Shown here piece by piece: positions 1 to 64,000 of a DNA stretch of 64,000 nt. Position 1 is the first letter of the stretch. Each line of letters begins with the position of its first letter. Position numbers and translations under genes: made by a program. Source of the stretch: Gallaecimonas sp. GXIMD4217 (GTDB lineage: Bacteria > Pseudomonadota > Gammaproteobacteria > Enterobacterales > Gallaecimonadaceae); the NCBI RefSeq assembly GCF_038087665.1, contig NZ_CP149925.1:248001-312000 (forward strand), read 5' to 3'. The notes under the pieces were generated by a model. That model was not told the DNA's origin, made no database searches, and was given only the letters and a program-made list of their open reading frames with translations.

Positions 1-930
1 GATGAACTGCACCACCAGCAGCAGCACGATCAGCGGCCAGCCGATGGCGGCCAGCTCGGCGAAGTTGAGGCGGGCGGCCAGCAGGATGAACAGGGCCGAC
101 AGCAGTATGACCGACAGATCCTCCTTGAACTCCAGGATATCGTCGATATCCAGATCCTTCTTGTTGCCCAGGTAGATGCCCATGACGGTCACGGTCAGCA
201 GGCCGGATTCGTGCTGGATCTGCTCCGAGAAGGCGTAGGCCATCAGCATGAAGGCCAGGCCGCCGAACTTGCGCAGGTACAGGGGCAGCCATTCCTTGCG
301 CAGTGTGGTGGCCATGGCCACGCCGGCCCCCAGGCCCAGCACGGTGCCCAGCAGCAACGTCTTGCCCAGGGTGAGCAGGGTATGGACGAAGGCCTCTTCG
401 GTGGCCTGCAGCAGCACGAACTCGAACATCAGTACCGCGAAGATGGCGCCCAGGGGGTCGATGATGATGCCCTCCCAGCGCAGCACCCTGTCCAGCTCGG
501 CCCTGGGCCTGATGGTCCTGAGCAGGGGGGTGACCACGGTCGGGCCCGTTACCACCATGACGGCACCGAACAGCAGCGCCACTTCCAGGGAGATGTCCAG
601 CAGCAGGTAGGCGGCCGTGGCCAGCACCACGAAGGTGGCCAGCAGGCCTATGGTCACCAGGTTGCGCACCACCTTGACCAGGCCGCGGATCTCGTTGAAC
701 CTCAGGGTCAGGGCGCCCTCGAACAGGATCACCGCCACCGCCAGGGATACCAGGGGGAACAGCACCGAGCCCAGCAGTTCGTCCGGGTTGATGATGCCGG
801 TCACGGGACCCAGTCCAATGCCGGCGCACAGCAGCAGCAGGATGGCCGGTAGCTTCAGGCGCCAGGCCAGCCATTGCGAGGCCAGCGAGATGACGGCGAT
901 AAGAGAGAGCGCAAACGCAAGATCCTGCAT
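1..930 (-). CDS. Cation/proton antiporter, NhaP/CPA1-like (3' end outside window)
   Basis: The reading frame is open from an ATG at 928-930 on the reverse strand to the window edge, giving 310 residues without a stop; the C-terminus lies to the left. The protein is almost wholly hydrophobic, with about nine membrane-spanning segments visible. A TGPT motif near residue 130 and an acidic EGIIIDP segment near residue 155 fit the monovalent cation/proton antiporter superfamily, in which conserved acidic residues in the membrane carry ions. By family it would exchange Na+ or K+ for protons across the inner membrane. Whether it has a C-terminal nucleotide-binding domain cannot be seen. The substrate ion is not determinable from this fragment. 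Confidence 0.85.
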   Translation of the reverse strand, partial: MQDLAFALSLIAVISLASQWLAWRLKLPAILLLLCAGIGLGPVTGIINPDELLGSVLFPLVSLAVAVILFEGALTLRFNEIRGLVKVVRNLVTIGLLATFVVLATAAYLLLDISLEVALLFGAVMVVTGPTVVTPLLRTIRPRAELDRVLRWEGIIIDPLGAIFAVLMFEFVLLQATEEAFVHTLLTLGKTLLLGTVLGLGAGVAMATTLRKEWLPLYLRKFGGLAFMLMAYAFSEQIQHESGLLTVTVMGIYLGNKKDLDIDDILEFKEDLSVILLSALFILLAARLNFAELAAIGWPLIVLLLVVQFI

Positions 931-1064
931 GGGAGTCGTTACCCTAAAGTGCCAATGGCAGAGACTAGGCGAGTGCCGGGGCCAGGGTAAAGGGGCTATT
1001 GGTTTTTTTGTGTGCGAACAGTAGGCTTTTGCTTTCGAATTAGGCAGTAACAAGGCAAAAGACC

Positions 1065-1457
1065 ATGTGGACCCTCAGACTCATGCCCCGTTTCCAGGAG
1101 ACCGATGCCCTGGGCCATATCAACAACACGGTACCGGCCATCTGGTTCGAACAGGCCAGGGAGCCGCTGTTCCGGCTCTTCACGCCGGATCTTGACGTTA
1201 AGGACTGGCACCTGATCGTTGCCGGCTACAACATCCAGTTCCAGGCCGAACTGCAATACGGCCGGGAAGTGGCGATCCGCACCGGCATCAGCCATATCGG
1301 CAACAGCTCCTTCAAGATCCGCCAGGAGGCCTGGCAGGACGGAAAATGCTGCGTGGTGGGTGAAACGGCCATGGTGCATTTCGACCATGGACTGAAGAAG
1401 TCGAAGCCATTAACGGCTGAGCTAAAAGAACAGCTTTCCATTCATATGGTTGAATGA
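1065..1457 (+). CDS. Acyl-CoA thioesterase, 4HBT hotdog-fold family
   Basis: A 130-residue protein of the usual single-hotdog length. Near the N-terminus it has the sequence ETDALGHINNTVPAIWFE (residues 11-28), the D-x-x-GH-x-N-N signature of the 4-hydroxybenzoyl-CoA thioesterase/YbgC family, whose aspartate takes part in thioester hydrolysis. It probably cleaves an acyl-CoA in the cytoplasm; chain length and physiological role cannot be read from sequence. An AAGG stretch about 10 bases before the ATG may serve as ribosome binding site. The gene is monocistronic, and its stop is followed within about 5 bases by the remnant of an outer-membrane protein gene. Confidence 0.8.
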   Translation: MWTLRLMPRFQETDALGHINNTVPAIWFEQAREPLFRLFTPDLDVKDWHLIVAGYNIQFQAELQYGREVAIRTGISHIGNSSFKIRQEAWQDGKCCVVGETAMVHFDHGLKKSKPLTAELKEQLSIHMVE

Positions 1458-1459
1458 TT

Positions 1460-1754
1460 GTTGAATGGCCGTGCTGGCCGCATCTTCCCCGCTGCGAGAG
1501 CTTCCAGCACGGCTACAGCGAATTCGATATCGACATCTGGGGCCTAGACTGCGCTATTACCTGGATAGCCAGTCCAGCGATAAACACTGCTCCCCCTCCT
1601 GGATGGAAGGTAATTTCTTCTTCGCCGACGGCGGCGAGCCTATAACCTGGGCGGCCGCTTCGTCACTGCCAGCGACTGGGTCTTCGAGGCCAGCTACGGC
1701 TTGGGCTTCCTTGGTATCGGCTGGGGCGTCCTGGGCAGCTACCGTTTCTAAGCG
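1460..1754 (+). pseudogene. Decayed copy of the neighbouring outer-membrane beta-barrel gene
   Basis: About 290 bases align piecewise with the intact gene at 1934-2677. The start matches the signal-peptide region (shared GGCCGTGCTGGCCGC). A middle piece around 1550-1600 matches the segment encoding YRYYLDAQSNDKDP. Another around 1640-1700 matches GGRFVTDSDWVF. The end, around 1720-1751, matches the terminal GSYRF-stop. The pieces are in different frames, and about 450 bases of the parental gene are missing, including the start codon and most of the barrel. The remnant keeps its own downstream terminator. No product is expected. It shows that this family once had at least three members in tandem here. 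Confidence 0.85.
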
Positions 1755-1774
1755 GCTAGAAAAGCGAAAGAAAG

Positions 1775-1795
1775 AGGCGCCCCCGGCGCCTTTTT
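1775..1795 (+). terminator. Intrinsic terminator of the decayed outer-membrane gene
   Basis: A perfect stem AGGCGCC/GGCGCCT with a CCC loop is followed by T5. It has the same stem type and spacing as the terminators after the two intact paralogues, which supports common descent of gene plus terminator. Confidence 0.8.
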
Positions 1796-1933
1796 GAATG
1801 CATGAGACTGGATCCGGTTGTCGGTAACCAAATGAAATCTGAACATGAATGTAGCCATGTAGCATTTTTGTTGCGCAAGGCGAAATTCGGGACATAAACT
1901 GCGCAGCGACACTGTTTAGAAAAGGAATTCACT

Positions 1934-2677
1934 ATGAAAAAAGCCATATTGTCATTGGCCGTGCTGGCCGCCTTCTCTACTACCGCAGCAGACAGTTTCC
2001 AGCAGGAAGTCTCGTTGGGTTACCGCGACCACACCGAGATCTCTTCCGACGGTATCTGGGATCTGGGTTACCGTTATTACCTGGACGCCCAGTCCAACGA
2101 TAAAGACCCCTATGAGCTGATCCCCTTCCTGTCCCACGCCTCCTGGCTAAACGGCGGCTTCACCACCTCGGACTTCGGCGAGGGGTATTCCATCGGCGGG
2201 CGTTTCGTCACCGACAGCGACTGGGTCTTTTCCGGTGGCTACGCCGTTATTGATCCGGATCACGGCTCCAGTGACGACTTCTACAGCCTGGGTCTGGGCA
2301 AATACATCGCCGAAGGCACTCTGGTTAGCTTTGACTTCAACGACTCCGACACCAGCAAGCATTATGCATTGGGCCTGACCCATCTGCTTCCCGTTGCCGG
2401 CTCCGAGGGACTATTGATTAATGCCGGGATCACCAATAGCGACAGTGACTTCATCGATGACGATATTTGGAGTTACAGTCTTGGTGGGGATTATTATTTC
2501 GCCCGCCATTTCTCGGTTGGCGCCGGTGTTTCCTGGAATGATGGCAGTAAAGACTTTGCCTGGGGCCTGAACAGTTCCTACTGGTTCAACAGCCAGGCCA
2601 ATCTCAGTCTGTCCGTGACCGACAGCGAAGATCAGGACGGCTTCGGCTGGAACCTGACCGGCAGCTACCGCTTCTAA
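1934..2677 (+). CDS. Outer-membrane beta-barrel protein, putative porin (paralogue 1)
   Basis: A 247-residue protein with a typical signal peptide (MKKAILSLAVLAAFSTTAA, cleavage likely before DSFQQEV). The rest alternates aromatic and polar residues in short strands and ends in the C-terminal phenylalanine (GSYRF) that outer-membrane barrels use for BamA-dependent assembly. It is similar throughout to the protein at 3636-4421 (shared YLDAQSNDK/YLNPVNTDN, GIGGRF/SIGGRF and SYWFN motifs). Length suggests roughly 10-14 strands and no TonB-receptor plug domain. Substrate is unknown. An AAGGAAT sequence 8-14 bases upstream supports the start. The gene is visibly less GC-rich than its surroundings. 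Confidence 0.8.
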   Translation: MKKAILSLAVLAAFSTTAADSFQQEVSLGYRDHTEISSDGIWDLGYRYYLDAQSNDKDPYELIPFLSHASWLNGGFTTSDFGEGYSIGGRFVTDSDWVFSGGYAVIDPDHGSSDDFYSLGLGKYIAEGTLVSFDFNDSDTSKHYALGLTHLLPVAGSEGLLINAGITNSDSDFIDDDIWSYSLGGDYYFARHFSVGAGVSWNDGSKDFAWGLNSSYWFNSQANLSLSVTDSEDQDGFGWNLTGSYRF

Positions 2678-2696
2678 ACGGCCAGAGGATGGAACG

Positions 2697-2723
2697 AAAA
2701 AGGCGCCCCGGAGCGCCTTTTTT
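2697..2723. terminator. Bidirectional terminator between outer-membrane gene and tonB-type gene
   Basis: AGGCGC (2701-2706), a six-base loop and GCGCCT (2713-2718) are flanked by A-rich and T-rich tracts on either side. It can therefore stop both the rightward barrel gene and the leftward tonB-type gene, whose stop is only 10 bases away. Confidence 0.85.
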
Positions 2724-2732
2724 CATGGCCTG

Positions 2733-3353
2733 TTACTCTGCTTTTTCCAGCTTGAAGTCCAGCACCACCTGCTGGCCGGGCTGGCTCACCGGCTTGCCGT
2801 CCACCAGCTTGGGCTGGAAGCGCCATTTCTTCAGGGCCCGCACCGCGGCCCTGTCGAAGGTGCGCCTGGGCTCGGCGTCCAGCACCTGGATGTCGGCCAC
2901 GGTGCCGGCCTCGGTGACGCTGTAGCCGAGCTTGACCCAGCCTTCCACACCGTCCCGGGCCGCTTCCGGCGGATACTGGGGATCGATACGCACCAGCGGG
3001 CTGGCGTCCTGCTCACCCTGGCCGAGGCTCATGGGGCCCAGCTCCGGCCTTTCCAGGGTCAGCGCCACCGGCTCCAGGCTCACCTGGGTGCCGGCCGTCA
3101 CCACCGGGCCGCCGGTGGCTTCCGGTACCTCCAGGCTCATGGCGGGCATGGTGCTGGCCGGGGTGGGCTGCGGCTTGGGCTCCTGGGGTTCCGGCTTGGG
3201 CTTTTCCGGTTGGGGCAGTGGTATCGCCTGGGCTTTTTCCACTTCAGGGGGCTTGGCCGGGGCCGTGGGTTCGCCTACCAGCGTGGTCATAAAATAGACC
3301 AGTCCCAGGGTCACGGCGATGGCGATCAGGATGGAAAAGACATGTCTTGCCAT
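2733..3353 (-). CDS. tonB: TonB-family energy transducer
   Basis: The 206-residue protein has TonB architecture. An N-terminal membrane anchor (residues about 5-25) is followed by a proline/lysine/glutamate-rich periplasmic linker (about 30-65, with repeated KPEP-type motifs). The C-terminal TonB domain (about 115-203) contains YPPEAARDGVEGWVKLGY and the conserved VRALKKWRFQP segment. TonB proteins pass proton-motive energy from ExbB-ExbD to outer-membrane receptors. No exbB or exbD gene is present here, so it must work with partners encoded elsewhere. Its length is close to the short TonB2-type proteins of Vibrio and Shewanella. The neighbouring barrel proteins lack a plug domain and are not obvious TonB clients. 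No Fur-box-like sequence was seen upstream. Confidence 0.88.
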   Translation of the reverse strand: MARHVFSILIAIAVTLGLVYFMTTLVGEPTAPAKPPEVEKAQAIPLPQPEKPKPEPQEPKPQPTPASTMPAMSLEVPEATGGPVVTAGTQVSLEPVALTLERPELGPMSLGQGEQDASPLVRIDPQYPPEAARDGVEGWVKLGYSVTEAGTVADIQVLDAEPRRTFDRAAVRALKKWRFQPKLVDGKPVSQPGQQVVLDFKLEKAE

Positions 3354-3635
3354 AAAGCCTCCTGCTTTTCATTGTCCATTTCAGTAATCCCGCAATTAGC
3401 AGGGGCTGTCAAATCTTTTGTTACAAAGTAGTTTCTTGCGGCCGCCCTGGCCGCCCTGGGCCCTTAAAAACAGCGGGCCAAGGCCCCCTTAAATGTTTGC
3501 CTTTTGTAAAGGTGGAAAGTCGAGCCTTTTTAATGCTGAAGCCAACCTAAATCAGCATGCCGGTTACCGTTGTCGGGATGAAAAAAGCGGGAGTAGGGTG
3601 TAGGCGTACTTTATAGCGCTACAAGGAGTGCTGCG
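3354..3635. other. Divergent intergenic region, tonB-type gene and barrel gene 2
   Basis: A 282-base non-coding stretch holding the divergent promoters of the tonB-type gene and the second barrel gene. A GGGCC-rich inverted-repeat patch lies around 3465-3495. A ribosome binding site (AAGGAG) sits just before the ATG at 3636. No further gene or decayed gene was recognised. Confidence 0.5.
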
Positions 3636-4421
3636 ATGAAAAAAGTCATGCTCCCCCTGGCCCTGGGCATTTTCAGCCTGGGTGCCAATGCTGCCACCGT
3701 GCAGAACGAGGTGTCCGCCGGTTTCAGCGATCATTCCAAGTTCGACGACGTGGAAACCTGGAGCCTGGGCTTCAAGCATTACCTGAACCCGGTCAACACC
3801 GACAACGGCCCCTATGACCTCAACGGCTTCCTGAGCCAGCAGTCCTATGTCGAGGCCGACGCCGCCTTCAGCGACTTCGTCGACAGCTATGGCATCGGCG
3901 GTCGCTTCATCAATGCCGGCGGCTGGGTGCTGGGCGGCCAGTACCACAATCTGGACCCGGACTTCGGCAAGGATATCGATCGGTACCGCCTGGAAGGGGG
4001 TAAATACCTGGACGACAACACCCTGCTGCTGGGTTACTACCAGCGCCTGGACCAGGACCATTTCGATGCCGACACCCTGGGTGCCCGCATCGAGCATTAC
4101 CTGCCGCTGGCCGGCCAGACCGGCCTGATGCTCAAGGGCGACATCAGCAACACCGACATGGACTTCGGCGATGACGTCTTCGTCATCGACGCCTCCGGCG
4201 ACTACTACCTCAACAAGCAGTGGTCCGTTGGCGGCGGCCTGGCCCTGGTGGATGCCGACAACGAGGCCGAGGCCTTCCTGGCCAACGGCCGCCTGGACAC
4301 CAGCTATTTCGCCAACACCAGCTACTGGTTCAATCCCAACGCCAACATCAAGGTCGGCGTGGAGAAGACCGAAGGCGTCAGCGGCTTCGGCTGGGGCGTC
4401 CAGGGCAGCTACCGCTTCTAA
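3636..4421 (+). CDS. Outer-membrane beta-barrel protein, putative porin (paralogue 2)
   Basis: A 261-residue protein with signal peptide MKKVMLPLALGIFSLGANA and probable cleavage before ATVQNEV. Amphipathic strand-like repeats follow, and the protein ends GVQGSYRF with the C-terminal aromatic residue of outer-membrane barrels. It is a clear paralogue of the 247-residue protein upstream. Asp and Asn are frequent in the predicted loops. By analogy it is a passive channel or structural barrel; nothing in the sequence gives its substrate. A strong AAGGAG lies about 7 bases before the ATG. GC content is closer to the genome average than in paralogue 1, so the duplication may be old or the two copies may have different origins. 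Confidence 0.8.
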   Translation: MKKVMLPLALGIFSLGANAATVQNEVSAGFSDHSKFDDVETWSLGFKHYLNPVNTDNGPYDLNGFLSQQSYVEADAAFSDFVDSYGIGGRFINAGGWVLGGQYHNLDPDFGKDIDRYRLEGGKYLDDNTLLLGYYQRLDQDHFDADTLGARIEHYLPLAGQTGLMLKGDISNTDMDFGDDVFVIDASGDYYLNKQWSVGGGLALVDADNEAEAFLANGRLDTSYFANTSYWFNPNANIKVGVEKTEGVSGFGWGVQGSYRF

Positions 4422-4439
4422 ATTCCCACTCGCGAAAGT

Positions 4440-4465
4440 GAAAAGGCGCCTTGCGGCGCCTTTTT

Positions 4466-4468
<3 letters not shown>
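4440..4468. terminator. Bidirectional terminator between barrel gene 2 and uvrA
   Basis: The stem AAAAGGCGCC/GGCGCCTTTT with a TTGC loop has T residues on the right and A residues on the left. It ends the rightward barrel gene and, on the other strand, uvrA, whose stop codon it touches. Confidence 0.85.
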
Positions 4469-7285
<2,817 letters not shown>

Positions 7286-7314
7286 GATGCGCCTTGCCGA
7301 GGAATAAACGACCC

Positions 7315-7358
7315 AGTATCGCACAGCCAATGGCCGTACCCAATGGCTGTGCTATCAT
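7315..7358. promoter_or_regulatory. Overlapping divergent promoters of uvrA and MFS gene in an inverted repeat
   Basis: Leftward promoter: TTGGGT (7343-7338, reverse strand), a 17-base spacer and extended -10 TGC-GATACT (ending at 7315). Rightward: extended -10 TGC-TATCAT (7353-7358) with a poor -35. The two -10 elements lie immediately outside a 9-base inverted repeat, GCACAGCCA (7321-7329) and TGGCTGTGC (7344-7352). A protein bound to the repeat could control both genes. The pattern CTGT-N8-ACAG expected of LexA is absent. The promoter calls are by eye. Confidence 0.55.
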
Positions 7359-7387
7359 GGCGCCCCCGACCAAGACCGCTTCCTGCA

Positions 7388-8752
7388 ATGCGCACTACAG
7401 GCCTGACCAAGACTGAAAAACGAGCCGCACTGACCCTGGCTTCCGTGTTTTCGCTGCGGATGCTGGGACTGTTCATGATCATGCCGGTGTTCGCCCTCTA
7501 TGGCAGGGAGCTGGTCGGCTATTCGCCGCTCTGGGTGGGCCTGGCCATAGGGGCCTACGGCCTGACCCAGGCGCTGCTGCAGATCCCCATGGGCATGCTC
7601 TCGGATCGCTTCGGGCGCCGCAGGGTGATCCTGGCCGGCCTGGCGCTCTTTGCCGTCGGCTCTGTGGTGGCGGCGCTGGCGGACAGCGTCTACGGCGTGG
7701 TGGCCGGGCGGGTGCTGCAGGGGGCCGGCGCCGTGGCCTCGGCGATCCTGGCCCTGGCGGCGGATCTCAGCCGCGACGAACAGCGGCCCAAGGTGATGGG
7801 CATCATCGGCGTCTGCATCGGCCTGTCCTTTGCCCTGGCCATGGTGACCGGCCCGGTGGTGGCGGATCTGGTGGGGCTGAGCGGCCTGTTCTGGCTGACC
7901 GCCGTCCTGGCCCTGGCCGGCATGGCGGTGATCGCCTGGGCCGTGCCCTCGGTCAGCCATCATGCCCCCAGGGGCGATACCCTGCCGGCCCTGAACCGGC
8001 TCGGTGCCCTGCTCGGTAACGGCCAGCTGCTGCGCCTGGATCTTGGCATCTTCCTGCTGCACTTCATGCTCACGGCGCTGTTCGTGGTGGTGCCCGGGCT
8101 GCTGGTTCAGGCCGGGCTGGTGTCACGGGACCACTGGATGCTGTACTTCCCGGTGGTGGTGGCGGCCTTCTTCGCCATGATCCCCATGATCATCCTGGCC
8201 GAGAAGAAGCACTGGTCGCGGCAGATGGTGCAGCTGGCCCTGGTGATCATGCTGGCGGCCCTGGCCGCGGCCTGGTGGCTGCAGGCCCAGCTGTGGGGCC
8301 TGGTACTGGCCCTGGGGCTGTTCTTCATGGCCTTCAATTACCTGGAGGCGACCCTGCCGGCGCTGATCGCCCGTATCGCCCCGGCCGGCGACAAGGGCAG
8401 CGCCATGGGCATCTACTCGTCGGCACAGTTTCTGGGCGCCTTTTTCGGTGGCACCCTGGCGGGGACCATGGCAGAGTATGCGGATATCGACGGCGTCTTT
8501 ATCCTGGCCGCCGGCCTGGTGCTGATCTGGCTGCTGGCCAGCCGTGGCATGCGCCACCCCAGCAACCTGAAGTCCGTCTCCCTGAGCGTCGAGCAGGCGT
8601 TCACCGACGAGGCGGCGCTGATCCGGGGATTGGCAGCCGTGCCGGGGGTTCTGGAGGTCAATGTGGTGACCGCGGAAGCCGCCATCTATTTGAAAGTGAA
8701 TACGCAAGAATTTGAGTTAGCGAAGGCGAAAGCCGTCCTGGCAAACGCCTGA
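7388..8752 (+). CDS. yajR: MFS transporter, YajR-like, with C-terminal ferredoxin-like domain
   Basis: The 454 residues match the length of E. coli YajR. Twelve membrane segments are apparent. The motif-A loop [13 protein letters not shown] near residue 75 is diagnostic of the major facilitator superfamily. After the last helix, about 60 residues (from [13 protein letters not shown]) form a soluble domain resembling the YAM domain of YajR, ending [17 protein letters not shown]. It is a probable proton-coupled drug or metabolite exporter of unknown substrate. ATG 7388 was chosen because it fits homologues and the divergent promoter; longer in-frame starts run into uvrA. It sits 11 bases before ssb, so read-through into ssb is likely. 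Orthology to YajR is inferred. Confidence 0.85.
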
Positions 8753-8763
8753 CAGGAGCAGAA

Positions 8764-9366
8764 ATGGCCAGTCGTGGAGTCAACAAAGTCATCATAGTGG
8801 GCAACCTGGGCCAGGACCCGGAAGTCCGCTACATGCCCAACGGCAATGCCGTTGCCAATTTCACCGTCGCCACCAGCGAAAGCTGGAAGGACAAGCAGAC
8901 AGGTGAGCAGAAAGAGCAGACCGAATGGCACCGCATCGTCATGTACCGTCGCCTGGCCGAGATCGCCGGCGAGTACCTGCGCAAGGGCTCCAAGGTCTAT
9001 ATCGAAGGTCGCCTGCAGACCCGCAAGTGGCAGGGCCAGGACGGTCAGGATCGCTACACCACAGAGATCGTTGCCAACGAGATGCAGATGCTGGACTCCC
9101 GTAGCGGTGGCCAGGGCGGCGGCCAGGGTGGCTTCCAGCCCAAGCCGGCCCAGCAGCAGGGCGGCTTCGGCGGCCAGCAGGGTGGCCAGGGCGGCTACGG
9201 CGGCCAGCAGGGCGGCCAGGGTGGCTACGGTGGCCAGCAGGGCGGGCAGCAGCAGGGCGGCTTCCAGCCCAAGCCTCAGCCGGCCCCCCAGCAGAACAAG
9301 CCCCAGGGCGGCTACGGCGATCCCATGGAACCGCCCATGGATTTCGACGACGATATCCCGTTCTGA
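8764..9366 (+). CDS. ssb: Single-stranded DNA-binding protein
   Basis: A 200-residue SSB. The OB fold occupies residues 1 to about 112 ([20 protein letters not shown], then VATSESWKD and [16 protein letters not shown]). A Gly/Gln-rich disordered linker follows from about 115 to 185. The acidic tip MDFDDDIPF recruits RecQ, exonuclease I, PriA and other repair proteins. The linker contains a 10-residue unit [10 protein letters not shown] repeated in tandem. A good AGGAG lies 6 bases before ATG. The uvrA-MFS-ssb order keeps the uvrA/ssb neighbourhood known from many gammaproteobacteria, with the transporter in between. Confidence 0.97.
9169..9255 (+). repeat. 30-bp tandem repeat in the SSB linker
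   Basis: Two full 30-base units (9169-9198, 9199-9228) and a third diverging unit encode [10 protein letters not shown]. Because the unit is a multiple of three, gain or loss changes linker length without frameshift. Confidence 0.8.
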
Positions 9367-9373
9367 CCCACTG

Positions 9374-9400
9374 AAAAGGCAGCCATTGGCTGCCTTTTGT
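9374..9400 (+). terminator. Terminator after ssb
   Basis: The perfect 11-base stem AAAAGGCAGCC/GGCTGCCTTTT with an ATT loop lies 8 bases after the ssb stop. Confidence 0.9.
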
Positions 9401-9418
9401 CTTTTCTAGGAGCAAGGA

Positions 9419-11017
9419 ATGCAGTGGATGGCAAACGGCAAGGGGGTCCTGGCGGCCCTGGTGCTGCACCTGGTCGGTCTGGGCTGGCTGTTGCTGTGCC
9501 TGTGGCAGCCCGAGCCGACGCCCCTGGCGGCGCTCCCGGCCCTGGTGGTGATGCTGTCGACCCTGGCCTGGCTGGGCTGGCTGTATTTCTACCGCGAGCG
9601 CCGGGAGCTGGTCCTGGCGCAGCAGCTGCAGGGGCTGCGTCGCCGCGCCGCCCAGGTGCTGGCCCAGGACGAAACTCAGCAGCTGCCGGAGGTGGCCCAG
9701 GCCCTGGACACCCTCAGGGACAGGGTCAGCTTCCTGGAACAGCAGCAATCCCGTTTCGACCACTTTATCCGCCAGTCCACCCTGCTGGATGCCGAGACCG
9801 GTATCGGCAACAGGTCCTTCTTCGAGCAGCGCCTGGCCGCCTGGCTGCAGGAGGTGGAGGGCAATGGTTTCGGCTGCCTGGTGATCCTGGAACTGCGTGG
9901 CCTGGAAAGGCTGGATGAGCGCCAGCGTCTGAACTGGTTGCAGCTGTTCATCGGCCAGCTGGATGCCCAGCTGCAGCAATGGCCTGACAGCCTGATGGCG
10001 CGCCTGGACGAGGACGACTTCGCACTGCTGCTGCCGCAGATGGGGCCAAGGGAAGGGCAGCAATTCACCCTCAAGCTGCTGAAGCTCATTGAGCGCCTGC
10101 CCCGGGAGGCGGCCATGTCCAGGGAGGACTGGTGCCACCTGGGCTGGGTGCTGTACCGCACCGGCGACGACGCCCTGGCCCTGCTGGAGCAGGCGGAAAT
10201 GGCCCTGCGCGCCGCCCAGGTCCAGGGCGCCAACGGCGTCATGGCCTACGAGGCCGAGGGGGCGCCCATCGCCGAGCAGGGCAGCGTGCGCTGGCGGGCC
10301 CTGCTGGAGCAGGTAGTGGCCCGCAGGCAGCTGCAGATCCTGCGGCTGCCGGTGTACCAGCTGGACGGCGATCTGCACCACTGGCGGGTGCGCTCCCAGA
10401 TCCGCGACAAGGACGGCTTCGAGATAGACGAGTCCATCTTCATGCCCATGGCCGTCAAGGTGGGCCAGGATCTGGCCCTGGAGCGGCAGTCCATGGCGCG
10501 GCTGCTGGACGCCCTGGCCAGGATCCGCTGCAAGGGCTGGCGGCTGACCCACAGGATCTGCGTCGACGCCCTGATGAACCGCGACTTCTTTGCCTGGCTC
10601 AAGGAGGCCCTGGCCGAGCATCGCGACATGCTGCCCAGCCTGACCCTGGCGGTCACCGAGTTCGAGGTGGTCCAGTTTGGTGACGGCCTGATAGGCCTGC
10701 TCAGGGAGCTGCGCAGCCTGGGCCTGGGGATCCAGGTGGAGCGGGTCGGCCAGGTGGTCACCGACACCGACTATGTGGCCGCCATACCGGTGTCCTCCAT
10801 CAAGCTGCACGGCAGCCTGGTGCGCCATATCGAGCGCCACGCCGGCAACCAGCTGGTGGTGCAGGGCCTGGTGCGGGCGGTGCTGGCGGTGGACGGGCTG
10901 GTGCTGGCCCAGGGCATCGGCACCGACGAGGAGCGCAACATGCTGAGCCGGCTCGGCGTGGACGGCGGCGACGGGCCCCTGTTCGGGCGGGGTCCCCAGG
11001 CGCTGCTGGAATCCTAG
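9419..11017 (+). CDS. csrD: CsrD/MshH-like degenerate GGDEF-EAL protein
   Basis: A 532-residue protein with two membrane segments near residues 10-30 and 38-58, a short coiled-coil-like stretch, then a GGDEF-type domain (about 120-285) and an EAL-type domain (about 295-525). The diguanylate cyclase signature is replaced by RLDEDDF near residue 197. The EAL motif position has no E-A-L triplet, so neither cyclase nor phosphodiesterase activity is expected. This matches CsrD (MshH in Vibrio), which in E. coli promotes RNase E-dependent decay of CsrB/CsrC small RNAs. It is shorter than E. coli CsrD (646). AGGA lies 8 bases before the ATG. The stop overlaps the stop of the opposing gene in a shared CTAG. 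Confidence 0.85.
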   Translation: MQWMANGKGVLAALVLHLVGLGWLLLCLWQPEPTPLAALPALVVMLSTLAWLGWLYFYRERRELVLAQQLQGLRRRAAQVLAQDETQQLPEVAQALDTLRDRVSFLEQQQSRFDHFIRQSTLLDAETGIGNRSFFEQRLAAWLQEVEGNGFGCLVILELRGLERLDERQRLNWLQLFIGQLDAQLQQWPDSLMARLDEDDFALLLPQMGPREGQQFTLKLLKLIERLPREAAMSREDWCHLGWVLYRTGDDALALLEQAEMALRAAQVQGANGVMAYEAEGAPIAEQGSVRWRALLEQVVARRQLQILRLPVYQLDGDLHHWRVRSQIRDKDGFEIDESIFMPMAVKVGQDLALERQSMARLLDALARIRCKGWRLTHRICVDALMNRDFFAWLKEALAEHRDMLPSLTLAVTEFEVVQFGDGLIGLLRELRSLGLGIQVERVGQVVTDTDYVAAIPVSSIKLHGSLVRHIERHAGNQLVVQGLVRAVLAVDGLVLAQGIGTDEERNMLSRLGVDGGDGPLFGRGPQALLES

Positions 11018-11907
11018 GGCCAGAGCCCCCTGCTGCGCAGGCCGGCCAGGCCCTGCAGGCCGCCGGTGTGGACCAGGATGATGTCCTTGCCGTCCAGCTC
11101 GCCGGCCAGCAGCCGCTGCCAGAAGGCGGCAAACAGCTTGCCGCTGTAGATGGGCTCCAGGGGAATGGCCAGCTCCCGTTCCAGCCAGAGGATCTGCGCC
11201 CTGAGCCCAGCGTCGAAACGGCCATAGCCGGGGCCTTCGTGACCCCACAGCAGCGACCAGTTGCCGGGATCCAGCTCCAACAGGGCGCTCACCCTGGCCT
11301 GCAGATCGTCCCTGACCACGGGCACCCCCAGCAGCCGACCGTGGCCCCCGGCGCCCTGTACCAGCCCGGCCAGGGTGCCGCCCGAGCCCACCGGCAGCCA
11401 GATCTCCCGCCACTCGGGCAGCTCGTCCAGCAGCTCCGCCACCCCGCGCAGCGCCAGGGCATTGGAGCCCCCCTCGGGTACCAGCAAGTGGTCGGGAAAG
11501 CGTGCCTGCCACTGGGCCAGCCAGTCCGGCTCCCGGCGCTGCCGGTACTGCTCCCGGCCGACGAAACTCAGGCCCATGCCCCTGGCCCGGCAGGCGCTCA
11601 GGGTGGGGTTGTCGGCGTAGGCGGGCTCGCCGCGGACCACGCCGTGGCAGGCTAGGCCGGCGCCTTCGCAGGCGGCGGCCAGGGCGTGCAGGTGGTTGGA
11701 AAAGGCGCCGCCGAAGCTGAGGATGCCGGCCCGGCCATCCTCCCTGGCCCGGGCCAGGCTGTACTTGAGCTTGCGCCACTTGTTGCCGGACACCAGCGGG
11801 TGGATCAGGTCGTCGCGCTTGACCCTCAGGGTCACGCCGCGCCGGGCCAGTTCCGGGTGCAGTAGCCTCTGGAGCGGCGAGGGCAGCATTAGTTGGCCGT
11901 AAGGCAT
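11014..11907 (-). CDS. PLP-dependent ACC deaminase / D-cysteine desulfhydrase family protein
   Basis: The 297-residue protein begins at the ATG at 11905-11907 (MPYGQLMLPSPLQRL). Key features are VKRDDLIHPLVSGNKWRKL (residues about 27-45), whose lysine is the expected pyridoxal-phosphate Schiff base, SFGGAFSNHLHALAAA, the glycine-rich PVGSGGTLAGL phosphate loop, and the C-terminal HTGGLQG. Family members cleave ACC or D-cysteine to ammonia, a keto acid and, for D-cysteine, sulfide; sequence alone does not decide the substrate. The gene lies antisense between csrD and mshI, two genes that are usually adjacent in MSHA clusters, so it interrupts that unit. Its stop codon shares CTAG 11014-11017 with csrD. 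Confidence 0.85.
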   Translation of the reverse strand: MPYGQLMLPSPLQRLLHPELARRGVTLRVKRDDLIHPLVSGNKWRKLKYSLARAREDGRAGILSFGGAFSNHLHALAAACEGAGLACHGVVRGEPAYADNPTLSACRARGMGLSFVGREQYRQRREPDWLAQWQARFPDHLLVPEGGSNALALRGVAELLDELPEWREIWLPVGSGGTLAGLVQGAGGHGRLLGVPVVRDDLQARVSALLELDPGNWSLLWGHEGPGYGRFDAGLRAQILWLERELAIPLEPIYSGKLFAAFWQRLLAGELDGKDIILVHTGGLQGLAGLRSRGLWP

Positions 11908-11983
11908 TGAATCACCAGTACAAGAGCATGCTATTCTAGGCAAAGTTGCGGGGTGCAAAATAATGATAACGACAGGGTCATAG

Positions 11984-12832
11984 ATGGGCCTCTTTTCGCG
12001 CAAGGACAACCAGGCCACCATAGGCGTGGCATTCTATGCAAAGCAGATCCAGACCGCCAATGCCGATGGCAGCCGGGGGCTGGCGCTGCCGTGCGAGGGC
12101 GTCGAGGACTGGCCCAGGGCCTGCAAGCGCCTGCTGGCCAAGCTGCCGGAGAAGGCAAGCCTGCACCTGGTGCTGCCCCACAGCCAGCTTCACCACCTCA
12201 GTCTCGACAAACCCCAGGCCGAAGGCCAGGCGCTGCGCGACGCCCTGTTCTGGCAGGTCAAGGACAGCCTGCCCCTGCCCGCCCAGGATATCCAGATGGA
12301 CCACTATGAGCCGCCGGTGCAGCCCATGGGCAGCAGCAGGGTCAATGTGGTCTGCGCCTCCCGCAGCCTGCTTGGTGCCCTGGCCAGCGCCCTGAGCCAG
12401 GGCCAGCGGCAGATCCAGTCCATCGGCTGCGAAGAGCTCACCATAGCCCGGCTGCTGCCGGCCGGCGACCGGCCCCAGCTGCTGCTGCTGCGCAACCCCG
12501 AGCAGGAAGTGCTGCTGGCGGTCTATGGCCAGGGCAGGCTGCTGTTCTCCCGCTGGCTGCAGGGTTACGGCGACCTGGCCGAGCTGGAGGATGAGGAGCT
12601 GGACTATGTGGCCGAGCGCCTCAGCCTGGATATCCAGCGCTCCCTGGATTACGTGGAGAGCCAGCTGCGCCAGCCGCCCTGCCAGAGCATCCAGCTGGCC
12701 CTGCGCGAAGACGACCAGGGCCTGAGCCGGCGCATCGGTCGCAACTTCGCCATCCCGGTGGCCCCCTTCGCCCCCAGCCAGGGCGATCTCGCCCAATGGA
12801 TGGCCCAGGCCGCCGCCAGGGGGGCATCATGA
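11984..12832 (+). CDS. mshI: MSHA biogenesis protein MshI (PilM-like)
   Basis: The 282-residue soluble protein is the first gene of the rightward MSHA operon. MGLFSRKDNQATIGVAFYAKQIQTA resembles the start of actin-like PilM/MshI proteins that sit under the inner-membrane alignment complex. It is followed with a 4-base ATGA overlap by a PilN-type gene, as expected for a PilM-PilN pair. AGGG lies 6 bases before the ATG. Role by family: cytoplasmic member of the assembly subcomplex that links secretin, pilus and motor. The identification depends strongly on gene context. Confidence 0.85.
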   Translation: MGLFSRKDNQATIGVAFYAKQIQTANADGSRGLALPCEGVEDWPRACKRLLAKLPEKASLHLVLPHSQLHHLSLDKPQAEGQALRDALFWQVKDSLPLPAQDIQMDHYEPPVQPMGSSRVNVVCASRSLLGALASALSQGQRQIQSIGCEELTIARLLPAGDRPQLLLLRNPEQEVLLAVYGQGRLLFSRWLQGYGDLAELEDEELDYVAERLSLDIQRSLDYVESQLRQPPCQSIQLALREDDQGLSRRIGRNFAIPVAPFAPSQGDLAQWMAQAAARGAS

Positions 12833-13425
12833 AGCACGATATCAACCTGATGACGGCGGATCTGCTGCCGCCACCACAGCGGCTGTCGGCGCGAACCGTG
12901 CTGGGCAGTTGGCTGCTGGCGGCGCTGCTGCTGGTGGCCGGCCTGGGCTGGGCCCAGTGGCAACAGCAGCAGCTGGAGCAGCGCAAGGCGGCGCTGGCCG
13001 CCCGCGAGGCCGACATCAACGACCAGATCGCCCGCATCAACCGTGAGCTGGACAAGCAGCGCATTCCCCCGGCCCTGGCCGATCAGAAGACGCGCCTGGA
13101 GGCCGACGTGGCCCGGGGCCGGCTGCTGCTGGGCGAGCTGGACAAGCTGCAGCTGGGCGACGGAACCCGCTTCAGCCCGGTGCTGGAGGCCCTGGCCAGG
13201 GCCCACAGGCCCGGGGTCTGGCTGACCGGCCTCCACCTGGAGGGCCGGCAGCTGGCCCTGCGCGGCGCCGCCTACCAGCCCGACGCCATCCCGGCCTGGG
13301 TGCAGGGCTTCGAATCCCAGCCGGTGCTGGCGCCCAGGCGTTTTGGCGCCCTGACCCTGGAACGCCAGGGTGACCAGGTGCATTTCCGGCTGGATGCGGG
13401 AGGTGGAAATGCAGAAATTCACTGA
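12829..13425 (+). CDS. MSHA biogenesis protein, PilN-like (MshI2)
   Basis: A 198-residue protein starting MKHDINLM within the stop of mshI. A single transmembrane helix at about residues 24-42 is followed by a Gln/Glu/Arg-rich coiled coil (about 44-80) and a periplasmic ferredoxin-like domain, the standard PilN layout. The N-terminal INLM resembles the INLLP motif with which PilN binds PilM. It is sometimes annotated as a second MshI. It is expected to pair with the MshJ PilO-like protein in the inner membrane. Confidence 0.82.
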   Translation: MKHDINLMTADLLPPPQRLSARTVLGSWLLAALLLVAGLGWAQWQQQQLEQRKAALAAREADINDQIARINRELDKQRIPPALADQKTRLEADVARGRLLLGELDKLQLGDGTRFSPVLEALARAHRPGVWLTGLHLEGRQLALRGAAYQPDAIPAWVQGFESQPVLAPRRFGALTLERQGDQVHFRLDAGGGNAEIH

Positions 13426-14044
13426 CTGGCTGGGCGCCCTGTCCCTGAGGGAGCGAGGCCTGGTGATGCTGGCCGGGCTGATCCTGCTGGGCGGCGTGCT
13501 GGGCCTGAGCTGGCTGGAGCCCAAGCTGGCCGGCCTGGCCAAGGAGCGCCAGGCCCTGGCGCGCCAGCTAAGCCGCGTCGAGGAGCTGGCCCGCACCCGG
13601 ACCATGCTGGAAAGCCGGCTGGCCCGGGATCCCGTGGCCGAGCTGCGCCTGGCCATTGCCGAGCTGAAGCAGAGCCGAAACGACCAGCAGCAACAGCTGC
13701 AGCAGCGCACCAGGGCCCTGGTGCCGGTGCAGGCCATGGCGCCCATGCTGGAGTCGCTGCTGGCCAAGACCCCGGGACTGCAGCTGCAGTCCCTGAAGTC
13801 CCTGCCGCCCGAGCCCCTGCTGAGCCTGCCCGACGACGGCGGCAGCGACCTGAACCTGTACCGCCATCCCCTGACCCTGACCCTCAAGGGGGGCTACCTG
13901 CCGCTGCTGACCTTCCTGCAGCGCTCGGAGCAGCTGCCCTGGCAGCTGTTCTGGCAGTCCCTGACCTTCGAGCAGGGCCAAGACGGAGAGACCGAGATCC
14001 ATGTCTATACCCTGGGCACCAGCCGCCATTATCTGGGCGTTTAG
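13409..14044 (+). CDS. mshJ: MSHA biogenesis protein MshJ (PilO-like)
   Basis: A 211-residue protein beginning MQKFTDWLGALSLRERGLVM. The ATG at 13409 is preceded by a strong GGAGGTGG and overlaps the previous gene by 17 bases. One membrane helix lies at about 18-36, then a long coiled coil (about 45-110) and a small C-terminal periplasmic domain, as in PilO/GspM proteins. It is expected to form a heterodimer with the PilN-like protein and to connect the inner-membrane platform to the secretin. Confidence 0.85.
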   Translation: MQKFTDWLGALSLRERGLVMLAGLILLGGVLGLSWLEPKLAGLAKERQALARQLSRVEELARTRTMLESRLARDPVAELRLAIAELKQSRNDQQQQLQQRTRALVPVQAMAPMLESLLAKTPGLQLQSLKSLPPEPLLSLPDDGGSDLNLYRHPLTLTLKGGYLPLLTFLQRSEQLPWQLFWQSLTFEQGQDGETEIHVYTLGTSRHYLGV

Positions 14045-14339
14045 CGCCCTGGCCCTGGCCGAACAGCTGCCGGATCCGACCCGGCCCAGCGGCCAGGCCC
14101 CAGCCGGTAGCGCCAAGGCGGCGCAGCTGAAGCTGAGCGCCATCATCGGCGACCGGGCCGTGATCAACGGCCAGGCGCTCAAGGTGGGCGACCGCCTGGG
14201 CCGGGTACGGGTGCTGGCCATCGCCAGCAACAGCGTCACCCTGGCCAACGGCCACAGCCGCTGGCAACTGACGCTGTTCGATACCAAGAGCAAGAAACCA
14301 ACAACCTGCGAGGGAAGCCGCTGTGGTCAAGATGAGTAA
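14001..14339 (+). CDS. mshK: MSHA biogenesis protein MshK (PilP-like)
   Basis: The 112-residue protein has a cleavable N-terminal segment (to about residue 20) and the motif LPDPTRPSG typical of PilP/GspC-like periplasmic connectors. A small beta domain follows (LSAIIGDRAVINGQALKVGDRLG). Such proteins bind the N-terminal domains of the secretin. It overlaps mshJ by 44 bases and mshL by 17 bases, which is unusually compact and suggests translational coupling. Confidence 0.82.
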   Translation: MSIPWAPAAIIWAFSALALAEQLPDPTRPSGQAPAGSAKAAQLKLSAIIGDRAVINGQALKVGDRLGRVRVLAIASNSVTLANGHSRWQLTLFDTKSKKPTTCEGSRCGQDE

Positions 14340-15996
14340 CAACAAGCTGTACCATGGCCTGCTTGCCTTGCTGCCGGCCCTGCTGCTGGGCTGTCAGAGC
14401 CCCCAGCAGGCTCGTACCCGCCAGGAGGTGGGCGAGATCCAGGCCAGCCTCAGCGAATCCCTGGCCGAGGCCAAGCAACCGGCCAAGCCCCAGCCGCTGC
14501 CGCCGGCCCTGGCCCGGGAGCTGCTGGCGCCCATGGCGCCGCCCCAGGACGAGCCGGCCCTGGCCCGCTTCGATGTCAGCGCCAGGGACAGCGACATCGG
14601 CGACCTGCTTGGCGGTCTGGTGGCGGACAGCCCCTATTCCCTGGTGCTGCATCCCCAGGTCAGCGGCAAGGTGACCCTGAACCTGCGCAACGTCAGCCTG
14701 CCGGAGGTGCTGGAAGTGCTGGAGGAGCTGTACGGCTTCGATATCCGCACCGGCGGCAATATGATCCGGGTGTTCCCGGCCGGCATGCGCACCGAAACCT
14801 TCCCGGTGGATTACCTGGTCATGAAGCGCCAGGGCCTGTCGCTGACCTCCATCTCCTCCGGCCGGTTGAGCAACAACAACGGCGGCGGCAGCAGCGGCAA
14901 CAACAGCCTCAACTTCTCCGACGTGGCCGGCACGTCGCAGCTGAACCAGCAGCTCAACAACGACATCAATTCCGGCACCCGCATCGAGTCCCGCAGCGAG
15001 AACGACTTCTGGGAGGGGCTGGAAGGCCTGCTCTGGTCCCTGGTGGGGCCGGGCGACGGCAAGGCGGTGATCGTCAATCCCCAGGCCGGCCTGGTGACGG
15101 TGCGGGCCAACCCGGCCGAACTTAGGGCGGTGGAGGACTTCCTCAGCCAGACGGTGCAGCAGCTGCAGCGCCAGGTGATCCTGGAAGCCAAGATCGTCGA
15201 GGTGGTGCTGGACGACGACTACCAGCAGGGCATCGACTGGCAGAAGGCCATCTTCGACGGCCGTACCAGCACCAGCCTCAGCCTCACCACCAGCGCCGGC
15301 CTCATCGGCAACAGCCTGAGCTCGGCCCTGGGCGGGGTCAGCTCCCTGACCTTCGACAATGCCGACTTCCGCTCGGTGATCACCCTGCTGGACACCCAGG
15401 GCGACGTCCAGGTGCTGTCCAGCCCCCGCATCACCGCCACCAACAACCAGAAGGCGGTGATCAAGGTGGGCACCGACGAGTTTTTTGTCACCGACATCTC
15501 CACCACCACCGTCACCGGCAACGCCACCACCACCAGCCCGGACATCGAGCTGACTCCCTTCTTCTCCGGCATCGCCCTGGATGTGACTCCCCAGGTCAGT
15601 AGGGATGGCAGCGTCACCCTGCACGTGCATCCCTCGGTGATCGACGTCCAGGAGCAGACCAAGGTGGTGTCCCTGGACGACAGCAGCTTCGAGCTGCCCC
15701 TGGCCCAGAGCGCCATTCGCGAGTCCGACACCGTGGTCAGGGCCCGCAGCGGCGACGTGGTGGTGATCGGCGGCCTGATGAAGACCCATTCCCGCCAGCA
15801 GAGCTCCAAGACGCCGCTGCTGGGTGACATCCCCCTGCTGGGCGAGCTGTTCACCAGCCGCCGGGATCTGCAGCAGAAGACCGAGCTGGTGATCCTGCTC
15901 AAGCCGACCGTGGTCGGCGGCCAGGGCTGGCAGCAGGAGCTGCAGCGCTCCAAGGATCTGCTCAACCGCTGGTACCCGGACGCCGGGGAGCGCTGA
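14323..15996 (+). CDS. mshL: MSHA outer-membrane secretin MshL
   Basis: The 557-residue secretin forms the outer-membrane pore for the pilus. A lipobox LLLGC places the lipidated cysteine at residue 24. The N-terminal domains include a secretin/TonB short N-domain around residues 85-150. The C-terminal gate contains VVVIGGLMKTHSRQQ and TPLLGDIPLLGELF, the secretin signature. I chose the GTG at 14323 because GAGGGAAG lies 7 bases upstream; the ATG at 14332 is the alternative and leaves the lipobox intact. A Gly/Ser/Asn-rich stretch (SNNNGGGSSGNNSLN) near 187-201 is probably a flexible loop. Confidence 0.93.
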   Translation: MVKMSNNKLYHGLLALLPALLLGCQSPQQARTRQEVGEIQASLSESLAEAKQPAKPQPLPPALARELLAPMAPPQDEPALARFDVSARDSDIGDLLGGLVADSPYSLVLHPQVSGKVTLNLRNVSLPEVLEVLEELYGFDIRTGGNMIRVFPAGMRTETFPVDYLVMKRQGLSLTSISSGRLSNNNGGGSSGNNSLNFSDVAGTSQLNQQLNNDINSGTRIESRSENDFWEGLEGLLWSLVGPGDGKAVIVNPQAGLVTVRANPAELRAVEDFLSQTVQQLQRQVILEAKIVEVVLDDDYQQGIDWQKAIFDGRTSTSLSLTTSAGLIGNSLSSALGGVSSLTFDNADFRSVITLLDTQGDVQVLSSPRITATNNQKAVIKVGTDEFFVTDISTTTVTGNATTTSPDIELTPFFSGIALDVTPQVSRDGSVTLHVHPSVIDVQEQTKVVSLDDSSFELPLAQSAIRESDTVVRARSGDVVVIGGLMKTHSRQQSSKTPLLGDIPLLGELFTSRRDLQQKTELVILLKPTVVGGQGWQQELQRSKDLLNRWYPDAGER

Positions 15997-16838
15997 TGTA
16001 CGAGGCCCACTTCGCCCTGGACCAGAAGCCCTTCGGCCTGACCCCGGGCACCCACTTCTTCTGTGAGCTGCCGCCGCACCGGGAGGCCATGGAAGTGCTG
16101 CGCCTGGCGCTGGGCGAAGGGGAGGGCTTCATCAAGGTCACCGGCGAGGTGGGCACCGGCAAGACGTTGCTGTGCCGGCAACTGCTCAACACCCTGGGCG
16201 ACGACTACAAGCTGGCCTGGCTGCCGGATCCCCAGCTGGATCCCCTGGCGCTGCGCTGGGCCCTGGCCACCGAGCTGGGCCTGAAGTGCTCCGCCAACAT
16301 CGACCAGCAGCAGCTGGCCCAGTTGCTGCAGCGGCAGCTGCTGGGCCTGGCTGCCAACGGCTACAAGGTGGTGGTGATCCTGGACGAGGCCCAGGCCCTG
16401 CCCAGGGAAAGCCTGGAGGCGCTGCGCCTGCTCACCAACCTGGAGACAGAGAGCCGCAAGCTACTGCAGGTGGTGCTGTTCGGCCAGCCGGAGCTGGATG
16501 GCCGGCTGGCCAGCCACGACCTGCGTCAGCTGCGGCAGCGCATCACCTTCGGCTACCGGCTGCGGCCCCTGAGCCGGGCCGAGGTCGGCCACTATGTGGC
16601 CTTCCGCCTGGCCCGGGCCGGCCGCGAGGCGCCGCTGTTCAGCCCCCGGGCCCTGGGGGCGCTGGCCCGAGCCAGCCGGGGCATCCCACGGCTGATCAAC
16701 ATCCTGGCCCACAAGGCCATGCTGCTGGCCTACGGCCAGGGGCTGGGCCGGGTCGGCTGGCGGCAGGTGCGGGGGGCCGTCAGGGATACCGAACATGCCC
16801 GCCAGGGCTGGCTGGCACTGCCGGGGGTAAGGGGATGA
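15996..16838 (+). CDS. mshM: MSHA AAA+ ATPase MshM (ExeA-like)
   Basis: The 280-residue ATPase overlaps mshL in a TGATG. Walker A GEVGTGKT is at about residues 50-57 and Walker B VVVILDEAQAL at about 125-135; a sensor/arginine region GYRLRPLSRAEV follows. It is related to ExeA of type II secretion, which uses ATP to help place the secretin through peptidoglycan. Unlike ExeA, it has no visible C-terminal membrane helix or peptidoglycan-binding domain, so it is probably cytoplasmic. Confidence 0.9.
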   Translation: MYEAHFALDQKPFGLTPGTHFFCELPPHREAMEVLRLALGEGEGFIKVTGEVGTGKTLLCRQLLNTLGDDYKLAWLPDPQLDPLALRWALATELGLKCSANIDQQQLAQLLQRQLLGLAANGYKVVVILDEAQALPRESLEALRLLTNLETESRKLLQVVLFGQPELDGRLASHDLRQLRQRITFGYRLRPLSRAEVGHYVAFRLARAGREAPLFSPRALGALARASRGIPRLINILAHKAMLLAYGQGLGRVGWRQVRGAVRDTEHARQGWLALPGVRG

Positions 16839-17851
16839 GCGTACTCAACCAGATGATGAAGGATCTGGAACGGCGCGGCGCCGCCCCGGCCCAAGTTGCC
16901 CAGCCGCTGCCGGCCGCACCGGCCAGGCGCTGGCCCTGGCTGCTGGTGCTGCTGCCGGTGGCCCTGGCGCTTTACCTCTGGAGCCACGCCAGCCAGGCTC
17001 CGGCCCTCCAGCCCCAGGCAGAGGCTCCGGAAACGGCGATGGTCACCAAGGTGGCGCCGGCCGCGACCGTATCAGTCCAGCCGACCGCACAACCACCTGA
17101 GCCCGAGCCGGCGGCCGATGGCGGAAAGGAACCCGAGCCGGAGCGGATCGAAGTGGTGACGCAGGCGCCGGCCCCGGCGGCCAGTCCCACACCGGACCGA
17201 GCCGACGAGCCCGCCGTGGCGGCGGAAAAGCCCAAGAGCAAGACCACATTGACCCTGGCCAGCCGCACCCTCACCAGGGAGCAGGAAGCCCAGCAGCAAT
17301 ACCGGCTGGGGCTGCTGAAACGCCAGGAGGGCCGGAGCGGCGAGGCCGAGCAGGCCTGGCGCTTGGCCCTGGCCCTGCAGGCCGCTCACCAGGACGCCCG
17401 CCTGGCCCTGGCCCGGCTGCTGGGCGAACAGAATCGCACGGACGAGGCGGCGGACCTGCTGGAGGCCGGCCTGGCCCTGGATCCCCAAGCCCATGCACTG
17501 CGCCTGGCCCTGGCCAGGCTGATGGTGGCGGCGGGCCGGGCCGAACCGGCCTACCAATTGCTGGGCCAGCTCCTGCCGGAACTGAAAGCCCTGCCGGACT
17601 ACTTCCTGCTCAAGGCCGGCCTGGCCCGTGAGCTGGGACACTGGCAGGATGCCCGCGACACTTACCTGGCCCTGCTGCGCCAGAACCCCGACCAGGGCCG
17701 CTTGTGGCTGGCCCTGGCCCTGAGCGAGGAAGGTCGGGGCGACAGCCAACAGGCCGTGCTGGCCTACCGCCAGGCCCTGGCGGCCCAGGGGCTGTCACAA
17801 CAGGGCCGGCGCTACGCCAGTGACAGGCTGGCCGCCCTGGGAGAAGACTGA
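16835..17851 (+). CDS. mshN: MSHA biogenesis TPR protein MshN
   Basis: A 338-residue protein starting MSVLNQMMKDLERRGA, four bases inside mshM. One transmembrane helix (about 30-48) is followed by a Pro/Ala/Glu-rich linker (about 50-135), then tetratricopeptide repeats from about 145 to the end (RLGLLKRQEGRSGEAEQAWR and similar). The layout suggests a bitopic inner-membrane scaffold with periplasmic TPRs. It is essential for MSHA assembly in Vibrio by family knowledge, but its exact partner is not known from sequence. Confidence 0.88.
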   Translation: MSVLNQMMKDLERRGAAPAQVAQPLPAAPARRWPWLLVLLPVALALYLWSHASQAPALQPQAEAPETAMVTKVAPAATVSVQPTAQPPEPEPAADGGKEPEPERIEVVTQAPAPAASPTPDRADEPAVAAEKPKSKTTLTLASRTLTREQEAQQQYRLGLLKRQEGRSGEAEQAWRLALALQAAHQDARLALARLLGEQNRTDEAADLLEAGLALDPQAHALRLALARLMVAAGRAEPAYQLLGQLLPELKALPDYFLLKAGLARELGHWQDARDTYLALLRQNPDQGRLWLALALSEEGRGDSQQAVLAYRQALAAQGLSQQGRRYASDRLAALGED

Positions 17852-19579
17852 ATGGTAAAACCCCAATTACGCATGCGCCTGGGGGATCTGCTGGTCTCCG
17901 AAGGCATCATCAGCGAAGCCCAGCTCCAGGAGGCCCTAAAGGCCCAGCAGGAGATGGGCCGCAAGCTGGGCCGTACCCTGGTTGATCTGGGGCACCTGGA
18001 GGAAAGGCAACTGCAGCGCTTCCTGTCCCAACAGCTCAACATTCCCTACCTGGACATTGCCGAGCGGCGCATCGCCCCGGAGGCGGCGGCCCTGCTGTCC
18101 GAGGTGCTGGCCAGGCGGCACCGGGCCCTGGTGCTGGAGGCGGACGGCCACAGCGCCCTGGTGGGCATGAGCGATCCGGCCGATCTCAACGCCCTGGACG
18201 CCCTGGAGCGGGCCCTGGCGCCCAAGGCGCTGCGGCTGGCGGTGGTGGAGGAGCGGCAGCTGCTCAACGCCTTCGACATCCTCTACCGCCGCACCCAGGA
18301 GATCGCCTCCTATGCCTCCCAGCTGGAGGAGGAATACGAGGCCACCGAGGATTTCGACTTCGGGGCCCTGGCCCTGGAGGAAGGGGAGGGCGCCGCCACC
18401 GTGGCGCGGCTGCTGCAGTCCCTGTTCGAGGACGCGGTGCAGATGCGGGCCTCGGATATCCACATAGAACCGGAACAAAACCTGCTGCGGCTGCGCCAGC
18501 GGGTGGACGGTGAACTCCAGGAGACGGTGCTCAACGAGGCCCGGGTGGCCTCGGCCCTGGTGCTGCGCCTGAAGCTGATGGCGGGCATGGACATCTCCGA
18601 GAAGCGCCTGCCCCAGGACGGCCGTTTCCACATCCAGGTCAAGGGCCACAGCATAGACGTGCGTATGGCCACCATGCCGGTGCAGTACGGCGAGGCGGTG
18701 GTCATGCGTCTGCTGGATCAGTCCGCCGGCCTGCTGACCCTGGAGGAAACCGGCATGCCGGCCCAGTTGCTGCCCCGTTTCCGCCGCGCCCTGAAGCGGC
18801 CCCACGGCATGATCCTGGTGACGGGCCCCACCGGCTCGGGCAAGACCACCACCCTCTACGGCGCCCTGTCGGAGCTGAACCGGGCCAGCAAGAAGATCAT
18901 CACGGTTGAGGATCCGGTGGAATACCGGCTGCCGCGCATCAACCAGGTGCAGGTCAACCACAAGATCGACCTGGGCTTCTCCAAGGTGCTGCGCACCACA
19001 TTGCGCCACGACCCCGACATCCTCATGGTCGGCGAGATGCGCGACGAGGAGACGGTGGAGATCGGCATGCGCGGCGCCATCACCGGTCACCTGGTGTTGT
19101 CGACCCTGCACACCAACGACGCCGTCACCTGCGCCCTGCGCCTGATCGACATGGGCGCCGCCGGCTACATGGTGGCCAGCGCCCTGCGGGCGGTGCTGGC
19201 CCAGCGCCTGGTCAGGCGCCTCTGTCAACAATGCCGGGAGGAGGTGAGCGCCGATCCCCAGGATCTGGTGCTGCTGGAGCGGCTCTGGGGCCGCCCCCTG
19301 GCCGGCCAGCGCTTTTATCGCGGCCGCGGTTGCCAGAGCTGCAACCACACCGGCTATCGGGGCCGGATCGGTATCTTCGAGCTGCTGGAGCTGGACGCTC
19401 CCATGGTGGAGGCCCTGCGCCGGGAGGATCCCGAGGCCTTTGCCGCCGCCGCCCAGGCCGCTGCCGGCTATGTGCCCCTGGCCAAGGCGGCCATGGAGTA
19501 CACCCTGGACGGCACCACCTCGGTGAGCGAGGTGCTGCGCCTGGTGGATCGCCAGGACGAACGGGATGAGGCCGGCTGA
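17852..19579 (+). CDS. mshE: MSHA extension ATPase MshE, c-di-GMP-binding
   Basis: The 575-residue GspE/PilB-type hexameric ATPase powers pilus extension. The N-terminal MshEN domain holds two tandem c-di-GMP-binding motifs, RLGDLLVSEGIISEAQLQ (residues about 9-26) and KLGRTLVDLGHLEERQLQ (about 38-55), each with the expected RLG or KLG start and downstream Gln. Walker A GPTGSGKTTT is at about 325, and the Walker B region ILMVGEMRDEET at about 390. A tetracysteine zinc site (CQQC ... CQSC) lies near 460-490. It starts directly after the mshN stop. Pilus extension should respond to c-di-GMP, as shown for Vibrio MshE. Confidence 0.95.
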   Translation: MVKPQLRMRLGDLLVSEGIISEAQLQEALKAQQEMGRKLGRTLVDLGHLEERQLQRFLSQQLNIPYLDIAERRIAPEAAALLSEVLARRHRALVLEADGHSALVGMSDPADLNALDALERALAPKALRLAVVEERQLLNAFDILYRRTQEIASYASQLEEEYEATEDFDFGALALEEGEGAATVARLLQSLFEDAVQMRASDIHIEPEQNLLRLRQRVDGELQETVLNEARVASALVLRLKLMAGMDISEKRLPQDGRFHIQVKGHSIDVRMATMPVQYGEAVVMRLLDQSAGLLTLEETGMPAQLLPRFRRALKRPHGMILVTGPTGSGKTTTLYGALSELNRASKKIITVEDPVEYRLPRINQVQVNHKIDLGFSKVLRTTLRHDPDILMVGEMRDEETVEIGMRGAITGHLVLSTLHTNDAVTCALRLIDMGAAGYMVASALRAVLAQRLVRRLCQQCREEVSADPQDLVLLERLWGRPLAGQRFYRGRGCQSCNHTGYRGRIGIFELLELDAPMVEALRREDPEAFAAAAQAAAGYVPLAKAAMEYTLDGTTSVSEVLRLVDRQDERDEAG

Positions 19580-20784
19580 TGGGCAGCTATCGCTACCAGG
19601 GCCGGGAGCAGGACGGCCGCCTGGTCCAGGGCGAGCTGGAGGCGGCCAGCCTGGAGGCGGCCACCGAACAGCTCTACGCCAGGCGCATCATGCCCACCCA
19701 GGTCCGCGCCAAGGGCCAGAGCTGGCAGCTGGGCTGGGAGAGGCGCGCCAGGCTCGAGGATCTGCTGATCTTCTGCCGCCAGATGTACTCCCTGACCAAG
19801 GCCGGGATCCCCATATTGCGCGCCATCTCCGGCCTGGCCGAGACCTCCCGCAACCAGCTGCTCAGGGATGCCCTGTTCGACGTGGCCGGGCAGCTGGAGG
19901 CCGGCCGCAACCTGTCCACGGCCATGAGCCGGCACCCGCGGATCTTCACCAGGCTGCTGGTGAGCATAGTGCACGTGGGCGAGAACACCGGCCGCCTGGA
20001 TCAGGCCTTCCTGCAGCTGGCGGAACACCTCAGCCAGGAGCAGGAAACCCGGCGCCGGGTCAGGACGGCGGTGCGTTATCCCAGCTTCGTGGTGGCGGCC
20101 ATAATGGTGGCGCTGGTGGTGGTCAACATCTTCGTGATCCCCACCTTCGCCGGCGTCTTCGCCCGCTTCAACGCCGAGCTGCCCTGGCCGACCCAGCTGC
20201 TGATCGGCATGTCCAACGCCTTCACCCAGTACTGGTACCTGCTGGTGCTGCTGGTGCTGGCCGGGGGGCTGGGCTGGTGGCGCTGGCAGCAGAGCGAGCA
20301 CGGCCAGCTCAGGTGGAGCAGATGGAAGCTGCACCTGCCGGCCATGGGCTCCATCATAGAGCGGGCCCTGCTGGCGCGGTTCTGCCGCAGCCTGTCGATG
20401 ATGCTCGATGCCGGCGTGCCGCTGCCCCAGGCCCTGACCCTGGTGGCTGACGCCGTGGACAACCTGCACATGAAGGGCCGCATCACCGGCATGCGCCAGG
20501 GCATAGAGAGCGGCGAGAGCCTGCTGCGCACCGCCAACCACAGCCAGCTGTTCACGCCCCTGGTGCTGCAGATGATGGCGGTGGGCGAGGAGACCGGCAG
20601 CCTGGACGAGATGCTGGCCGAGGCCGGTGAATTCTACGAACGGGAAGTGGACTACGACCTGGAAACCCTGACCGCCCGCATCGAGCCGATCCTGATCGCC
20701 CTGGTGGCGGTGATGGTGCTGATCCTGGCCCTGGGCATCTTCCTGCCCATGTGGGATCTGATGGGGGCCTACAAAGGGCGCTGA
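19579..20784 (+). CDS. mshG: MSHA inner-membrane platform protein MshG
   Basis: A 401-residue GspF/PilC-family protein overlapping mshE in TGATG. It has two repeated cytoplasmic four-helix domains (about 65-165 and 270-370), each with the family pattern FCRQMYSLTKAGIPILRAI or FCRSLSMMLDAGVPLPQAL, and three membrane segments (about 168-190, 215-235, 370-395). The platform is turned by MshE to insert pilins into the growing fibre. Confidence 0.95.
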   Translation: MGSYRYQGREQDGRLVQGELEAASLEAATEQLYARRIMPTQVRAKGQSWQLGWERRARLEDLLIFCRQMYSLTKAGIPILRAISGLAETSRNQLLRDALFDVAGQLEAGRNLSTAMSRHPRIFTRLLVSIVHVGENTGRLDQAFLQLAEHLSQEQETRRRVRTAVRYPSFVVAAIMVALVVVNIFVIPTFAGVFARFNAELPWPTQLLIGMSNAFTQYWYLLVLLVLAGGLGWWRWQQSEHGQLRWSRWKLHLPAMGSIIERALLARFCRSLSMMLDAGVPLPQALTLVADAVDNLHMKGRITGMRQGIESGESLLRTANHSQLFTPLVLQMMAVGEETGSLDEMLAEAGEFYEREVDYDLETLTARIEPILIALVAVMVLILALGIFLPMWDLMGAYKGR

Positions 20785-21227
20785 TGAAACCCCCTTACCG
20801 CTTGAAAAAGCTGTATATTCTTATCATCAGCGTGGCCCTGATGCTGACCTTCGGCGCCGTGCTGCTGCAGCGGCTGTCCCGGCAGCAGCCAATCCTGGAG
20901 GAGGCGGCCCTGGCGCGGGCCCGCCAGGCCTTCGCCGAGGCGGTGGCCCTGGTGCGCTTGCAGTGGCAGCAGCAGGGGCGCCCGGCGCAGCTGAGCTGGC
21001 GGGGCAAGGATATCGGGGTCAACCGCCTGGGCTGGCCCCAGCCCCCCGAGGGGGACTGCGAGGCGCTCTGGCGGCTGCTGCTGGATGGCCGACCCAGGCT
21101 GCTGGCCACGCCCATCGCCATTACCGAGAGGCCTGGCCCCCGGGGCGACAGGCTGTGCCATTATCGTCTTGGTGCTTGGGGTTTTAGCTACTGGCCGGGC
21201 TCCGGCCGGGTGACAACGGATTCATGA
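20784..21227 (+). CDS. mshF: MSHA biogenesis protein MshF
   Basis: A 147-residue protein starting MKPPYRLKKLYILIISVALML in the TGATG overlap with mshG. It has one N-terminal transmembrane helix (about 10-28) and a small periplasmic domain with two cysteines. It lacks a prepilin GFxxxE cleavage site, so it is not itself a processed pilin. Position between mshG and the pilin gene mshB identifies it; its biochemical role is not established. Confidence 0.8.
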   Translation: MKPPYRLKKLYILIISVALMLTFGAVLLQRLSRQQPILEEAALARARQAFAEAVALVRLQWQQQGRPAQLSWRGKDIGVNRLGWPQPPEGDCEALWRLLLDGRPRLLATPIAITERPGPRGDRLCHYRLGAWGFSYWPGSGRVTTDS

Positions 21228-21244
21228 TCTAGAGGGAGAGGCGC

Positions 21245-21835
21245 ATGAAACGCGCACAAGGCTTTTCACTTATCGAACTGGTCATCGTCATCGTGATCCT
21301 GGGCCTGCTGGCGGCCACCGCCCTGCCGCGGTTCCTGAACGTGACCGAGGATGCCGAGGACGCCACCGTCGAAGGGGTGGCCGGCGGCTTTGCCGCCGCC
21401 GTGGGCCTGGTGCGGGCCGCCTGGGAACTGGATGGCCGGCCCCGCACCAACGATAACGGCTCCAACACCTCTGTGGTGGTGGACAACACCACCATCTGGG
21501 TGGACGGCAATACCGGCTACCCGGTGGGCCTGTCCGCTGCCCATGACGTCGCCATGGATGCCGCCGCCTGCCTGGCGGTGATGGACAGCATACTGCAGAG
21601 CCCGCCCCGGGCCACCACCGCCACCGACGACGACAGCATCGACAACAACCGTTACCTGGTGCGCAGCCTGGACGACGACGGCAACGGCGATCTCTGCGTC
21701 TATTACCTGATCGCCACCCTCAACAAGAGTTCCCTGCCCGCCGCCGGCGACTTCAACAACGACGGCGTCGGCAACAGCTTTACCTATCAGCCGCGAACCG
21801 GTAGGGTCATCATCTTCAACCAGAACCGACAATAA
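21245..21835 (+). CDS. mshB: MSHA pilin-like protein MshB
   Basis: A 196-residue class IVa prepilin. The short leader MKRAQG is cut before FSLIELVIVIVILGLLAA by the prepilin peptidase, with the conserved Glu at mature position 5. The body has an acidic Asp-rich middle and few cysteines. AGGGAGAGG lies 6-14 bases before ATG. It precedes the major pilin gene by 27 bases. By family it is a minor or secondary pilin. Confidence 0.9.
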   Translation: MKRAQGFSLIELVIVIVILGLLAATALPRFLNVTEDAEDATVEGVAGGFAAAVGLVRAAWELDGRPRTNDNGSNTSVVVDNTTIWVDGNTGYPVGLSAAHDVAMDAAACLAVMDSILQSPPRATTATDDDSIDNNRYLVRSLDDDGNGDLCVYYLIATLNKSSLPAAGDFNNDGVGNSFTYQPRTGRVIIFNQNRQ

Positions 21836-21862
21836 CTTATAAAACAATTAGATGGAGTAGTT

Positions 21863-22333
21863 ATGAAAAAGCAGTCCGGTTTCACCCTGATCGAACTGGT
21901 GGTGGTCATCATCATCCTGGGCATACTGGCGGTCACCGCCGTGCCCAAGTTCATCGATCTGCAGTCCGATGCCCGCAAATCGGCCATGCAGGGCATCCTG
22001 GGTGGCGTCAAGGGCGCCTCCAACCTGGCCCACGCCAAGTTCCTGGTGTCCCCGGCCGCCTCCGCGGCCATCGAGGGTATAACCGTCAACTTCGTCAACG
22101 GTTACCCGGAAGCGGAAAAGGTCTGTGAGCTGGTGGATCTGCAGAACGCCGACGGCACCGACATCAGCACCGACAACATCACCTGTACCGAAGCCGCGGC
22201 CAAGGTTACCATCCACGACACCGGTGCCCAGGATGACGGCACCGACGCCTCGGCCAAGAAGTGCCGCATCGTCTACAACGAAGCGGCCTCCAACGCCGCA
22301 CCGACCATCACGGTCGATGCCGCCGACTGCTAA
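21863..22333 (+). CDS. mshA: MSHA major pilin MshA
   Basis: A 156-residue prepilin: leader MKKQSG, then [18 protein letters not shown] and Glu5. The C-terminal half has cysteines that can form the loop typical of major pilins (CELVDLQ, ITCTEAA, KKCRIV and the terminal DAADC). It is the polymerised subunit of the mannose-sensitive haemagglutinin pilus. A terminator hairpin lies directly after the stop while the operon continues, so mshA message is probably made in excess over the downstream minor pilins. Confidence 0.93.
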
Positions 22334-22340
22334 GGGCAAC

Positions 22341-22361
22341 AAGGGGCTTCGGCCCCTTTTT
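22341..22361 (+). terminator. Intra-operon terminator after mshA
   Basis: AAGGGGC with a TTCG tetraloop and GCCCCTT are followed by T residues. It starts 7 bases after the mshA stop and ends 5 bases before mshC, so it probably attenuates rather than ends the operon. Confidence 0.85.
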
Positions 22362-22366
22362 CGATA

Positions 22367-22846
22367 ATGGCCAGGGCAAGGGGCTTTACATTGGTGGAAC
22401 TGGTGGCGGTGCTGCTCATCGTCGCCATACTGGCGCTGGCCGTGGGCGGGCGCATGGTCAGCCGCCAGAGCCTGGCTCCGGATCTGCGCAAGGCCCAGCT
22501 GGGCTCGGTATTGAGCTGGGCCCAGCTGGCGGCCATGCAGAACACCGCCGACAGCATCGCCCTGGCCGTCCATGCCGACTGCGTGGCCCTGGCCTCCCTG
22601 GCCAGCGGCAATGCCGACTGCCCGGGCGCCACCCTGGGGGGCAGCGACGCCCTGCTCGACCATCCCGCCACCCTGGTCGGGGATGGCGTCACCTTCGCCC
22701 TGTCGGGCAGCCAGGCGCCGGGGCTGATCCGCTTCGACGGCCTGGGCCGGCCCAGCTGTACCGGCACCTGCCAGGTTCGTTTGCAGGGCGCCGACGCCAG
22801 CCAGGCCCTGTGCATCAACAGCGAGGGCTGGATCCATGACTGCTAG
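22367..22846 (+). CDS. mshC: MSHA minor pilin MshC
   Basis: A 159-residue prepilin-like protein: leader MARARG, then FTLVELVAVLLIVAILAL. The soluble part has several cysteines (DADCVALAS, NADCPG, SCTGTCQV, ALCINSEG). No convincing ribosome binding site is seen in the T-rich sequence left by the mshA terminator, which may further lower its expression. It is probably part of the tip or priming complex together with MshD and MshO. Confidence 0.87.
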   Translation: MARARGFTLVELVAVLLIVAILALAVGGRMVSRQSLAPDLRKAQLGSVLSWAQLAAMQNTADSIALAVHADCVALASLASGNADCPGATLGGSDALLDHPATLVGDGVTFALSGSQAPGLIRFDGLGRPSCTGTCQVRLQGADASQALCINSEGWIHDC

Positions 22847-23408
22847 GGGCCTCTGCCCGGTTGAACGGCATAAGGCTCGCCATGGCCGCCCGAGCGCGGC
22901 CGGCTTTACGTTGATCGAATTGGTGGTCGCCATTGCCGCCCTGGCCGTGGCCATGACGGTGGTGCTGGTGATGCTCTTCCCCCGCGCCGACCAGGGCGCG
23001 CAACTGCTCTGGCAGGTCCGCGGCGCCGAGCTGGCCGGGCGTATCCTCGACGAGCTGGGTCAGTATCCCTTTGACGAGAACAGCGGCGAAGGCGGCCGTA
23101 TCCGCTGCGACGAGGCCGGCACCAGCTGCACGGCACCGGTGGACCTGGGGCCGGATGCCGGCGAAAGCCTGCCCGCCCTTTTCGACGACCTGGACGATTT
23201 CCACGGCTTCGGCGGCCAGGCCACAAGCCTGCTGAGCGATCTGCCGGCCGACTACGGCCAGATCCAGGTCGGCATCCAGGTCGTCTACGACGGCAACGGC
23301 GACGGGGTCGACGACAACGCCGTCGGCCCCCACAAGCTGGTGCGGCTGGCGCTGAGTCTGCCCGGCGGCGATACCCTGACCTTCGCCCGCTATCGGAGCA
23401 ACTACTGA
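22836..23408 (+). CDS. mshD: MSHA minor pilin MshD
   Basis: A 190-residue prepilin-like protein. The cleavage motif is [16 protein letters not shown], but the leader in front is unusually long, about 23 residues with several Arg and His (MTARGLCPVERHKARHG). No start codon between ATG 22836 and the hydrophobic helix gives a short leader. It overlaps mshC by 11 bases and mshO by 1 base. Probable minor pilin of the initiation complex. Confidence 0.85.
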   Translation: MTARGLCPVERHKARHGRPSAAGFTLIELVVAIAALAVAMTVVLVMLFPRADQGAQLLWQVRGAELAGRILDELGQYPFDENSGEGGRIRCDEAGTSCTAPVDLGPDAGESLPALFDDLDDFHGFGGQATSLLSDLPADYGQIQVGIQVVYDGNGDGVDDNAVGPHKLVRLALSLPGGDTLTFARYRSNY

Positions 23409-24214
23409 TGAGCAGCCGAGGCTTTACCCTGGTGGAGCTGGTGGCGGTGCTGGTGGTGCTGGCCATCGTCGGCCTGGGAGTATCCGCCTTCCTGCGCCTT
23501 GGCGCCGGCATCTATGCCGACAACAGGGACCGCAGCCTGCTGGTGGATCGCAGCCGCTTCCTGGCCGAGCGGCTCGGCCGCGAGCTGCGCCTGGCCGCAC
23601 CGAATTCACTCAGGCTCAGCAGCGACGGCCGCTGCCTGGAATTCGTGCCCATCCGTCAGGCGCTGGCCTACGATGCGGCGCCCATTGCCCCGGCGGCGGC
23701 CGGTGACCAGCTGGCGGTATGGGATCCGGACGCGGCCTATGTGGCGGCGGCGGGCGACCGCCTGGTGATCAATCCGCTCCGCTTCGCCCAGGCCCCCCTG
23801 CGGGCCCGGGACTATTTCCCGTCCAGCGCCGCCAACGCCGCCATCGACGCCATTGCCGCCCCGGATGGCGATGGCCGCCGCCTGCTGGCCCTGGCGGGAG
23901 CCCACCAGTTCCCCTCGCCCTCACCGGGCCGGCGTGCCTTCGTGTACGGCGACTGGCAGGCCTTCTGCCTGCAGGGAGACAGGCTGCTGGTGATGCGCGG
24001 GGTGCCGGTGTCCGAGGCCGAGCCCGCCGTGGCGCTGCGACAGGGGGAGGGCTGGTCCTCCGTGGTGCTGGCCTCGGGCCTTACCCCGCTGAGCGGCCAG
24101 CCCCTCTTTACCTATGATCAAGCCAGGGCCAGGGTGCAGATCCGCCTGCGGCTTGGCGAAAAGGACGAAAGCATGGAGCTCTATCATGGCGTTGCCATAC
24201 CCAACAGCCGCTAG
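23408..24214 (+). CDS. mshO: MSHA minor pilin MshO
   Basis: A 268-residue prepilin-like protein: leader MSSRG, then FTLVELVAVLVVLAIVGLG with Glu5. The size and large C-terminal domain resemble PulJ/PilW-class minor pilins. It overlaps mshD in TGATG and mshP by 29 bases. Confidence 0.88.
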   Translation: MSSRGFTLVELVAVLVVLAIVGLGVSAFLRLGAGIYADNRDRSLLVDRSRFLAERLGRELRLAAPNSLRLSSDGRCLEFVPIRQALAYDAAPIAPAAAGDQLAVWDPDAAYVAAAGDRLVINPLRFAQAPLRARDYFPSSAANAAIDAIAAPDGDGRRLLALAGAHQFPSPSPGRRAFVYGDWQAFCLQGDRLLVMRGVPVSEAEPAVALRQGEGWSSVVLASGLTPLSGQPLFTYDQARARVQIRLRLGEKDESMELYHGVAIPNSR

Positions 24215-24611
24215 GCAGAGGGGCGCCAGCCTGCTGGTGGTGGTGGCCCTGATGGTGATGATGCTGGCCCTGGGCTCGGCGCTGCTGCGCATCCTGGGCA
24301 CCGGCGGCCAGAGCCTGGCCCAGGAGGTGCTGGGCCAGGAGGCCAGGCAGATGGCCGCCTCCAGCCTGGATGCCGCCCTGGCCCAGCTGTTTCCCCTCAA
24401 CGCCTCCGCCGCCGGCTGCGGCGCCGTGGCCACCTCGGCCCCCGACTACCAGGGCCGGGGCCTGGAGCGCTGCGACGCCGTCATCGCCTGTCGCCGCCTG
24501 GACGGCGCCGGCGGTCCCGGCCTCTTTGAACTGACCGCCAGCGCTAGCTGCAACGCCGGCGAGGTGACCGCCAGCCGCGCCCTGACCGTGACGGCAAGGG
24601 AGCTGGACTGA
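24186..24611 (+). CDS. mshP: MSHA biogenesis protein MshP (PilX-like)
   Basis: The 141-residue protein begins MALPYPTAARQRGASLLVVVAL; longer in-frame starts lie inside mshO. The hydrophobic helix after RQRGASLLVVV resembles PilX/GspK-type minor pilins, which lack the usual Glu5 and may cap the pilus tip. It has several cysteines in the C-terminal half. Confidence 0.82.
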   Translation: MALPYPTAARQRGASLLVVVALMVMMLALGSALLRILGTGGQSLAQEVLGQEARQMAASSLDAALAQLFPLNASAAGCGAVATSAPDYQGRGLERCDAVIACRRLDGAGGPGLFELTASASCNAGEVTASRALTVTARELD

Positions 24612-27283
24612 TGCCTTGGCTGCTGTTTTTGCTTCTGCTCCTGTTGCCGGCCCAGCTCTGGGCCGCCCAATGTTCGCTGCTGTGGCCACCATCGACCGAA
24701 GGCACGGCCGGCAGCCCTGTGGAGCCGGTGCTGCCGCCAGGCAACTACAGCCAATTCTGGAACCGTAATTTCAAGAACAAAGACTTCACCAGTGAGTCCT
24801 TCGCCACCGGCAACCATTTCTTCACCGGCGGCGAATTGGGCAACTACGAGCTCACCACCAACGGCACCACCACCCGCATCTTCATCAACGGCAACCTGGT
24901 GCTTAACAACAATGTCTTCCTCAATGCCAGTGGCAGTCCCGCCAACCTGTTGATCTACGTGGACGGCACCTTCGAGGTGAAGAGCAAGGCGACCATCCAT
25001 GCCTTCATCTACGCCCGCCAGTTTGTGGATTTGCGTGGCCAGGCCCATATCACAGGTGCCGTGACCACGGCCGGTGCCATCAGCGATCCGGCCGGCCAGG
25101 ACAATATCGTCTACGATGGCGACGCCCTGGAGCAGCTGGAGCCGGACGGCTTCTGCGACCAAGGTGCCGGCACCCTGCTGCTGGGCCTGAACGCCGGCGA
25201 CCATGCCCTGACCTGCCAGGCCCAGCAGGTCTCCCTGACTGCCGGCCTGGACAGCGATGGCGACGGCCTGGCCGACAGCCCCTATGAGGGCCCCATCGCC
25301 CTGGCGGCCAGCAGCGGCAGGGGCGACTGGGCCCTGATCAGCGGCCAGGGCCAGCTGGACAACGGCACCCCCGACGACGGCCAGGCCGGCTACCAGATGG
25401 TGGCGGCGGACAACGGCGCCGTCACCCTGGCCTTCGCCACCAAAGAGGCCGCCGAGCTGGCCCTGAGCGCCGAGGTGGACGGCAGCCTGGTGTCCGACGG
25501 CGTCACCTTCAGGCCCTTTGGCCTGCTGGCAACGCCCTCCAGCCCACCCTGGGGCAGGGCGAGCCAGATCGCATCCCATCCCTTCTCCCTGGTGCTGGAG
25601 GCGGTGGGCCCGGATCCGGACGCCCTCGGCTGTAGGCCCGTCGCCGGCTACAGCGGCGCCAAGACGTTGCGGGCCTGGTTTGCCCAGAGCGATGCCCTGG
25701 CGGCCACCACCGAGGTGCCCAGCCTGGCCGGCACCGCCCTGGCCCAGGGGGAGGGCAATGCCGTGACCCTGAGCGTCAGCTTCCAGGACGGTGTCAGCGA
25801 GCCCCTGGCTGGCTTTTATGCCGAGTCCGGCCGGCTGGAGCTGGCCTTCAGGGACGATGCAGGCCTGGGGGCGCCGCCGGACGGCAGCGGCAGCGAGCTG
25901 GTGGGCGGCGGCTCCCTGGTGTTCTCCCCCTGGCTGCTCAGGCCGGAGCTGGCCCGCAGCGGCACTGTCGACAACTCGGGGGGCAGCGCGCCTTTCGTGG
26001 CTGCCGGCGCCGACTTCGAGGTGTTGGTCCGGGCCCTGCGCTGGGATGCCGGCCAGGATGGCAATGACGATGGCGTGCCCGATGACTCAGCCGGGCTGGC
26101 TGCCGTGGCCAGTTCGCTACGTTTCAACGGGGCCGGCGAGTTCCTGGCCGGCGCCTTCCTGCCCAGCTGCAGCGGCTGCGCCGCCGGCAGCTTCGGCCCG
26201 GCCGGTTTCGCCGGTGGTTTCGGCGGCGGCCAGGCCTGGCTCGGCACAAGTTATTCGGAGGTGGGCGCGGTCGAGATCAGCACCCCGGGTATCGACTTCC
26301 TGCAGGCCGGCAATGGCATCCCCAGCCTGGCCCTGGCCCTGGGCCGTTTCTATCCCCATCATTTTGTTGCCAGCGGCAGCCCGGCGGCCGCCTGCCTGGC
26401 GGGCGACTTCAGCTACCAGGATCAGCCCTTCGACCTGGAGCTGCAGCTGCAGGCCAACAACCAGGCCGGGACCAGGGTCGGCAACTACCACGGCAGCGGC
26501 TACGAGGCCCTGGGCTGGCCGCTGCTGGATGCCGGCCACCTGGATTTCTCGGCGGAAAACGGCAACGACGGCGTGGATCTCAGCGGCCGCCTGGCCCTGA
26601 GCCAGGGGGTGCTGGCCTGGCAAAACGGTGTCATGGCGGCGGAAACGCCCCTCCAGCTCACCTTTGCCCGGGGCGCCGCCCCGGACGGCCCCTTCGACAA
26701 CCTGGCCATTGGCCTGGCCATCAGTGGTCCCAATGGCGAGGATCTGCTGGCTGGCGCCAAGGACAGCAACCCCGCCGACGGCCTGGACTACGGCGCCGGC
26801 GGCGGCTCCCACCAACGGCTTGGCGGCACCAGGCTGCGCCATGGCCGGCTGCTGGCGGTGGACGGCCAGGGCCAGGCCGATGCCGGGCTTGCCCTGCCGC
26901 TGGCGGTGGAAGATTTCGACGGCAGCGGCTTTGCGGTCAACGCACTCGACAACTGCACGGCGCTGCAGCTGCCCTGGCTGACCTTTTTCGATGGCGACAA
27001 CAATCCCCTGGCAGGCAATGCCGGCCTGCCGGTGGGCAGCGGCAGCACCACGGCGACCCTGGATCCGGCCCTGGCCGCGGACGGCGTGCTGGGGCTGTCC
27101 TTCACCGCGCCCGGTGACAGCGGCCTGCTTTATTACGAGCTGGATTACGGCCAGATCCCCTGGCTGGGCTGGGACAGGGACGGTGACGGCGCCCCGGATG
27201 CCCGGCAGCGGGGCACCGTCATCTTCGGGCCGGCCTTCCGTGGCAATGATCGCATCATCTGGTGGCGGGAAACGGGTAATTGA
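24611..27283 (+). CDS. mshQ: MSHA-associated surface protein MshQ
   Basis: The 890-residue protein is the last gene of the locus, overlapping mshP in TGATG. Signal peptide to about residue 18 (LLLLLLPAQLWAAQ). Residues about 45-170 look like a right-handed beta solenoid or polymer-forming fold (repeated short strands such as FINGNLVLNNNVFLNA and LIYVDGTFEVKSKATIHAF). The large C-terminal part is Gly/Ala/Asp-rich with tryptophans, like the DUF6701 region I associate with MshQ homologues. It is a predicted secreted or pilus-tip adhesin-like protein. The 5' third is slightly less GC-rich, with Asn-rich codons. Function is inferred from context. Confidence 0.82.
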   Translation: MPWLLFLLLLLLPAQLWAAQCSLLWPPSTEGTAGSPVEPVLPPGNYSQFWNRNFKNKDFTSESFATGNHFFTGGELGNYELTTNGTTTRIFINGNLVLNNNVFLNASGSPANLLIYVDGTFEVKSKATIHAFIYARQFVDLRGQAHITGAVTTAGAISDPAGQDNIVYDGDALEQLEPDGFCDQGAGTLLLGLNAGDHALTCQAQQVSLTAGLDSDGDGLADSPYEGPIALAASSGRGDWALISGQGQLDNGTPDDGQAGYQMVAADNGAVTLAFATKEAAELALSAEVDGSLVSDGVTFRPFGLLATPSSPPWGRASQIASHPFSLVLEAVGPDPDALGCRPVAGYSGAKTLRAWFAQSDALAATTEVPSLAGTALAQGEGNAVTLSVSFQDGVSEPLAGFYAESGRLELAFRDDAGLGAPPDGSGSELVGGGSLVFSPWLLRPELARSGTVDNSGGSAPFVAAGADFEVLVRALRWDAGQDGNDDGVPDDSAGLAAVASSLRFNGAGEFLAGAFLPSCSGCAAGSFGPAGFAGGFGGGQAWLGTSYSEVGAVEISTPGIDFLQAGNGIPSLALALGRFYPHHFVASGSPAAACLAGDFSYQDQPFDLELQLQANNQAGTRVGNYHGSGYEALGWPLLDAGHLDFSAENGNDGVDLSGRLALSQGVLAWQNGVMAAETPLQLTFARGAAPDGPFDNLAIGLAISGPNGEDLLAGAKDSNPADGLDYGAGGGSHQRLGGTRLRHGRLLAVDGQGQADAGLALPLAVEDFDGSGFAVNALDNCTALQLPWLTFFDGDNNPLAGNAGLPVGSGSTTATLDPALAADGVLGLSFTAPGDSGLLYYELDYGQIPWLGWDRDGDGAPDARQRGTVIFGPAFRGNDRIIWWRETGN

Positions 27284-27310
27284 GCAGCAATGCCCAAACC
27301 CTTGATAAAC

Positions 27311-27336
27311 GCCGCACCTTTGTGGTGCCGGCTTGC
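27311..27336 (+). terminator. Possible terminator after mshQ
   Basis: GCCGCACC pairs with GGTGCCGGC with one bulged base and is followed by a T-rich but interrupted tail (TTGCTTG). It lies 28 bases after the mshQ stop, a reasonable end of the MSHA operon, though the hairpin is weak. Confidence 0.4.
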
Positions 27337-27376
27337 TTGTGGATAACCCAAGCCGTTGGTAAAGTTAGCCGATTAG

Positions 27377-28459
<1,083 letters not shown>

Positions 28460-28465
28460 CAGAGG

Positions 28466-28487
28466 GGGCGCTGAAAGGCGCCCTTTT
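28466..28487 (+). terminator. Attenuator hairpin between mreB and mreC
   Basis: GGGCGC and GCGCCC with a six-base loop are followed by TTTT. Its position between mreB and mreC suggests partial termination, keeping MreB above MreC and MreD. Confidence 0.75.
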
Positions 28488-28493
28488 GCTCAG

Positions 28494-29345
28494 ATGAAGC
28501 AGATATTCGTCCAAGGCCCCTCCCTGCAGCTGCGCCTGCTGCTGCTGGTGATACTGTCCGCGTTGATCATCTTCGTGGACCGCGGCATGCATGGCTTCGA
28601 CCGCGCCCGCCTGTACCTCAATTCCCTGGTCAGCCCGGTCCAGTACCTGGCCAGCGCCCCCACCAACCTGCTGCGCTGGGGCAGCGAGGAATTCAATACC
28701 AGGGCCAGGCTCCAGGCCGAGAACCAGGAACTCAAGTCCAAGCTGCTGGGACTGTCCGAGCGCCTGCAGCGCCAGACCTTCCTGGAAGAGGAAAACGCCA
28801 AGCTGCGCCAGCTGCTGGGCTCGCCGGTACGCCAGGAGGCCCGCAAGATGGTGGCCGAGGTGATGGCGGTGGACTCCAACCCCTTCAGCCTGGAACTGCT
28901 GGTCGACAAGGGCGCCGTCAGCGGCGTCTATGAGGGCCAGCCGGTCATCGATGCCCAGGGCGTCATCGGCCAGGTGGTCAACGTCGGTCCTACCACCAGC
29001 CGGGTGCTGCTGGTGGCCGATGCCACCCACGCCATCCCGGTGCGGGTGGCCCGCAACGGCATCCGCTCGGTGGCCTCCGGTACCGGCCAGCTCGACGAAC
29101 TCAGCCTCAACCATGTGCCGCACCGTTCCGATATCAGGCCCGGCGATCTGCTGCTGTCCAGTGGCCTGGGTGGCCGCTTCCCCGAGGGCTACCCGGTGGC
29201 CAGGGTCACCTCGGTGCTGTCCGACGAGGGCAAGCCCTTTGCCCGGGTGCTGGCCAAGCCCATCGCCGAGCTGGACCGGATCCGCTACCTGCTGCTGCTG
29301 TGGCCGGCGGACGCCCCGGCGGCGCCGGTGGAGGATAGCCAATGA
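28494..29345 (+). CDS. mreC: Rod-shape-determining protein MreC
   Basis: A 283-residue bitopic protein: N-terminal membrane helix (about 12-30), a coiled coil (about 62-105, LQAENQELKSKLLGLSERLQ), then the two-beta-domain periplasmic region with LVDKGAVSGVYEGQPVI and the family motif GVIGQVVNVGPTTSRVLL. It links MreB to the periplasmic elongation machinery. Its stop overlaps the start of mreD in ATGA. Confidence 0.95.
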   Translation: MKQIFVQGPSLQLRLLLLVILSALIIFVDRGMHGFDRARLYLNSLVSPVQYLASAPTNLLRWGSEEFNTRARLQAENQELKSKLLGLSERLQRQTFLEEENAKLRQLLGSPVRQEARKMVAEVMAVDSNPFSLELLVDKGAVSGVYEGQPVIDAQGVIGQVVNVGPTTSRVLLVADATHAIPVRVARNGIRSVASGTGQLDELSLNHVPHRSDIRPGDLLLSSGLGGRFPEGYPVARVTSVLSDEGKPFARVLAKPIAELDRIRYLLLLWPADAPAAPVEDSQ

Positions 29346-29812
29346 ACCGCCTGATCCTGCCGCTGACCATCATGGTGGCGCTGGTGCTGGCCATGCTGCC
29401 CATGCCGCTGAAGCTGGACGTGTTCCGGCCCGACTGGGTCAGCCTGGTGCTGATCTACTGGATCATGGCCACCCCCCACAAGATCAACGTCGGCATCGCC
29501 TGGCTGGTCGGCCTGGTGCTGGACGTGCTGCTGGGCTCCACCCTGGGCGTCCATGCCTTGGCCCTGGCCATCATCGCCTACCTGGTGGCCCTGAATTTCC
29601 AGAAGATACGTACCTATTCGGTGTGGCAGCAGGGGCTGATCGTGATGTTCCTGATTTGCGCCAAGCTGCTGCTGGTGTACTGGGTGGAGCACATCACCAA
29701 CAGGGTGCAGCTGCCGCCGGGCTATTTCTGGCCGGTGCTGACCAGCGGCCTGATGTGGCTGTGGTGCTTCCCGGTGCTTCGCAAGATCCGTCGACGCTTT
29801 CGCATTCGCTGA
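29342..29812 (+). CDS. mreD: Rod-shape-determining protein MreD
   Basis: A 156-residue, highly hydrophobic protein with about five membrane helices and the conserved patterns RPDWVSLVLIYW and GLVLDVLLGSTLGVHALA. It partners MreC in the elongasome. It overlaps mreC by 4 bases, and maf follows after 2 bases. Confidence 0.94.
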   Translation: MNRLILPLTIMVALVLAMLPMPLKLDVFRPDWVSLVLIYWIMATPHKINVGIAWLVGLVLDVLLGSTLGVHALALAIIAYLVALNFQKIRTYSVWQQGLIVMFLICAKLLLVYWVEHITNRVQLPPGYFWPVLTSGLMWLWCFPVLRKIRRRFRIR

Positions 29813-29814
29813 CC

Positions 29815-30399
29815 ATGAAGACATTGCCGCCCATCTATCTCGCTTCCCAGTCCCCCAGGCGCCGGGAGCTGCTGGCGCAGCTGGGCCTGGCGTTCGCCAC
29901 CCTGTCCATTGATGTGGACGAAACGCCGCTGCCCGGCGAGCCCCCCCTGGCCCTGGTGGAACGGCTGGCCAGGCGCAAGGCCGAGGCCGGCGCCGCCATC
30001 GCCCCCGAGCCGCGCCCGGTGCTGGGCTCCGATACCCTGGGGGTGCTGGACGGCGAGCTGCTGCTCAAGCCCAGGGACGAGGCCGACGCCAAGGCCATGC
30101 TGCGCCGGCTCTCCGGCCGCCGCCACCAGATCCACACCGCCATCGCCTTCTCGGACGGCCGCCACACCCTCAGCCAGGTGGTGACCAGCGAGGTCAGCTT
30201 CCGGCCCCTGTTTGAGGAGGAGATCCAGGCCTACTGGGACAGCGGCGAGCCCGCCGACAAGGCCGGTGCCTACGGCATCCAGGGCCTGGGCGGCCGCTTC
30301 GTCAGCCACCTCAGCGGCAGTTATTTCGCCGTGGTAGGCTTACCTTTGATGGAGACGGAGCAGTTGCTGCGTCGCTTTGTCGTTAAGGATCCCGCGTGA
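29815..30399 (+). CDS. maf: Maf/YhdE-family nucleoside triphosphate pyrophosphatase
   Basis: A 194-residue protein starting MKTLPPIYLASQSPRRRELL, which contains the Maf signature SxSPRRxxLL. GSDTLGVLDGELL near residue 70 carries the catalytic Asp, and GAYGIQGLGGRFV is the C-terminal family motif. YhdE-type enzymes hydrolyse dTTP, UTP and modified pyrimidine nucleotides to monophosphates. The gene sits in the conserved mreBCD-maf-rng order. Longer in-frame starts overlap mreCD and are not plausible. Confidence 0.94.
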   Translation: MKTLPPIYLASQSPRRRELLAQLGLAFATLSIDVDETPLPGEPPLALVERLARRKAEAGAAIAPEPRPVLGSDTLGVLDGELLLKPRDEADAKAMLRRLSGRRHQIHTAIAFSDGRHTLSQVVTSEVSFRPLFEEEIQAYWDSGEPADKAGAYGIQGLGGRFVSHLSGSYFAVVGLPLMETEQLLRRFVVKDPA

Positions 30400-31865
30400 G
30401 CGCTGAACTACTGATCAACGTCACCCCCAGCGAAACCCGTGTCGCCCTGGTCGAGAGCGGCATCCTCCAGGAGGTGCACATAGAGCGGGCCGCCAAGCGT
30501 GGCCTGGTGGGCAACATCTACAAGGGCAAGGTCAGCCGGGTGCTGCCGGGCATGCAGGCCGCCTTCGTGGACATCGGCCTCGACAAGGCCGCCTTCCTGC
30601 ACGCCTCCGACATAGTGCCCCCCGGCGAAGGCCTGGACGACGAGGATCTCAAGCCCTTCCAGGCCGGCGACATCGCCCGCCTGGTCCACGAGGGTCAGGA
30701 CATCATGGTGCAGGTGGTCAAGGATCCCCTGGGCACCAAGGGCGCCCGCCTCACCACCGACATCACCCTGCCGTCCCGCTACCTGGTGTTCATGCCCGGC
30801 GCCAGCCATGTGGGGGTGTCCCAGCGCATCGAGGGCGAGGAGGAGCGCAACCGCCTCAAGGAGCTGGTGGAGCCCTATTGCGACGAGTCCGGCGGCTTTA
30901 TCGTCCGTACCGCCGCCGAGAACGCCGGCGAGCGGGAGCTCAAGGAAGATGCCGCCTTCCTGCGCCGGGTCTGGGCCAAGGTGGCCGAAAGGCGCAAGCG
31001 CAACAAGAGCAAGACCATGCTCTACGAGGAACTGTCCCTGGCCCACAGGGTGATCCGCGACTTCGTGGGCACCGAGCTGGACCGGATCCGGGTCGACTCC
31101 AGGCTGACCTTCGAGAGCCTCAAGGAATTCTGCGCCGAGTTCGCCCCCGAGCTGGGGGCGGTGCTGGAGTACTATCCCGGCGAAAGGCCCATCTTCGACC
31201 TCTTCGACGTCGAGAACGAGATCCAGCGGGCCCTGGATCGCAAGGTGGAACTCAAGTCCGGTGGCTACCTGATCATCGATCAGACCGAGGCCATGACCAC
31301 CATCGACATCAACACCGGCGCCTTCGTGGGCAGGCGCAACCTGGAAGAGACCATCTTCAACACCAATATCGAGGCCACCCAGGCCATCGCCCGCCAGCTC
31401 CGGCTGCGCAACCTGGGCGGCATCATCATCATCGACTTCATCGACATGACCGATGATGACCACAAGCGCCGGGTGCTGCAGAGCCTGGAGCAGGCCCTGG
31501 CCCGGGACAGGGCCAAGACCAACATCAACGGCTTCTCGCAGCTGGGCCTGGTGGAGATGACCCGCAAGCGTACCCGCGAAAGCCTGGAACACATCCTCTG
31601 TGGCGAGTGTCCTTCCTGTAAGGGCCGTGGCCAATTGAAGACGGTGGAGACCGTCTGCTTCGAGGTGCTGAGGGAGATCATGAGGGTCAACCGCGCCTAC
31701 GAGGCGGACCAGTTCACCGTCTACGCCTCGCCCAAGGTGGCCGAGGCGCTCAGCGACGACGAGTCCCACGCCCTGGCCGAGCTGGAGGTGTTCATGGGCA
31801 AGCAGGTGAAGATCCAGAGCGAACCCCTCTACAACCAGGATCAGTTCGACGTGGTGATGATGTAG
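30396..31865 (+). CDS. rng: Ribonuclease G
   Basis: A 489-residue RNase E/G-family endoribonuclease, matching E. coli RNase G in length and lacking RNase E's long C-terminal scaffold. An S1 domain is near residues 38-120 (NIYKGKVSRVLPGMQAAFVDIG). The catalytic metal site is in TTIDINTGAF (about 303-312), and the zinc-link CGECPSCKGRG is near 405. It matures 16S rRNA 5' ends and turns over some mRNAs. The start is GTG at 30396, overlapping the maf stop by 4 bases. Confidence 0.96.
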   Translation: MSAELLINVTPSETRVALVESGILQEVHIERAAKRGLVGNIYKGKVSRVLPGMQAAFVDIGLDKAAFLHASDIVPPGEGLDDEDLKPFQAGDIARLVHEGQDIMVQVVKDPLGTKGARLTTDITLPSRYLVFMPGASHVGVSQRIEGEEERNRLKELVEPYCDESGGFIVRTAAENAGERELKEDAAFLRRVWAKVAERRKRNKSKTMLYEELSLAHRVIRDFVGTELDRIRVDSRLTFESLKEFCAEFAPELGAVLEYYPGERPIFDLFDVENEIQRALDRKVELKSGGYLIIDQTEAMTTIDINTGAFVGRRNLEETIFNTNIEATQAIARQLRLRNLGGIIIIDFIDMTDDDHKRRVLQSLEQALARDRAKTNINGFSQLGLVEMTRKRTRESLEHILCGECPSCKGRGQLKTVETVCFEVLREIMRVNRAYEADQFTVYASPKVAEALSDDESHALAELEVFMGKQVKIQSEPLYNQDQFDVVMM

Positions 31866-34800
31866 TGGGTCTGTTGACGAGATGGCTGGGCTGGCTGGCC
31901 CGTAAAACCTGGCTGCTGTTGGCACTGACCCTGGTGCTGACCGCCCTGGCCATATCCGTCGCCCGCATCGCCATCACCAGGCTGGACCAGGTCCGCCCGC
32001 AGCTGCTGGGCTGGATCCAGGCCGAGACCGGCCTGCCGGTCCAGGCCTCCAGTCTGCGGGGCAGCTGGGTCGGCCTGGGGCCGGCCATCGAGATCACCGA
32101 TCTGACCCTGGCCGACGGCGAGCTGCTGGACCTCAGCGCCAACAAGGTCCAGCTGCAGCTGAGGTTCTGGTCCAGCCTGCTCAACCTGGAGCCCAGGCTG
32201 GCCGCGGTGGAAGTGGACGGCCTGCGCCTCTCCCTGAGCCGCTGGCCCCAGGGCACAAAGGGTGACCGGGGCGGTGGTGACGGCCTGGCGGCCCTGGAGC
32301 GGCTGTTCTTGAGCCAGCTGGGCAGGGTCAGGCTGCGGGAGGCCGAGCTCACCCTGCCCAGCCGCTTCGGCCCGCGCACCCTGGTCATCGACCAGGCCGC
32401 CTGGCTCAACGGTCTCTACCGCCACCAGGGGGTGGGCACCGGCCGAGTCAAGGAATACGGCAACCAGCAGGCCCGCTTCATCATCGATCTCTACGGCCTG
32501 GAAGACCGGCTTTCGGAACTGGACGGCCGCTTCTTCCTGGACGGCCAGGGCCTGCACCTGGATCCCTGGATCAACACCTTCCTGGGCGACACCCTGGCCC
32601 TGGATCAGGGCAGCCTCAACGCCCGGCTCTGGGTGGACTTCGAACAGGGCCAGCTCACCGGCGGCCAGCTGCAGATCCGTGACTCCCAGGCCAGTTTCGC
32701 CGGCCACCGCCTGGCCGTGCCGGATCTGGTACTGGGCCTGAGCCGCCAGGAACAGGGCTGGCAGCTGGACAGCCGCCGCAGCCGGCTGCTCACCGACGAT
32801 CAGCCCTGGCAACTGGGGCAGCTGCAGCTTAGGCGCCAGGGCGACGACATGCTGCTCTACATCGAGGAGCTGGCGCTTGCCCCCCTGGTGCCGGTGCTGT
32901 CGTTGTGGCGGCCGCTGCCAGAGCCGCTCAAGGCCTGGCTGCAACAGGCCTCCCCCGATGCCCGGCTCAGTGATCTCTACCTGGCCGGCAGCAGTCCTGA
33001 ACAGCTGGCGCTGGATCTGCGCCTGGCGGATCTCCGCCTGGGCCCGGTCGGTGCCATGCCCGGCCTCGAGGGCCTGTCGTTCAGGGCCAGCTGGGCCAAG
33101 GACAGGGGCCTGGTGCGCTTCGATGACCAGGCCCTGCAGCTCAGTCCCGGGCCGCACCTGGCCGAGCCGGTGACCATCTCCCGCCTGGACGGCGACGTGC
33201 AGCTGTGGCGCCAGGGCCAGGACTGGCATCTGGGCAGCCGGGCCCTGGCCATCGCCAACGACGAGCTCGGCCTCGTCGCCCGGGGCAACCTGGCCCTGGG
33301 CGAGCGGCCCGGCATGGGCCTCTATGCCGAAGTGAGCCACCTGGACGTGGCCAGGGCCTATCGCTACCTGCCCCTGAGTGTCATGCCCGAGCAGGTGACG
33401 GGTTACCTGGCCCGGGCCCTGGTCGCGGGCCAGGGCCGGGGCCAGGTGCTCTGGCAGGGCGCCTTTGCCGACTTCCCCTACGGCGGCGGCGAGGGGCTGT
33501 TCCTGGCCGAGGCCAGGCTCGATGAGCTGGCCTTCGCCTTCGACGAACACTGGCCTACCCTCAGGGACGCCAGCCTGACCGCCCGTTTCGAGAACGCCGC
33601 CATGCAGGTCACGGGCCACCGGGGCCGGCTGCTGGAGGTGCCCATGGCGGCCCTGAGTGCCGAGATCCCCAACCTGGGGCGCGATGCCAGGCTGCTGATC
33701 GACGCCAGCGCCAACACCACGGGCCAGGCCGTTTCTAAGCTGATGCGGGCCTCGCCCCTGATCGGGGTCGGCCAGGCCCTGACCGAACTGGTGCTCACCG
33801 GGCCCGTGAGCGGCGCGGTGCAGCTGGATATCCCCCTGACCGGCGGCAAGCCCGGTATCAAGGGCAGCGCCCGTCTCAAGGACAACCAGGTGCAGGCGCT
33901 GGCCTTCCCGCTGGAGAAGGTCAGCGGCAAGCTGAGCTTCGACGGCGCCCGCCTCAGCGCCAAGGGCATCCGCGCCGAATTGTACGGCCAGCCCCTGGCG
34001 ATATCCCTGACCAGCGACCAGCGGAAGCAAGGCTACCAGGTGAAGCTGGATCTGGCCGGCCAGCTGATGCCAAAGAGGCTGCAGCTGCCCCAGACCGAGC
34101 TGCTGTCCGGCAGCAGCGACTGGCAAGGCAGTCTGGATCTGCTGCTCAGGGAGCAGGGTTTCACCATGGAGCTGGCCCTGGACTCCAGCCTCAAGGGCCT
34201 GGCCAGCCAGTATCCCTATCCGGCCCGCAAGGAGGCCCTGGAAAGCTGGCCCCTGGCGGTGCGGGTCAAGGGCGACGAGCTGGGCCAGACCCTGACCGCC
34301 GAGCTGGGCAACAGGGCCAGGGCCCTGGCCCACCTCAAGGACGGCCAGGTGGCGGACTGGACCCTGGCGGTACAGCAGGCCAGGTTGCCGGAGACTGTGG
34401 CAGGGGAAGGGCGCCTGGCCGCCACCGTCCAGGTGCTGGAGGCCCAGGAATGGGTGGAGGCGCTGCTGCCGAGACTGGGCTCAGGCCAGGGCAGCTTCCC
34501 GCCCCTGACCGAGGTGCGCCTGGAGAGCGAGCGGCTGCTGGCCCTGGATCAGACCCTCAACGACGTAACCCTCACCGCTACGCCGGATGGCCGCAGCTGG
34601 CACGTCAAGGCCGCCGCCAAGGAGCTGGGCGGCGAATTCTGGCTGCCGCTGGACTGGGGCCGTGAGCCGGTGCTGGTCAACCTGAGCCGCCTGGCCCTGG
34701 AGCAGTGGCAGCCCAGCCAGGGCGAGGGTGGCGAACCGCTGCAGCCCACCGACATACCGCCGTTCAAGCTGTACTGTGGCGATTGCCGGGTGCTGGGCGT

Positions 34801-35641
34801 CAACCTGGGGGAGGTCACGGCCGAGGCCGTGCACAAGGGCGGCGACATGGTGCTGGACAAGGTGAAACAGCAGCTGCCGGCCGGGCGGATAGAGGCCAAG
34901 GGCGGCTGGCTTGCCGATGGTGAAAGCCACATGGCCTTCCGGCTCGAGGCCGGCAACGTCGATGACTACCTGCAGCAGCTGGGCTTCGGCGCCTCCCTCA
35001 AGGAATCCAGGGCTAAGGGCCAGGCCAGTCTGAGCTGGCCCGGGGCCCCCTATGATTTCGATCTGACCATGGCGGCCGGCACCGTCAAGGTGGAGCTGGG
35101 CAAGGGCTATGTGGCCGATGTGTCCGACCAGGGCGCCAGGCTGCTGACGGTGTTCAGTTTCGACTCCCTGCGCCGCAAGCTGGCCCTGGATTTCAGCGAT
35201 CTGTTCGACGAGGGGCTGCACTACGACAAGATCGAGGCCGAAGGGGTGCTCAGCAACGGCCTGCTGCGCTCCGAGAAGATGCGCATGGACGGCGTGGCCG
35301 GCGACATGGAGGCCCAGGGCTGGACCGACTTCAACGCCAATACCCTGGCCTACGACATCCGCTTCTATCCCAATGTCACCGGCAACCTGCCGGTGCTGGC
35401 CGCCTTCGCCGTGACGCCCATTACCGGGGTGGCCGTCTATGCTCTGACCAAGATCTTCGGTCCCGTCATCGACGTGGTCACCGAGATCCGCTTCAAGCTG
35501 CACGGTCCCCTGTCGGCGCCCATCATGGAGGAAGTCAGCCGCAAGAAGGATGCCGTGGCCCTGCCCGAGCCGCCGCCGGAACCCCAGCAGGAAGAAGGGG
35601 AGCCGCAAGCGCAACACCAGCAGGAGGAGAAAGATGAGTGA
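31865..35641 (+). CDS. yhdP: AsmA-like envelope phospholipid transport protein YhdP
   Basis: The 1258-residue protein has a GTG start sharing one base with the rng stop. A single N-terminal membrane helix (about 15-35) is followed by a very long periplasmic region rich in alternating hydrophobic strands and FxxxxL patterns, as in the AsmA/TamB/YhdP bridge proteins. The C-terminal region near FDFSDLFDEGLHYDKIEAEG is the AsmA-like C-terminal domain. It ends in a Gln/Glu-rich tail. YhdP carries phospholipids from inner to outer membrane in E. coli, alongside TamB and YdbH. The mlaFEDCB retrograde system is encoded further right in this window. Confidence 0.92.
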   Translation: MGLLTRWLGWLARKTWLLLALTLVLTALAISVARIAITRLDQVRPQLLGWIQAETGLPVQASSLRGSWVGLGPAIEITDLTLADGELLDLSANKVQLQLRFWSSLLNLEPRLAAVEVDGLRLSLSRWPQGTKGDRGGGDGLAALERLFLSQLGRVRLREAELTLPSRFGPRTLVIDQAAWLNGLYRHQGVGTGRVKEYGNQQARFIIDLYGLEDRLSELDGRFFLDGQGLHLDPWINTFLGDTLALDQGSLNARLWVDFEQGQLTGGQLQIRDSQASFAGHRLAVPDLVLGLSRQEQGWQLDSRRSRLLTDDQPWQLGQLQLRRQGDDMLLYIEELALAPLVPVLSLWRPLPEPLKAWLQQASPDARLSDLYLAGSSPEQLALDLRLADLRLGPVGAMPGLEGLSFRASWAKDRGLVRFDDQALQLSPGPHLAEPVTISRLDGDVQLWRQGQDWHLGSRALAIANDELGLVARGNLALGERPGMGLYAEVSHLDVARAYRYLPLSVMPEQVTGYLARALVAGQGRGQVLWQGAFADFPYGGGEGLFLAEARLDELAFAFDEHWPTLRDASLTARFENAAMQVTGHRGRLLEVPMAALSAEIPNLGRDARLLIDASANTTGQAVSKLMRASPLIGVGQALTELVLTGPVSGAVQLDIPLTGGKPGIKGSARLKDNQVQALAFPLEKVSGKLSFDGARLSAKGIRAELYGQPLAISLTSDQRKQGYQVKLDLAGQLMPKRLQLPQTELLSGSSDWQGSLDLLLREQGFTMELALDSSLKGLASQYPYPARKEALESWPLAVRVKGDELGQTLTAELGNRARALAHLKDGQVADWTLAVQQARLPETVAGEGRLAATVQVLEAQEWVEALLPRLGSGQGSFPPLTEVRLESERLLALDQTLNDVTLTATPDGRSWHVKAAAKELGGEFWLPLDWGREPVLVNLSRLALEQWQPSQGEGGEPLQPTDIPPFKLYCGDCRVLGVNLGEVTAEAVHKGGDMVLDKVKQQLPAGRIEAKGGWLADGESHMAFRLEAGNVDDYLQQLGFGASLKESRAKGQASLSWPGAPYDFDLTMAAGTVKVELGKGYVADVSDQGARLLTVFSFDSLRRKLALDFSDLFDEGLHYDKIEAEGVLSNGLLRSEKMRMDGVAGDMEAQGWTDFNANTLAYDIRFYPNVTGNLPVLAAFAVTPITGVAVYALTKIFGPVIDVVTEIRFKLHGPLSAPIMEEVSRKKDAVALPEPPPEPQQEEGEPQAQHQQEEKDE

Positions 35642-36473
35642 ACTGACGGTGCTGCAGATGGTGTCCGTACCGGACGTCAATGCCAACCTGGACTTCGTGG
35701 AGCAGCAGCTGTCGGCCATGCCCAGGGAGCCGCGGCTGGTGGTGTTGCCGGAATGCTTTGCCTGCTTCGGCGGCAAGGACAGGGCCCAGCTGGCCATTGC
35801 CGAGCCCTTTGGCGAGGGCCCCATCCAGAAACGCCTGGCGGACATGGCCAGGCGCCACGGGCTCTGGCTGGTCAGCGGCACCCTGCCCATCCAGAGCGCC
35901 GATCCGGACCGTTTCTTCGCCGCCTCGCTGCTGTTCGACGACCAGGGCCAGATCCGCGCCCGCTTCGACAAGATGCACCTGTTCGATGTCAAGGTCGCCG
36001 ACAACACCGGCACCTATGCCGAATCGGCCACCACGGTGCCGGGCCATGCCCCCACCGTGGTCGACACGCCCTTTGGCCGCCTGGGCATGGCGGTCTGTTA
36101 TGATATCCGCTTTGCCGAGCTCTTCGCCTTCTACCGCCAGGCCCAGGTGGACATCCTGGTGCTGCCGGCGGCCTTCACCGCCAAGACCGGCCAGGCCCAC
36201 TGGGAGGTGCTGTGCCGGGCCAGGGCCATCGAAGGCCAGTGCTGGCTGCTGGGCGCCAACCAGGGCGGCAGCCATGCCAACGGCCGGGAAACCTGGGGCC
36301 ACTCGATGATCGTCAACCCCTGGGGCGAGGTAGTGGCGGAGCTGGGACTGGGGCCAGGCCAGTTGAGCACCAGCCTGGATGAGCGCCTGGCCGGGCAGAT
36401 CCGCCAGGCCATGCCGGTGGACAAGCACCGCAGATTCACCCTGACACCGCCCGACATCAAGGAGCATTCATGA
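35634..36473 (+). CDS. Carbon-nitrogen hydrolase, Nit family
   Basis: A 279-residue nitrilase-superfamily protein from ATG 35634 (8-base overlap with yhdP; GGAGGAGA just upstream). The catalytic triad is visible: Glu in [11 protein letters not shown] (about residue 42), Lys in [11 protein letters not shown] (about 111) and Cys in MAVCYDIRF (about 154). Nit-type enzymes are usually amidases that repair deaminated glutathione; that substrate is an inference from the family. It lies between yhdP and tldD and overlaps tldD by 4 bases. Confidence 0.9.
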
Positions 36474-37918
36474 GTCATTTTCAGCAGGTGGCCGACCGCA
36501 TTCTGGCCCCCGCCGGGCTGTCGCCGATTGAACTGGAACAGGTACTGGGCCGCATTCACCGGCACCAGGTGGATTATTCCGATCTCTATTTCCAGGCCTC
36601 CAGCCACGAGGCCTGGGTGCTGGAAGACGGCATCGTCAAGGAAGGCAGTTTCAACATCGAACGCGGCGTGGGCGTACGCGCCTGCAGCGGCGAAAAGACC
36701 GGTTTCTCCTACGCGGAGGAGATCAGCCTGGAGGCCCTGAACCAGGCCGCCGATGCCGCCCGCAGCATTGCCGGCAGCGGTGGCGAGGGCCGCATCAAGG
36801 TGGCCGGCGCCGTTGCCGCCAAACCCCTGTACAGCGCCCTGGATCCCCTTGGCAGCCTTAGCGAGGCCGACAAGCTGGCCCTGCTCAAGGAAGTGGACGC
36901 CGAGGCCAGGCGCCTGGACAGCCACGTCAGCCAGGTGATCGTCTCCCTGGCCGGGGTCTACGAAGAGGTACTGGTGATGGCCAGCGACGGCACCCTGGCC
37001 AGTGACATCAGGCCCATGGTGCGCTGCAACTGCACCGTGCTGGTGGACAAGGACGGCCGCCGTGAGCGCGGCAGTGCCGGCGGCGGCGGCCGTTTCGGCT
37101 ACGACTACTTCACCCAGGTGGTGGACGGTGGCAAGCGGGCCCTGGGTTATGCCCGGGAGGCGGTGCGCATGGCCATGACCAACCTGGACGCGGCGCCGGC
37201 CCCGGCCGGCGAGCTGCCGGTGGTGCTGGGGGCCGGCTGGCCCGGCGTGCTGCTGCACGAGGCCGTGGGCCATGGCCTGGAAGGAGACTTCAACCGCCGC
37301 GGCACCTCCGCCTTTGCCGGTCGCATCGGCGAACGGGTGGCCGCCAAGGGCGTCACCGTGGTGGACGACGGCAGCATCGCCGAGCGCCGCGGCTCACTGA
37401 CGGTGGACGACGAAGGCACCCCGACCGGGGAGACGGTGCTGATCGAGGACGGCATCCTCAAGGGCTATATGCAGGACAAGCTCAATGCCCGCCTGATGGG
37501 CATGGCGCCCACCGGCAACGGCCGCCGCGAGTCCTATGCCCACCTGCCCATGCCGCGCATGACCAATACCTTTATGAGCAGCGGCAGCCATGATCCCGAG
37601 GAAATCATCGCCTCGGTGGACAGGGGCATCTACGCCCCCAACTTCGGTGGCGGCCAGGTGGACATCACCAGCGGCAAGTTCGTGTTCTCGGCCTCCGAGG
37701 CCTATTTGATCGAGAAGGGCCGCATCACCACCCCCATCCGCGGCGCCACCCTGATCGGCTCCGGGCCGGAGGTGATGCAGCGGATCTCCATGATCGGCAA
37801 CGACAGCAGGCTGGATCCCGGCGTCGGCGTCTGCGGCAAGGACGGCCAGTCGGTGCCGGTGGGGGTCGGCCAGCCGACCCTGAAGATAGACGCCATCACC
37901 ATAGGCGGCACCGAATAA
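36470..37918 (+). CDS. tldD: Metalloprotease TldD
   Basis: A 482-residue TldD. The [11 protein letters not shown] motif near residues 262-272 is the zinc-binding HExxxH of the family. It forms a heterodimeric protease with PmbA (TldE), also encoded in this window at 39970-41313. The pair degrades unfolded peptides and processes microcin B17 and CcdA in E. coli. The start overlaps the nitrilase stop in ATGA. Confidence 0.96.
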
Positions 37919-37919
37919 C

Positions 37920-37946
37920 AAAAAGCCCGGCTCAGCCGGGCTTTTT
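37920..37946. terminator. Terminator after tldD
   Basis: AAAAAGCCCGGCT/AGCCGGGCTTTTT lies just after the tldD stop. Because it is A-rich on the left and T-rich on the right it works in both directions, and before the insertion described below it probably also served the opposing 63-residue gene. Confidence 0.9.
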
Positions 37947-37997
37947 GTCAGTAGTAACCATCTTCGGGGTTGTGTACCTGGGGGTCTTCCAGCACGG
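37947..37997. repeat. 51-bp direct repeat, copy 1 (orphan 3' end of the 63-residue gene)
   Basis: Matches 39076-39126 at 50 of 51 positions, in the same orientation. It contains the stop and last 15 or so codons of the gene at 39077-39268 without the rest of that gene. The single difference (G at 37986 versus A in copy 2) is a synonymous GAC/GAT aspartate codon in the gene's frame. It marks the left edge of the AT-rich insertion. Confidence 0.95.
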
Positions 37998-38030
37998 TTT
38001 AGTGCTTACGTTGTTTTCAAAGTGTTGCTG

Positions 38031-38061
38031 TTGTGTTTCTTGTTTGGGGGGGGGGTAAGAT
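38031..38061 (+). promoter_or_regulatory. Candidate phase-variable promoter with a G10 tract
   Basis: TTGTGT (38031-38036) and TAAGAT (38056-38061) are separated by 19 bases, the last ten of which are an uninterrupted run of G (38046-38055). Slippage in such a tract would change the -35/-10 spacing, and loss of two G would give the optimal 17. A perfect palindrome CTCCTGTACAGGAG follows at 38070-38083. The promoter elements are assigned by eye. Confidence 0.45.
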
Positions 38062-38113
38062 CCAGCACACTCCTGTACAGGAGTTCGATCTTTTTGTTTT
38101 TGGAAGGAACCAA

Positions 38114-38989
38114 ATGAAAATTAAGTCCCTAGTGGCATCTGCCCTGATGCTGCCTTTTTTTGCCAATGCCGACATCAGCCTGCAGTGTGAAAACTGCAGT
38201 TCACCAGCCTCAGTTGCAAGAAATTTTATTGCCTCGACGACTAATGTGAATAGAGACGATGTGACGGTCTTTGATCTGACGAAGAGGCGCATCGATACAT
38301 TTCAAGTAGTCAAGGCTTGGGATCCTGAGCTGGGGCGATATAAGGTTTTCACGCAGCCAGTCAATACTCCAGAGGTGCTCAAGAATTCCTTTAATGGTAT
38401 TTTGGACGCCTTGGATGAGTTTGCGGTGATAGGGGCAATAAAGATTGGAGAGTCGGATACCGTGTATTATAACGGCTACACCCGTGCTCTACCGAATAAC
38501 GCTTACCAGACGGCGCAATACGATTATTATATAAATTACCTTACAACTTTTGTGAGCTCCGAAAGACGCATCAGGAGCGCGTTGGAAAAAGCCATCGCAG
38601 AAGTGAGTGACTGGGTAGGAGCTACTCAAATCGCAGGGAGCTCGATTAAGGTTCCAGATCATCTCAAAGCCATAAAGGTTGTTTATTCCGATGGCTCCTA
38701 TGAGTACTTTCAAGTTACCTTGCTTTCGTCTACCGAATTTACGCTTAAACCTATAGATGGCACAAGAACTGATGCGGATGGTAATCCCATTAAGAATGAT
38801 CAGAAAGGGTATGAGAGGATGGGGTTGGGCTTCTATGACCGCCAGAATCTTGAAAACTTTTTGGTCTATGCTGCATCACTGGGTATTTCGATTTCTGGGG
38901 ATATTCCCGATACGTCTTGCAGTGGCTGTAAGATAATAGACATGGATTGTACGAATAATGTCTGCACTCCCAAAAATAATGAGAGCTAG
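38114..38989 (+). CDS. Secreted cysteine-containing protein of unknown function
   Basis: A 291-residue protein I do not recognise. Signal peptide MKIKSLVASALMLPFFANA with cleavage before DISLQ. Six cysteines are visible in two clusters: CENC at residues 25-28 directly after the signal peptide, and CSGC (269-272), Cys279 and Cys284 at the extreme C-terminus. The middle is rich in Tyr, Asp and Asn, with no membrane segment or known catalytic motif that I can identify. ATG 38114 has GGAAGGA 6 bases upstream. A longer in-frame start at 38033 would read through the G10 tract and hide the signal peptide, so it is unlikely. Base and codon use are foreign to the surroundings, which suggests horizontal acquisition. 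It is the only gene of the inserted segment. Confidence 0.8.
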   Translation: MKIKSLVASALMLPFFANADISLQCENCSSPASVARNFIASTTNVNRDDVTVFDLTKRRIDTFQVVKAWDPELGRYKVFTQPVNTPEVLKNSFNGILDALDEFAVIGAIKIGESDTVYYNGYTRALPNNAYQTAQYDYYINYLTTFVSSERRIRSALEKAIAEVSDWVGATQIAGSSIKVPDHLKAIKVVYSDGSYEYFQVTLLSSTEFTLKPIDGTRTDADGNPIKNDQKGYERMGLGFYDRQNLENFLVYAASLGISISGDIPDTSCSGCKIIDMDCTNNVCTPKNNES

Positions 38990-39031
38990 CACTAGCTTTA
39001 GTCTTACATTTCCAAGGTAATAATAAAAATA

Positions 39032-39056
39032 GAAAGGGGCGGAATGCCCCTTTCGT
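39032..39056 (+). terminator. Terminator of the inserted gene
   Basis: GAAAGGGGC and GCCCCTTTC (39046-39054) with a GGAAT loop lie about 40 bases after the stop. The run of T is short and is followed by an AT-rich tail. Confidence 0.75.
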
Positions 39057-39075
39057 ATATATAAAAACCGATAGG

Positions 39076-39126
39076 GTCAGTAGTAACCATCTTCGGGGTT
39101 GTGTACCTGGGGATCTTCCAGCACGG
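39076..39126. repeat. 51-bp direct repeat, copy 2 (functional 3' end of the 63-residue gene)
   Basis: Partner of 37947-37997 (50/51 identical). This copy is continuous with the body of the gene on the reverse strand and supplies its stop and last 15 or so codons. Confidence 0.95.
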
Positions 39127-39268
39127 CGGAGAAATCCACCTCGAACTCGTGCTTGTCGAACTGGTCCTGCAGGCGCAGCTTGCGGTGCTCCCTGTCCACG
39201 CTGACCACCCAGCCGCAGCCCTGGCGGGTGGCGCAGAGCATGCCTTCGTGCAGTTTGTTGACGTCCAT
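39077..39268 (-). CDS. Small conserved-looking protein of unknown function (63 residues)
   Basis: Sixty-three residues, MDVNKLHEGMLCATRQGCGW and onward, with a strong ribosome binding site (TAAGGAGG) 5 bases before the start and codon use like the core genome. The N-terminal part suggests a small beta-barrel (GMLCATRQGCGWVVSVDRE), and the C-terminus is acidic. Two cysteines are at 12 and 18. I do not recognise a family. Its 3' end was the site of the neighbouring insertion but its frame is intact. Confidence 0.75.
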   Translation of the reverse strand: MDVNKLHEGMLCATRQGCGWVVSVDREHRKLRLQDQFDKHEFEVDFSAVLEDPQVHNPEDGYY

Positions 39269-39316
39269 AGGGCCTCCTTAAACGAGTGCTCCTATCACTT
39301 AAGTCTAGTCGCCAAC

Positions 39317-39343
39317 AAAAGGCCCGGCAGTGCCGGGCCTTTT
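39317..39343. terminator. Terminator of darP
   Basis: AAAAGGCCCGGCA/TGCCGGGCCTTTT, a 13-base near-perfect stem, sits immediately after the leftward darP stop and upstream of the 63-residue gene. Confidence 0.9.
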
Positions 39344-39344
39344 C

Positions 39345-39857
39345 TCAGTCGGTCAGGATGCCCTTGAGCAGCTGGAACAGCTCCCGGTAGGACTTGGGTG
39401 CCTTGTTGGCAGCCTTCTCCTTCTTGGTCTGGCGGACCAGCTGGCGCAGGCGCTGGATCTCCACCTGGGGATACTGCTCGATGAAGGCCTGGAGTTGGGC
39501 GTTGTCGCCGTCCACCAGCTTGTCGCGCCACTGCTCCACCAGGTGCAGCTTGGCGTTTTCCAGGGCATGGCGGTTCTTGATCTTGTCAAGGGCCTGCTGG
39601 ATGGGCTCGGGATCCCGTGCACGCATCAGCTTGCCGATGTACTGGCGCTGGCGGCGGAAGGCCTCGTGCTTCTTGCGGATGCGCTGGGCCAGCTCGATGG
39701 CCTCCAGCAGATCCTCGTCCAGGGGGATGGTCTTGAGCTGGCTGGCAGTGAGTTCGATCAGCTCATTGCCCAGATCCTGCAGGGCTTCGCTGTCGCGCTT
39801 CAGTTCGCTCTTGGATACGTAGATGATTTCTTCGTCGTCTTTCTCGAAGTCGCTCAT
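39345..39857 (-). CDS. darP: Ribosome-associated protein DarP (YjgA)
   Basis: The 170-residue acidic/helical protein starts [20 protein letters not shown]. It matches YjgA/DarP in the N-terminal [15 protein letters not shown] and the central LPLDE-like [12 protein letters not shown], followed by a charged helix ([20 protein letters not shown]). DarP binds late 50S precursors and stabilises active centres of the large subunit in E. coli. It is divergent from pmbA, as yjgA and pmbA are neighbours in many gammaproteobacteria. In-frame codons upstream of 39857 run into the pmbA side and are not credible. Confidence 0.9.
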
Positions 39858-39969
39858 GGCATCGCACGGTCGGAAAAGTTTTCCCAATGATACCAGCTTG
39901 GCGCCCCTAAGGCGGCCCCCCGCTGTGATATCCTTTGCCCAAACCGATGAACAACGAAATTGGCATACC

Positions 39970-41313
39970 GTGACCGATAAAGTGCAGATCGAAAAGGAGA
40001 TGGCCGAGGTCCAGAAACTGGTCCGCTTTGGCCTGGATTGCGCCGCCGAGCTGGGTGCCAGCGGCGCCGAGATGGCCATTTCCCGCCAGGCCGGCCTCAG
40101 CGTGTCCACCCGCCTGGGCGAGGTGGAGAACGTCGAGTTCAACAAGGACGGCGCCCTGGGCGTGACCCTGTACCGGGGCCGCAGCAAGGGCTCGGCGTCG
40201 ACCTCGGATCTGCGTCCGGAGGCCATCCGCGAGGCGGTGGCCGCCGCCGATCGCATCGCCCGCCTGACCGGCGAGGACCAGGCCTCGGGCCTGGCCGATC
40301 GCGAGTTGATGGCTTTCGATTACCCGGATCTGGATCTCTGCCACCCCGCCGACCTGGATGCCGAGCAGGCCATCGCCCTGGCCAGGGAGTGCGAGCAGGC
40401 GGCCCTGGCCGCCGACAAGCGCATCGTCAATTCCGAAGGTGCCAGCTTCAACAGCCACGCCGGCTTCAAGGTCTACGGCAACAGCCACGGCATGATCGGT
40501 GCCTACCCCTCCAGCCGCCACAGCCTGTCCTGCGTGGTCATCGCCCAGGATGGCGAGCAGATGGAGCGCGACTACGACTATAGCCTGGCCCGCCGCCTGG
40601 GCGACCTGGACGACGCCAGGACCCTGGGGCTCAAGGCCGCCGACAAGACCCTGGCCCGCCTGGGCGCCCGCAAGCTCGGCACCATGCAGGTGCCGGTGCT
40701 GTTCGCCGCCGACGTGGCCACCGGCCTCTGGGGCCACCTGGTGGGCGCCATCAGCGGCGGCAGCCTGTACCGCAAGGCCAGCTTCCTCTGCGATCACCTG
40801 GGCAAGGCCATACTGCCGGACTTCGTCAACATCCACGAGGATCCGCTGTTGCCGGTTGGCCTGGCCAGTTCACCCTTCGACAGCGAAGGGGTGATCACCA
40901 GGGCCCGCGACATCGTCAGGGGCGGTGTGCTGGAAACCTACCTGCTGACCAGCTATTCGGCGCGCAAGCTCGGCCTTGCCACCACCGGCCATGCCGGTGG
41001 CATCTACAACTGGTTCGTGGACGGCAATGGCGACGACTTCGACGCCATGGTGCGCCGCCTGGACAAGGGCCTGGTGGTCACCGAGCTGATGGGCCAGGGC
41101 GTCAACATGGTCACCGGCGACTATTCCCGCGGTGCCGCCGGCTTCTGGGTGGAAAACGGCAAGATCCAGTACCCGGTCCACGAGATCACCATAGCCGGCA
41201 ACCTCAAGGAGATGCTGGCGGGGATCCAGGCCATCGGCTCCGACCAGGAGCGCCGTGCCGGCATCCACACCGGCTCTGTGCTGATCGACAAGATGACGGT
41301 GGCCGGCAGCTGA
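39970..41313 (+). CDS. pmbA: Metalloprotease subunit PmbA (TldE)
   Basis: A 447-residue protein from GTG 39970 ([17 protein letters not shown]); ATG 40000 is the alternative. Upstream ATGs give an N-terminus unlike homologues and overlap darP. Conserved segments include [28 protein letters not shown] and the C-terminal [19 protein letters not shown]. PmbA lacks the HExxxH of TldD and is the partner subunit of the TldD/TldE protease. The two genes are separated here by the insertion, the 63-residue gene and darP. Confidence 0.93.
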
Positions 41314-41333
41314 GCCGGCATCGCAGTGAAACG

Positions 41334-41357
41334 AAAGGGGCCCTTGGGCCCCTTTTT
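41334..41357. terminator. Bidirectional terminator between pmbA and mgtE
   Basis: AAAGGGGCCC, TT and GGGCCCCTTT form a 10-base perfect stem followed by T residues. It reaches the mgtE stop codon and can serve both convergent genes. Confidence 0.88.
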
Positions 41358-42702
41358 AGTTGAGCATGAGGGTGGCCGAGCCCAGGAAGGCGAACAGCCC
41401 CACCACGTCGGTAACCGTGGTCAGCACCACGCCGCCGGCCAGGGCCGGATCGATGTTGAGCTTCTTCATGCCAATGGGCACCAGTACCCCGGTCACGGCG
41501 GCGGCCACCAGGTTGATGCCCATGGCGAAGGCGATGATCAACGCCAGATACCAGTTGCCCTTCCAGAGCGCCACCACCAGGGCGATGAGCACCGCCCAGA
41601 TCAGGCCGTTGAGCAGGCCTATGGCCAGCTCCTTGGAAAACAGCCAGCGGCTGTTGGAGGGGCCCACGTGGCCCAGGGCCATGCCGCGGATCACCAGGGT
41701 CAGGGTCTGGGAGCCGGCGATGCCGCCCATGGACGGCACTATGGTCATCAGCACCGCCAGGGTGGCCAGCTGCGCCAGGGTGGCCTCGAACAGGTTGGAC
41801 ACGGCGGCCGCCGCCAGGGCGGTGAGCAGGTTCACCCCCAGCCAGAGGGTGCGGCGGCGGGTGCTCTTGATGACGGGGGCGAAGGTGTCTTCCTCGTCGT
41901 CCAGGCCGGCCAGGCTCATCATGGAGTGGCTGGCGTCCTCGCGGACGATGTCCATGACGTCATCGACGGTGATCCGGCCCAGCAGCCGGCCGTCGTCGTC
42001 CACCACGGGGGCGGAGTACCAGTCGTAGCGTTCGAACAGCTGGGCCACATCGTTCTCGGCCATGTCGGCGTTGATGGGATCCGGCTCCTCGTCCATCACC
42101 GCCTTGACGGTTTCGGCGGGATCGGCGGTGACCAGGTTGGCCAGACGGATCTCGCCGATCAGGCGGTCGTGGCGGTTGACCACATAGAGGCTGTCGGTGC
42201 CTTCCGGCAGGGAGCCGCGGCGGCGCAGGTAGCGCAGCACCACGTCCAGGGTCACGTCCGGCCTCAGGGTGATGGTGTCGGTGTTCATGATGGCGCCGGC
42301 GGTGCCGTCCGGGTAGGCCAGGGCCTTCTCCAGGCGGGCCCTGTCCTGGCGGTCCATGGCCTTGAGCACCCGCCGGTAGGCGGCATCGGGCAGGCCCCGC
42401 AGCACGTAGGCCAGGTCGTCGGTCTCCATGCCCTCGGTGGCGGCCGCCACCTTCTCGGGATCCATCAGCCGGAGGATGCCCCGCTGCACCTCTTCCGACA
42501 GTTCGTCGAGGATGTCCCCTTCCTGCTCCGGATCCACCAGCTGCCAGAGCACGGCCCTGGACTTGGGTGGGCTGGATTCCAGCAGGTGGGCCACGTCGGC
42601 CGGATCCATGGAATGGAGCATTTCCCGCACGTGCACGAACATGCCGCTGGACAGGGCGGAACTGACGGCTTCGAAGGCGGGGGCTTTGCTCTCTTCGACC
42701 AT
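41356..42702 (-). CDS. mgtE: Magnesium transporter MgtE
   Basis: A 448-residue MgtE. An N-terminal superhelical domain (about 20-125, with ESSPPKSRAVLWQLV and EEVQRGILRLMDPE) is followed by two CBS domains (about 130-255), a plug helix, then five membrane helices from about 280, with the family motif GGIAGSQTLTLVIRGMALG near the channel-forming segment. Cytoplasmic Mg2+ binding between the N and CBS domains closes the channel in characterised members. It takes up Mg2+ along the membrane potential. Confidence 0.95.
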   Translation of the reverse strand: MVEESKAPAFEAVSSALSSGMFVHVREMLHSMDPADVAHLLESSPPKSRAVLWQLVDPEQEGDILDELSEEVQRGILRLMDPEKVAAATEGMETDDLAYVLRGLPDAAYRRVLKAMDRQDRARLEKALAYPDGTAGAIMNTDTITLRPDVTLDVVLRYLRRRGSLPEGTDSLYVVNRHDRLIGEIRLANLVTADPAETVKAVMDEEPDPINADMAENDVAQLFERYDWYSAPVVDDDGRLLGRITVDDVMDIVREDASHSMMSLAGLDDEEDTFAPVIKSTRRRTLWLGVNLLTALAAAAVSNLFEATLAQLATLAVLMTIVPSMGGIAGSQTLTLVIRGMALGHVGPSNSRWLFSKELAIGLLNGLIWAVLIALVVALWKGNWYLALIIAFAMGINLVAAAVTGVLVPIGMKKLNIDPALAGGVVLTTVTDVVGLFAFLGSATLMLN

Positions 42703-42763
42703 GGCGCTACTCGGGGGCAGGGGTTTCTTGATTGTAACCCAATTCTTTAACTAAAAGAGGGGC

Positions 42764-43033
42764 TTAGTCTTCGTCGAAGCCGGCGTCGATAAGGCCGCAG
42801 ACGGCTTCCAGGGCTTCATGGGCCTGGTCGCCGCTGCAGTGCACGGTCACCGGCAGGCCCTGGCTGCCTTCCAGCAGCAGCAGCGCCAGCACCGAGTTGG
42901 CGTCGGCCTGGCGGCCGTTGGCTTCCAGGCGGATCTCGGCCCGGAACTGGTGGCAGAGCTGCACCAGGGCCGTGGCGGCCCGGGCGTGCAGGCCGAGCCT
43001 GTTCTTGAGGATCAGGGTACGGCTGTGGCGCAT
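42764..43033 (-). CDS. ptsO: Nitrogen-PTS phosphocarrier NPr
   Basis: An 89-residue HPr-family protein, MRHSRTLILKNRLGLHARAA, with the phosphorylated His at residue 16. The HPr regulatory-site region reads GRQADANSVLALLLLEGSQG. It receives phosphate from EI-Ntr (ptsP, not in the window) and passes it to PtsN. The start overlaps the rapZ stop in ATGA, and the gene ends the leftward rpoN cluster. Confidence 0.94.
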   Translation of the reverse strand: MRHSRTLILKNRLGLHARAATALVQLCHQFRAEIRLEANGRQADANSVLALLLLEGSQGLPVTVHCSGDQAHEALEAVCGLIDAGFDED

Positions 43034-43881
43034 CAGTGCTGCAGCTCGCGGTGGCGCAGCTGCACGTCCTTGCCCTTGGTGTCGAAACGGGCCGCCAGCT
43101 GTTCGGCGACATAGACGGACCTGTGCTGGCCGCCGGTGCAGCCGATGGCCACCGTCACATAGGCCCTGTTGTTGCGCTCCAGGTGCGGCAGCCAGCTGTC
43201 CAGGAAGCCGTCCAGCTGCATCACCAGGCGAGTGACCTCGGGCTCGGCGGCCAGGAAGTCCTGCACCGGCTTGTCCTGGCCGGTGAGCGGCTTGAGCTCC
43301 GGTACCCAATGGGGGTTGGGCAGGAAGCGGACGTCGAAGACATAGTCGGCGTCCTTGGGGATGCCGTGCTTGAAGCCGAAGGATTCGAACACCAGGATCA
43401 GCGGCCCTTCCTTCTTGCCCAGCACCCGCTCGCGGACGAGCTCCGCCAGTTGGTGGATGGACAGGCTGGAGCTGTCGATGCGCAGCTGGGCCTTCTCCGC
43501 CAATGGCTCGAGGCGTTGGCGCTCAAGCCTGAGGGCGTCTTCCAGGCTGCACCTGCTGCCACGGGACAGGGGATGCAGGCGCCGCGTCTCGGAAAAGCGC
43601 TTCAGCAGCACCTGTTCGTCGGCATCCAGGTAGATGATGGTGCTCTTGAGGTCGCTGGGGATCCACTCCAGCTCCTCGTCCAGGCCGGTGACATCCTCGG
43701 GCAGGTTGCGGATGTCGATGGAAACCGCCACCTGTTCCACCTGGCCGCGCAGGCTCTCGATCAGCGCCTGCAACAGCGGCAGCGGCAGGTTGTCGACGCA
43801 GTAGTAGCCCAGGTCTTCCAGCACCCGAAGGGCCACGGACTTGCCGGCACCCGAGGTGCCGCTGACGATGACCAGCTTCAT
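43033..43881 (-). CDS. rapZ: RNase adapter protein RapZ
   Basis: The 282-residue P-loop protein has Walker A GTSGAGKS at residues 8-15 and LGYYCVDNLPLPLLQ after it. The C-terminal GCTGGQHRSVYVAEQL is the family hallmark. In enterobacteria RapZ targets the GlmZ small RNA to RNase E and senses glucosamine-6-phosphate, tying amino-sugar supply to envelope synthesis. It overlaps ptsN and ptsO by 4 bases each. Confidence 0.95.
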   Translation of the reverse strand: MKLVIVSGTSGAGKSVALRVLEDLGYYCVDNLPLPLLQALIESLRGQVEQVAVSIDIRNLPEDVTGLDEELEWIPSDLKSTIIYLDADEQVLLKRFSETRRLHPLSRGSRCSLEDALRLERQRLEPLAEKAQLRIDSSSLSIHQLAELVRERVLGKKEGPLILVFESFGFKHGIPKDADYVFDVRFLPNPHWVPELKPLTGQDKPVQDFLAAEPEVTRLVMQLDGFLDSWLPHLERNNRAYVTVAIGCTGGQHRSVYVAEQLAARFDTKGKDVQLRHRELQH

Positions 43882-44333
43882 GGGTTGGCCTCGGTCAGGA
43901 TCTGGTAGAGTTCGGTGTCATCGGCGGCATGGCGTAGCCGGCGCACGGTTTCCTTTTCGGAAAGGCGGCGGGCAATGCTGGCCAGGGTGCTGAGATGGCT
44001 CTGGCACTGCTCCTGTGGCACCAGCAGGGCGATCAGCAGATCCACCGGCTGGTTGTCGATGGCGCCGAAGTCGATGGGCTGGGCCAGCTTGATGGCCACC
44101 GCCACCGTCTTGTCGGTGCCGGCCAGGCGGCCATGGGGCAGGGCGATGCCGTTGCCGATGCCGGTGCTGCCCAGGCGTTCCCGGGCCAGCATGGAATCGA
44201 AGGCGGCGGCGGCATCGATCTGGGGGCACTGCCTGGAGGCCAGTTCGCTGATGACCTCCAGGACCTTTTTCTTGCTGGCACCGGGCGCCAGCATGCTGAC
44301 CGACTCCGGTGCCAGTATGGCGGTGAGTTCCAT
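43878..44333 (-). CDS. ptsN: Nitrogen-PTS EIIA protein PtsN
   Basis: A 151-residue EIIA-Ntr. STGIGNGIALPHGRLAG carries the active-site His at residue 67. It is phosphorylated by NPr; the unphosphorylated form regulates potassium transport and sensor kinases in E. coli. It lies 3 bases after hpf and overlaps rapZ. Confidence 0.95.
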   Translation of the reverse strand: MELTAILAPESVSMLAPGASKKKVLEVISELASRQCPQIDAAAAFDSMLARERLGSTGIGNGIALPHGRLAGTDKTVAVAIKLAQPIDFGAIDNQPVDLLIALLVPQEQCQSHLSTLASIARRLSEKETVRRLRHAADDTELYQILTEANP

Positions 44334-44336
44334 GTC

Positions 44337-44624
44337 TTAGAACTGCTTCATCTTTTCTTTGTGCTTGATGATCTGCCTGTCGAGCTTGTCGATCAGGCCG
44401 TCGATGGCGGCATACATGTCCTGGTGTTCGGCGTTGGCAAAGATCTCGCCGCCGCTGACATTCAGCTTGGCTTCGGCGATCTGCCTGAGTTTTTCCACAT
44501 TGAGGATGACGTGCACGTTGCTGATGTGATCGAAGTGCCGTTCCAGTTTGGCAAACTTGTCGTTGACGTAGTCGCGGATGGGGTCCGTGATCTCGATATG
44601 GTGACCTGTCAGGTTGATTTGCAT
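44337..44624 (-). CDS. hpf: Ribosome hibernation-promoting factor, short form
   Basis: A 95-residue protein, MQINLTGHHIEITDPIRDYV, the length of the short gammaproteobacterial HPF. LNVSGGEIFANAEHQDMYAAIDGLIDKLDRQI covers the conserved RNA-binding face. It binds the 30S decoding centre and, with RMF, forms inactive 100S ribosomes in stationary phase. It lies between rpoN and ptsN as in E. coli. Confidence 0.95.
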   Translation of the reverse strand: MQINLTGHHIEITDPIRDYVNDKFAKLERHFDHISNVHVILNVEKLRQIAEAKLNVSGGEIFANAEHQDMYAAIDGLIDKLDRQIIKHKEKMKQF

Positions 44625-44648
44625 AGCGTCGTCCTTCTTGGCTTGAGC

Positions 44649-46097
44649 CTATAAGAGACTCTTGCGTTGGTTGGAGGGCGGGATGGCCATGGCCTCGCGG
44701 TACTTGGCGATGGTGCGCCTGGCCACCTTGATGCCCTGCTGGGCCAGCAACTCGGCCATCTTGCTGTCGCTCAATGGCTTGGCTGGATTCTCCGCCGCCA
44801 CCAGCTTCTTGATGAAGGCGCGAATGGCCGTCGAGGAACATTCGCCGCCGTCTTCGGTGCTGACATGGCTTGAGAAGAAGTACTTGAGTTCGAAGATCCC
44901 CCTGGGGGTGTGCATGTACTTCTGTGTGGTCACCCTGGAGATGGTCGACTCGTGCATATCCACGGCTTCGGCGATGTCGTTGAGGACCATGGGTTTCATG
45001 GCCTCATCCCCGTATTCGAAGAAGCCCTGCTGGAACTGTACTATGCAACGGGCCACTTTCAACAGTGTCTCGTTGCGGCTCTCCAGGCTCTTCAGGAACC
45101 ACTTGGCCTCCTGGAGATGGGAGCGGATGAACTGGCTGTCGGACTGGTTGCGGGCCTGCCGGCTCATGGCCGCATACTGTTCGTTGATGCGCACCTTGGG
45201 CAGGCTGTCCGGGTTGAGTTCCACCGTCCAGCGTCCGGCCTTCTTGGCCACGGTCACGTCCGGTATCACGTACTGGGCCTCTTCCTGCTGGATGCTGTGG
45301 CCCGGCCTGGGATTGAGGCTCTGGATCAGCCGCAGCGCCTCGCGCAGCCCTTCTTCCTTGAGCTTGGTCTGGCGCATCAGGGTGCGGTAGTCCCTGTTGC
45401 CCAGCAGATCGATATGGTCGCTGACCAGGCACCTGGCCTCCCTGAGCCAGGGCGTCTCGGCGGTGAACTGGCCCAGCTGGATCAGCAGGCACTCCTTGAG
45501 GTCGCGGGCGGCGACGCCGATGGGATCGAAGTGCTGGATGCGTTTGAGGACGGCCTCGACCTCTTCCAGGGACACATCGTCTATGGACAGGCTGTCGAGG
45601 ATCTCCTCGCAACTCTGGCGCAGGTAACCGGCCTCGTCTATGGCGTCGATGATGGCGGTGGCGATGGCCAGATCGGTGTCGCTGAAGGGGGTCAGGCGCA
45701 TCTGCCAGAGCAGGTGGTCCTGGATGCTGTCGCTGGTCTCGCCCTGGTAGAGGTTGTCGTCGTCGGCCGGTCCGGCCGAGCCGGAAACGCCGGCGGAATA
45801 GACCTCATCCCAGGTGGTGTCCACGGGCAGGTCGTCCTTGAGCGCCTGGTCGTTCATGGCCTCGGCGCTGTCCTTTTCCTGGCCATCGGCCTCGCTGTGG
45901 GAGGCCTCTGCGCTGTCCCTGGCGGTGTCCTGTTCCTCATCCTGGTGCTCTTCCAGCAGGGGGTTGCTGTCCAGGGCTTCCTGGATCTCCTGCTGCAACT
46001 CCAGGGACGACAGCTGCAGCAGGCGAATGGCCTGTTGCAGCTGGGGGGTCATGGTCAGTTGCTGCCCGACGCGCAGTTGCAGTGTTGGCTTCATCAC
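44649..46097 (-). CDS. rpoN: RNA polymerase sigma-54 factor
   Basis: A 482-residue sigma-54. Region I is Gln/Leu-rich ([20 protein letters not shown], residues about 7-26) and is followed by an acidic region II (about 50-110). The core-binding region comes next. The C-terminal RpoN box [15 protein letters not shown], near residues 458-472, contacts the -24 element. It needs AAA+ enhancer-binding activators. The gene precedes hpf and follows lptB in the standard order. Confidence 0.97.
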
Positions 46098-46145
46098 GCT
46101 GTGCGCTTTCCTCCAGGGTGGCTTCTCGGTGCCACCTCTTATTGA

Positions 46146-46871
46146 CTATAGCTGGAACTGGTCACCCAAATAGACGTCCCGGACCTGCTGGTTGTCAAGC
46201 ACGGACTTGGGATCGCCGCTGGCGATCAGCTCGCCGTGGCTGACGATATAGGCGTGCTCGCACACCGACAGGGTTTCCCGCACGTTGTGGTCGGTGATCA
46301 GCACCCCGAGGCCACGATCGCGCAGGTGCTCGATGATCTTCTTGATGTCGATCACCGAGATGGGGTCCACGCCGGCAAAGGGCTCGTCCAGCAGGATGAA
46401 ATCCGGGTTGGCGGCCAGGGCCCGGGCGATCTCCACCCGGCGCCGTTCGCCGCCGGACAGGGCGGCCCCCAGGCTGTCGCGCAGGTGGGTGACGTGGAAT
46501 TCGTCGAGCAGGGCCTCCAGGGCGTCTTCCCGGCCGGCCTTGTCCAGATCCTTGCGGGTCTGCAGCACCGCCATGATGTTGTCGTAGACGCTGAGCTTGC
46601 GGAAGATGGAGGCTTCCTGGGGCAGGTAGCCGATGCCGGCCCGCGCCCGCTCGTGCATGGGGGCCAGGCTGAGATCCCTGTCGTCGATGCGGATGGCGCC
46701 CTTGTCGGCCAGCACCAGGCCCACCACCATGTAGAAGGTGGTGGTCTTGCCGGCGCCGTTGGGGCCCAGCAGACCGACGATCTGACCGGTTTCGACCTTG
46801 AGGCTGACGTCCTTGACCACCTGGCGGCGCTTGTAGCTCTTGGCCAGGTGCTCGGCATGGAGGGTGGCCAT
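46146..46871 (-). CDS. lptB: LPS export ABC transporter ATPase LptB
   Basis: A 241-residue ABC ATPase: Walker [10 protein letters not shown] (about 36-44), signature [15 protein letters not shown] (about 139-153) and Walker [14 protein letters not shown]. LptB2 powers extraction of LPS from the inner membrane with LptF and LptG. The start shares one base with the lptA stop. Confidence 0.97.
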
Positions 46872-47425
46872 CAGTTGCCGCCCTCCTGTTCTTCCTGCTC
46901 CGGCTCTTGTTGCTCTTGTTCCGGCTCCGGCTGTTCGGGCTGCGGCGCCGGGTCGAAGATGGTGGTGACCCTGGCGTCTTCGCCCTTGGCCTCGGCGATC
47001 AGCCGCTGGGCATTGAGGTCGTACTGGATCCTGTCGCCCTTGGCCAGGCTGCCCTGCTGCTCGATCTGGGCGTCGCCCTCCATCACCAGCAGCCGCTTCT
47101 GGTTGTCATAGGTGATGGTGTTGGCCTGGGCCCTGACCAGTTCGCCGCTGTCCAGTCGCTGCTGGAAGCGGGCGGGCTGGCCCTTGGTAATGAAGATCTT
47201 GGTGTCTTCCCGGTTGATGACCTCGGCGCTGTCGGCCTGGATATGCAGGCTGCCCTGGCGGATGTCCACCTTGCCCCGGTAGATCAGACGCTGGCGCTTG
47301 CCGTCGGCGTCCCAGTTCTGGGCATTGACGGCGATCTTTTGCCTGAAATCATCCTCGCCGGCCTGGGCCAGCATCGGGCCCAGCAGGGAAGCGAAGAGGG
47401 CGAGGTATTGGAAAGTCTTATTCAT
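46871..47425 (-). CDS. lptA: LPS periplasmic bridge protein LptA
   Basis: The 184-residue protein has signal peptide [22 protein letters not shown], then an OstA/LptA beta-jellyroll ([29 protein letters not shown] and onward). The C-terminal 25 residues are a Glu/Gln/Pro tail ([18 protein letters not shown]), longer than in E. coli and probably disordered. It carries LPS across the periplasm between LptC and LptD. It overlaps lptC by 8 bases. Confidence 0.94.
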
Positions 47426-47969
47426 AGGTTGCAGTTACCTGATCGAGAAGGCGAACCTTCTGGCCATTCAGTTCGGCGGTCATGCCCTTGCCGCGCATCA
47501 CGAAACGGGGGCCGGAGATGGTGACCCAGTCGTCGCTGCTGAGGGTCTTGGCGTCCAGATCCATCTGCAGGAGGCCCGTTTCGATGCGCTGGATCTGCTG
47601 GTTCGGATCCTGGCTGGAGATAATAACATCGTCTTCCAGGGTCACCAGGCGGTTTTGGCTCACCTTACCCTTGCGGGCCTGGATCCGCCAGGGGCTGGTG
47701 GCCCCCTCGTCGAAGAGCTCGTACTCGGGCTCTTCCAGGAAGGTTTCTTCCAGCTGGCCATAGTGGACCATGGTGGTGGCCTTGACCCGGTTCGCCAGCC
47801 GGCCCTGGTCGTCGTACTGGCTGACCACCAGATCCTGGGCGATGCCGTCCGGCTGGAGATCCTCCACCGTCGGCACCGCCCTGCCGCCGTCCTTGTCCTT
47901 GCCGGGCCAGAAGGCCAGCAGCAGGGCGGCGCCGAACAGCAGTATGATGAAGAAGGTGGCGCGGCTCAC
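47418..47969 (-). CDS. lptC: LPS export inner-membrane protein LptC
   Basis: A 183-residue bitopic protein: one membrane helix at residues 4-20 and a periplasmic LptC domain with DLVVSQYDDQGRLANRVKA and the late VTISGPRFVMRGKGMTAEL segment. It accepts LPS from LptBFG and hands it to LptA. It overlaps kdsC by 4 bases and lptA by 8. Confidence 0.93.
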   Translation of the reverse strand: MSRATFFIILLFGAALLLAFWPGKDKDGGRAVPTVEDLQPDGIAQDLVVSQYDDQGRLANRVKATTMVHYGQLEETFLEEPEYELFDEGATSPWRIQARKGKVSQNRLVTLEDDVIISSQDPNQQIQRIETGLLQMDLDAKTLSSDDWVTISGPRFVMRGKGMTAELNGQKVRLLDQVTATYE

Positions 47970-48514
47970 AGGCTGGCTCCATCCGGGGTCAGGCTGTGGC
48001 CCTGGCTCTGCAGCAGCAGATCGCAGACCTCGCGCACCGCGCCGAAGCCGCCGGGCAGGCGGGTGACGTAATCGGCGGCCTGGCTCACCAGGGGATGGGC
48101 ATCGCTGACCGCCAGGCCCAGGCCGGCCAGCCGGATCAGCTGCAAGTCGGGAATGTCGTCACCTAGGTAGGCGCTCTGGCTTTCCTTGAGGCCCAGCTTG
48201 TCAAGCAGCTCCAGGAAGGCGCAGCGCTTGTCGTGCTGGCCCTGGTAGACGTGGGGCACGCCCAGCTGGGCGAAGCGGTCCGCCACGATCTGGGAGTTGC
48301 GGCCGGTGATCACCGCCACTTCGATGCCGACGGCGCGCAGGGCCTTGACGCCGAAACCGTCACGGGTGTGGAAGGCCTTGAGCTCCTCGCCGTCGTTACC
48401 CAGGTAGATGCGGCCGTCGGAGAAGACGCCGTCGACGTCGCAGACCAGCAGCCTGATGCCCGCGAAGCGGGCGACCAGGGCGTCGTCCATGGGGCCGTAG
48501 AGCATTTCCCGCAT
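47966..48514 (-). CDS. kdsC: 3-deoxy-D-manno-octulosonate 8-phosphate phosphatase KdsC
   Basis: A 182-residue HAD-family C0 phosphatase. LLVCDVDGVFSDGRIYLG (about 22-39) carries the DxD nucleophile pair, and AYLGDDIPDLQLI the second acidic motif. It hydrolyses Kdo-8-phosphate to Kdo for the LPS inner core. It shares one base with kdsD. Confidence 0.96.
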   Translation of the reverse strand: MREMLYGPMDDALVARFAGIRLLVCDVDGVFSDGRIYLGNDGEELKAFHTRDGFGVKALRAVGIEVAVITGRNSQIVADRFAQLGVPHVYQGQHDKRCAFLELLDKLGLKESQSAYLGDDIPDLQLIRLAGLGLAVSDAHPLVSQAADYVTRLPGGFGAVREVCDLLLQSQGHSLTPDGASL

Positions 48515-49485
48515 CAGTAGACCCCCGCCTTGAGCAGATCCTGGAAGTTCAGGGCCCCTATGGGGGCGTTGTTGTCATCGACGACCAGGAGGCCGCCTAT
48601 CTTGCGCTCCTCCATCAGGTGCAGGGCCTCGGCGGCGAGGATGTCGGCCTTGATGGTGATGGGGCCCTGGGTCATGACCTCGTCGATGTGGGTCTGGTGG
48701 ATGTCCCTTTCCATGTCCAGGACCCGGCGCAGGTCGCCGTCGGTAAAGACGCCCACCAGGGTGCCGGCGTCGTCGACCACGGCGGTCATGCCCAGGCCCT
48801 TGCGGGTCATCTCCAGCAGCGCCTCCTTGAGGCCGACGCCACGGGGAACCACCGGCAGGGCGTCGCCGCCGTGCATCAGGTCCTCTATCTTCAGCAGCAG
48901 GCGCTTGCCCAGGCTGCCGCCCGGGTGGGACAGGGCGAAGTCGTCGGCGGTGAAGTCCCTGGCGTTGAGCAGGGCCACCGCCAGAGCGTCGCCCATGGCC
49001 AGGGTGGCGGTGGTGGAGGCGGTGGGCGCCAGGTTCAGGGGGCAGGCCTCCTGTTCGACGGCGATGCACAGGTGCACGTCGGCGAAGCGGGCCAGGCTGG
49101 AGTCCGGGTTGCCGGTCATGGCCACCAGCTTGATGCCCAGGCGCTTGAACACCGGCAGCAGGGTCAGCAGCTCATGGGTCTCGCCGGAATTGGAGATGGC
49201 CAGCACCACGTCGCTTTCGCGGATCATGCCCAGGTCGCCGTGGCTGGCTTCGCCGGGGTGGACGAAGAAGGCGGAGGTGCCGGTGGAGGCCAGGGTGGCG
49301 GCGATCTTGCGGCCGATGTGGCCGGACTTGCCCATGCCGGAGACGATGACCTTGCCCTGGCAGTCGAACAGCAGCTGGCAGGCCGCCTCGAACTGGCCGT
49401 TGAGGTGATCATGGAGGCCTTCGATGGCCTTTTTCTCGATATCCAGGACCTCGCGGCCCCACTGGATGAAAGACGGCTTGGACAT
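48514..49485 (-). CDS. kdsD: D-arabinose-5-phosphate isomerase KdsD
   Basis: A 323-residue protein with an N-terminal SIS sugar isomerase domain (VSGMGKSGHIGRKIAATLAS, about 49-68; HPGEASHGDLGM) and two C-terminal CBS domains (from about 205). It converts ribulose-5-phosphate to arabinose-5-phosphate, the first committed step to Kdo. It works in one pathway with the adjacent kdsC. Confidence 0.96.
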   Translation of the reverse strand: MSKPSFIQWGREVLDIEKKAIEGLHDHLNGQFEAACQLLFDCQGKVIVSGMGKSGHIGRKIAATLASTGTSAFFVHPGEASHGDLGMIRESDVVLAISNSGETHELLTLLPVFKRLGIKLVAMTGNPDSSLARFADVHLCIAVEQEACPLNLAPTASTTATLAMGDALAVALLNARDFTADDFALSHPGGSLGKRLLLKIEDLMHGGDALPVVPRGVGLKEALLEMTRKGLGMTAVVDDAGTLVGVFTDGDLRRVLDMERDIHQTHIDEVMTQGPITIKADILAAEALHLMEERKIGGLLVVDDNNAPIGALNFQDLLKAGVY

Positions 49486-49502
49486 CTGTGGCTATTCCTT
49501 CC

Positions 49503-50480
49503 TTAACCGGCCTGATTATAAAAAAGCGTGAATTGATAGACGACAAAGGCCAGCAGCAGGCCGACGCCGGCGAGCCGGCCGATGCTGCGCACCCCGCCGG
49601 ACTTGGGCTTGTAGGCCAGGACCAGCAGCGCCAGGGTGATGGCCAGCATCCAGGGATAGTCGCGGGCCATGACGGCCGGATCCAGCTGGGAGGGCAGGAT
49701 CAGGCCGGGCAGGGCCATGACCGCCAGTATGTTGAACAGGTTGGAGCCGATGATGTTGCCCAGGGCCAGGTCATCGGCCTTCTTCATGACACCGGCCACG
49801 GAGGCGGCCAGCTCAGGCAGGCTGGTGCCGATGGCGATGATGGTCAGGCCGATCACCAGATCGGAAACGCCCAGGGCATGGGCGATGTCGATGGCCGCGC
49901 CCACCAGGTAGTCGGAGCTCAGCGGCAGCAGCGCCATGCCCAGCACCAGCCAGAACAGGGCCACAGGTGTCTTGACCCCTTCCGGGACCTCTTCCACTTC
50001 TTCTTCCACCAGTGGATCGCTGGGGTCGCCGTTCTTGAGGGTGTACCAGGCGATACCGCCGATGACGGCAAAGAACAGTACCGCCAGCAATACCCCTTCC
50101 ATATGGCCCAGGAAGCCGTCGTAGAGGATCCAGCCGGCCAGCAGGGTAACCAGCAGCAGCAGTGGCATCTCCCGGCGCAGGGTGCCGGAGTGGATGGACA
50201 GGGGCCGGATGATGGCCACCAGGCCCAGCACCAGGGCGATGTTGGTGATGTTGGAGCCGATCACGTTGCCGACGGCGGTGTCGGTGTTGCCGTTCCAGGA
50301 GGCGGCCGCGGCCACCATCATCTCAGGTGCCGAGGAACCCATGGCTACGATGGTCAGACCGATGAGCAGGGGGGAGATGCCAAGGTTGCGGGCCAGGGCG
50401 GCGGCGCCAAAGACAAAGCGGTCTGCGGACCAGACCACCACGGCAAAACTCAGCAACAGGATAAGGACGGTCAGTAGCAT
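49503..50480 (-). CDS. yrbG: Calcium/sodium antiporter YrbG
   Basis: A 325-residue member of the Ca2+/cation antiporter superfamily. Two inverted alpha repeats are clear: GSSAPEMMVAAAASWNGNTDTAVGNVIGSN (about 48-77) and GTSLPELAASVAGVMKKADDLALGNIIGSN. Each has the acidic ion-binding residue and GN-x-x-GSN motif. About ten membrane helices flank an acidic cytoplasmic loop. It is the first gene of the leftward yrbG-kdsD cluster and diverges from mlaF. Confidence 0.95.
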   Translation of the reverse strand: MLLTVLILLLSFAVVVWSADRFVFGAAALARNLGISPLLIGLTIVAMGSSAPEMMVAAAASWNGNTDTAVGNVIGSNITNIALVLGLVAIIRPLSIHSGTLRREMPLLLLVTLLAGWILYDGFLGHMEGVLLAVLFFAVIGGIAWYTLKNGDPSDPLVEEEVEEVPEGVKTPVALFWLVLGMALLPLSSDYLVGAAIDIAHALGVSDLVIGLTIIAIGTSLPELAASVAGVMKKADDLALGNIIGSNLFNILAVMALPGLILPSQLDPAVMARDYPWMLAITLALLVLAYKPKSGGVRSIGRLAGVGLLLAFVVYQFTLFYNQAG

Positions 50481-50619
50481 GGATCGGAGTCAAAATGGAT
50501 GCCAGGCGCCAAGTGTAACCAGCGCCGCGCCCTGAACCAAGGGCAGGGACCAGTTCACATCAAATTCAGCAAAGGACGATTATTCTGCCTGGCTACATAA
50601 TATGTTGCATTTATTCGCA

Positions 50620-50649
50620 TTGTCTTATGGGAGCGGGCTTTCGTAAAAT
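50620..50649 (+). promoter_or_regulatory. Candidate sigma-70 promoter of the mla operon
   Basis: TTGTCT (50620-50625), an 18-base spacer and TAAAAT (50644-50649) precede mlaF by 28 bases. The upstream 50560-50615 stretch is AT-rich, as promoter regions usually are. Confidence 0.55.
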
Positions 50650-50677
50650 GCCCATCCCGAAGCATTCAGGACGGCAC

Positions 50678-51484
50678 ATGATGAGTGGTGCGCCACTGGT
50701 TGAAATTGAGAACATGACCTTCCGCCGTGGCGACAGGGTCATCTATGACAACATCAGCCTTGCCATCCCCACCGGCAAGGTGACGGCCATCATGGGCCCC
50801 AGCGGTATAGGCAAGACCACCCTGCTGCGCCTGATCGGCGGCCAGCTCAGGCCCGACAGCGGCAGCATCCGCTTTGATGGTCAGGAAATCCCCAGCCTCA
50901 AGCGTGGCGAGCTGTTCAAGGTGCGCGAGCGCATGAGCATGCTGTTCCAGAGCGGCGCCCTGTTCACCGACATGACGGTGTTCGACAACGTGGCCTTCCC
51001 CCTGCGCGAGCACACCGACCTCAGCGAGGACATCATCCGCAAGGTGGTGCTGATGAAGCTGGAGGCGGTGGGCCTGAGGGGGGCCCGGGATCTGATGCCG
51101 TCCGAGCTGTCCGGTGGCATGGCCCGCCGTGCCGCCCTGGCCAGGGCCATCGCCCTGGACCCGGACCTGATCATGTTCGACGAGCCTTTCGCCGGCCAGG
51201 ATCCCATCTCCATGGGCGTCATCGTCAAGCTGATCCGCCGCCTCAACGACGCCCTTGGCCTGACCAGCGTGGTGGTCTCCCACGACGTGGAGGAGGTGCT
51301 GTCCATCGCCGACTACGTCTATGTGGTCGCCGACAAGCAGGTCATAGGCCAGGGCACCCCGCAACAGCTCAGGGACAGCGATTCCGACATGCTGCAGCAG
51401 TTTCTCAAGGGTGAGCCGGATGGCCCGGTTCGCTTCCATTTCCCGGCCCGGGAATACCGCCACGACTTGGAGGGCAGGGCATGA
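50678..51484 (+). CDS. mlaF: Phospholipid ABC transporter ATP-binding protein MlaF
   Basis: A 268-residue ABC ATPase. Walker [10 protein letters not shown], signature [14 protein letters not shown] and Walker [14 protein letters not shown] are intact, and [19 protein letters not shown] is typical of MlaF. I used the first ATG of the ATGATG pair; AGGA is 6 bases upstream. An upstream ATG at 50627 lies before the likely transcript start. With MlaE, D and B it forms the inner-membrane complex that maintains outer-membrane lipid asymmetry. It overlaps mlaE in ATGA. Confidence 0.96.
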
Positions 51485-52257
51485 CGGACGCTCTGGTTCG
51501 CCTCGGCGCCACCACCATAGAGGGCACCCGCTCCCTGGGCCGCGCCCTGCTGATGCTGCTGTCGGCCATCTTCGGCAAGCCCCAGCGCAACGGCTTTTCG
51601 CTGCTGGTGAAGCAGCTCTATGTGGTCGGCGTGCTGTCGCTGCTGATCATCATGGTCTCCGGCCTCTTTATCGGCATGGTGATGGGCCTGCAGGGCTATA
51701 CCATACTGGTGGACTACGGCGCCGAGGCCTCGCTGGGGCCCATGGTGGCGCTGAGCATACTCCGTGAGTTGGGCCCTGTGGTGACGGCGCTGCTGTTCGC
51801 CGGCCGGGCCGGCTCGGCCCTGACCGCCGAGATAGGCCTGATGAAGGCTACCGAACAGCTGTCCAGCCTGGAGATGATGGCCGTGGATCCGCTGCGCCGG
51901 GTGATCGCCCCCCGCTTCTGGGCCGGCGTCATCTCCATGCCCCTGCTGGTGGCCATCTTCAGTGCCGTGGGCATCTGGGGCGGCAAGCTGGTCGGGGTCG
52001 ACTGGCTGGGCGTGGACGAGGGCACCTTCTGGTCGGTGATGCAGGCGGCCGTGGACGTCAGCGACGATCTGCTCAACGGCCTGATCAAGAGCCTGGTGTT
52101 CGCCTTCGTGGTGACCTGGATCGCCGTCTTCAACGGCTATGATGCCGTGCCCAACTCGGAAGGAATAAGCCGTGCCACCACCCAGACGGTGGTGCACTCC
52201 TCCCTGGCCGTGCTGGGCCTGGATTTCATTCTCACCGCTTTGATGTTTGGAAACTAA
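51481..52257 (+). CDS. mlaE: Phospholipid ABC transporter permease MlaE
   Basis: A 258-residue permease with about five to six membrane helices and the family segments [41 protein letters not shown] and [14 protein letters not shown]. It is the membrane dimer of the MlaFEDB complex. Confidence 0.96.
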
Positions 52258-52260
52258 AGT

Positions 52261-52731
52261 ATGCAAGCGAATCGTCGGATCGAACTGCTGGTGGGCCTGT
52301 TCATCGCCCTGGGTGTCGCCGCCATGCTGGCCCTGAGCCTGCGCGTGGCCAACGGCAGCGTGGGTGCTGACGGTGACAGCTATCGGCTGCTGGCCAAGTT
52401 CGACAATGTCGGCGGCCTCAAGGTGCGTTCACCGGTGAAAGTGGGTGGCGTCGTGGTCGGTCGGGTAGAAAGCATCCGCCTGGATCCCGAAGACTTCACC
52501 CCCGTGGTCGCCCTGCAGGTCAGCCAGGAATACAACGCCTTCCCCGAGACCTCGTCGGTGGCCATCCTGACCTCCGGCCTGCTGGGGGAACAGTACATCG
52601 GCCTGCAACCCGGGTTCATGGATGAGTCAATCGCTATCCTGCAGGATGGTGATTACATTGAAGACACCAAGTCGGCACTGGTGCTGGAGGAACTGATTGG
52701 CCAGTTCCTGTTCGGCCAGTCCAACGACTAA
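52261..52731 (+). CDS. mlaD: Phospholipid-binding MCE-domain protein MlaD
   Basis: A 156-residue protein: N-terminal membrane helix (about 9-27), then one MCE domain (YRLLAKFDNVGGLKVRSPVKVGG, about 40-62). Known MlaD forms a hexameric ring with a hydrophobic pore above MlaE. Three bases separate it from mlaE. Confidence 0.96.
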   Translation: MQANRRIELLVGLFIALGVAAMLALSLRVANGSVGADGDSYRLLAKFDNVGGLKVRSPVKVGGVVVGRVESIRLDPEDFTPVVALQVSQEYNAFPETSSVAILTSGLLGEQYIGLQPGFMDESIAILQDGDYIEDTKSALVLEELIGQFLFGQSND

Positions 52732-52743
52732 GAGGACATCGTC

Positions 52744-53409
52744 ATGCTGAAACGCACCCTTATCGCTCTGTTGGCCCTGGTCACCGTGGTACTGCCGGCC
52801 CAGGCCGACAGCAAGATCGACCGCAGCAACCCCTACACCATGGTGGAGGAAGCGGCCCAGATCGCCTTTGCCCGCCTCAAGGCCAGCCGCAACGACATCC
52901 GCGCCAACCCCAATCTGCTCAAGCTGGTGGTGGAGGAAGAGCTGCTGCCCTATGTGGACTACAAGTACGCCGCCTACAAGGTGATGGGCAAGAACTACCG
53001 CAACATCTCCAAGGAAGACAGGGATCGCTTCGTGGTGGCCTTCAGGGGCTACCTGGTCACCACCTATGCTCAGGCCTTCACCCTCTATGACGAGCAGGAA
53101 GTGAAGTTCGCCAACCGCGGCCAGAACGGTGACTCCAACATCGCCGTCATCAAGGCGCTGATCCTGGATCCCAAGGCCCCCGAGGTGGAGATCGCCTTCA
53201 AGGCCCGCCGCAACTCCAAGACCGGCCAGTGGGGCGTGTACGACATGGTGGCCGAGGGTATCAGCCTGCTGTCCTCCAAGCGTGCCGAGCTGGAAGGCCT
53301 GATCCGCCAGAAAGGGGTGGAGACGGTGATCACCATGCTCAACGAGAAGGCGGCCAGCGACATCGTCTTCAAGAAGGAAGCCAAGGCCGGCGGCGAGCAG
53401 AGCTCCTGA
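52744..53409 (+). CDS. mlaC: Periplasmic phospholipid shuttle MlaC
   Basis: A 221-residue protein with signal peptide MLKRTLIALLALVTVVLPAQA and an MlaC/Ttg2 fold (NPNLLKLVVEEELLPYVDYKYAAYKVMG). It carries phospholipid between the MlaA-porin complex in the outer membrane and MlaD. mlaA is not in this window. Confidence 0.95.
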   Translation: MLKRTLIALLALVTVVLPAQADSKIDRSNPYTMVEEAAQIAFARLKASRNDIRANPNLLKLVVEEELLPYVDYKYAAYKVMGKNYRNISKEDRDRFVVAFRGYLVTTYAQAFTLYDEQEVKFANRGQNGDSNIAVIKALILDPKAPEVEIAFKARRNSKTGQWGVYDMVAEGISLLSSKRAELEGLIRQKGVETVITMLNEKAASDIVFKKEAKAGGEQSS

Positions 53410-53410
53410 C

Positions 53411-53689
53411 ATGGCCGAGCTGAACATCCACTGGCAGGCGCCGGTGCTGACCCTGGCGGGGGAGCTGTCCCGCCATACCGTGCCCCAGCTCTGGCAGGGG
53501 CTGCGGCAGTACGGGACCATCGACAGGGTGGTCCTCGACGACCTCGAGCAGGTGGACACCGCCGGCCTGGCCATGCTGGTCCAGCTGTGGGAGGACAATC
53601 CCGGACTGATCCTGGCCGGGGCTTCGCAGCGCCTCAGAAAGCTGGCAGAATTGGGCGATCTGCTGGAAATTCTCCCCTTTGCCGAATAG
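53411..53689 (+). CDS. mlaB: STAS-domain protein MlaB
   Basis: A 92-residue STAS-domain protein, with DLEQVDTAGLAMLVQLWED near residues 40-58 containing the conserved Asp-x-x-Gly-Leu turn. It binds MlaF and is needed for its activity. It starts one base after the mlaC stop. Confidence 0.93.
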   Translation: MAELNIHWQAPVLTLAGELSRHTVPQLWQGLRQYGTIDRVVLDDLEQVDTAGLAMLVQLWEDNPGLILAGASQRLRKLAELGDLLEILPFAE

Positions 53690-53695
53690 AGCACT

Positions 53696-53953
53696 ATGAA
53701 CAATCAAGAGATCGAAGCCCTGCTCAAGCAGGCACTGGAGCTTGAGGAAGTCTACGTCCAGAGTGACGGCTCCCATTTCAACATCATCGCCGTGGGCGCC
53801 GTCTTCGATGGCCAGCGCCCGGTCAAGCGCCAGCAGCTGGTGTTCGGTCCCCTGACCGACCAAATCGCCGACGGCACCCTGCACGCCATCACCATCAAAG
53901 CCTACACGCCCGCCGAATGGGCCAGAGACAAAAAGCTGGTCATGCCCGGCTAA
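53696..53953 (+). CDS. ibaG: BolA-family protein IbaG
   Basis: An 85-residue BolA fold, [20 protein letters not shown], with [14 protein letters not shown] carrying the conserved His that ligates an iron-sulfur cluster with monothiol glutaredoxin. It is usually placed between mlaB and murA, as here. Confidence 0.94.
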
Positions 53954-55257
<1,304 letters not shown>

Positions 55258-55291
55258 GAGCATCTACGTCAACGCCCCCAAGCTGTTCGGC

Positions 55292-55328
55292 GCTAGGGCA
55301 GCCTAGGCGGCAGCTCACCCACTATCAC
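55292..55328. repeat. 37-bp direct repeat, copy 2 (functional 3' end of degS)
   Basis: Exact partner of 55221-55257, continuous with degS. The 34 bases between the copies (55258-55291) match nothing I noticed in this window. Confidence 0.95.
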
Positions 55329-56372
55329 CGGCAGCTGCAAAGGCTGCCGGTTTCGTATCACCGTCACTGTGATGCGGGTGCCGGGCCTGGTCTCGGCAAA
55401 GACGTCCTTGGCGTGCTGGCCGTTGCGGACCCGCTCGCCGTTGATGGCCACCAGCAGATCCCCGACCAGGATCCCGGCCTGCTGGGCCGGCGAGCCCGGC
55501 TCCACGGCACTGATCTCCACGCCCCTGTCACCGACGATGACGGCACTGCGCTCAAAGCGGTAGCTGACCCCCAGGTAGCCGCGGATCACCCGGCCCTGGG
55601 TGACCAGCTGCTTGAGCACCTTGGCGGCCAGCTGATAGGGGATGGCGAAGGAAATGCCCGGCACCTCCACCCGTTGGTTGATGTGGAACAGGGCGGTGTT
55701 GATGCCCACCAGCACGCCGTTGGAGTTGACCAGGGCGCCGCCGGAGTTGCCGGCGTTGATGGCGGCATCGGTCTGCAGGAAGTCCTGGTAACCGGTGGAA
55801 CTCATGCCGGCCCGGCCGGTGGCGGAGACGATACCCTGGGTGATGGTCTGGCCGATGTTGTAGGGATTGCCGATGGCCAGCACCACGTCGCCCACCTGGG
55901 GTTGGAGGCTGGCGTCCTGGGGGATCACCGGCAGGTTCTCGGCGTCTATGGCCAGCACCGCCAGATCGGTGGCCGGATCGGTGCCGATCAGCTCGGGAAA
56001 CAGCACCCGGCCGTCCTGGAGCGCCACCACTATCTGGTCGGCGCCGTCGATGACATGGTAGTTGGTGAGCACATGGCCCTGGGGGGTCATGATCACCCCG
56101 GAGCCCAAGCCTTCCGGCCGCACATTGGGCTGGCGACTGTAGAGGTTGGTGCCGCTCTGGATGCTCAGGCTGTAGATATTGACCACGGCCGGGGCGGCGC
56201 GGCGCACGGCATTGGAGAAACTGAGCAGGGCCGGCAGGTTGGCCTCTTCCCGAAAGACGCTATGGCGCTGTTGGGCCGGGCTGCGCAGCTCGGGAAAAAG
56301 CGTCAGCAGCAGGGCGGCGATGAGCAGGCCGAACAGTACGGCCTTGAGGGTGTCTTTCAGCAGGCCAGGCAA
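55293..56372 (-). CDS. degS: Envelope-stress protease DegS
   Basis: About 359 residues. It has one membrane helix (LKAVLFGLLIAALLLTLFP) and a trypsin-like domain with His in LTNYHVIDGA, Asp in DPATDLAVLAID and Ser in NAGNSGGALV. There is a single PDZ domain, which separates DegS from two-PDZ DegQ. DegS senses unfolded porins and cuts RseA to release sigma-E. I prefer the TTG start at 56372: it has GGAGAG 5 bases upstream and gives MPGLLKDTLKAVLFG like known DegS. An ATG at 56405 adds 11 residues and has no ribosome binding site. It lies downstream of degQ past a terminator. Confidence 0.92.
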   Translation of the reverse strand: MPGLLKDTLKAVLFGLLIAALLLTLFPELRSPAQQRHSVFREEANLPALLSFSNAVRRAAPAVVNIYSLSIQSGTNLYSRQPNVRPEGLGSGVIMTPQGHVLTNYHVIDGADQIVVALQDGRVLFPELIGTDPATDLAVLAIDAENLPVIPQDASLQPQVGDVVLAIGNPYNIGQTITQGIVSATGRAGMSSTGYQDFLQTDAAINAGNSGGALVNSNGVLVGINTALFHINQRVEVPGISFAIPYQLAAKVLKQLVTQGRVIRGYLGVSYRFERSAVIVGDRGVEISAVEPGSPAQQAGILVGDLLVAINGERVRNGQHAKDVFAETRPGTRITVTVIRNRQPLQLPVIVGELPPRLP

Positions 56373-56425
56373 GGAGGCTCTCCAGCAGGTGAAAGCCCCG
56401 AGCATAGCATGGAATTTCGGCCATA

Positions 56426-56452
56426 AAAAAGCGGGCCAGAGGCCCGCTTTTT
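56426..56452. terminator. Terminator after degQ
   Basis: AAAAAGCGGGCC, AGA and GGCCCGCTTTTT form a perfect 12-base stem between degQ and degS on the leftward strand. degS therefore needs read-through or its own promoter. Confidence 0.88.
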
Positions 56453-56468
56453 CAAGCTGGATAGGCAG

Positions 56469-57845
<1,377 letters not shown>

Positions 57846-57903
57846 TTACGCTGACTCTCCTTCAAGAAAAACATCAGTCCAGGCTAATCAACTGACTGAA
57901 AGA

Positions 57904-57923
57904 CACCGGAAAAAGTTCCGGTG
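57904..57923. terminator. Possible terminator after zapG
   Basis: CACCGGAA and TTCCGGTG form a perfect 8-base stem just beyond the leftward zapG stop. The T tract on the leftward transcript is imperfect. Confidence 0.5.
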
Positions 57924-57929
57924 CCTGAA

Positions 57930-58304
57930 TTACTTGATGAGACCGTGACGCTCGTTGGCGTAGTCGCGGGGGGCGTTTTCGAGCAGTTCGGGAGCTTCCT
58001 CGGCCTCGTCGTTGCTGGAACCCAACTTGATGAAGTCGGCATCGACGCTGAGCAGGCTGGTGGCGCTCTGGGAAAGGTGGGCGGTGAGCTTGTCGTAGTC
58101 CCTGGCCAGGTGCTTGAGCATTTCGGCGGTCTGCTCGAAGTGATCGTTCACATCCTGCTTGTACTGTTCCAGCTCCAGGCGGGTCTGTTCCAGCTCGTGC
58201 TTGAGCTGATCTTCACCCAGCTTCTGGCCGCCAAAGACCCGGGCTATGACCAGGCCGATGACCATGCCCAACACCAGGGCAATCAAGACGCTCAGATAGG
58301 ACAT
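57930..58304 (-). CDS. zapG: Z-ring associated protein ZapG (YhcB, DUF1043)
   Basis: A 124-residue protein from ATG 58304 (MSYLSVLIALVLGMVIGLVIARVFG), giving an N-terminal membrane helix, a coiled coil (about 30-90, LKHELEQTRLELEQYKQDVNDHFEQ) and an acidic tail. YhcB/ZapG coordinates division and envelope synthesis in E. coli. A longer in-frame start at 58340 adds a charged segment before the helix and is less likely. It is divergent from zapE, as in E. coli. Confidence 0.92.
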   Translation of the reverse strand: MSYLSVLIALVLGMVIGLVIARVFGGQKLGEDQLKHELEQTRLELEQYKQDVNDHFEQTAEMLKHLARDYDKLTAHLSQSATSLLSVDADFIKLGSSNDEAEEAPELLENAPRDYANERHGLIK

Positions 58305-58416
58305 GCTGTTCTCTCGCTTGTGGTTGTCCGTTTTCCTCAATATACACCGGGCCGAGGTGGCCGTGGTACCATGCCGGCCGTGATTTTCGGCACTGGTTCA
58401 AGATTCGGGCATAGAG

Positions 58417-59523
58417 ATGAGCGGTAACACCCCCTGGCAGCGCTATCAGGCTGACCTCCAGCGCGACGACTTCCTCCACGACGCGGCCCAGGAGGCCGCG
58501 GTCAAGCACCTGCAGCGTCTCTACGAGGATTTCTGCCAGCGCGACCAGGCCAAGCCGTCCGGCCTGGGCGCCATACTGCGCCGCCTGACCGGCCAGAAGC
58601 CACAGCTGGTCAAGGGCCTCTATTTCTGGGGCGGGGTCGGCCGGGGCAAGACCTACCTGGTGGACACTTTCTTCGAGGCCCTGCCCACCGAACGCAAGCT
58701 GCGCTGCCACTTCCATCGCTTCATGCACCGGGTGCACCAGGAGCTGAAGGGCCTCAAGGGCCAGGTGGATCCCCTGGAGAAGATCGCCGACAAGCTGGCC
58801 GGCGAGACCGACATCATCTGCTTCGACGAGTTTTTCGTTTCCGACATCACCGACGCCATGCTGCTGGGGACCCTGTTCCAGTACCTGTTCGCCCGCGGCG
58901 TGGTGCTGGTGGCCACCTCCAACATAGTGCCGGACGATCTCTACAAGAACGGCCTGCAGCGGGCCCGCTTCCTGCCGGCCATCGCCCTGATCAAGGCCAA
59001 CTGCGAGGTGGTCAACGTCGACTCCGGTATCGATTATCGCCTGCGCACCCTGGAGCAGGCCGAGATCTACCACCATCCCCTGGACGACAGGGCCCTGGCC
59101 AACCTCAACGACTACTTCGACAAGCTGTCGGTGGAGCCCAGGCGCGAGAACCTGGAACTGGCCGTGGAAGGGCGCCACATCCTGGCCCGGCGCGAGGCGG
59201 AGGGGGTGCTGCTCATCGATTTCCGCCAGCTCTGCGACGGCCCCCGCAGCCAGGCCGACTACATGGAGCTGGCCCGGGTCTACCACTCGGTGCTGGTCTG
59301 TGACGTGGTGCAGATGACCGCGGCCATGGAAGACGTGGCCCGGCGCTTCATCGCCATGGTCGACGAGTTCTACGAGCGCGGCGTCAAGCTGATCATGGCC
59401 GCCGAGGTGAGCATGGAACAGCTCTACGCCGGCGAGCGGCTGCAGTTCGAATTCCAGCGCTGTTTGAGCCGGCTCCAGGAGATGCAGTCCCACGATTACC
59501 TGGCCCGGCCCCACAAGCCCTGA
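58417..59523 (+). CDS. zapE: Cell-division ATPase ZapE
   Basis: A 368-residue AFG1-like ATPase. Walker A GGVGRGKTYLVD is near residues 71-82 and Walker B IICFDEFFVSD near 134. ZapE associates with the Z ring at constriction and is important under low oxygen or at high temperature in E. coli. It lies upstream of rplM-rpsI. Confidence 0.94.
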   Translation: MSGNTPWQRYQADLQRDDFLHDAAQEAAVKHLQRLYEDFCQRDQAKPSGLGAILRRLTGQKPQLVKGLYFWGGVGRGKTYLVDTFFEALPTERKLRCHFHRFMHRVHQELKGLKGQVDPLEKIADKLAGETDIICFDEFFVSDITDAMLLGTLFQYLFARGVVLVATSNIVPDDLYKNGLQRARFLPAIALIKANCEVVNVDSGIDYRLRTLEQAEIYHHPLDDRALANLNDYFDKLSVEPRRENLELAVEGRHILARREAEGVLLIDFRQLCDGPRSQADYMELARVYHSVLVCDVVQMTAAMEDVARRFIAMVDEFYERGVKLIMAAEVSMEQLYAGERLQFEFQRCLSRLQEMQSHDYLARPHKP

Positions 59524-59565
59524 GCATGGTTGAAAATCGGACGTGATCTTTGCGGGCAAGGTGCG

Positions 59566-59716
59566 TATAATCCGCGCAGCCCCCACGTTACATCCTGCCG
59601 ATAAGGCGGAAGATAATGCAGCCGAGTCGGTATTCGAAGGGATACTGGACCGGGTTTATGTGCATGGTGTGGCGGTGCCGCACCTCGAATGTAACAATCT
59701 CGAATTTGGGTGATTA
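59566..59716 (+). promoter_or_regulatory. rplM promoter and leader
   Basis: A consensus -10 TATAAT (59566-59571) with a poor -35 precedes a leader of about 140 bases. The leader contains a hairpin GGTGTGGC/GCCGCACC (59666-59673 and 59677-59684) and two copies of CTCGAAT near the start codon. No canonical ribosome binding site precedes the rplM ATG. E. coli rplM-rpsI is autoregulated by L13 through its leader; a similar role here is inferred. Confidence 0.55.
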
Positions 59717-60145
59717 ATGAAAACTTTCACTGCAAAACCAGAAACCGTAAAGCGTGACTGGTACGTCGTGGACGCTGAAGGCAAGACCCTGGGTCGCCTG
59801 GCCACTGAAGTAGCTCGTCGTCTGCGCGGCAAGCACAAGCCGGAATACACTCCTCACGTTGACACCGGTGATTACATCATCGTTATCAACGCCGAGAAGG
59901 TCGCCGTTACCGGTAACAAAGCTCAAGACAAGATGTATCACGCTCACTCCGGTTATCCGGGCGGCCTGAAGTCCATGAACTTCGCCAAGCTGCAAGAGCG
60001 CGCTCCCGAGCGCATCATCGAGTCTGCGGTCAAGGGCATGCTGCCGAAAGGCCCGCTGGGTCGTGCGATGTTCCGTAAGATGAAGGTTTACGCCGGCGGC
60101 GATCACAAGCACGCAGCGCAACAACCTCAGGTTCTGGACATTTAA
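59717..60145 (+). CDS. rplM: 50S ribosomal protein L13
   Basis: A 142-residue L13, [20 protein letters not shown], full length and with the usual [15 protein letters not shown]-terminal segment. It is an early 50S assembly protein. Codon use is strongly biased, as in highly expressed genes (CGT, GTT, AAC), unlike the neighbours. rpsI follows after 15 bases. Confidence 0.98.
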
Positions 60146-60160
60146 TACGGAATAGCAGCT

Positions 60161-60553
60161 ATGGCAGACAATCAATACTACGGCACTGGCCGCCGCAAGA
60201 GCTCTACCGCCCGCGTTTTCATCAAGCCGGGCAGTGGCAACATCACCATCAACAAGCGTTCCATCGAAGAGTACTTCGGTCGTGAAACCGCTCGCATGGT
60301 GGTTCGTCAGCCCCTGGAACTGGTCGAAATGACCGACAAGCTGGACCTGAACATCACCGTCGTTGGCGGTGGTATCTCCGGTCAAGCCGGTGCCATCCGT
60401 CACGGTATCACCCGTGCCCTGATGGCCTACGATGAGTCCCTGCGCGGTGATCTGCGCAAGGCCGGCTACGTTACCCGCGACGCTCGTCAAGTCGAGCGTA
60501 AGAAAGTGGGTCTGCGCAAAGCCCGTCGTCGTCCCCAGTTCTCCAAGCGTTAA
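60161..60553 (+). CDS. rpsI: 30S ribosomal protein S9
   Basis: A 130-residue S9 ending [17 protein letters not shown], the C-terminal tail that reaches the P-site tRNA. The N-terminal [15 protein letters not shown] is the family signature. It is cotranscribed with rplM. Confidence 0.98.
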
Positions 60554-60576
60554 TTTCACGCTTATTGTTCTATGTC

Positions 60577-60603
60577 AAAGCCCGGCACTGCCGGGCTTTT
60601 TTA
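60577..60603 (+). terminator. Terminator after rpsI
   Basis: AAAGCCCGGC/GCCGGGCTTT with a three-base loop and a T tract lies about 25 bases after the rpsI stop. The remaining intergenic DNA up to petA shows no further gene. Confidence 0.9.
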
Positions 60604-60796
60604 TTGTCTACTGCACGCCGAGACGGCCCCCTTTTACCTTGTGTTCAAAGGGGCTTTTCTTTATGATCTTGGCGATTTTGTAACTTGATCTCAGACCCTC
60701 TTCGCCTCGGCGGAAAAGAAGGGTCGATCCTGTGAACCGAAGGCCGCAACCATAACCATAACCTGCGGCGATCGTTCCACAACTGGAGAGAATTGG

Positions 60797-61387
60797 ATGA
60801 GCAATGCGCCTGTAGATTCCGGTCGTCGCCGGTTTCTGACCTGGTCCACCGCTGCGGTGGGAGCGGTCGGTGCCGGCTTTGCTGCCGTGCCCTTCATCGC
60901 TTCCTGGAATCCCAGTGCCAAAGCCAAGGCCGCCGGTGCGCCGGTGGAAGTGGACATCAGCAAAGTAGAGCCGGGTCAGCTGATCCGTGTCGAGTGGCGA
61001 GGCAAGCCGGTCTGGATCGTCAACCGCCGCGGCAAGATCCTCGAAGAGCTGAGTGGTCATGACGACCAGCTCAAGGACCCCCAGTCCGCCGAGCCGCAAC
61101 AGCCCGACTACGCCCAGAACCCGACCCGTTCCATCAAGCCCGATTTCCTGGTGGCCGTTGGCCTCTGTACCCACCTGGGCTGCTCTCCGACCTACCGCAA
61201 GGGCGACTTCGCCGAGCAGGTGGAAGGTGTGGACTACGGTTTCTTCTGCCCCTGCCACGGTTCCAAGTTCGACATGGCCGGCCGCGTCTTCCAGAACGTA
61301 CCCGCGGGCCTGAACCTGGTCATCCCGCCCCATCAATACGTGGATGACACCACCATCCTGGTGGGCGTGGACAAAGGAGCTGCCTGA
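60797..61387 (+). CDS. petA: Ubiquinol-cytochrome c reductase Rieske iron-sulfur subunit
   Basis: A 196-residue protein. The N-terminal DSGRRRFLTW plus hydrophobic helix is a twin-arginine-type signal anchor. The Rieske cluster motifs CTHLGC (from residue 124) and CPCHGSKFD are both present with their two Cys and two His. It passes electrons from ubiquinol to cytochrome c1. It overlaps petB by one base. Confidence 0.97.
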   Translation: MSNAPVDSGRRRFLTWSTAAVGAVGAGFAAVPFIASWNPSAKAKAAGAPVEVDISKVEPGQLIRVEWRGKPVWIVNRRGKILEELSGHDDQLKDPQSAEPQQPDYAQNPTRSIKPDFLVAVGLCTHLGCSPTYRKGDFAEQVEGVDYGFFCPCHGSKFDMAGRVFQNVPAGLNLVIPPHQYVDDTTILVGVDKGAA

Positions 61388-62601
61388 TGAACAAGCTGAT
61401 CGCCTGGATCGACGAACGCATTCCCATGACCGCCACCTGGGATAAGCACGTCGGCAAATATCCCGCTCCGAAGAACTTCAACTTCTGGTATTTCTTCGGC
61501 TCCCTGGCGCTGCTGGTGCTGGTCAACCAGATCCTCACCGGCATCTGGCTGACCATGAACTACAACCCGTCCGCCGAGGGCGCCTTCGCGTCCATCGAAT
61601 ACATCATGCGTGACGTGGACTACGGCTGGCTGCTGCGCTACATGCACTCAACCGGTGCCTCCGCCTTCTTCATCGTGGTCTACCTGCACATGTACCGCGG
61701 CCTCATCTACGGCTCCTACCAGAAGCCCCGTGAGCTGCTGTGGATCTTCGGCATGCTGATCTTCCTGGTGCTGATGGCCGAAGCCTTCATGGGCTACCTG
61801 CTGCCCTGGGGCCAGATGTCCTACTGGGGCGCTCAGGTCATCATCTCGCTGTTTGGGGCCATCCCGGTCATCGGCGACGACCTGACCCTGTGGATCCGCG
61901 GTGACTACGTGGTCTCCGGTGCCACCCTGAACCGTTTCTTCGCCCTGCACGTCATCGCCCTGCCGCTGGTACTGGTGGTGCTGGTGTTCCTGCACATCGT
62001 GGCGCTGCACCACGTGGGTTCCAACAACCCCGACGGCATCGAGATCAAGAAGAACAAGGACGAGAACGGTTGGCCCAAGGATGCCATTCCTTTCCACCCC
62101 TACTACTCCGTCAAGGACATCGTGGGCGTGGCCGGCTTCCTGATCCTGTTCTGCTACGTGATCTTCTTCGCCCCGGAAATGGGCGGCAAGTTCCTGGAGC
62201 ATCCGAACTTCGAGGCGGCCGATCCCCTGACCACCCCCGAACACATCTTCCCGGTCTGGTACTTCACCCCCTTCTACGCGATCCTGAAGGCGGTACCGAA
62301 CAAGCTGGGCGGCGTCATCGCCATGTTCGCCTCCATCATAGTGCTGTTCCTGCTGCCCTGGATTGACCGCTGCAAGGTCAAGTCCATCCGCTATCGCAGC
62401 GGCTGGCACAAGCTGAACATCGCACAGTTCGTGATCAGCTTCCTGATCCTGGGCTACACCGGCGGCATCCCGGCCACCCCGGGCATCATAGTGCTGTCCC
62501 AGATCACCACTGTGCTGTACTTCATGTTCTTCGTCTTCCTGTGGCTGTACAGCAAGAACGAGAAGACCAAACCGGTACCGGAGAGGGTGACATTCAAATG
62601 A
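61387..62601 (+). CDS. petB: Ubiquinol-cytochrome c reductase cytochrome b subunit
   Basis: The 404-residue cytochrome b has eight membrane helices, haem-ligating histidines in RYMHSTGASAFFIVVYLHMYRG and FALHVIALPLVLVVLVFLHI, and the Qo-site PVWYFTPFY (the PEWY-equivalent). It forms the quinone-oxidising core of the bc1 complex. It overlaps petC by 4 bases. Confidence 0.97.
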   Translation: MNKLIAWIDERIPMTATWDKHVGKYPAPKNFNFWYFFGSLALLVLVNQILTGIWLTMNYNPSAEGAFASIEYIMRDVDYGWLLRYMHSTGASAFFIVVYLHMYRGLIYGSYQKPRELLWIFGMLIFLVLMAEAFMGYLLPWGQMSYWGAQVIISLFGAIPVIGDDLTLWIRGDYVVSGATLNRFFALHVIALPLVLVVLVFLHIVALHHVGSNNPDGIEIKKNKDENGWPKDAIPFHPYYSVKDIVGVAGFLILFCYVIFFAPEMGGKFLEHPNFEAADPLTTPEHIFPVWYFTPFYAILKAVPNKLGGVIAMFASIIVLFLLPWIDRCKVKSIRYRSGWHKLNIAQFVISFLILGYTGGIPATPGIIVLSQITTVLYFMFFVFLWLYSKNEKTKPVPERVTFK

Positions 62602-63332
62602 AACGCCTACTGATCGCATTCCTGGCCCTGCTGCCGACCCTGACCCTGGCCGCCGGTGGCAATGTCCACCTGGACAAGGCCGAGTATGACCTGAGCGACA
62701 AGGCCTCCCTGCAGCGGGGCGCCAAGCTGTTCATGAACTACTGCTTCGGCTGTCACCAGATGCAGTACCAGCGCTACCAGCGCACCGCCGACGACCTGGG
62801 CATTCCGGTTGACCTGATGCAGGAAAACCTGATGTTCAACGACGTCAAGATCGGCAGCCACATGACCAACGCCATGCCCCAGGACAAGGCGGCCAAGTGG
62901 TTCGGCAAGGTACCGCCGGATCTGACCCTGGTGGCCCGGGTGCGCGGTGCCGACTGGATCTACACCTACCTGCGCTCCTTCTATGTGGACGAGAGCCGTC
63001 CCTGGGGCGTGAACAACGCCGTCTTCCCGGACGTGGGCATGCCCCACGTACTGCAGGAGCTGCAGGGCGTGCCCCACAAGACCTACGAAACCCGCCTGGT
63101 CGACGGCGAGGAAAAAGAGGTCTATGTGGGCATCAAGGCCGACGGTACCGGTGAGCTGTCCGAGGAAGAGTACGACAAGGCCGTGCTGGATCTGGTCAAC
63201 TTCCTGGAGTACACAGGTGAGCCCATGCGCCTCGAGTCCGAAAGCCTCGGCTGGAAGGTGCTGCTGTTCCTGGCCATCTTCTTCGTCTTCGCCTACTTCT
63301 TGAAGAAAGAGTACTGGAAAGACGTACACTAA
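62598..63332 (+). CDS. petC: Ubiquinol-cytochrome c reductase cytochrome c1 subunit
   Basis: A 244-residue protein: signal peptide MKRLLIAFLALLPTLTLAA, haem c motif CFGCH near residue 50, and a C-terminal membrane anchor (VLLFLAIFFVFAYFLKKEYW). The start inside the petB stop was chosen because it gives the signal peptide directly. It is the electron acceptor from the Rieske protein. Confidence 0.97.
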   Translation: MKRLLIAFLALLPTLTLAAGGNVHLDKAEYDLSDKASLQRGAKLFMNYCFGCHQMQYQRYQRTADDLGIPVDLMQENLMFNDVKIGSHMTNAMPQDKAAKWFGKVPPDLTLVARVRGADWIYTYLRSFYVDESRPWGVNNAVFPDVGMPHVLQELQGVPHKTYETRLVDGEEKEVYVGIKADGTGELSEEEYDKAVLDLVNFLEYTGEPMRLESESLGWKVLLFLAIFFVFAYFLKKEYWKDVH

Positions 63333-63342
63333 GATCTGTCCG

Positions 63343-63375
63343 CAGCAATGGGGGCTTCGGCTCCCATTGCTGTTT
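63343..63375 (+). terminator. Terminator after petC
   Basis: CAGCAATGGG and CCCATTGCTG around a GGCTTCGGCT loop, followed by TTTT, lie 10 bases after the petC stop and before sspA. Confidence 0.85.
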
Positions 63376-63412
63376 TGCGTTTACGCAGTAACTGAATTTT
63401 CTGGAGGCAAGT

Positions 63413-64000
63413 ATGGCTGTGGCAGCCAACAAACGCTCAGTGATGACCCTCTTCTGCGGTGCCAGCGACATGTACAGTCACCAGGTCCGCATCGTGCTGG
63501 CCGAGAAAGGTGTCAGTGTCGACATCGTCGAAGTCGATCTGGCCAACCCGCCGGAAGATCTGGTCGAGCTGAACCCCTATGTCACCTTGCCGACCCTGGT
63601 TGATCGCGAGCTGACCCTGTACCGGGCCGAGATCATCAACGAGTACCTGGATGAGCGCTTCCCCCATCCGCCGTTGATGCCCGTCTACCCGGTCACCCGT
63701 GGTACCGCCCGCCTGACCATGTACCGGATCCAGCAGGACTGGTACCTACTTGCCGAGCGCATCGAGAAAGGCGACAAGGCCGCCGAAGCCCGTCAGGAGC
63801 TCAAGGAGAACCTGCTGGCCCTGGCGCCCCTGTTCGGCGAAACGCCTTTCTTCATGAGTGAAGAATTCGGCCTGATGGACTGCGTGCTGGCCCCGCTGCT
63901 GTGGCGCCTGCCCGTCCTGGGCGTCGAGCTGTCCGGCCGTGGTGCCAAGGAAGTGCGCGCCTACATGGCCCGTATCTTCGAACGCGAAGCCTTCCAGGCC
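63413..64000 (+). CDS. sspA: Stringent starvation protein A (3' end outside window)
   Basis: 196 residues are visible, still open at the edge; E. coli SspA has 212, so few are missing. It has a GST-like fold with LNPYVTLPTLVDRELTLY and the highly conserved YLDERFPHPPLMPVYPV surface that contacts RNA polymerase. SspA is an RNA-polymerase-associated regulator of starvation and acid responses. GGAGG lies 7 bases before the ATG. The sspB partner would be expected just to the right. Confidence 0.95.
   Translation, partial: MAVAANKRSVMTLFCGASDMYSHQVRIVLAEKGVSVDIVEVDLANPPEDLVELNPYVTLPTLVDRELTLYRAEIINEYLDERFPHPPLMPVYPVTRGTARLTMYRIQQDWYLLAERIEKGDKAAEARQELKENLLALAPLFGETPFFMSEEFGLMDCVLAPLLWRLPVLGVELSGRGAKEVRAYMARIFEREAFQA

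Follow-up and report, generated by a model that had tools for sequence, protein, structure and literature searches.

Gene arrangement between the tldD-like and darP-like genes

In the window, the whole 64-kb stretch of Gallaecimonas DNA that was analysed, a foreign-looking insertion and a spare gene end are found at a small gene for 63 residues, situated between a tldD-like and a darP-like gene. The names of the neighbouring genes are tentative, being taken over from an earlier note or assigned by eye; we take the ORF at 36470..37918 to be a tldD-like gene, and the ORF at 39345..39857 presumably is a darP-like gene. The junction is composed as follows:

36470..37918, plus strand: tldD-like gene, ORF of 482 aa, on the left side of the junction
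37918..37948, no strand: terminator-like hairpin behind the tldD-like gene, 15-nt perfect inverted repeat plus T run
37947..37997, minus strand: repeat copy 1, a displaced end of the 63-residue gene that matches copy 2 at 50/51 positions
37998..39075, no strand: AT-rich insert of 1078 bp, GC 0.44, recognised by composition
38114..38989, plus strand: cargo gene, 291 aa, for a probably exported protein (ORF and 11-protein alignment)
39032..39054, no strand: GC-rich terminator-like hairpin on the right-hand side of the insert, with the cargo gene on its left and the 63-residue gene on its right (by eye)
39076..39126, minus strand: repeat copy 2, the present 3' end of the 63-residue gene (repeat comparison)
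39077..39268, minus strand: 63-residue gene (ORF)
39345..39857, minus strand: darP-like gene on the right side of the junction, found once in each of five congeners

The end of the 63-residue gene, i.e. the stop and the last 15-16 codons, is present twice in the form of a 51-bp direct repeat (37947-37997 and 39076-39126) with a spacing of 1129 bp and identity at 50/51 positions, just as an earlier note on this DNA had described. The sole mismatch is GAC/GAT in an Asp codon and is indeed synonymous, and copy 1 lies, as claimed, directly against the tldD terminator: it begins at the foot of the hairpin (37918-37948) behind the tldD-like ORF that ends at 37918. A list of direct repeats in the window (26 bp or longer, no more than 8 kb apart) comprises 16 families, of which the 51-bp pair alone exceeds 95% identity, and a second repeat scan of the window yielded an extra 27-bp pair (96%) residing within one ORF. 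By our own arithmetic, the chance of finding such a 51-bp pair in random sequence is below 1e-18.

With a GC content of 0.44 versus 0.64-0.72 in most flanking windows and a single gene for a probably exported protein, the segment is as foreign-looking as had been stated. The statement that no recombinase is encoded also holds, since none is recognisable in the one-gene insert (37998-39075), and no inverted repeat of at least 12 nt pairs the two insert ends. The earlier note had further proposed a search for other copies of the segment ends. The segment as a whole occurs once in the genome (complete, 3.35 Mb), where other short matches concern the terminator part only, and has no match when compared with plasmids. 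Relatives of the cargo reside at a second locus of the same genome (L036) and in a congener (L037 in G001). A run of ten G (38046-38055) about 60 bp before the cargo ATG is a possible phase-variable spot and is adjoined by a 16-bp palindrome (38069-38084).

The cargo gene and its family

The ATG at 38114 provides the cargo protein with a signal-peptide-like start as judged by eye; the ORF list has GTG at 38033. In an alignment of 11 proteins, cysteines C25, C28, C279 and C284 are invariant. Members of the family comprise about 270-290 residues, share the signal-peptide-like start and are thinly spread, with 11 genomes out of 394 in the order and 4 out of 369 in the class encoding one (both draws include the genome of the window; weak matches in G017, G204 and G234 stand outside the flanking-repeat analysis). 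Pfam, searched with the window protein only, returned two matches, both far below cut-off, and no match was obtained in NCBIfam and PHROGs at the limits used. Neither viral contigs nor genome contigs contained a relative of the cargo, and a rescan of the genome contigs with a two-row alignment led to two loci, both of them already among those from the genome search. Structure prediction from three sequences gave a mean pLDDT of 37.9, too low to be informative.

Ten cargo-family loci were analysed for flanking repeats, with L077-L080 left out and L066, which carries two tandem family genes, represented by part of one gene. Strong direct repeats are present at three of them, all in the genus (window, L036, L037), and at neither the cargo locus of G004 nor the six loci outside the genus. 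The three repeats are mutually unrelated in sequence and range in length from 27 to about 550 bp. A donor molecule carrying this cargo beside the end of the 63-residue gene was not noticed among the cargo-family loci listed, from which L077-L080 are again left out.

The junction in congeneric species

Our comparison set consists of five congeneric species (G000-G004), G000 being the genome of the window. Each of the other four contains one full-length match for the tldD-like gene (77-78%) plus a weak second match. The tldD-like and darP-like genes are kept in all five with differing content between them, the G003 interval being broken by contig ends, so that different genes between conserved neighbours, as in the definition of minimal mobile elements, are found across five congeneric species (not strains). 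The AT-rich insert itself was not seen at the junction in the four other congeners, again with the G003 interval broken. Genomes G001 and G002 have a similar transporter-type cluster in the interval (by eye) and lack the 63-residue gene altogether, for which there is one match in G003 and three in G004. In the latter, 63-residue genes form a run of three; two of these encode identical proteins and belong to a tandem 604-bp unit with a 300-bp core that is 99% identical. No more than about 20 bp, and no cargo, separate the end of the first of these homologous genes from the terminator of the tldD-like gene, and this junction appears empty-site-like in a comparison between species. Comparing the tldD-darP interval across relatives, in keeping with the suggestion of the earlier note, has uncovered different content and one junction resembling an empty site, and no true empty site among these other species.

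In G003, a different small gene with an exported-like start precedes the 63-residue gene and is flanked by two terminator copies (35 bp, 97%; L042). The 63-residue gene itself may have been shuffled, because the protein of G000 shares more with the extra copies of G004 (45/63) than with those encoded on the tldD side in G004 (32/61) and G003 (33/62).

Further loci with members of the cargo family

A paralogue of the cargo gene is located elsewhere in G000 between identical 27-bp terminators (L036; 3772-3798 and 4774-4800, 27/27). At the corresponding site, the same two convergent genes are separated by just one terminator in G002 and G004 and by two different ones in G003; in G001 there is one terminator, and another small gene comes after it. 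Of the cases presented here, L036 offers the clearest empty-site comparison, though between species.

In G001, the cargo gene is situated behind purL (L037), and beyond the cargo a second copy of the purL end and of its downstream region follows (best match 550 bp, 68%). Duplicated purL ends are likewise present in G000, where the copies (135 bp, 89%) lie 163 bp apart and no cargo gene was seen, and in G004 (161 bp, 75%). No duplicated purL end is found in G002 and G003, though AT-rich genes lie behind purL there; by eye, they include toxin-antitoxin-like genes in G003 and an AT-rich ORF of 813 residues in G002. The 3' side of purL thus emerged as an insertion hotspot, the content of which differs among congeners (L092, L037, L093, L094, L095). 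The spare purL end of G004 matches the purL end of G003 at 25/28 positions and that of G002 at 23/28, compared with 19/28 for the end of its own gene. In G000 and G001, the spare end resembles its own gene most (72/75 and 106/120), a result that local duplication would also give.

Inspection by eye revealed an intergenic GC-rich repeat (L039, L042, L043, L094, L095, L037, L202), about 200-300 bp long and with its end near CACTTAACGGGC, between cargos in G001-G004. The same repeat, considered as a possible driver of insertion, is present beside the integron integrase of G004 and was not seen, also by eye, at the window insert. A search of L038, L039, L043, L094 and L095 against Rfam gave no match. 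The genome of the window contains a chromosomal integron of its own (L204; G000:C1:2058626-2059567 plus flanks), the integrase of which scores 390 bits against a cut-off of 265 and is adjoined by an AT-rich cassette and an attC-like site; such an integrase is also present in G002 and G004 and is stop-interrupted in G003.

Gene-end duplications in spaced scans

Evenly spaced 20-kb stretches, 40 from G000 and 20 each from G004, G001 and the control genome G009, were scanned for nearby direct repeats. They were spaced by hand and not at random, and those of G000 cover neither the window nor purL nor L036. Thresholds differed between passes: L172 and the G004 stretches were scanned in one pass only, L119 was found in two passes and dropped by the filter of the third, and L120 was found in two of three. 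Repeats inside one gene and paralogous genes (L116 flagellins; pairs L123, L129, L190, L197 and others) were left out of the counts, as were arrays of tRNA genes, the gene of a repeat protein (L140, L145), one CRISPR array (L175), one short tandem (L180), families of intergenic repeats (L105, L118, L158, L201), short matches of low strength (L102, L115) and, in G001, two pairs of identical terminators (L126, L130). The CRISPR array in G000 (L175, about 6000-11250) is long, with repeats of about 29 bp as seen by eye.

The 40 stretches of G000 contain three inserts between partial 3'-end copies: one of 698 bp between copies of 49 bp (L120), one of 1066 bp between copies of 110 bp (L121) and one of 983 bp between copies of 85 bp (L172). 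By eye, the first insert is a lipoprotein-like diverged copy of the neighbouring gene, the second carries an antiporter-like gene, and the third harbours two overlapping exported-protein-like pieces in different frames, the insert gene probably being frameshifted. Intact and spare copy at L172 are 97.6% identical over 85 bp; their last codons differ, and each has a stop. At L119, three gene ends are arranged in tandem without cargo. Four tandem gene-end arrays, none with an insert, are present in the 20 stretches of G004 (L183, L184, L185, L189); like L119, each of them consists of three or more copies of last codons plus downstream sequence. The 20 stretches of G001 hold no 3'-end case and two pairs of near-identical terminators, and no case was found in the 20 stretches of G009, a single distant control genome with a GC content of 0.41.

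How the insertion may have arisen

We favour, at a probability of about 0.45, the possibility that a single gene was inserted at the 3' end of a core gene via RecA-type recombination with a matching incoming gene end and without a recombinase specific to this site. The incoming piece would have carried the cargo beside a 3' end of the 63-residue gene. It may have been circularised and then integrated by a single crossover within the short shared end, or it may have paired on one side and been joined illegitimately on the other; either route would result in the order gene, cargo, duplicate gene end. Selection would presumably keep insertions at harmless places, for example gene ends. Both the entry route of the DNA and homologous recombination as the process are what we infer from the arrangement. 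An insertion driven by homology is suggested because the repeats are unrelated between sites, vary from 27 to about 550 bp and have the sequence of the gene that was hit, features that would not be predicted for a site-specific recombinase; the target duplication follows this gene in both length and sequence, as homologous recombination would have it. The geometry recurs with the same cargo family and with other cargos, the content of the sites differs in relatives, and the two copies at purL of G004 and at L172 look like alleles that have been brought together. A ComEC-type match is found in all five congeners and equally in 10 of 14 control genomes including E. coli.

Several points count against this proposal. 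Repeats as short as 51 and 27 bp come close to the minimum length for RecA, no donor was noticed among the cargo-family loci listed, and the 1/51 difference in the window is uninformative as it cannot be polarised. Strong flanking direct repeats are missing from 7/10 cargo-family loci (G004 and the six outside the genus), as is the duplicated purL end from G002 and G003 and a 3'-end case from the G001 stretches. The part of the literature considered here describes one-sided recombination as rare and as usually deleting recipient DNA (PMC3240628, PMC5361080), which also speaks against our proposal; the process has been proposed for displacement in T6SS effector arrays (PMC5361080, in part). In E. 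coli, 56 of 60 clones gave a PCR product diagnostic for duplication of the target locus, and the duplications, 109-950 bp in 14 sequenced clones, were attributed to a single crossover of a re-circularised molecule, with the four one-sided events being tied to deletions (PMC3240628). Because of this attribution and of the link between one-sided events and deletions, we favour the single crossover and regard one-sided recombination as a near alternative, the data not separating the two.

The idea of the earlier note that the replacement end stems from a diverged allele receives mixed answers: the difference in the window does not decide it, the spare purL end of G004 agrees with it (25/28 to G003 versus 19/28 to its own gene), and those of G000 and G001 are most similar to their own genes. 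The differing alleles are also relevant to the order of events. Gene ends could have been duplicated in tandem beforehand, by slippage or unequal exchange, with foreign DNA entering later between the copies or replacing part of an array. That duplication may come first is indicated by the tandem gene ends without cargo in G004 (L183, L184, L185, L189) and at L119 in G000, and is in line with the tandem arrangement of the whole 63-residue gene in the 604-bp unit of G004, with the insert of L120 being a diverged copy of its neighbour and with spare purL ends of G000 and G001 that are closest to their own genes. Against this order stands L036, where the terminator pair flanks the cargo and where just one terminator, not an array, is present in G002 and G004; nor would local duplication be expected to yield the differing alleles at the spare ends of L172 and of purL in G004. 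On balance we consider it rather improbable, yet worth keeping in view. The same alleles weigh on capture at a staggered double-strand break, the filled-in ends of which would become repeats, comparable to a long target-site duplication whose length varies. Such an event would be in keeping with repeats that are exact (27/27) or nearly so (50/51) and differ in length, as well as with a terminator palindrome as target in L036 and L042 (35 bp, 97%). The copies at purL of G004 and at L172, which differ like alleles and unlike decayed copies, make it unlikely.

Site-specific systems have to be considered as well. The earlier note pictured a small non-autonomous element that uses the gene end as attachment site and is mobilised by a tyrosine recombinase in trans. 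Its geometry at the 3' end of a gene and the five PF00589 matches in the genome, one of which is the integron integrase, would be compatible with that. Such an element becomes quite unlikely in view of one cargo family at three loci with three unrelated repeats and of other cargos at other genes. With regard to site-specific integrative elements at gene 3' ends in general, no integrase is recognisable in the insert (one gene, no significant family match), and no core repeat is common to all insertions. The data thus support an insertion that leaves a second gene end and do not support its site-specific nature. Features of a transposon, namely a duplication of fixed length and terminal inverted repeats, are not seen either. 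It is conceivable that the chromosomal integron integrase delivered a cassette to a secondary site, insofar as an integrase above the curated cut-off is encoded in 4/5 congeners including G000 and is accompanied by cassette-type recombination sites in G000, G002 and G004. No attC-like site exceeding the background was detected in the insert with a rough home-made scoring: the best attC-like score, 8.0, lies inside the cargo gene and near the median of the shuffles (7.5; 95% point 10.5, highest 14.0), and three control loci reach 11.0, 13.5 and 12.0. As cassette insertion is not known to duplicate its target, we regard this origin as extremely unlikely.

Relation to known systems and significance

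The minimal mobile elements of Neisseria comprise different genes between two conserved genes without mobility genes and are in this respect similar to the site described here; unlike here, duplicated gene ends are not known to belong to their definition. Phage morons are single foreign genes with their own signals between conserved genes, whereas the present gene is chromosomal and accompanied by a duplicated gene end. The displacement of T6SS effector and immunity genes in Vibrio cholerae, described together with orphan Rhs 3' ends in the part of PMC5361080 used here, resembles our case in that a new 3' module arrives with homology anchored in the gene and in that, according to the T6SS model, the former 3' part or immunity gene moves downstream and is retained. 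In T6SS arrays, however, the gene end itself is the selected toxin module, while an ordinary core gene and an unrelated one-gene cargo are involved here. One-sided homology and a partly duplicated target beside foreign DNA are shared with homology-facilitated illegitimate recombination and the re-circularised single crossover (PMC3240628, in part), which were observed in a laboratory conjugation assay, in contrast to the evolutionary process at several genes that we infer. In Streptococcus pneumoniae, transformation with partly repeated DNA also leads to duplications, but the merodiploids described in the pertinent part of PMC3784515 are large tandem duplications between repeats with no single-gene cargo. 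Replacement flexible genomic islands likewise vary in content by homologous recombination; they are large, and gene-end duplication is not stated in the title and the opening of the abstract of PMC4033161. Among mostly open-access papers we found none that describes duplicated gene ends around single-gene insertions as a pattern across a genome, and the terms genomic islands, integrons and competence do not occur in the Gallaecimonas genome paper PMC12539734.

The similar arrangements elsewhere in the genome and in relatives appear to point to a general recombination process and not to a private mobile element. It is conceivable, though in our estimation rather unlikely, that they reflect a previously undescribed general route of gene gain in the genus that acts at 3' ends and terminators and delivers mostly single genes for exported or membrane proteins, with terminators or gene-end repeats as preferred entry points and duplicated ends as the scars. 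Single foreign genes without mobility genes are common, and their route of arrival is often obscure. If each of them left a duplicated gene end behind as a scar, arrivals could be counted and dated, and the spare allele pieces could tell the source of the DNA. With its scars of this kind, the genus might serve as a model for how genes are gained at gene ends through homologous recombination.
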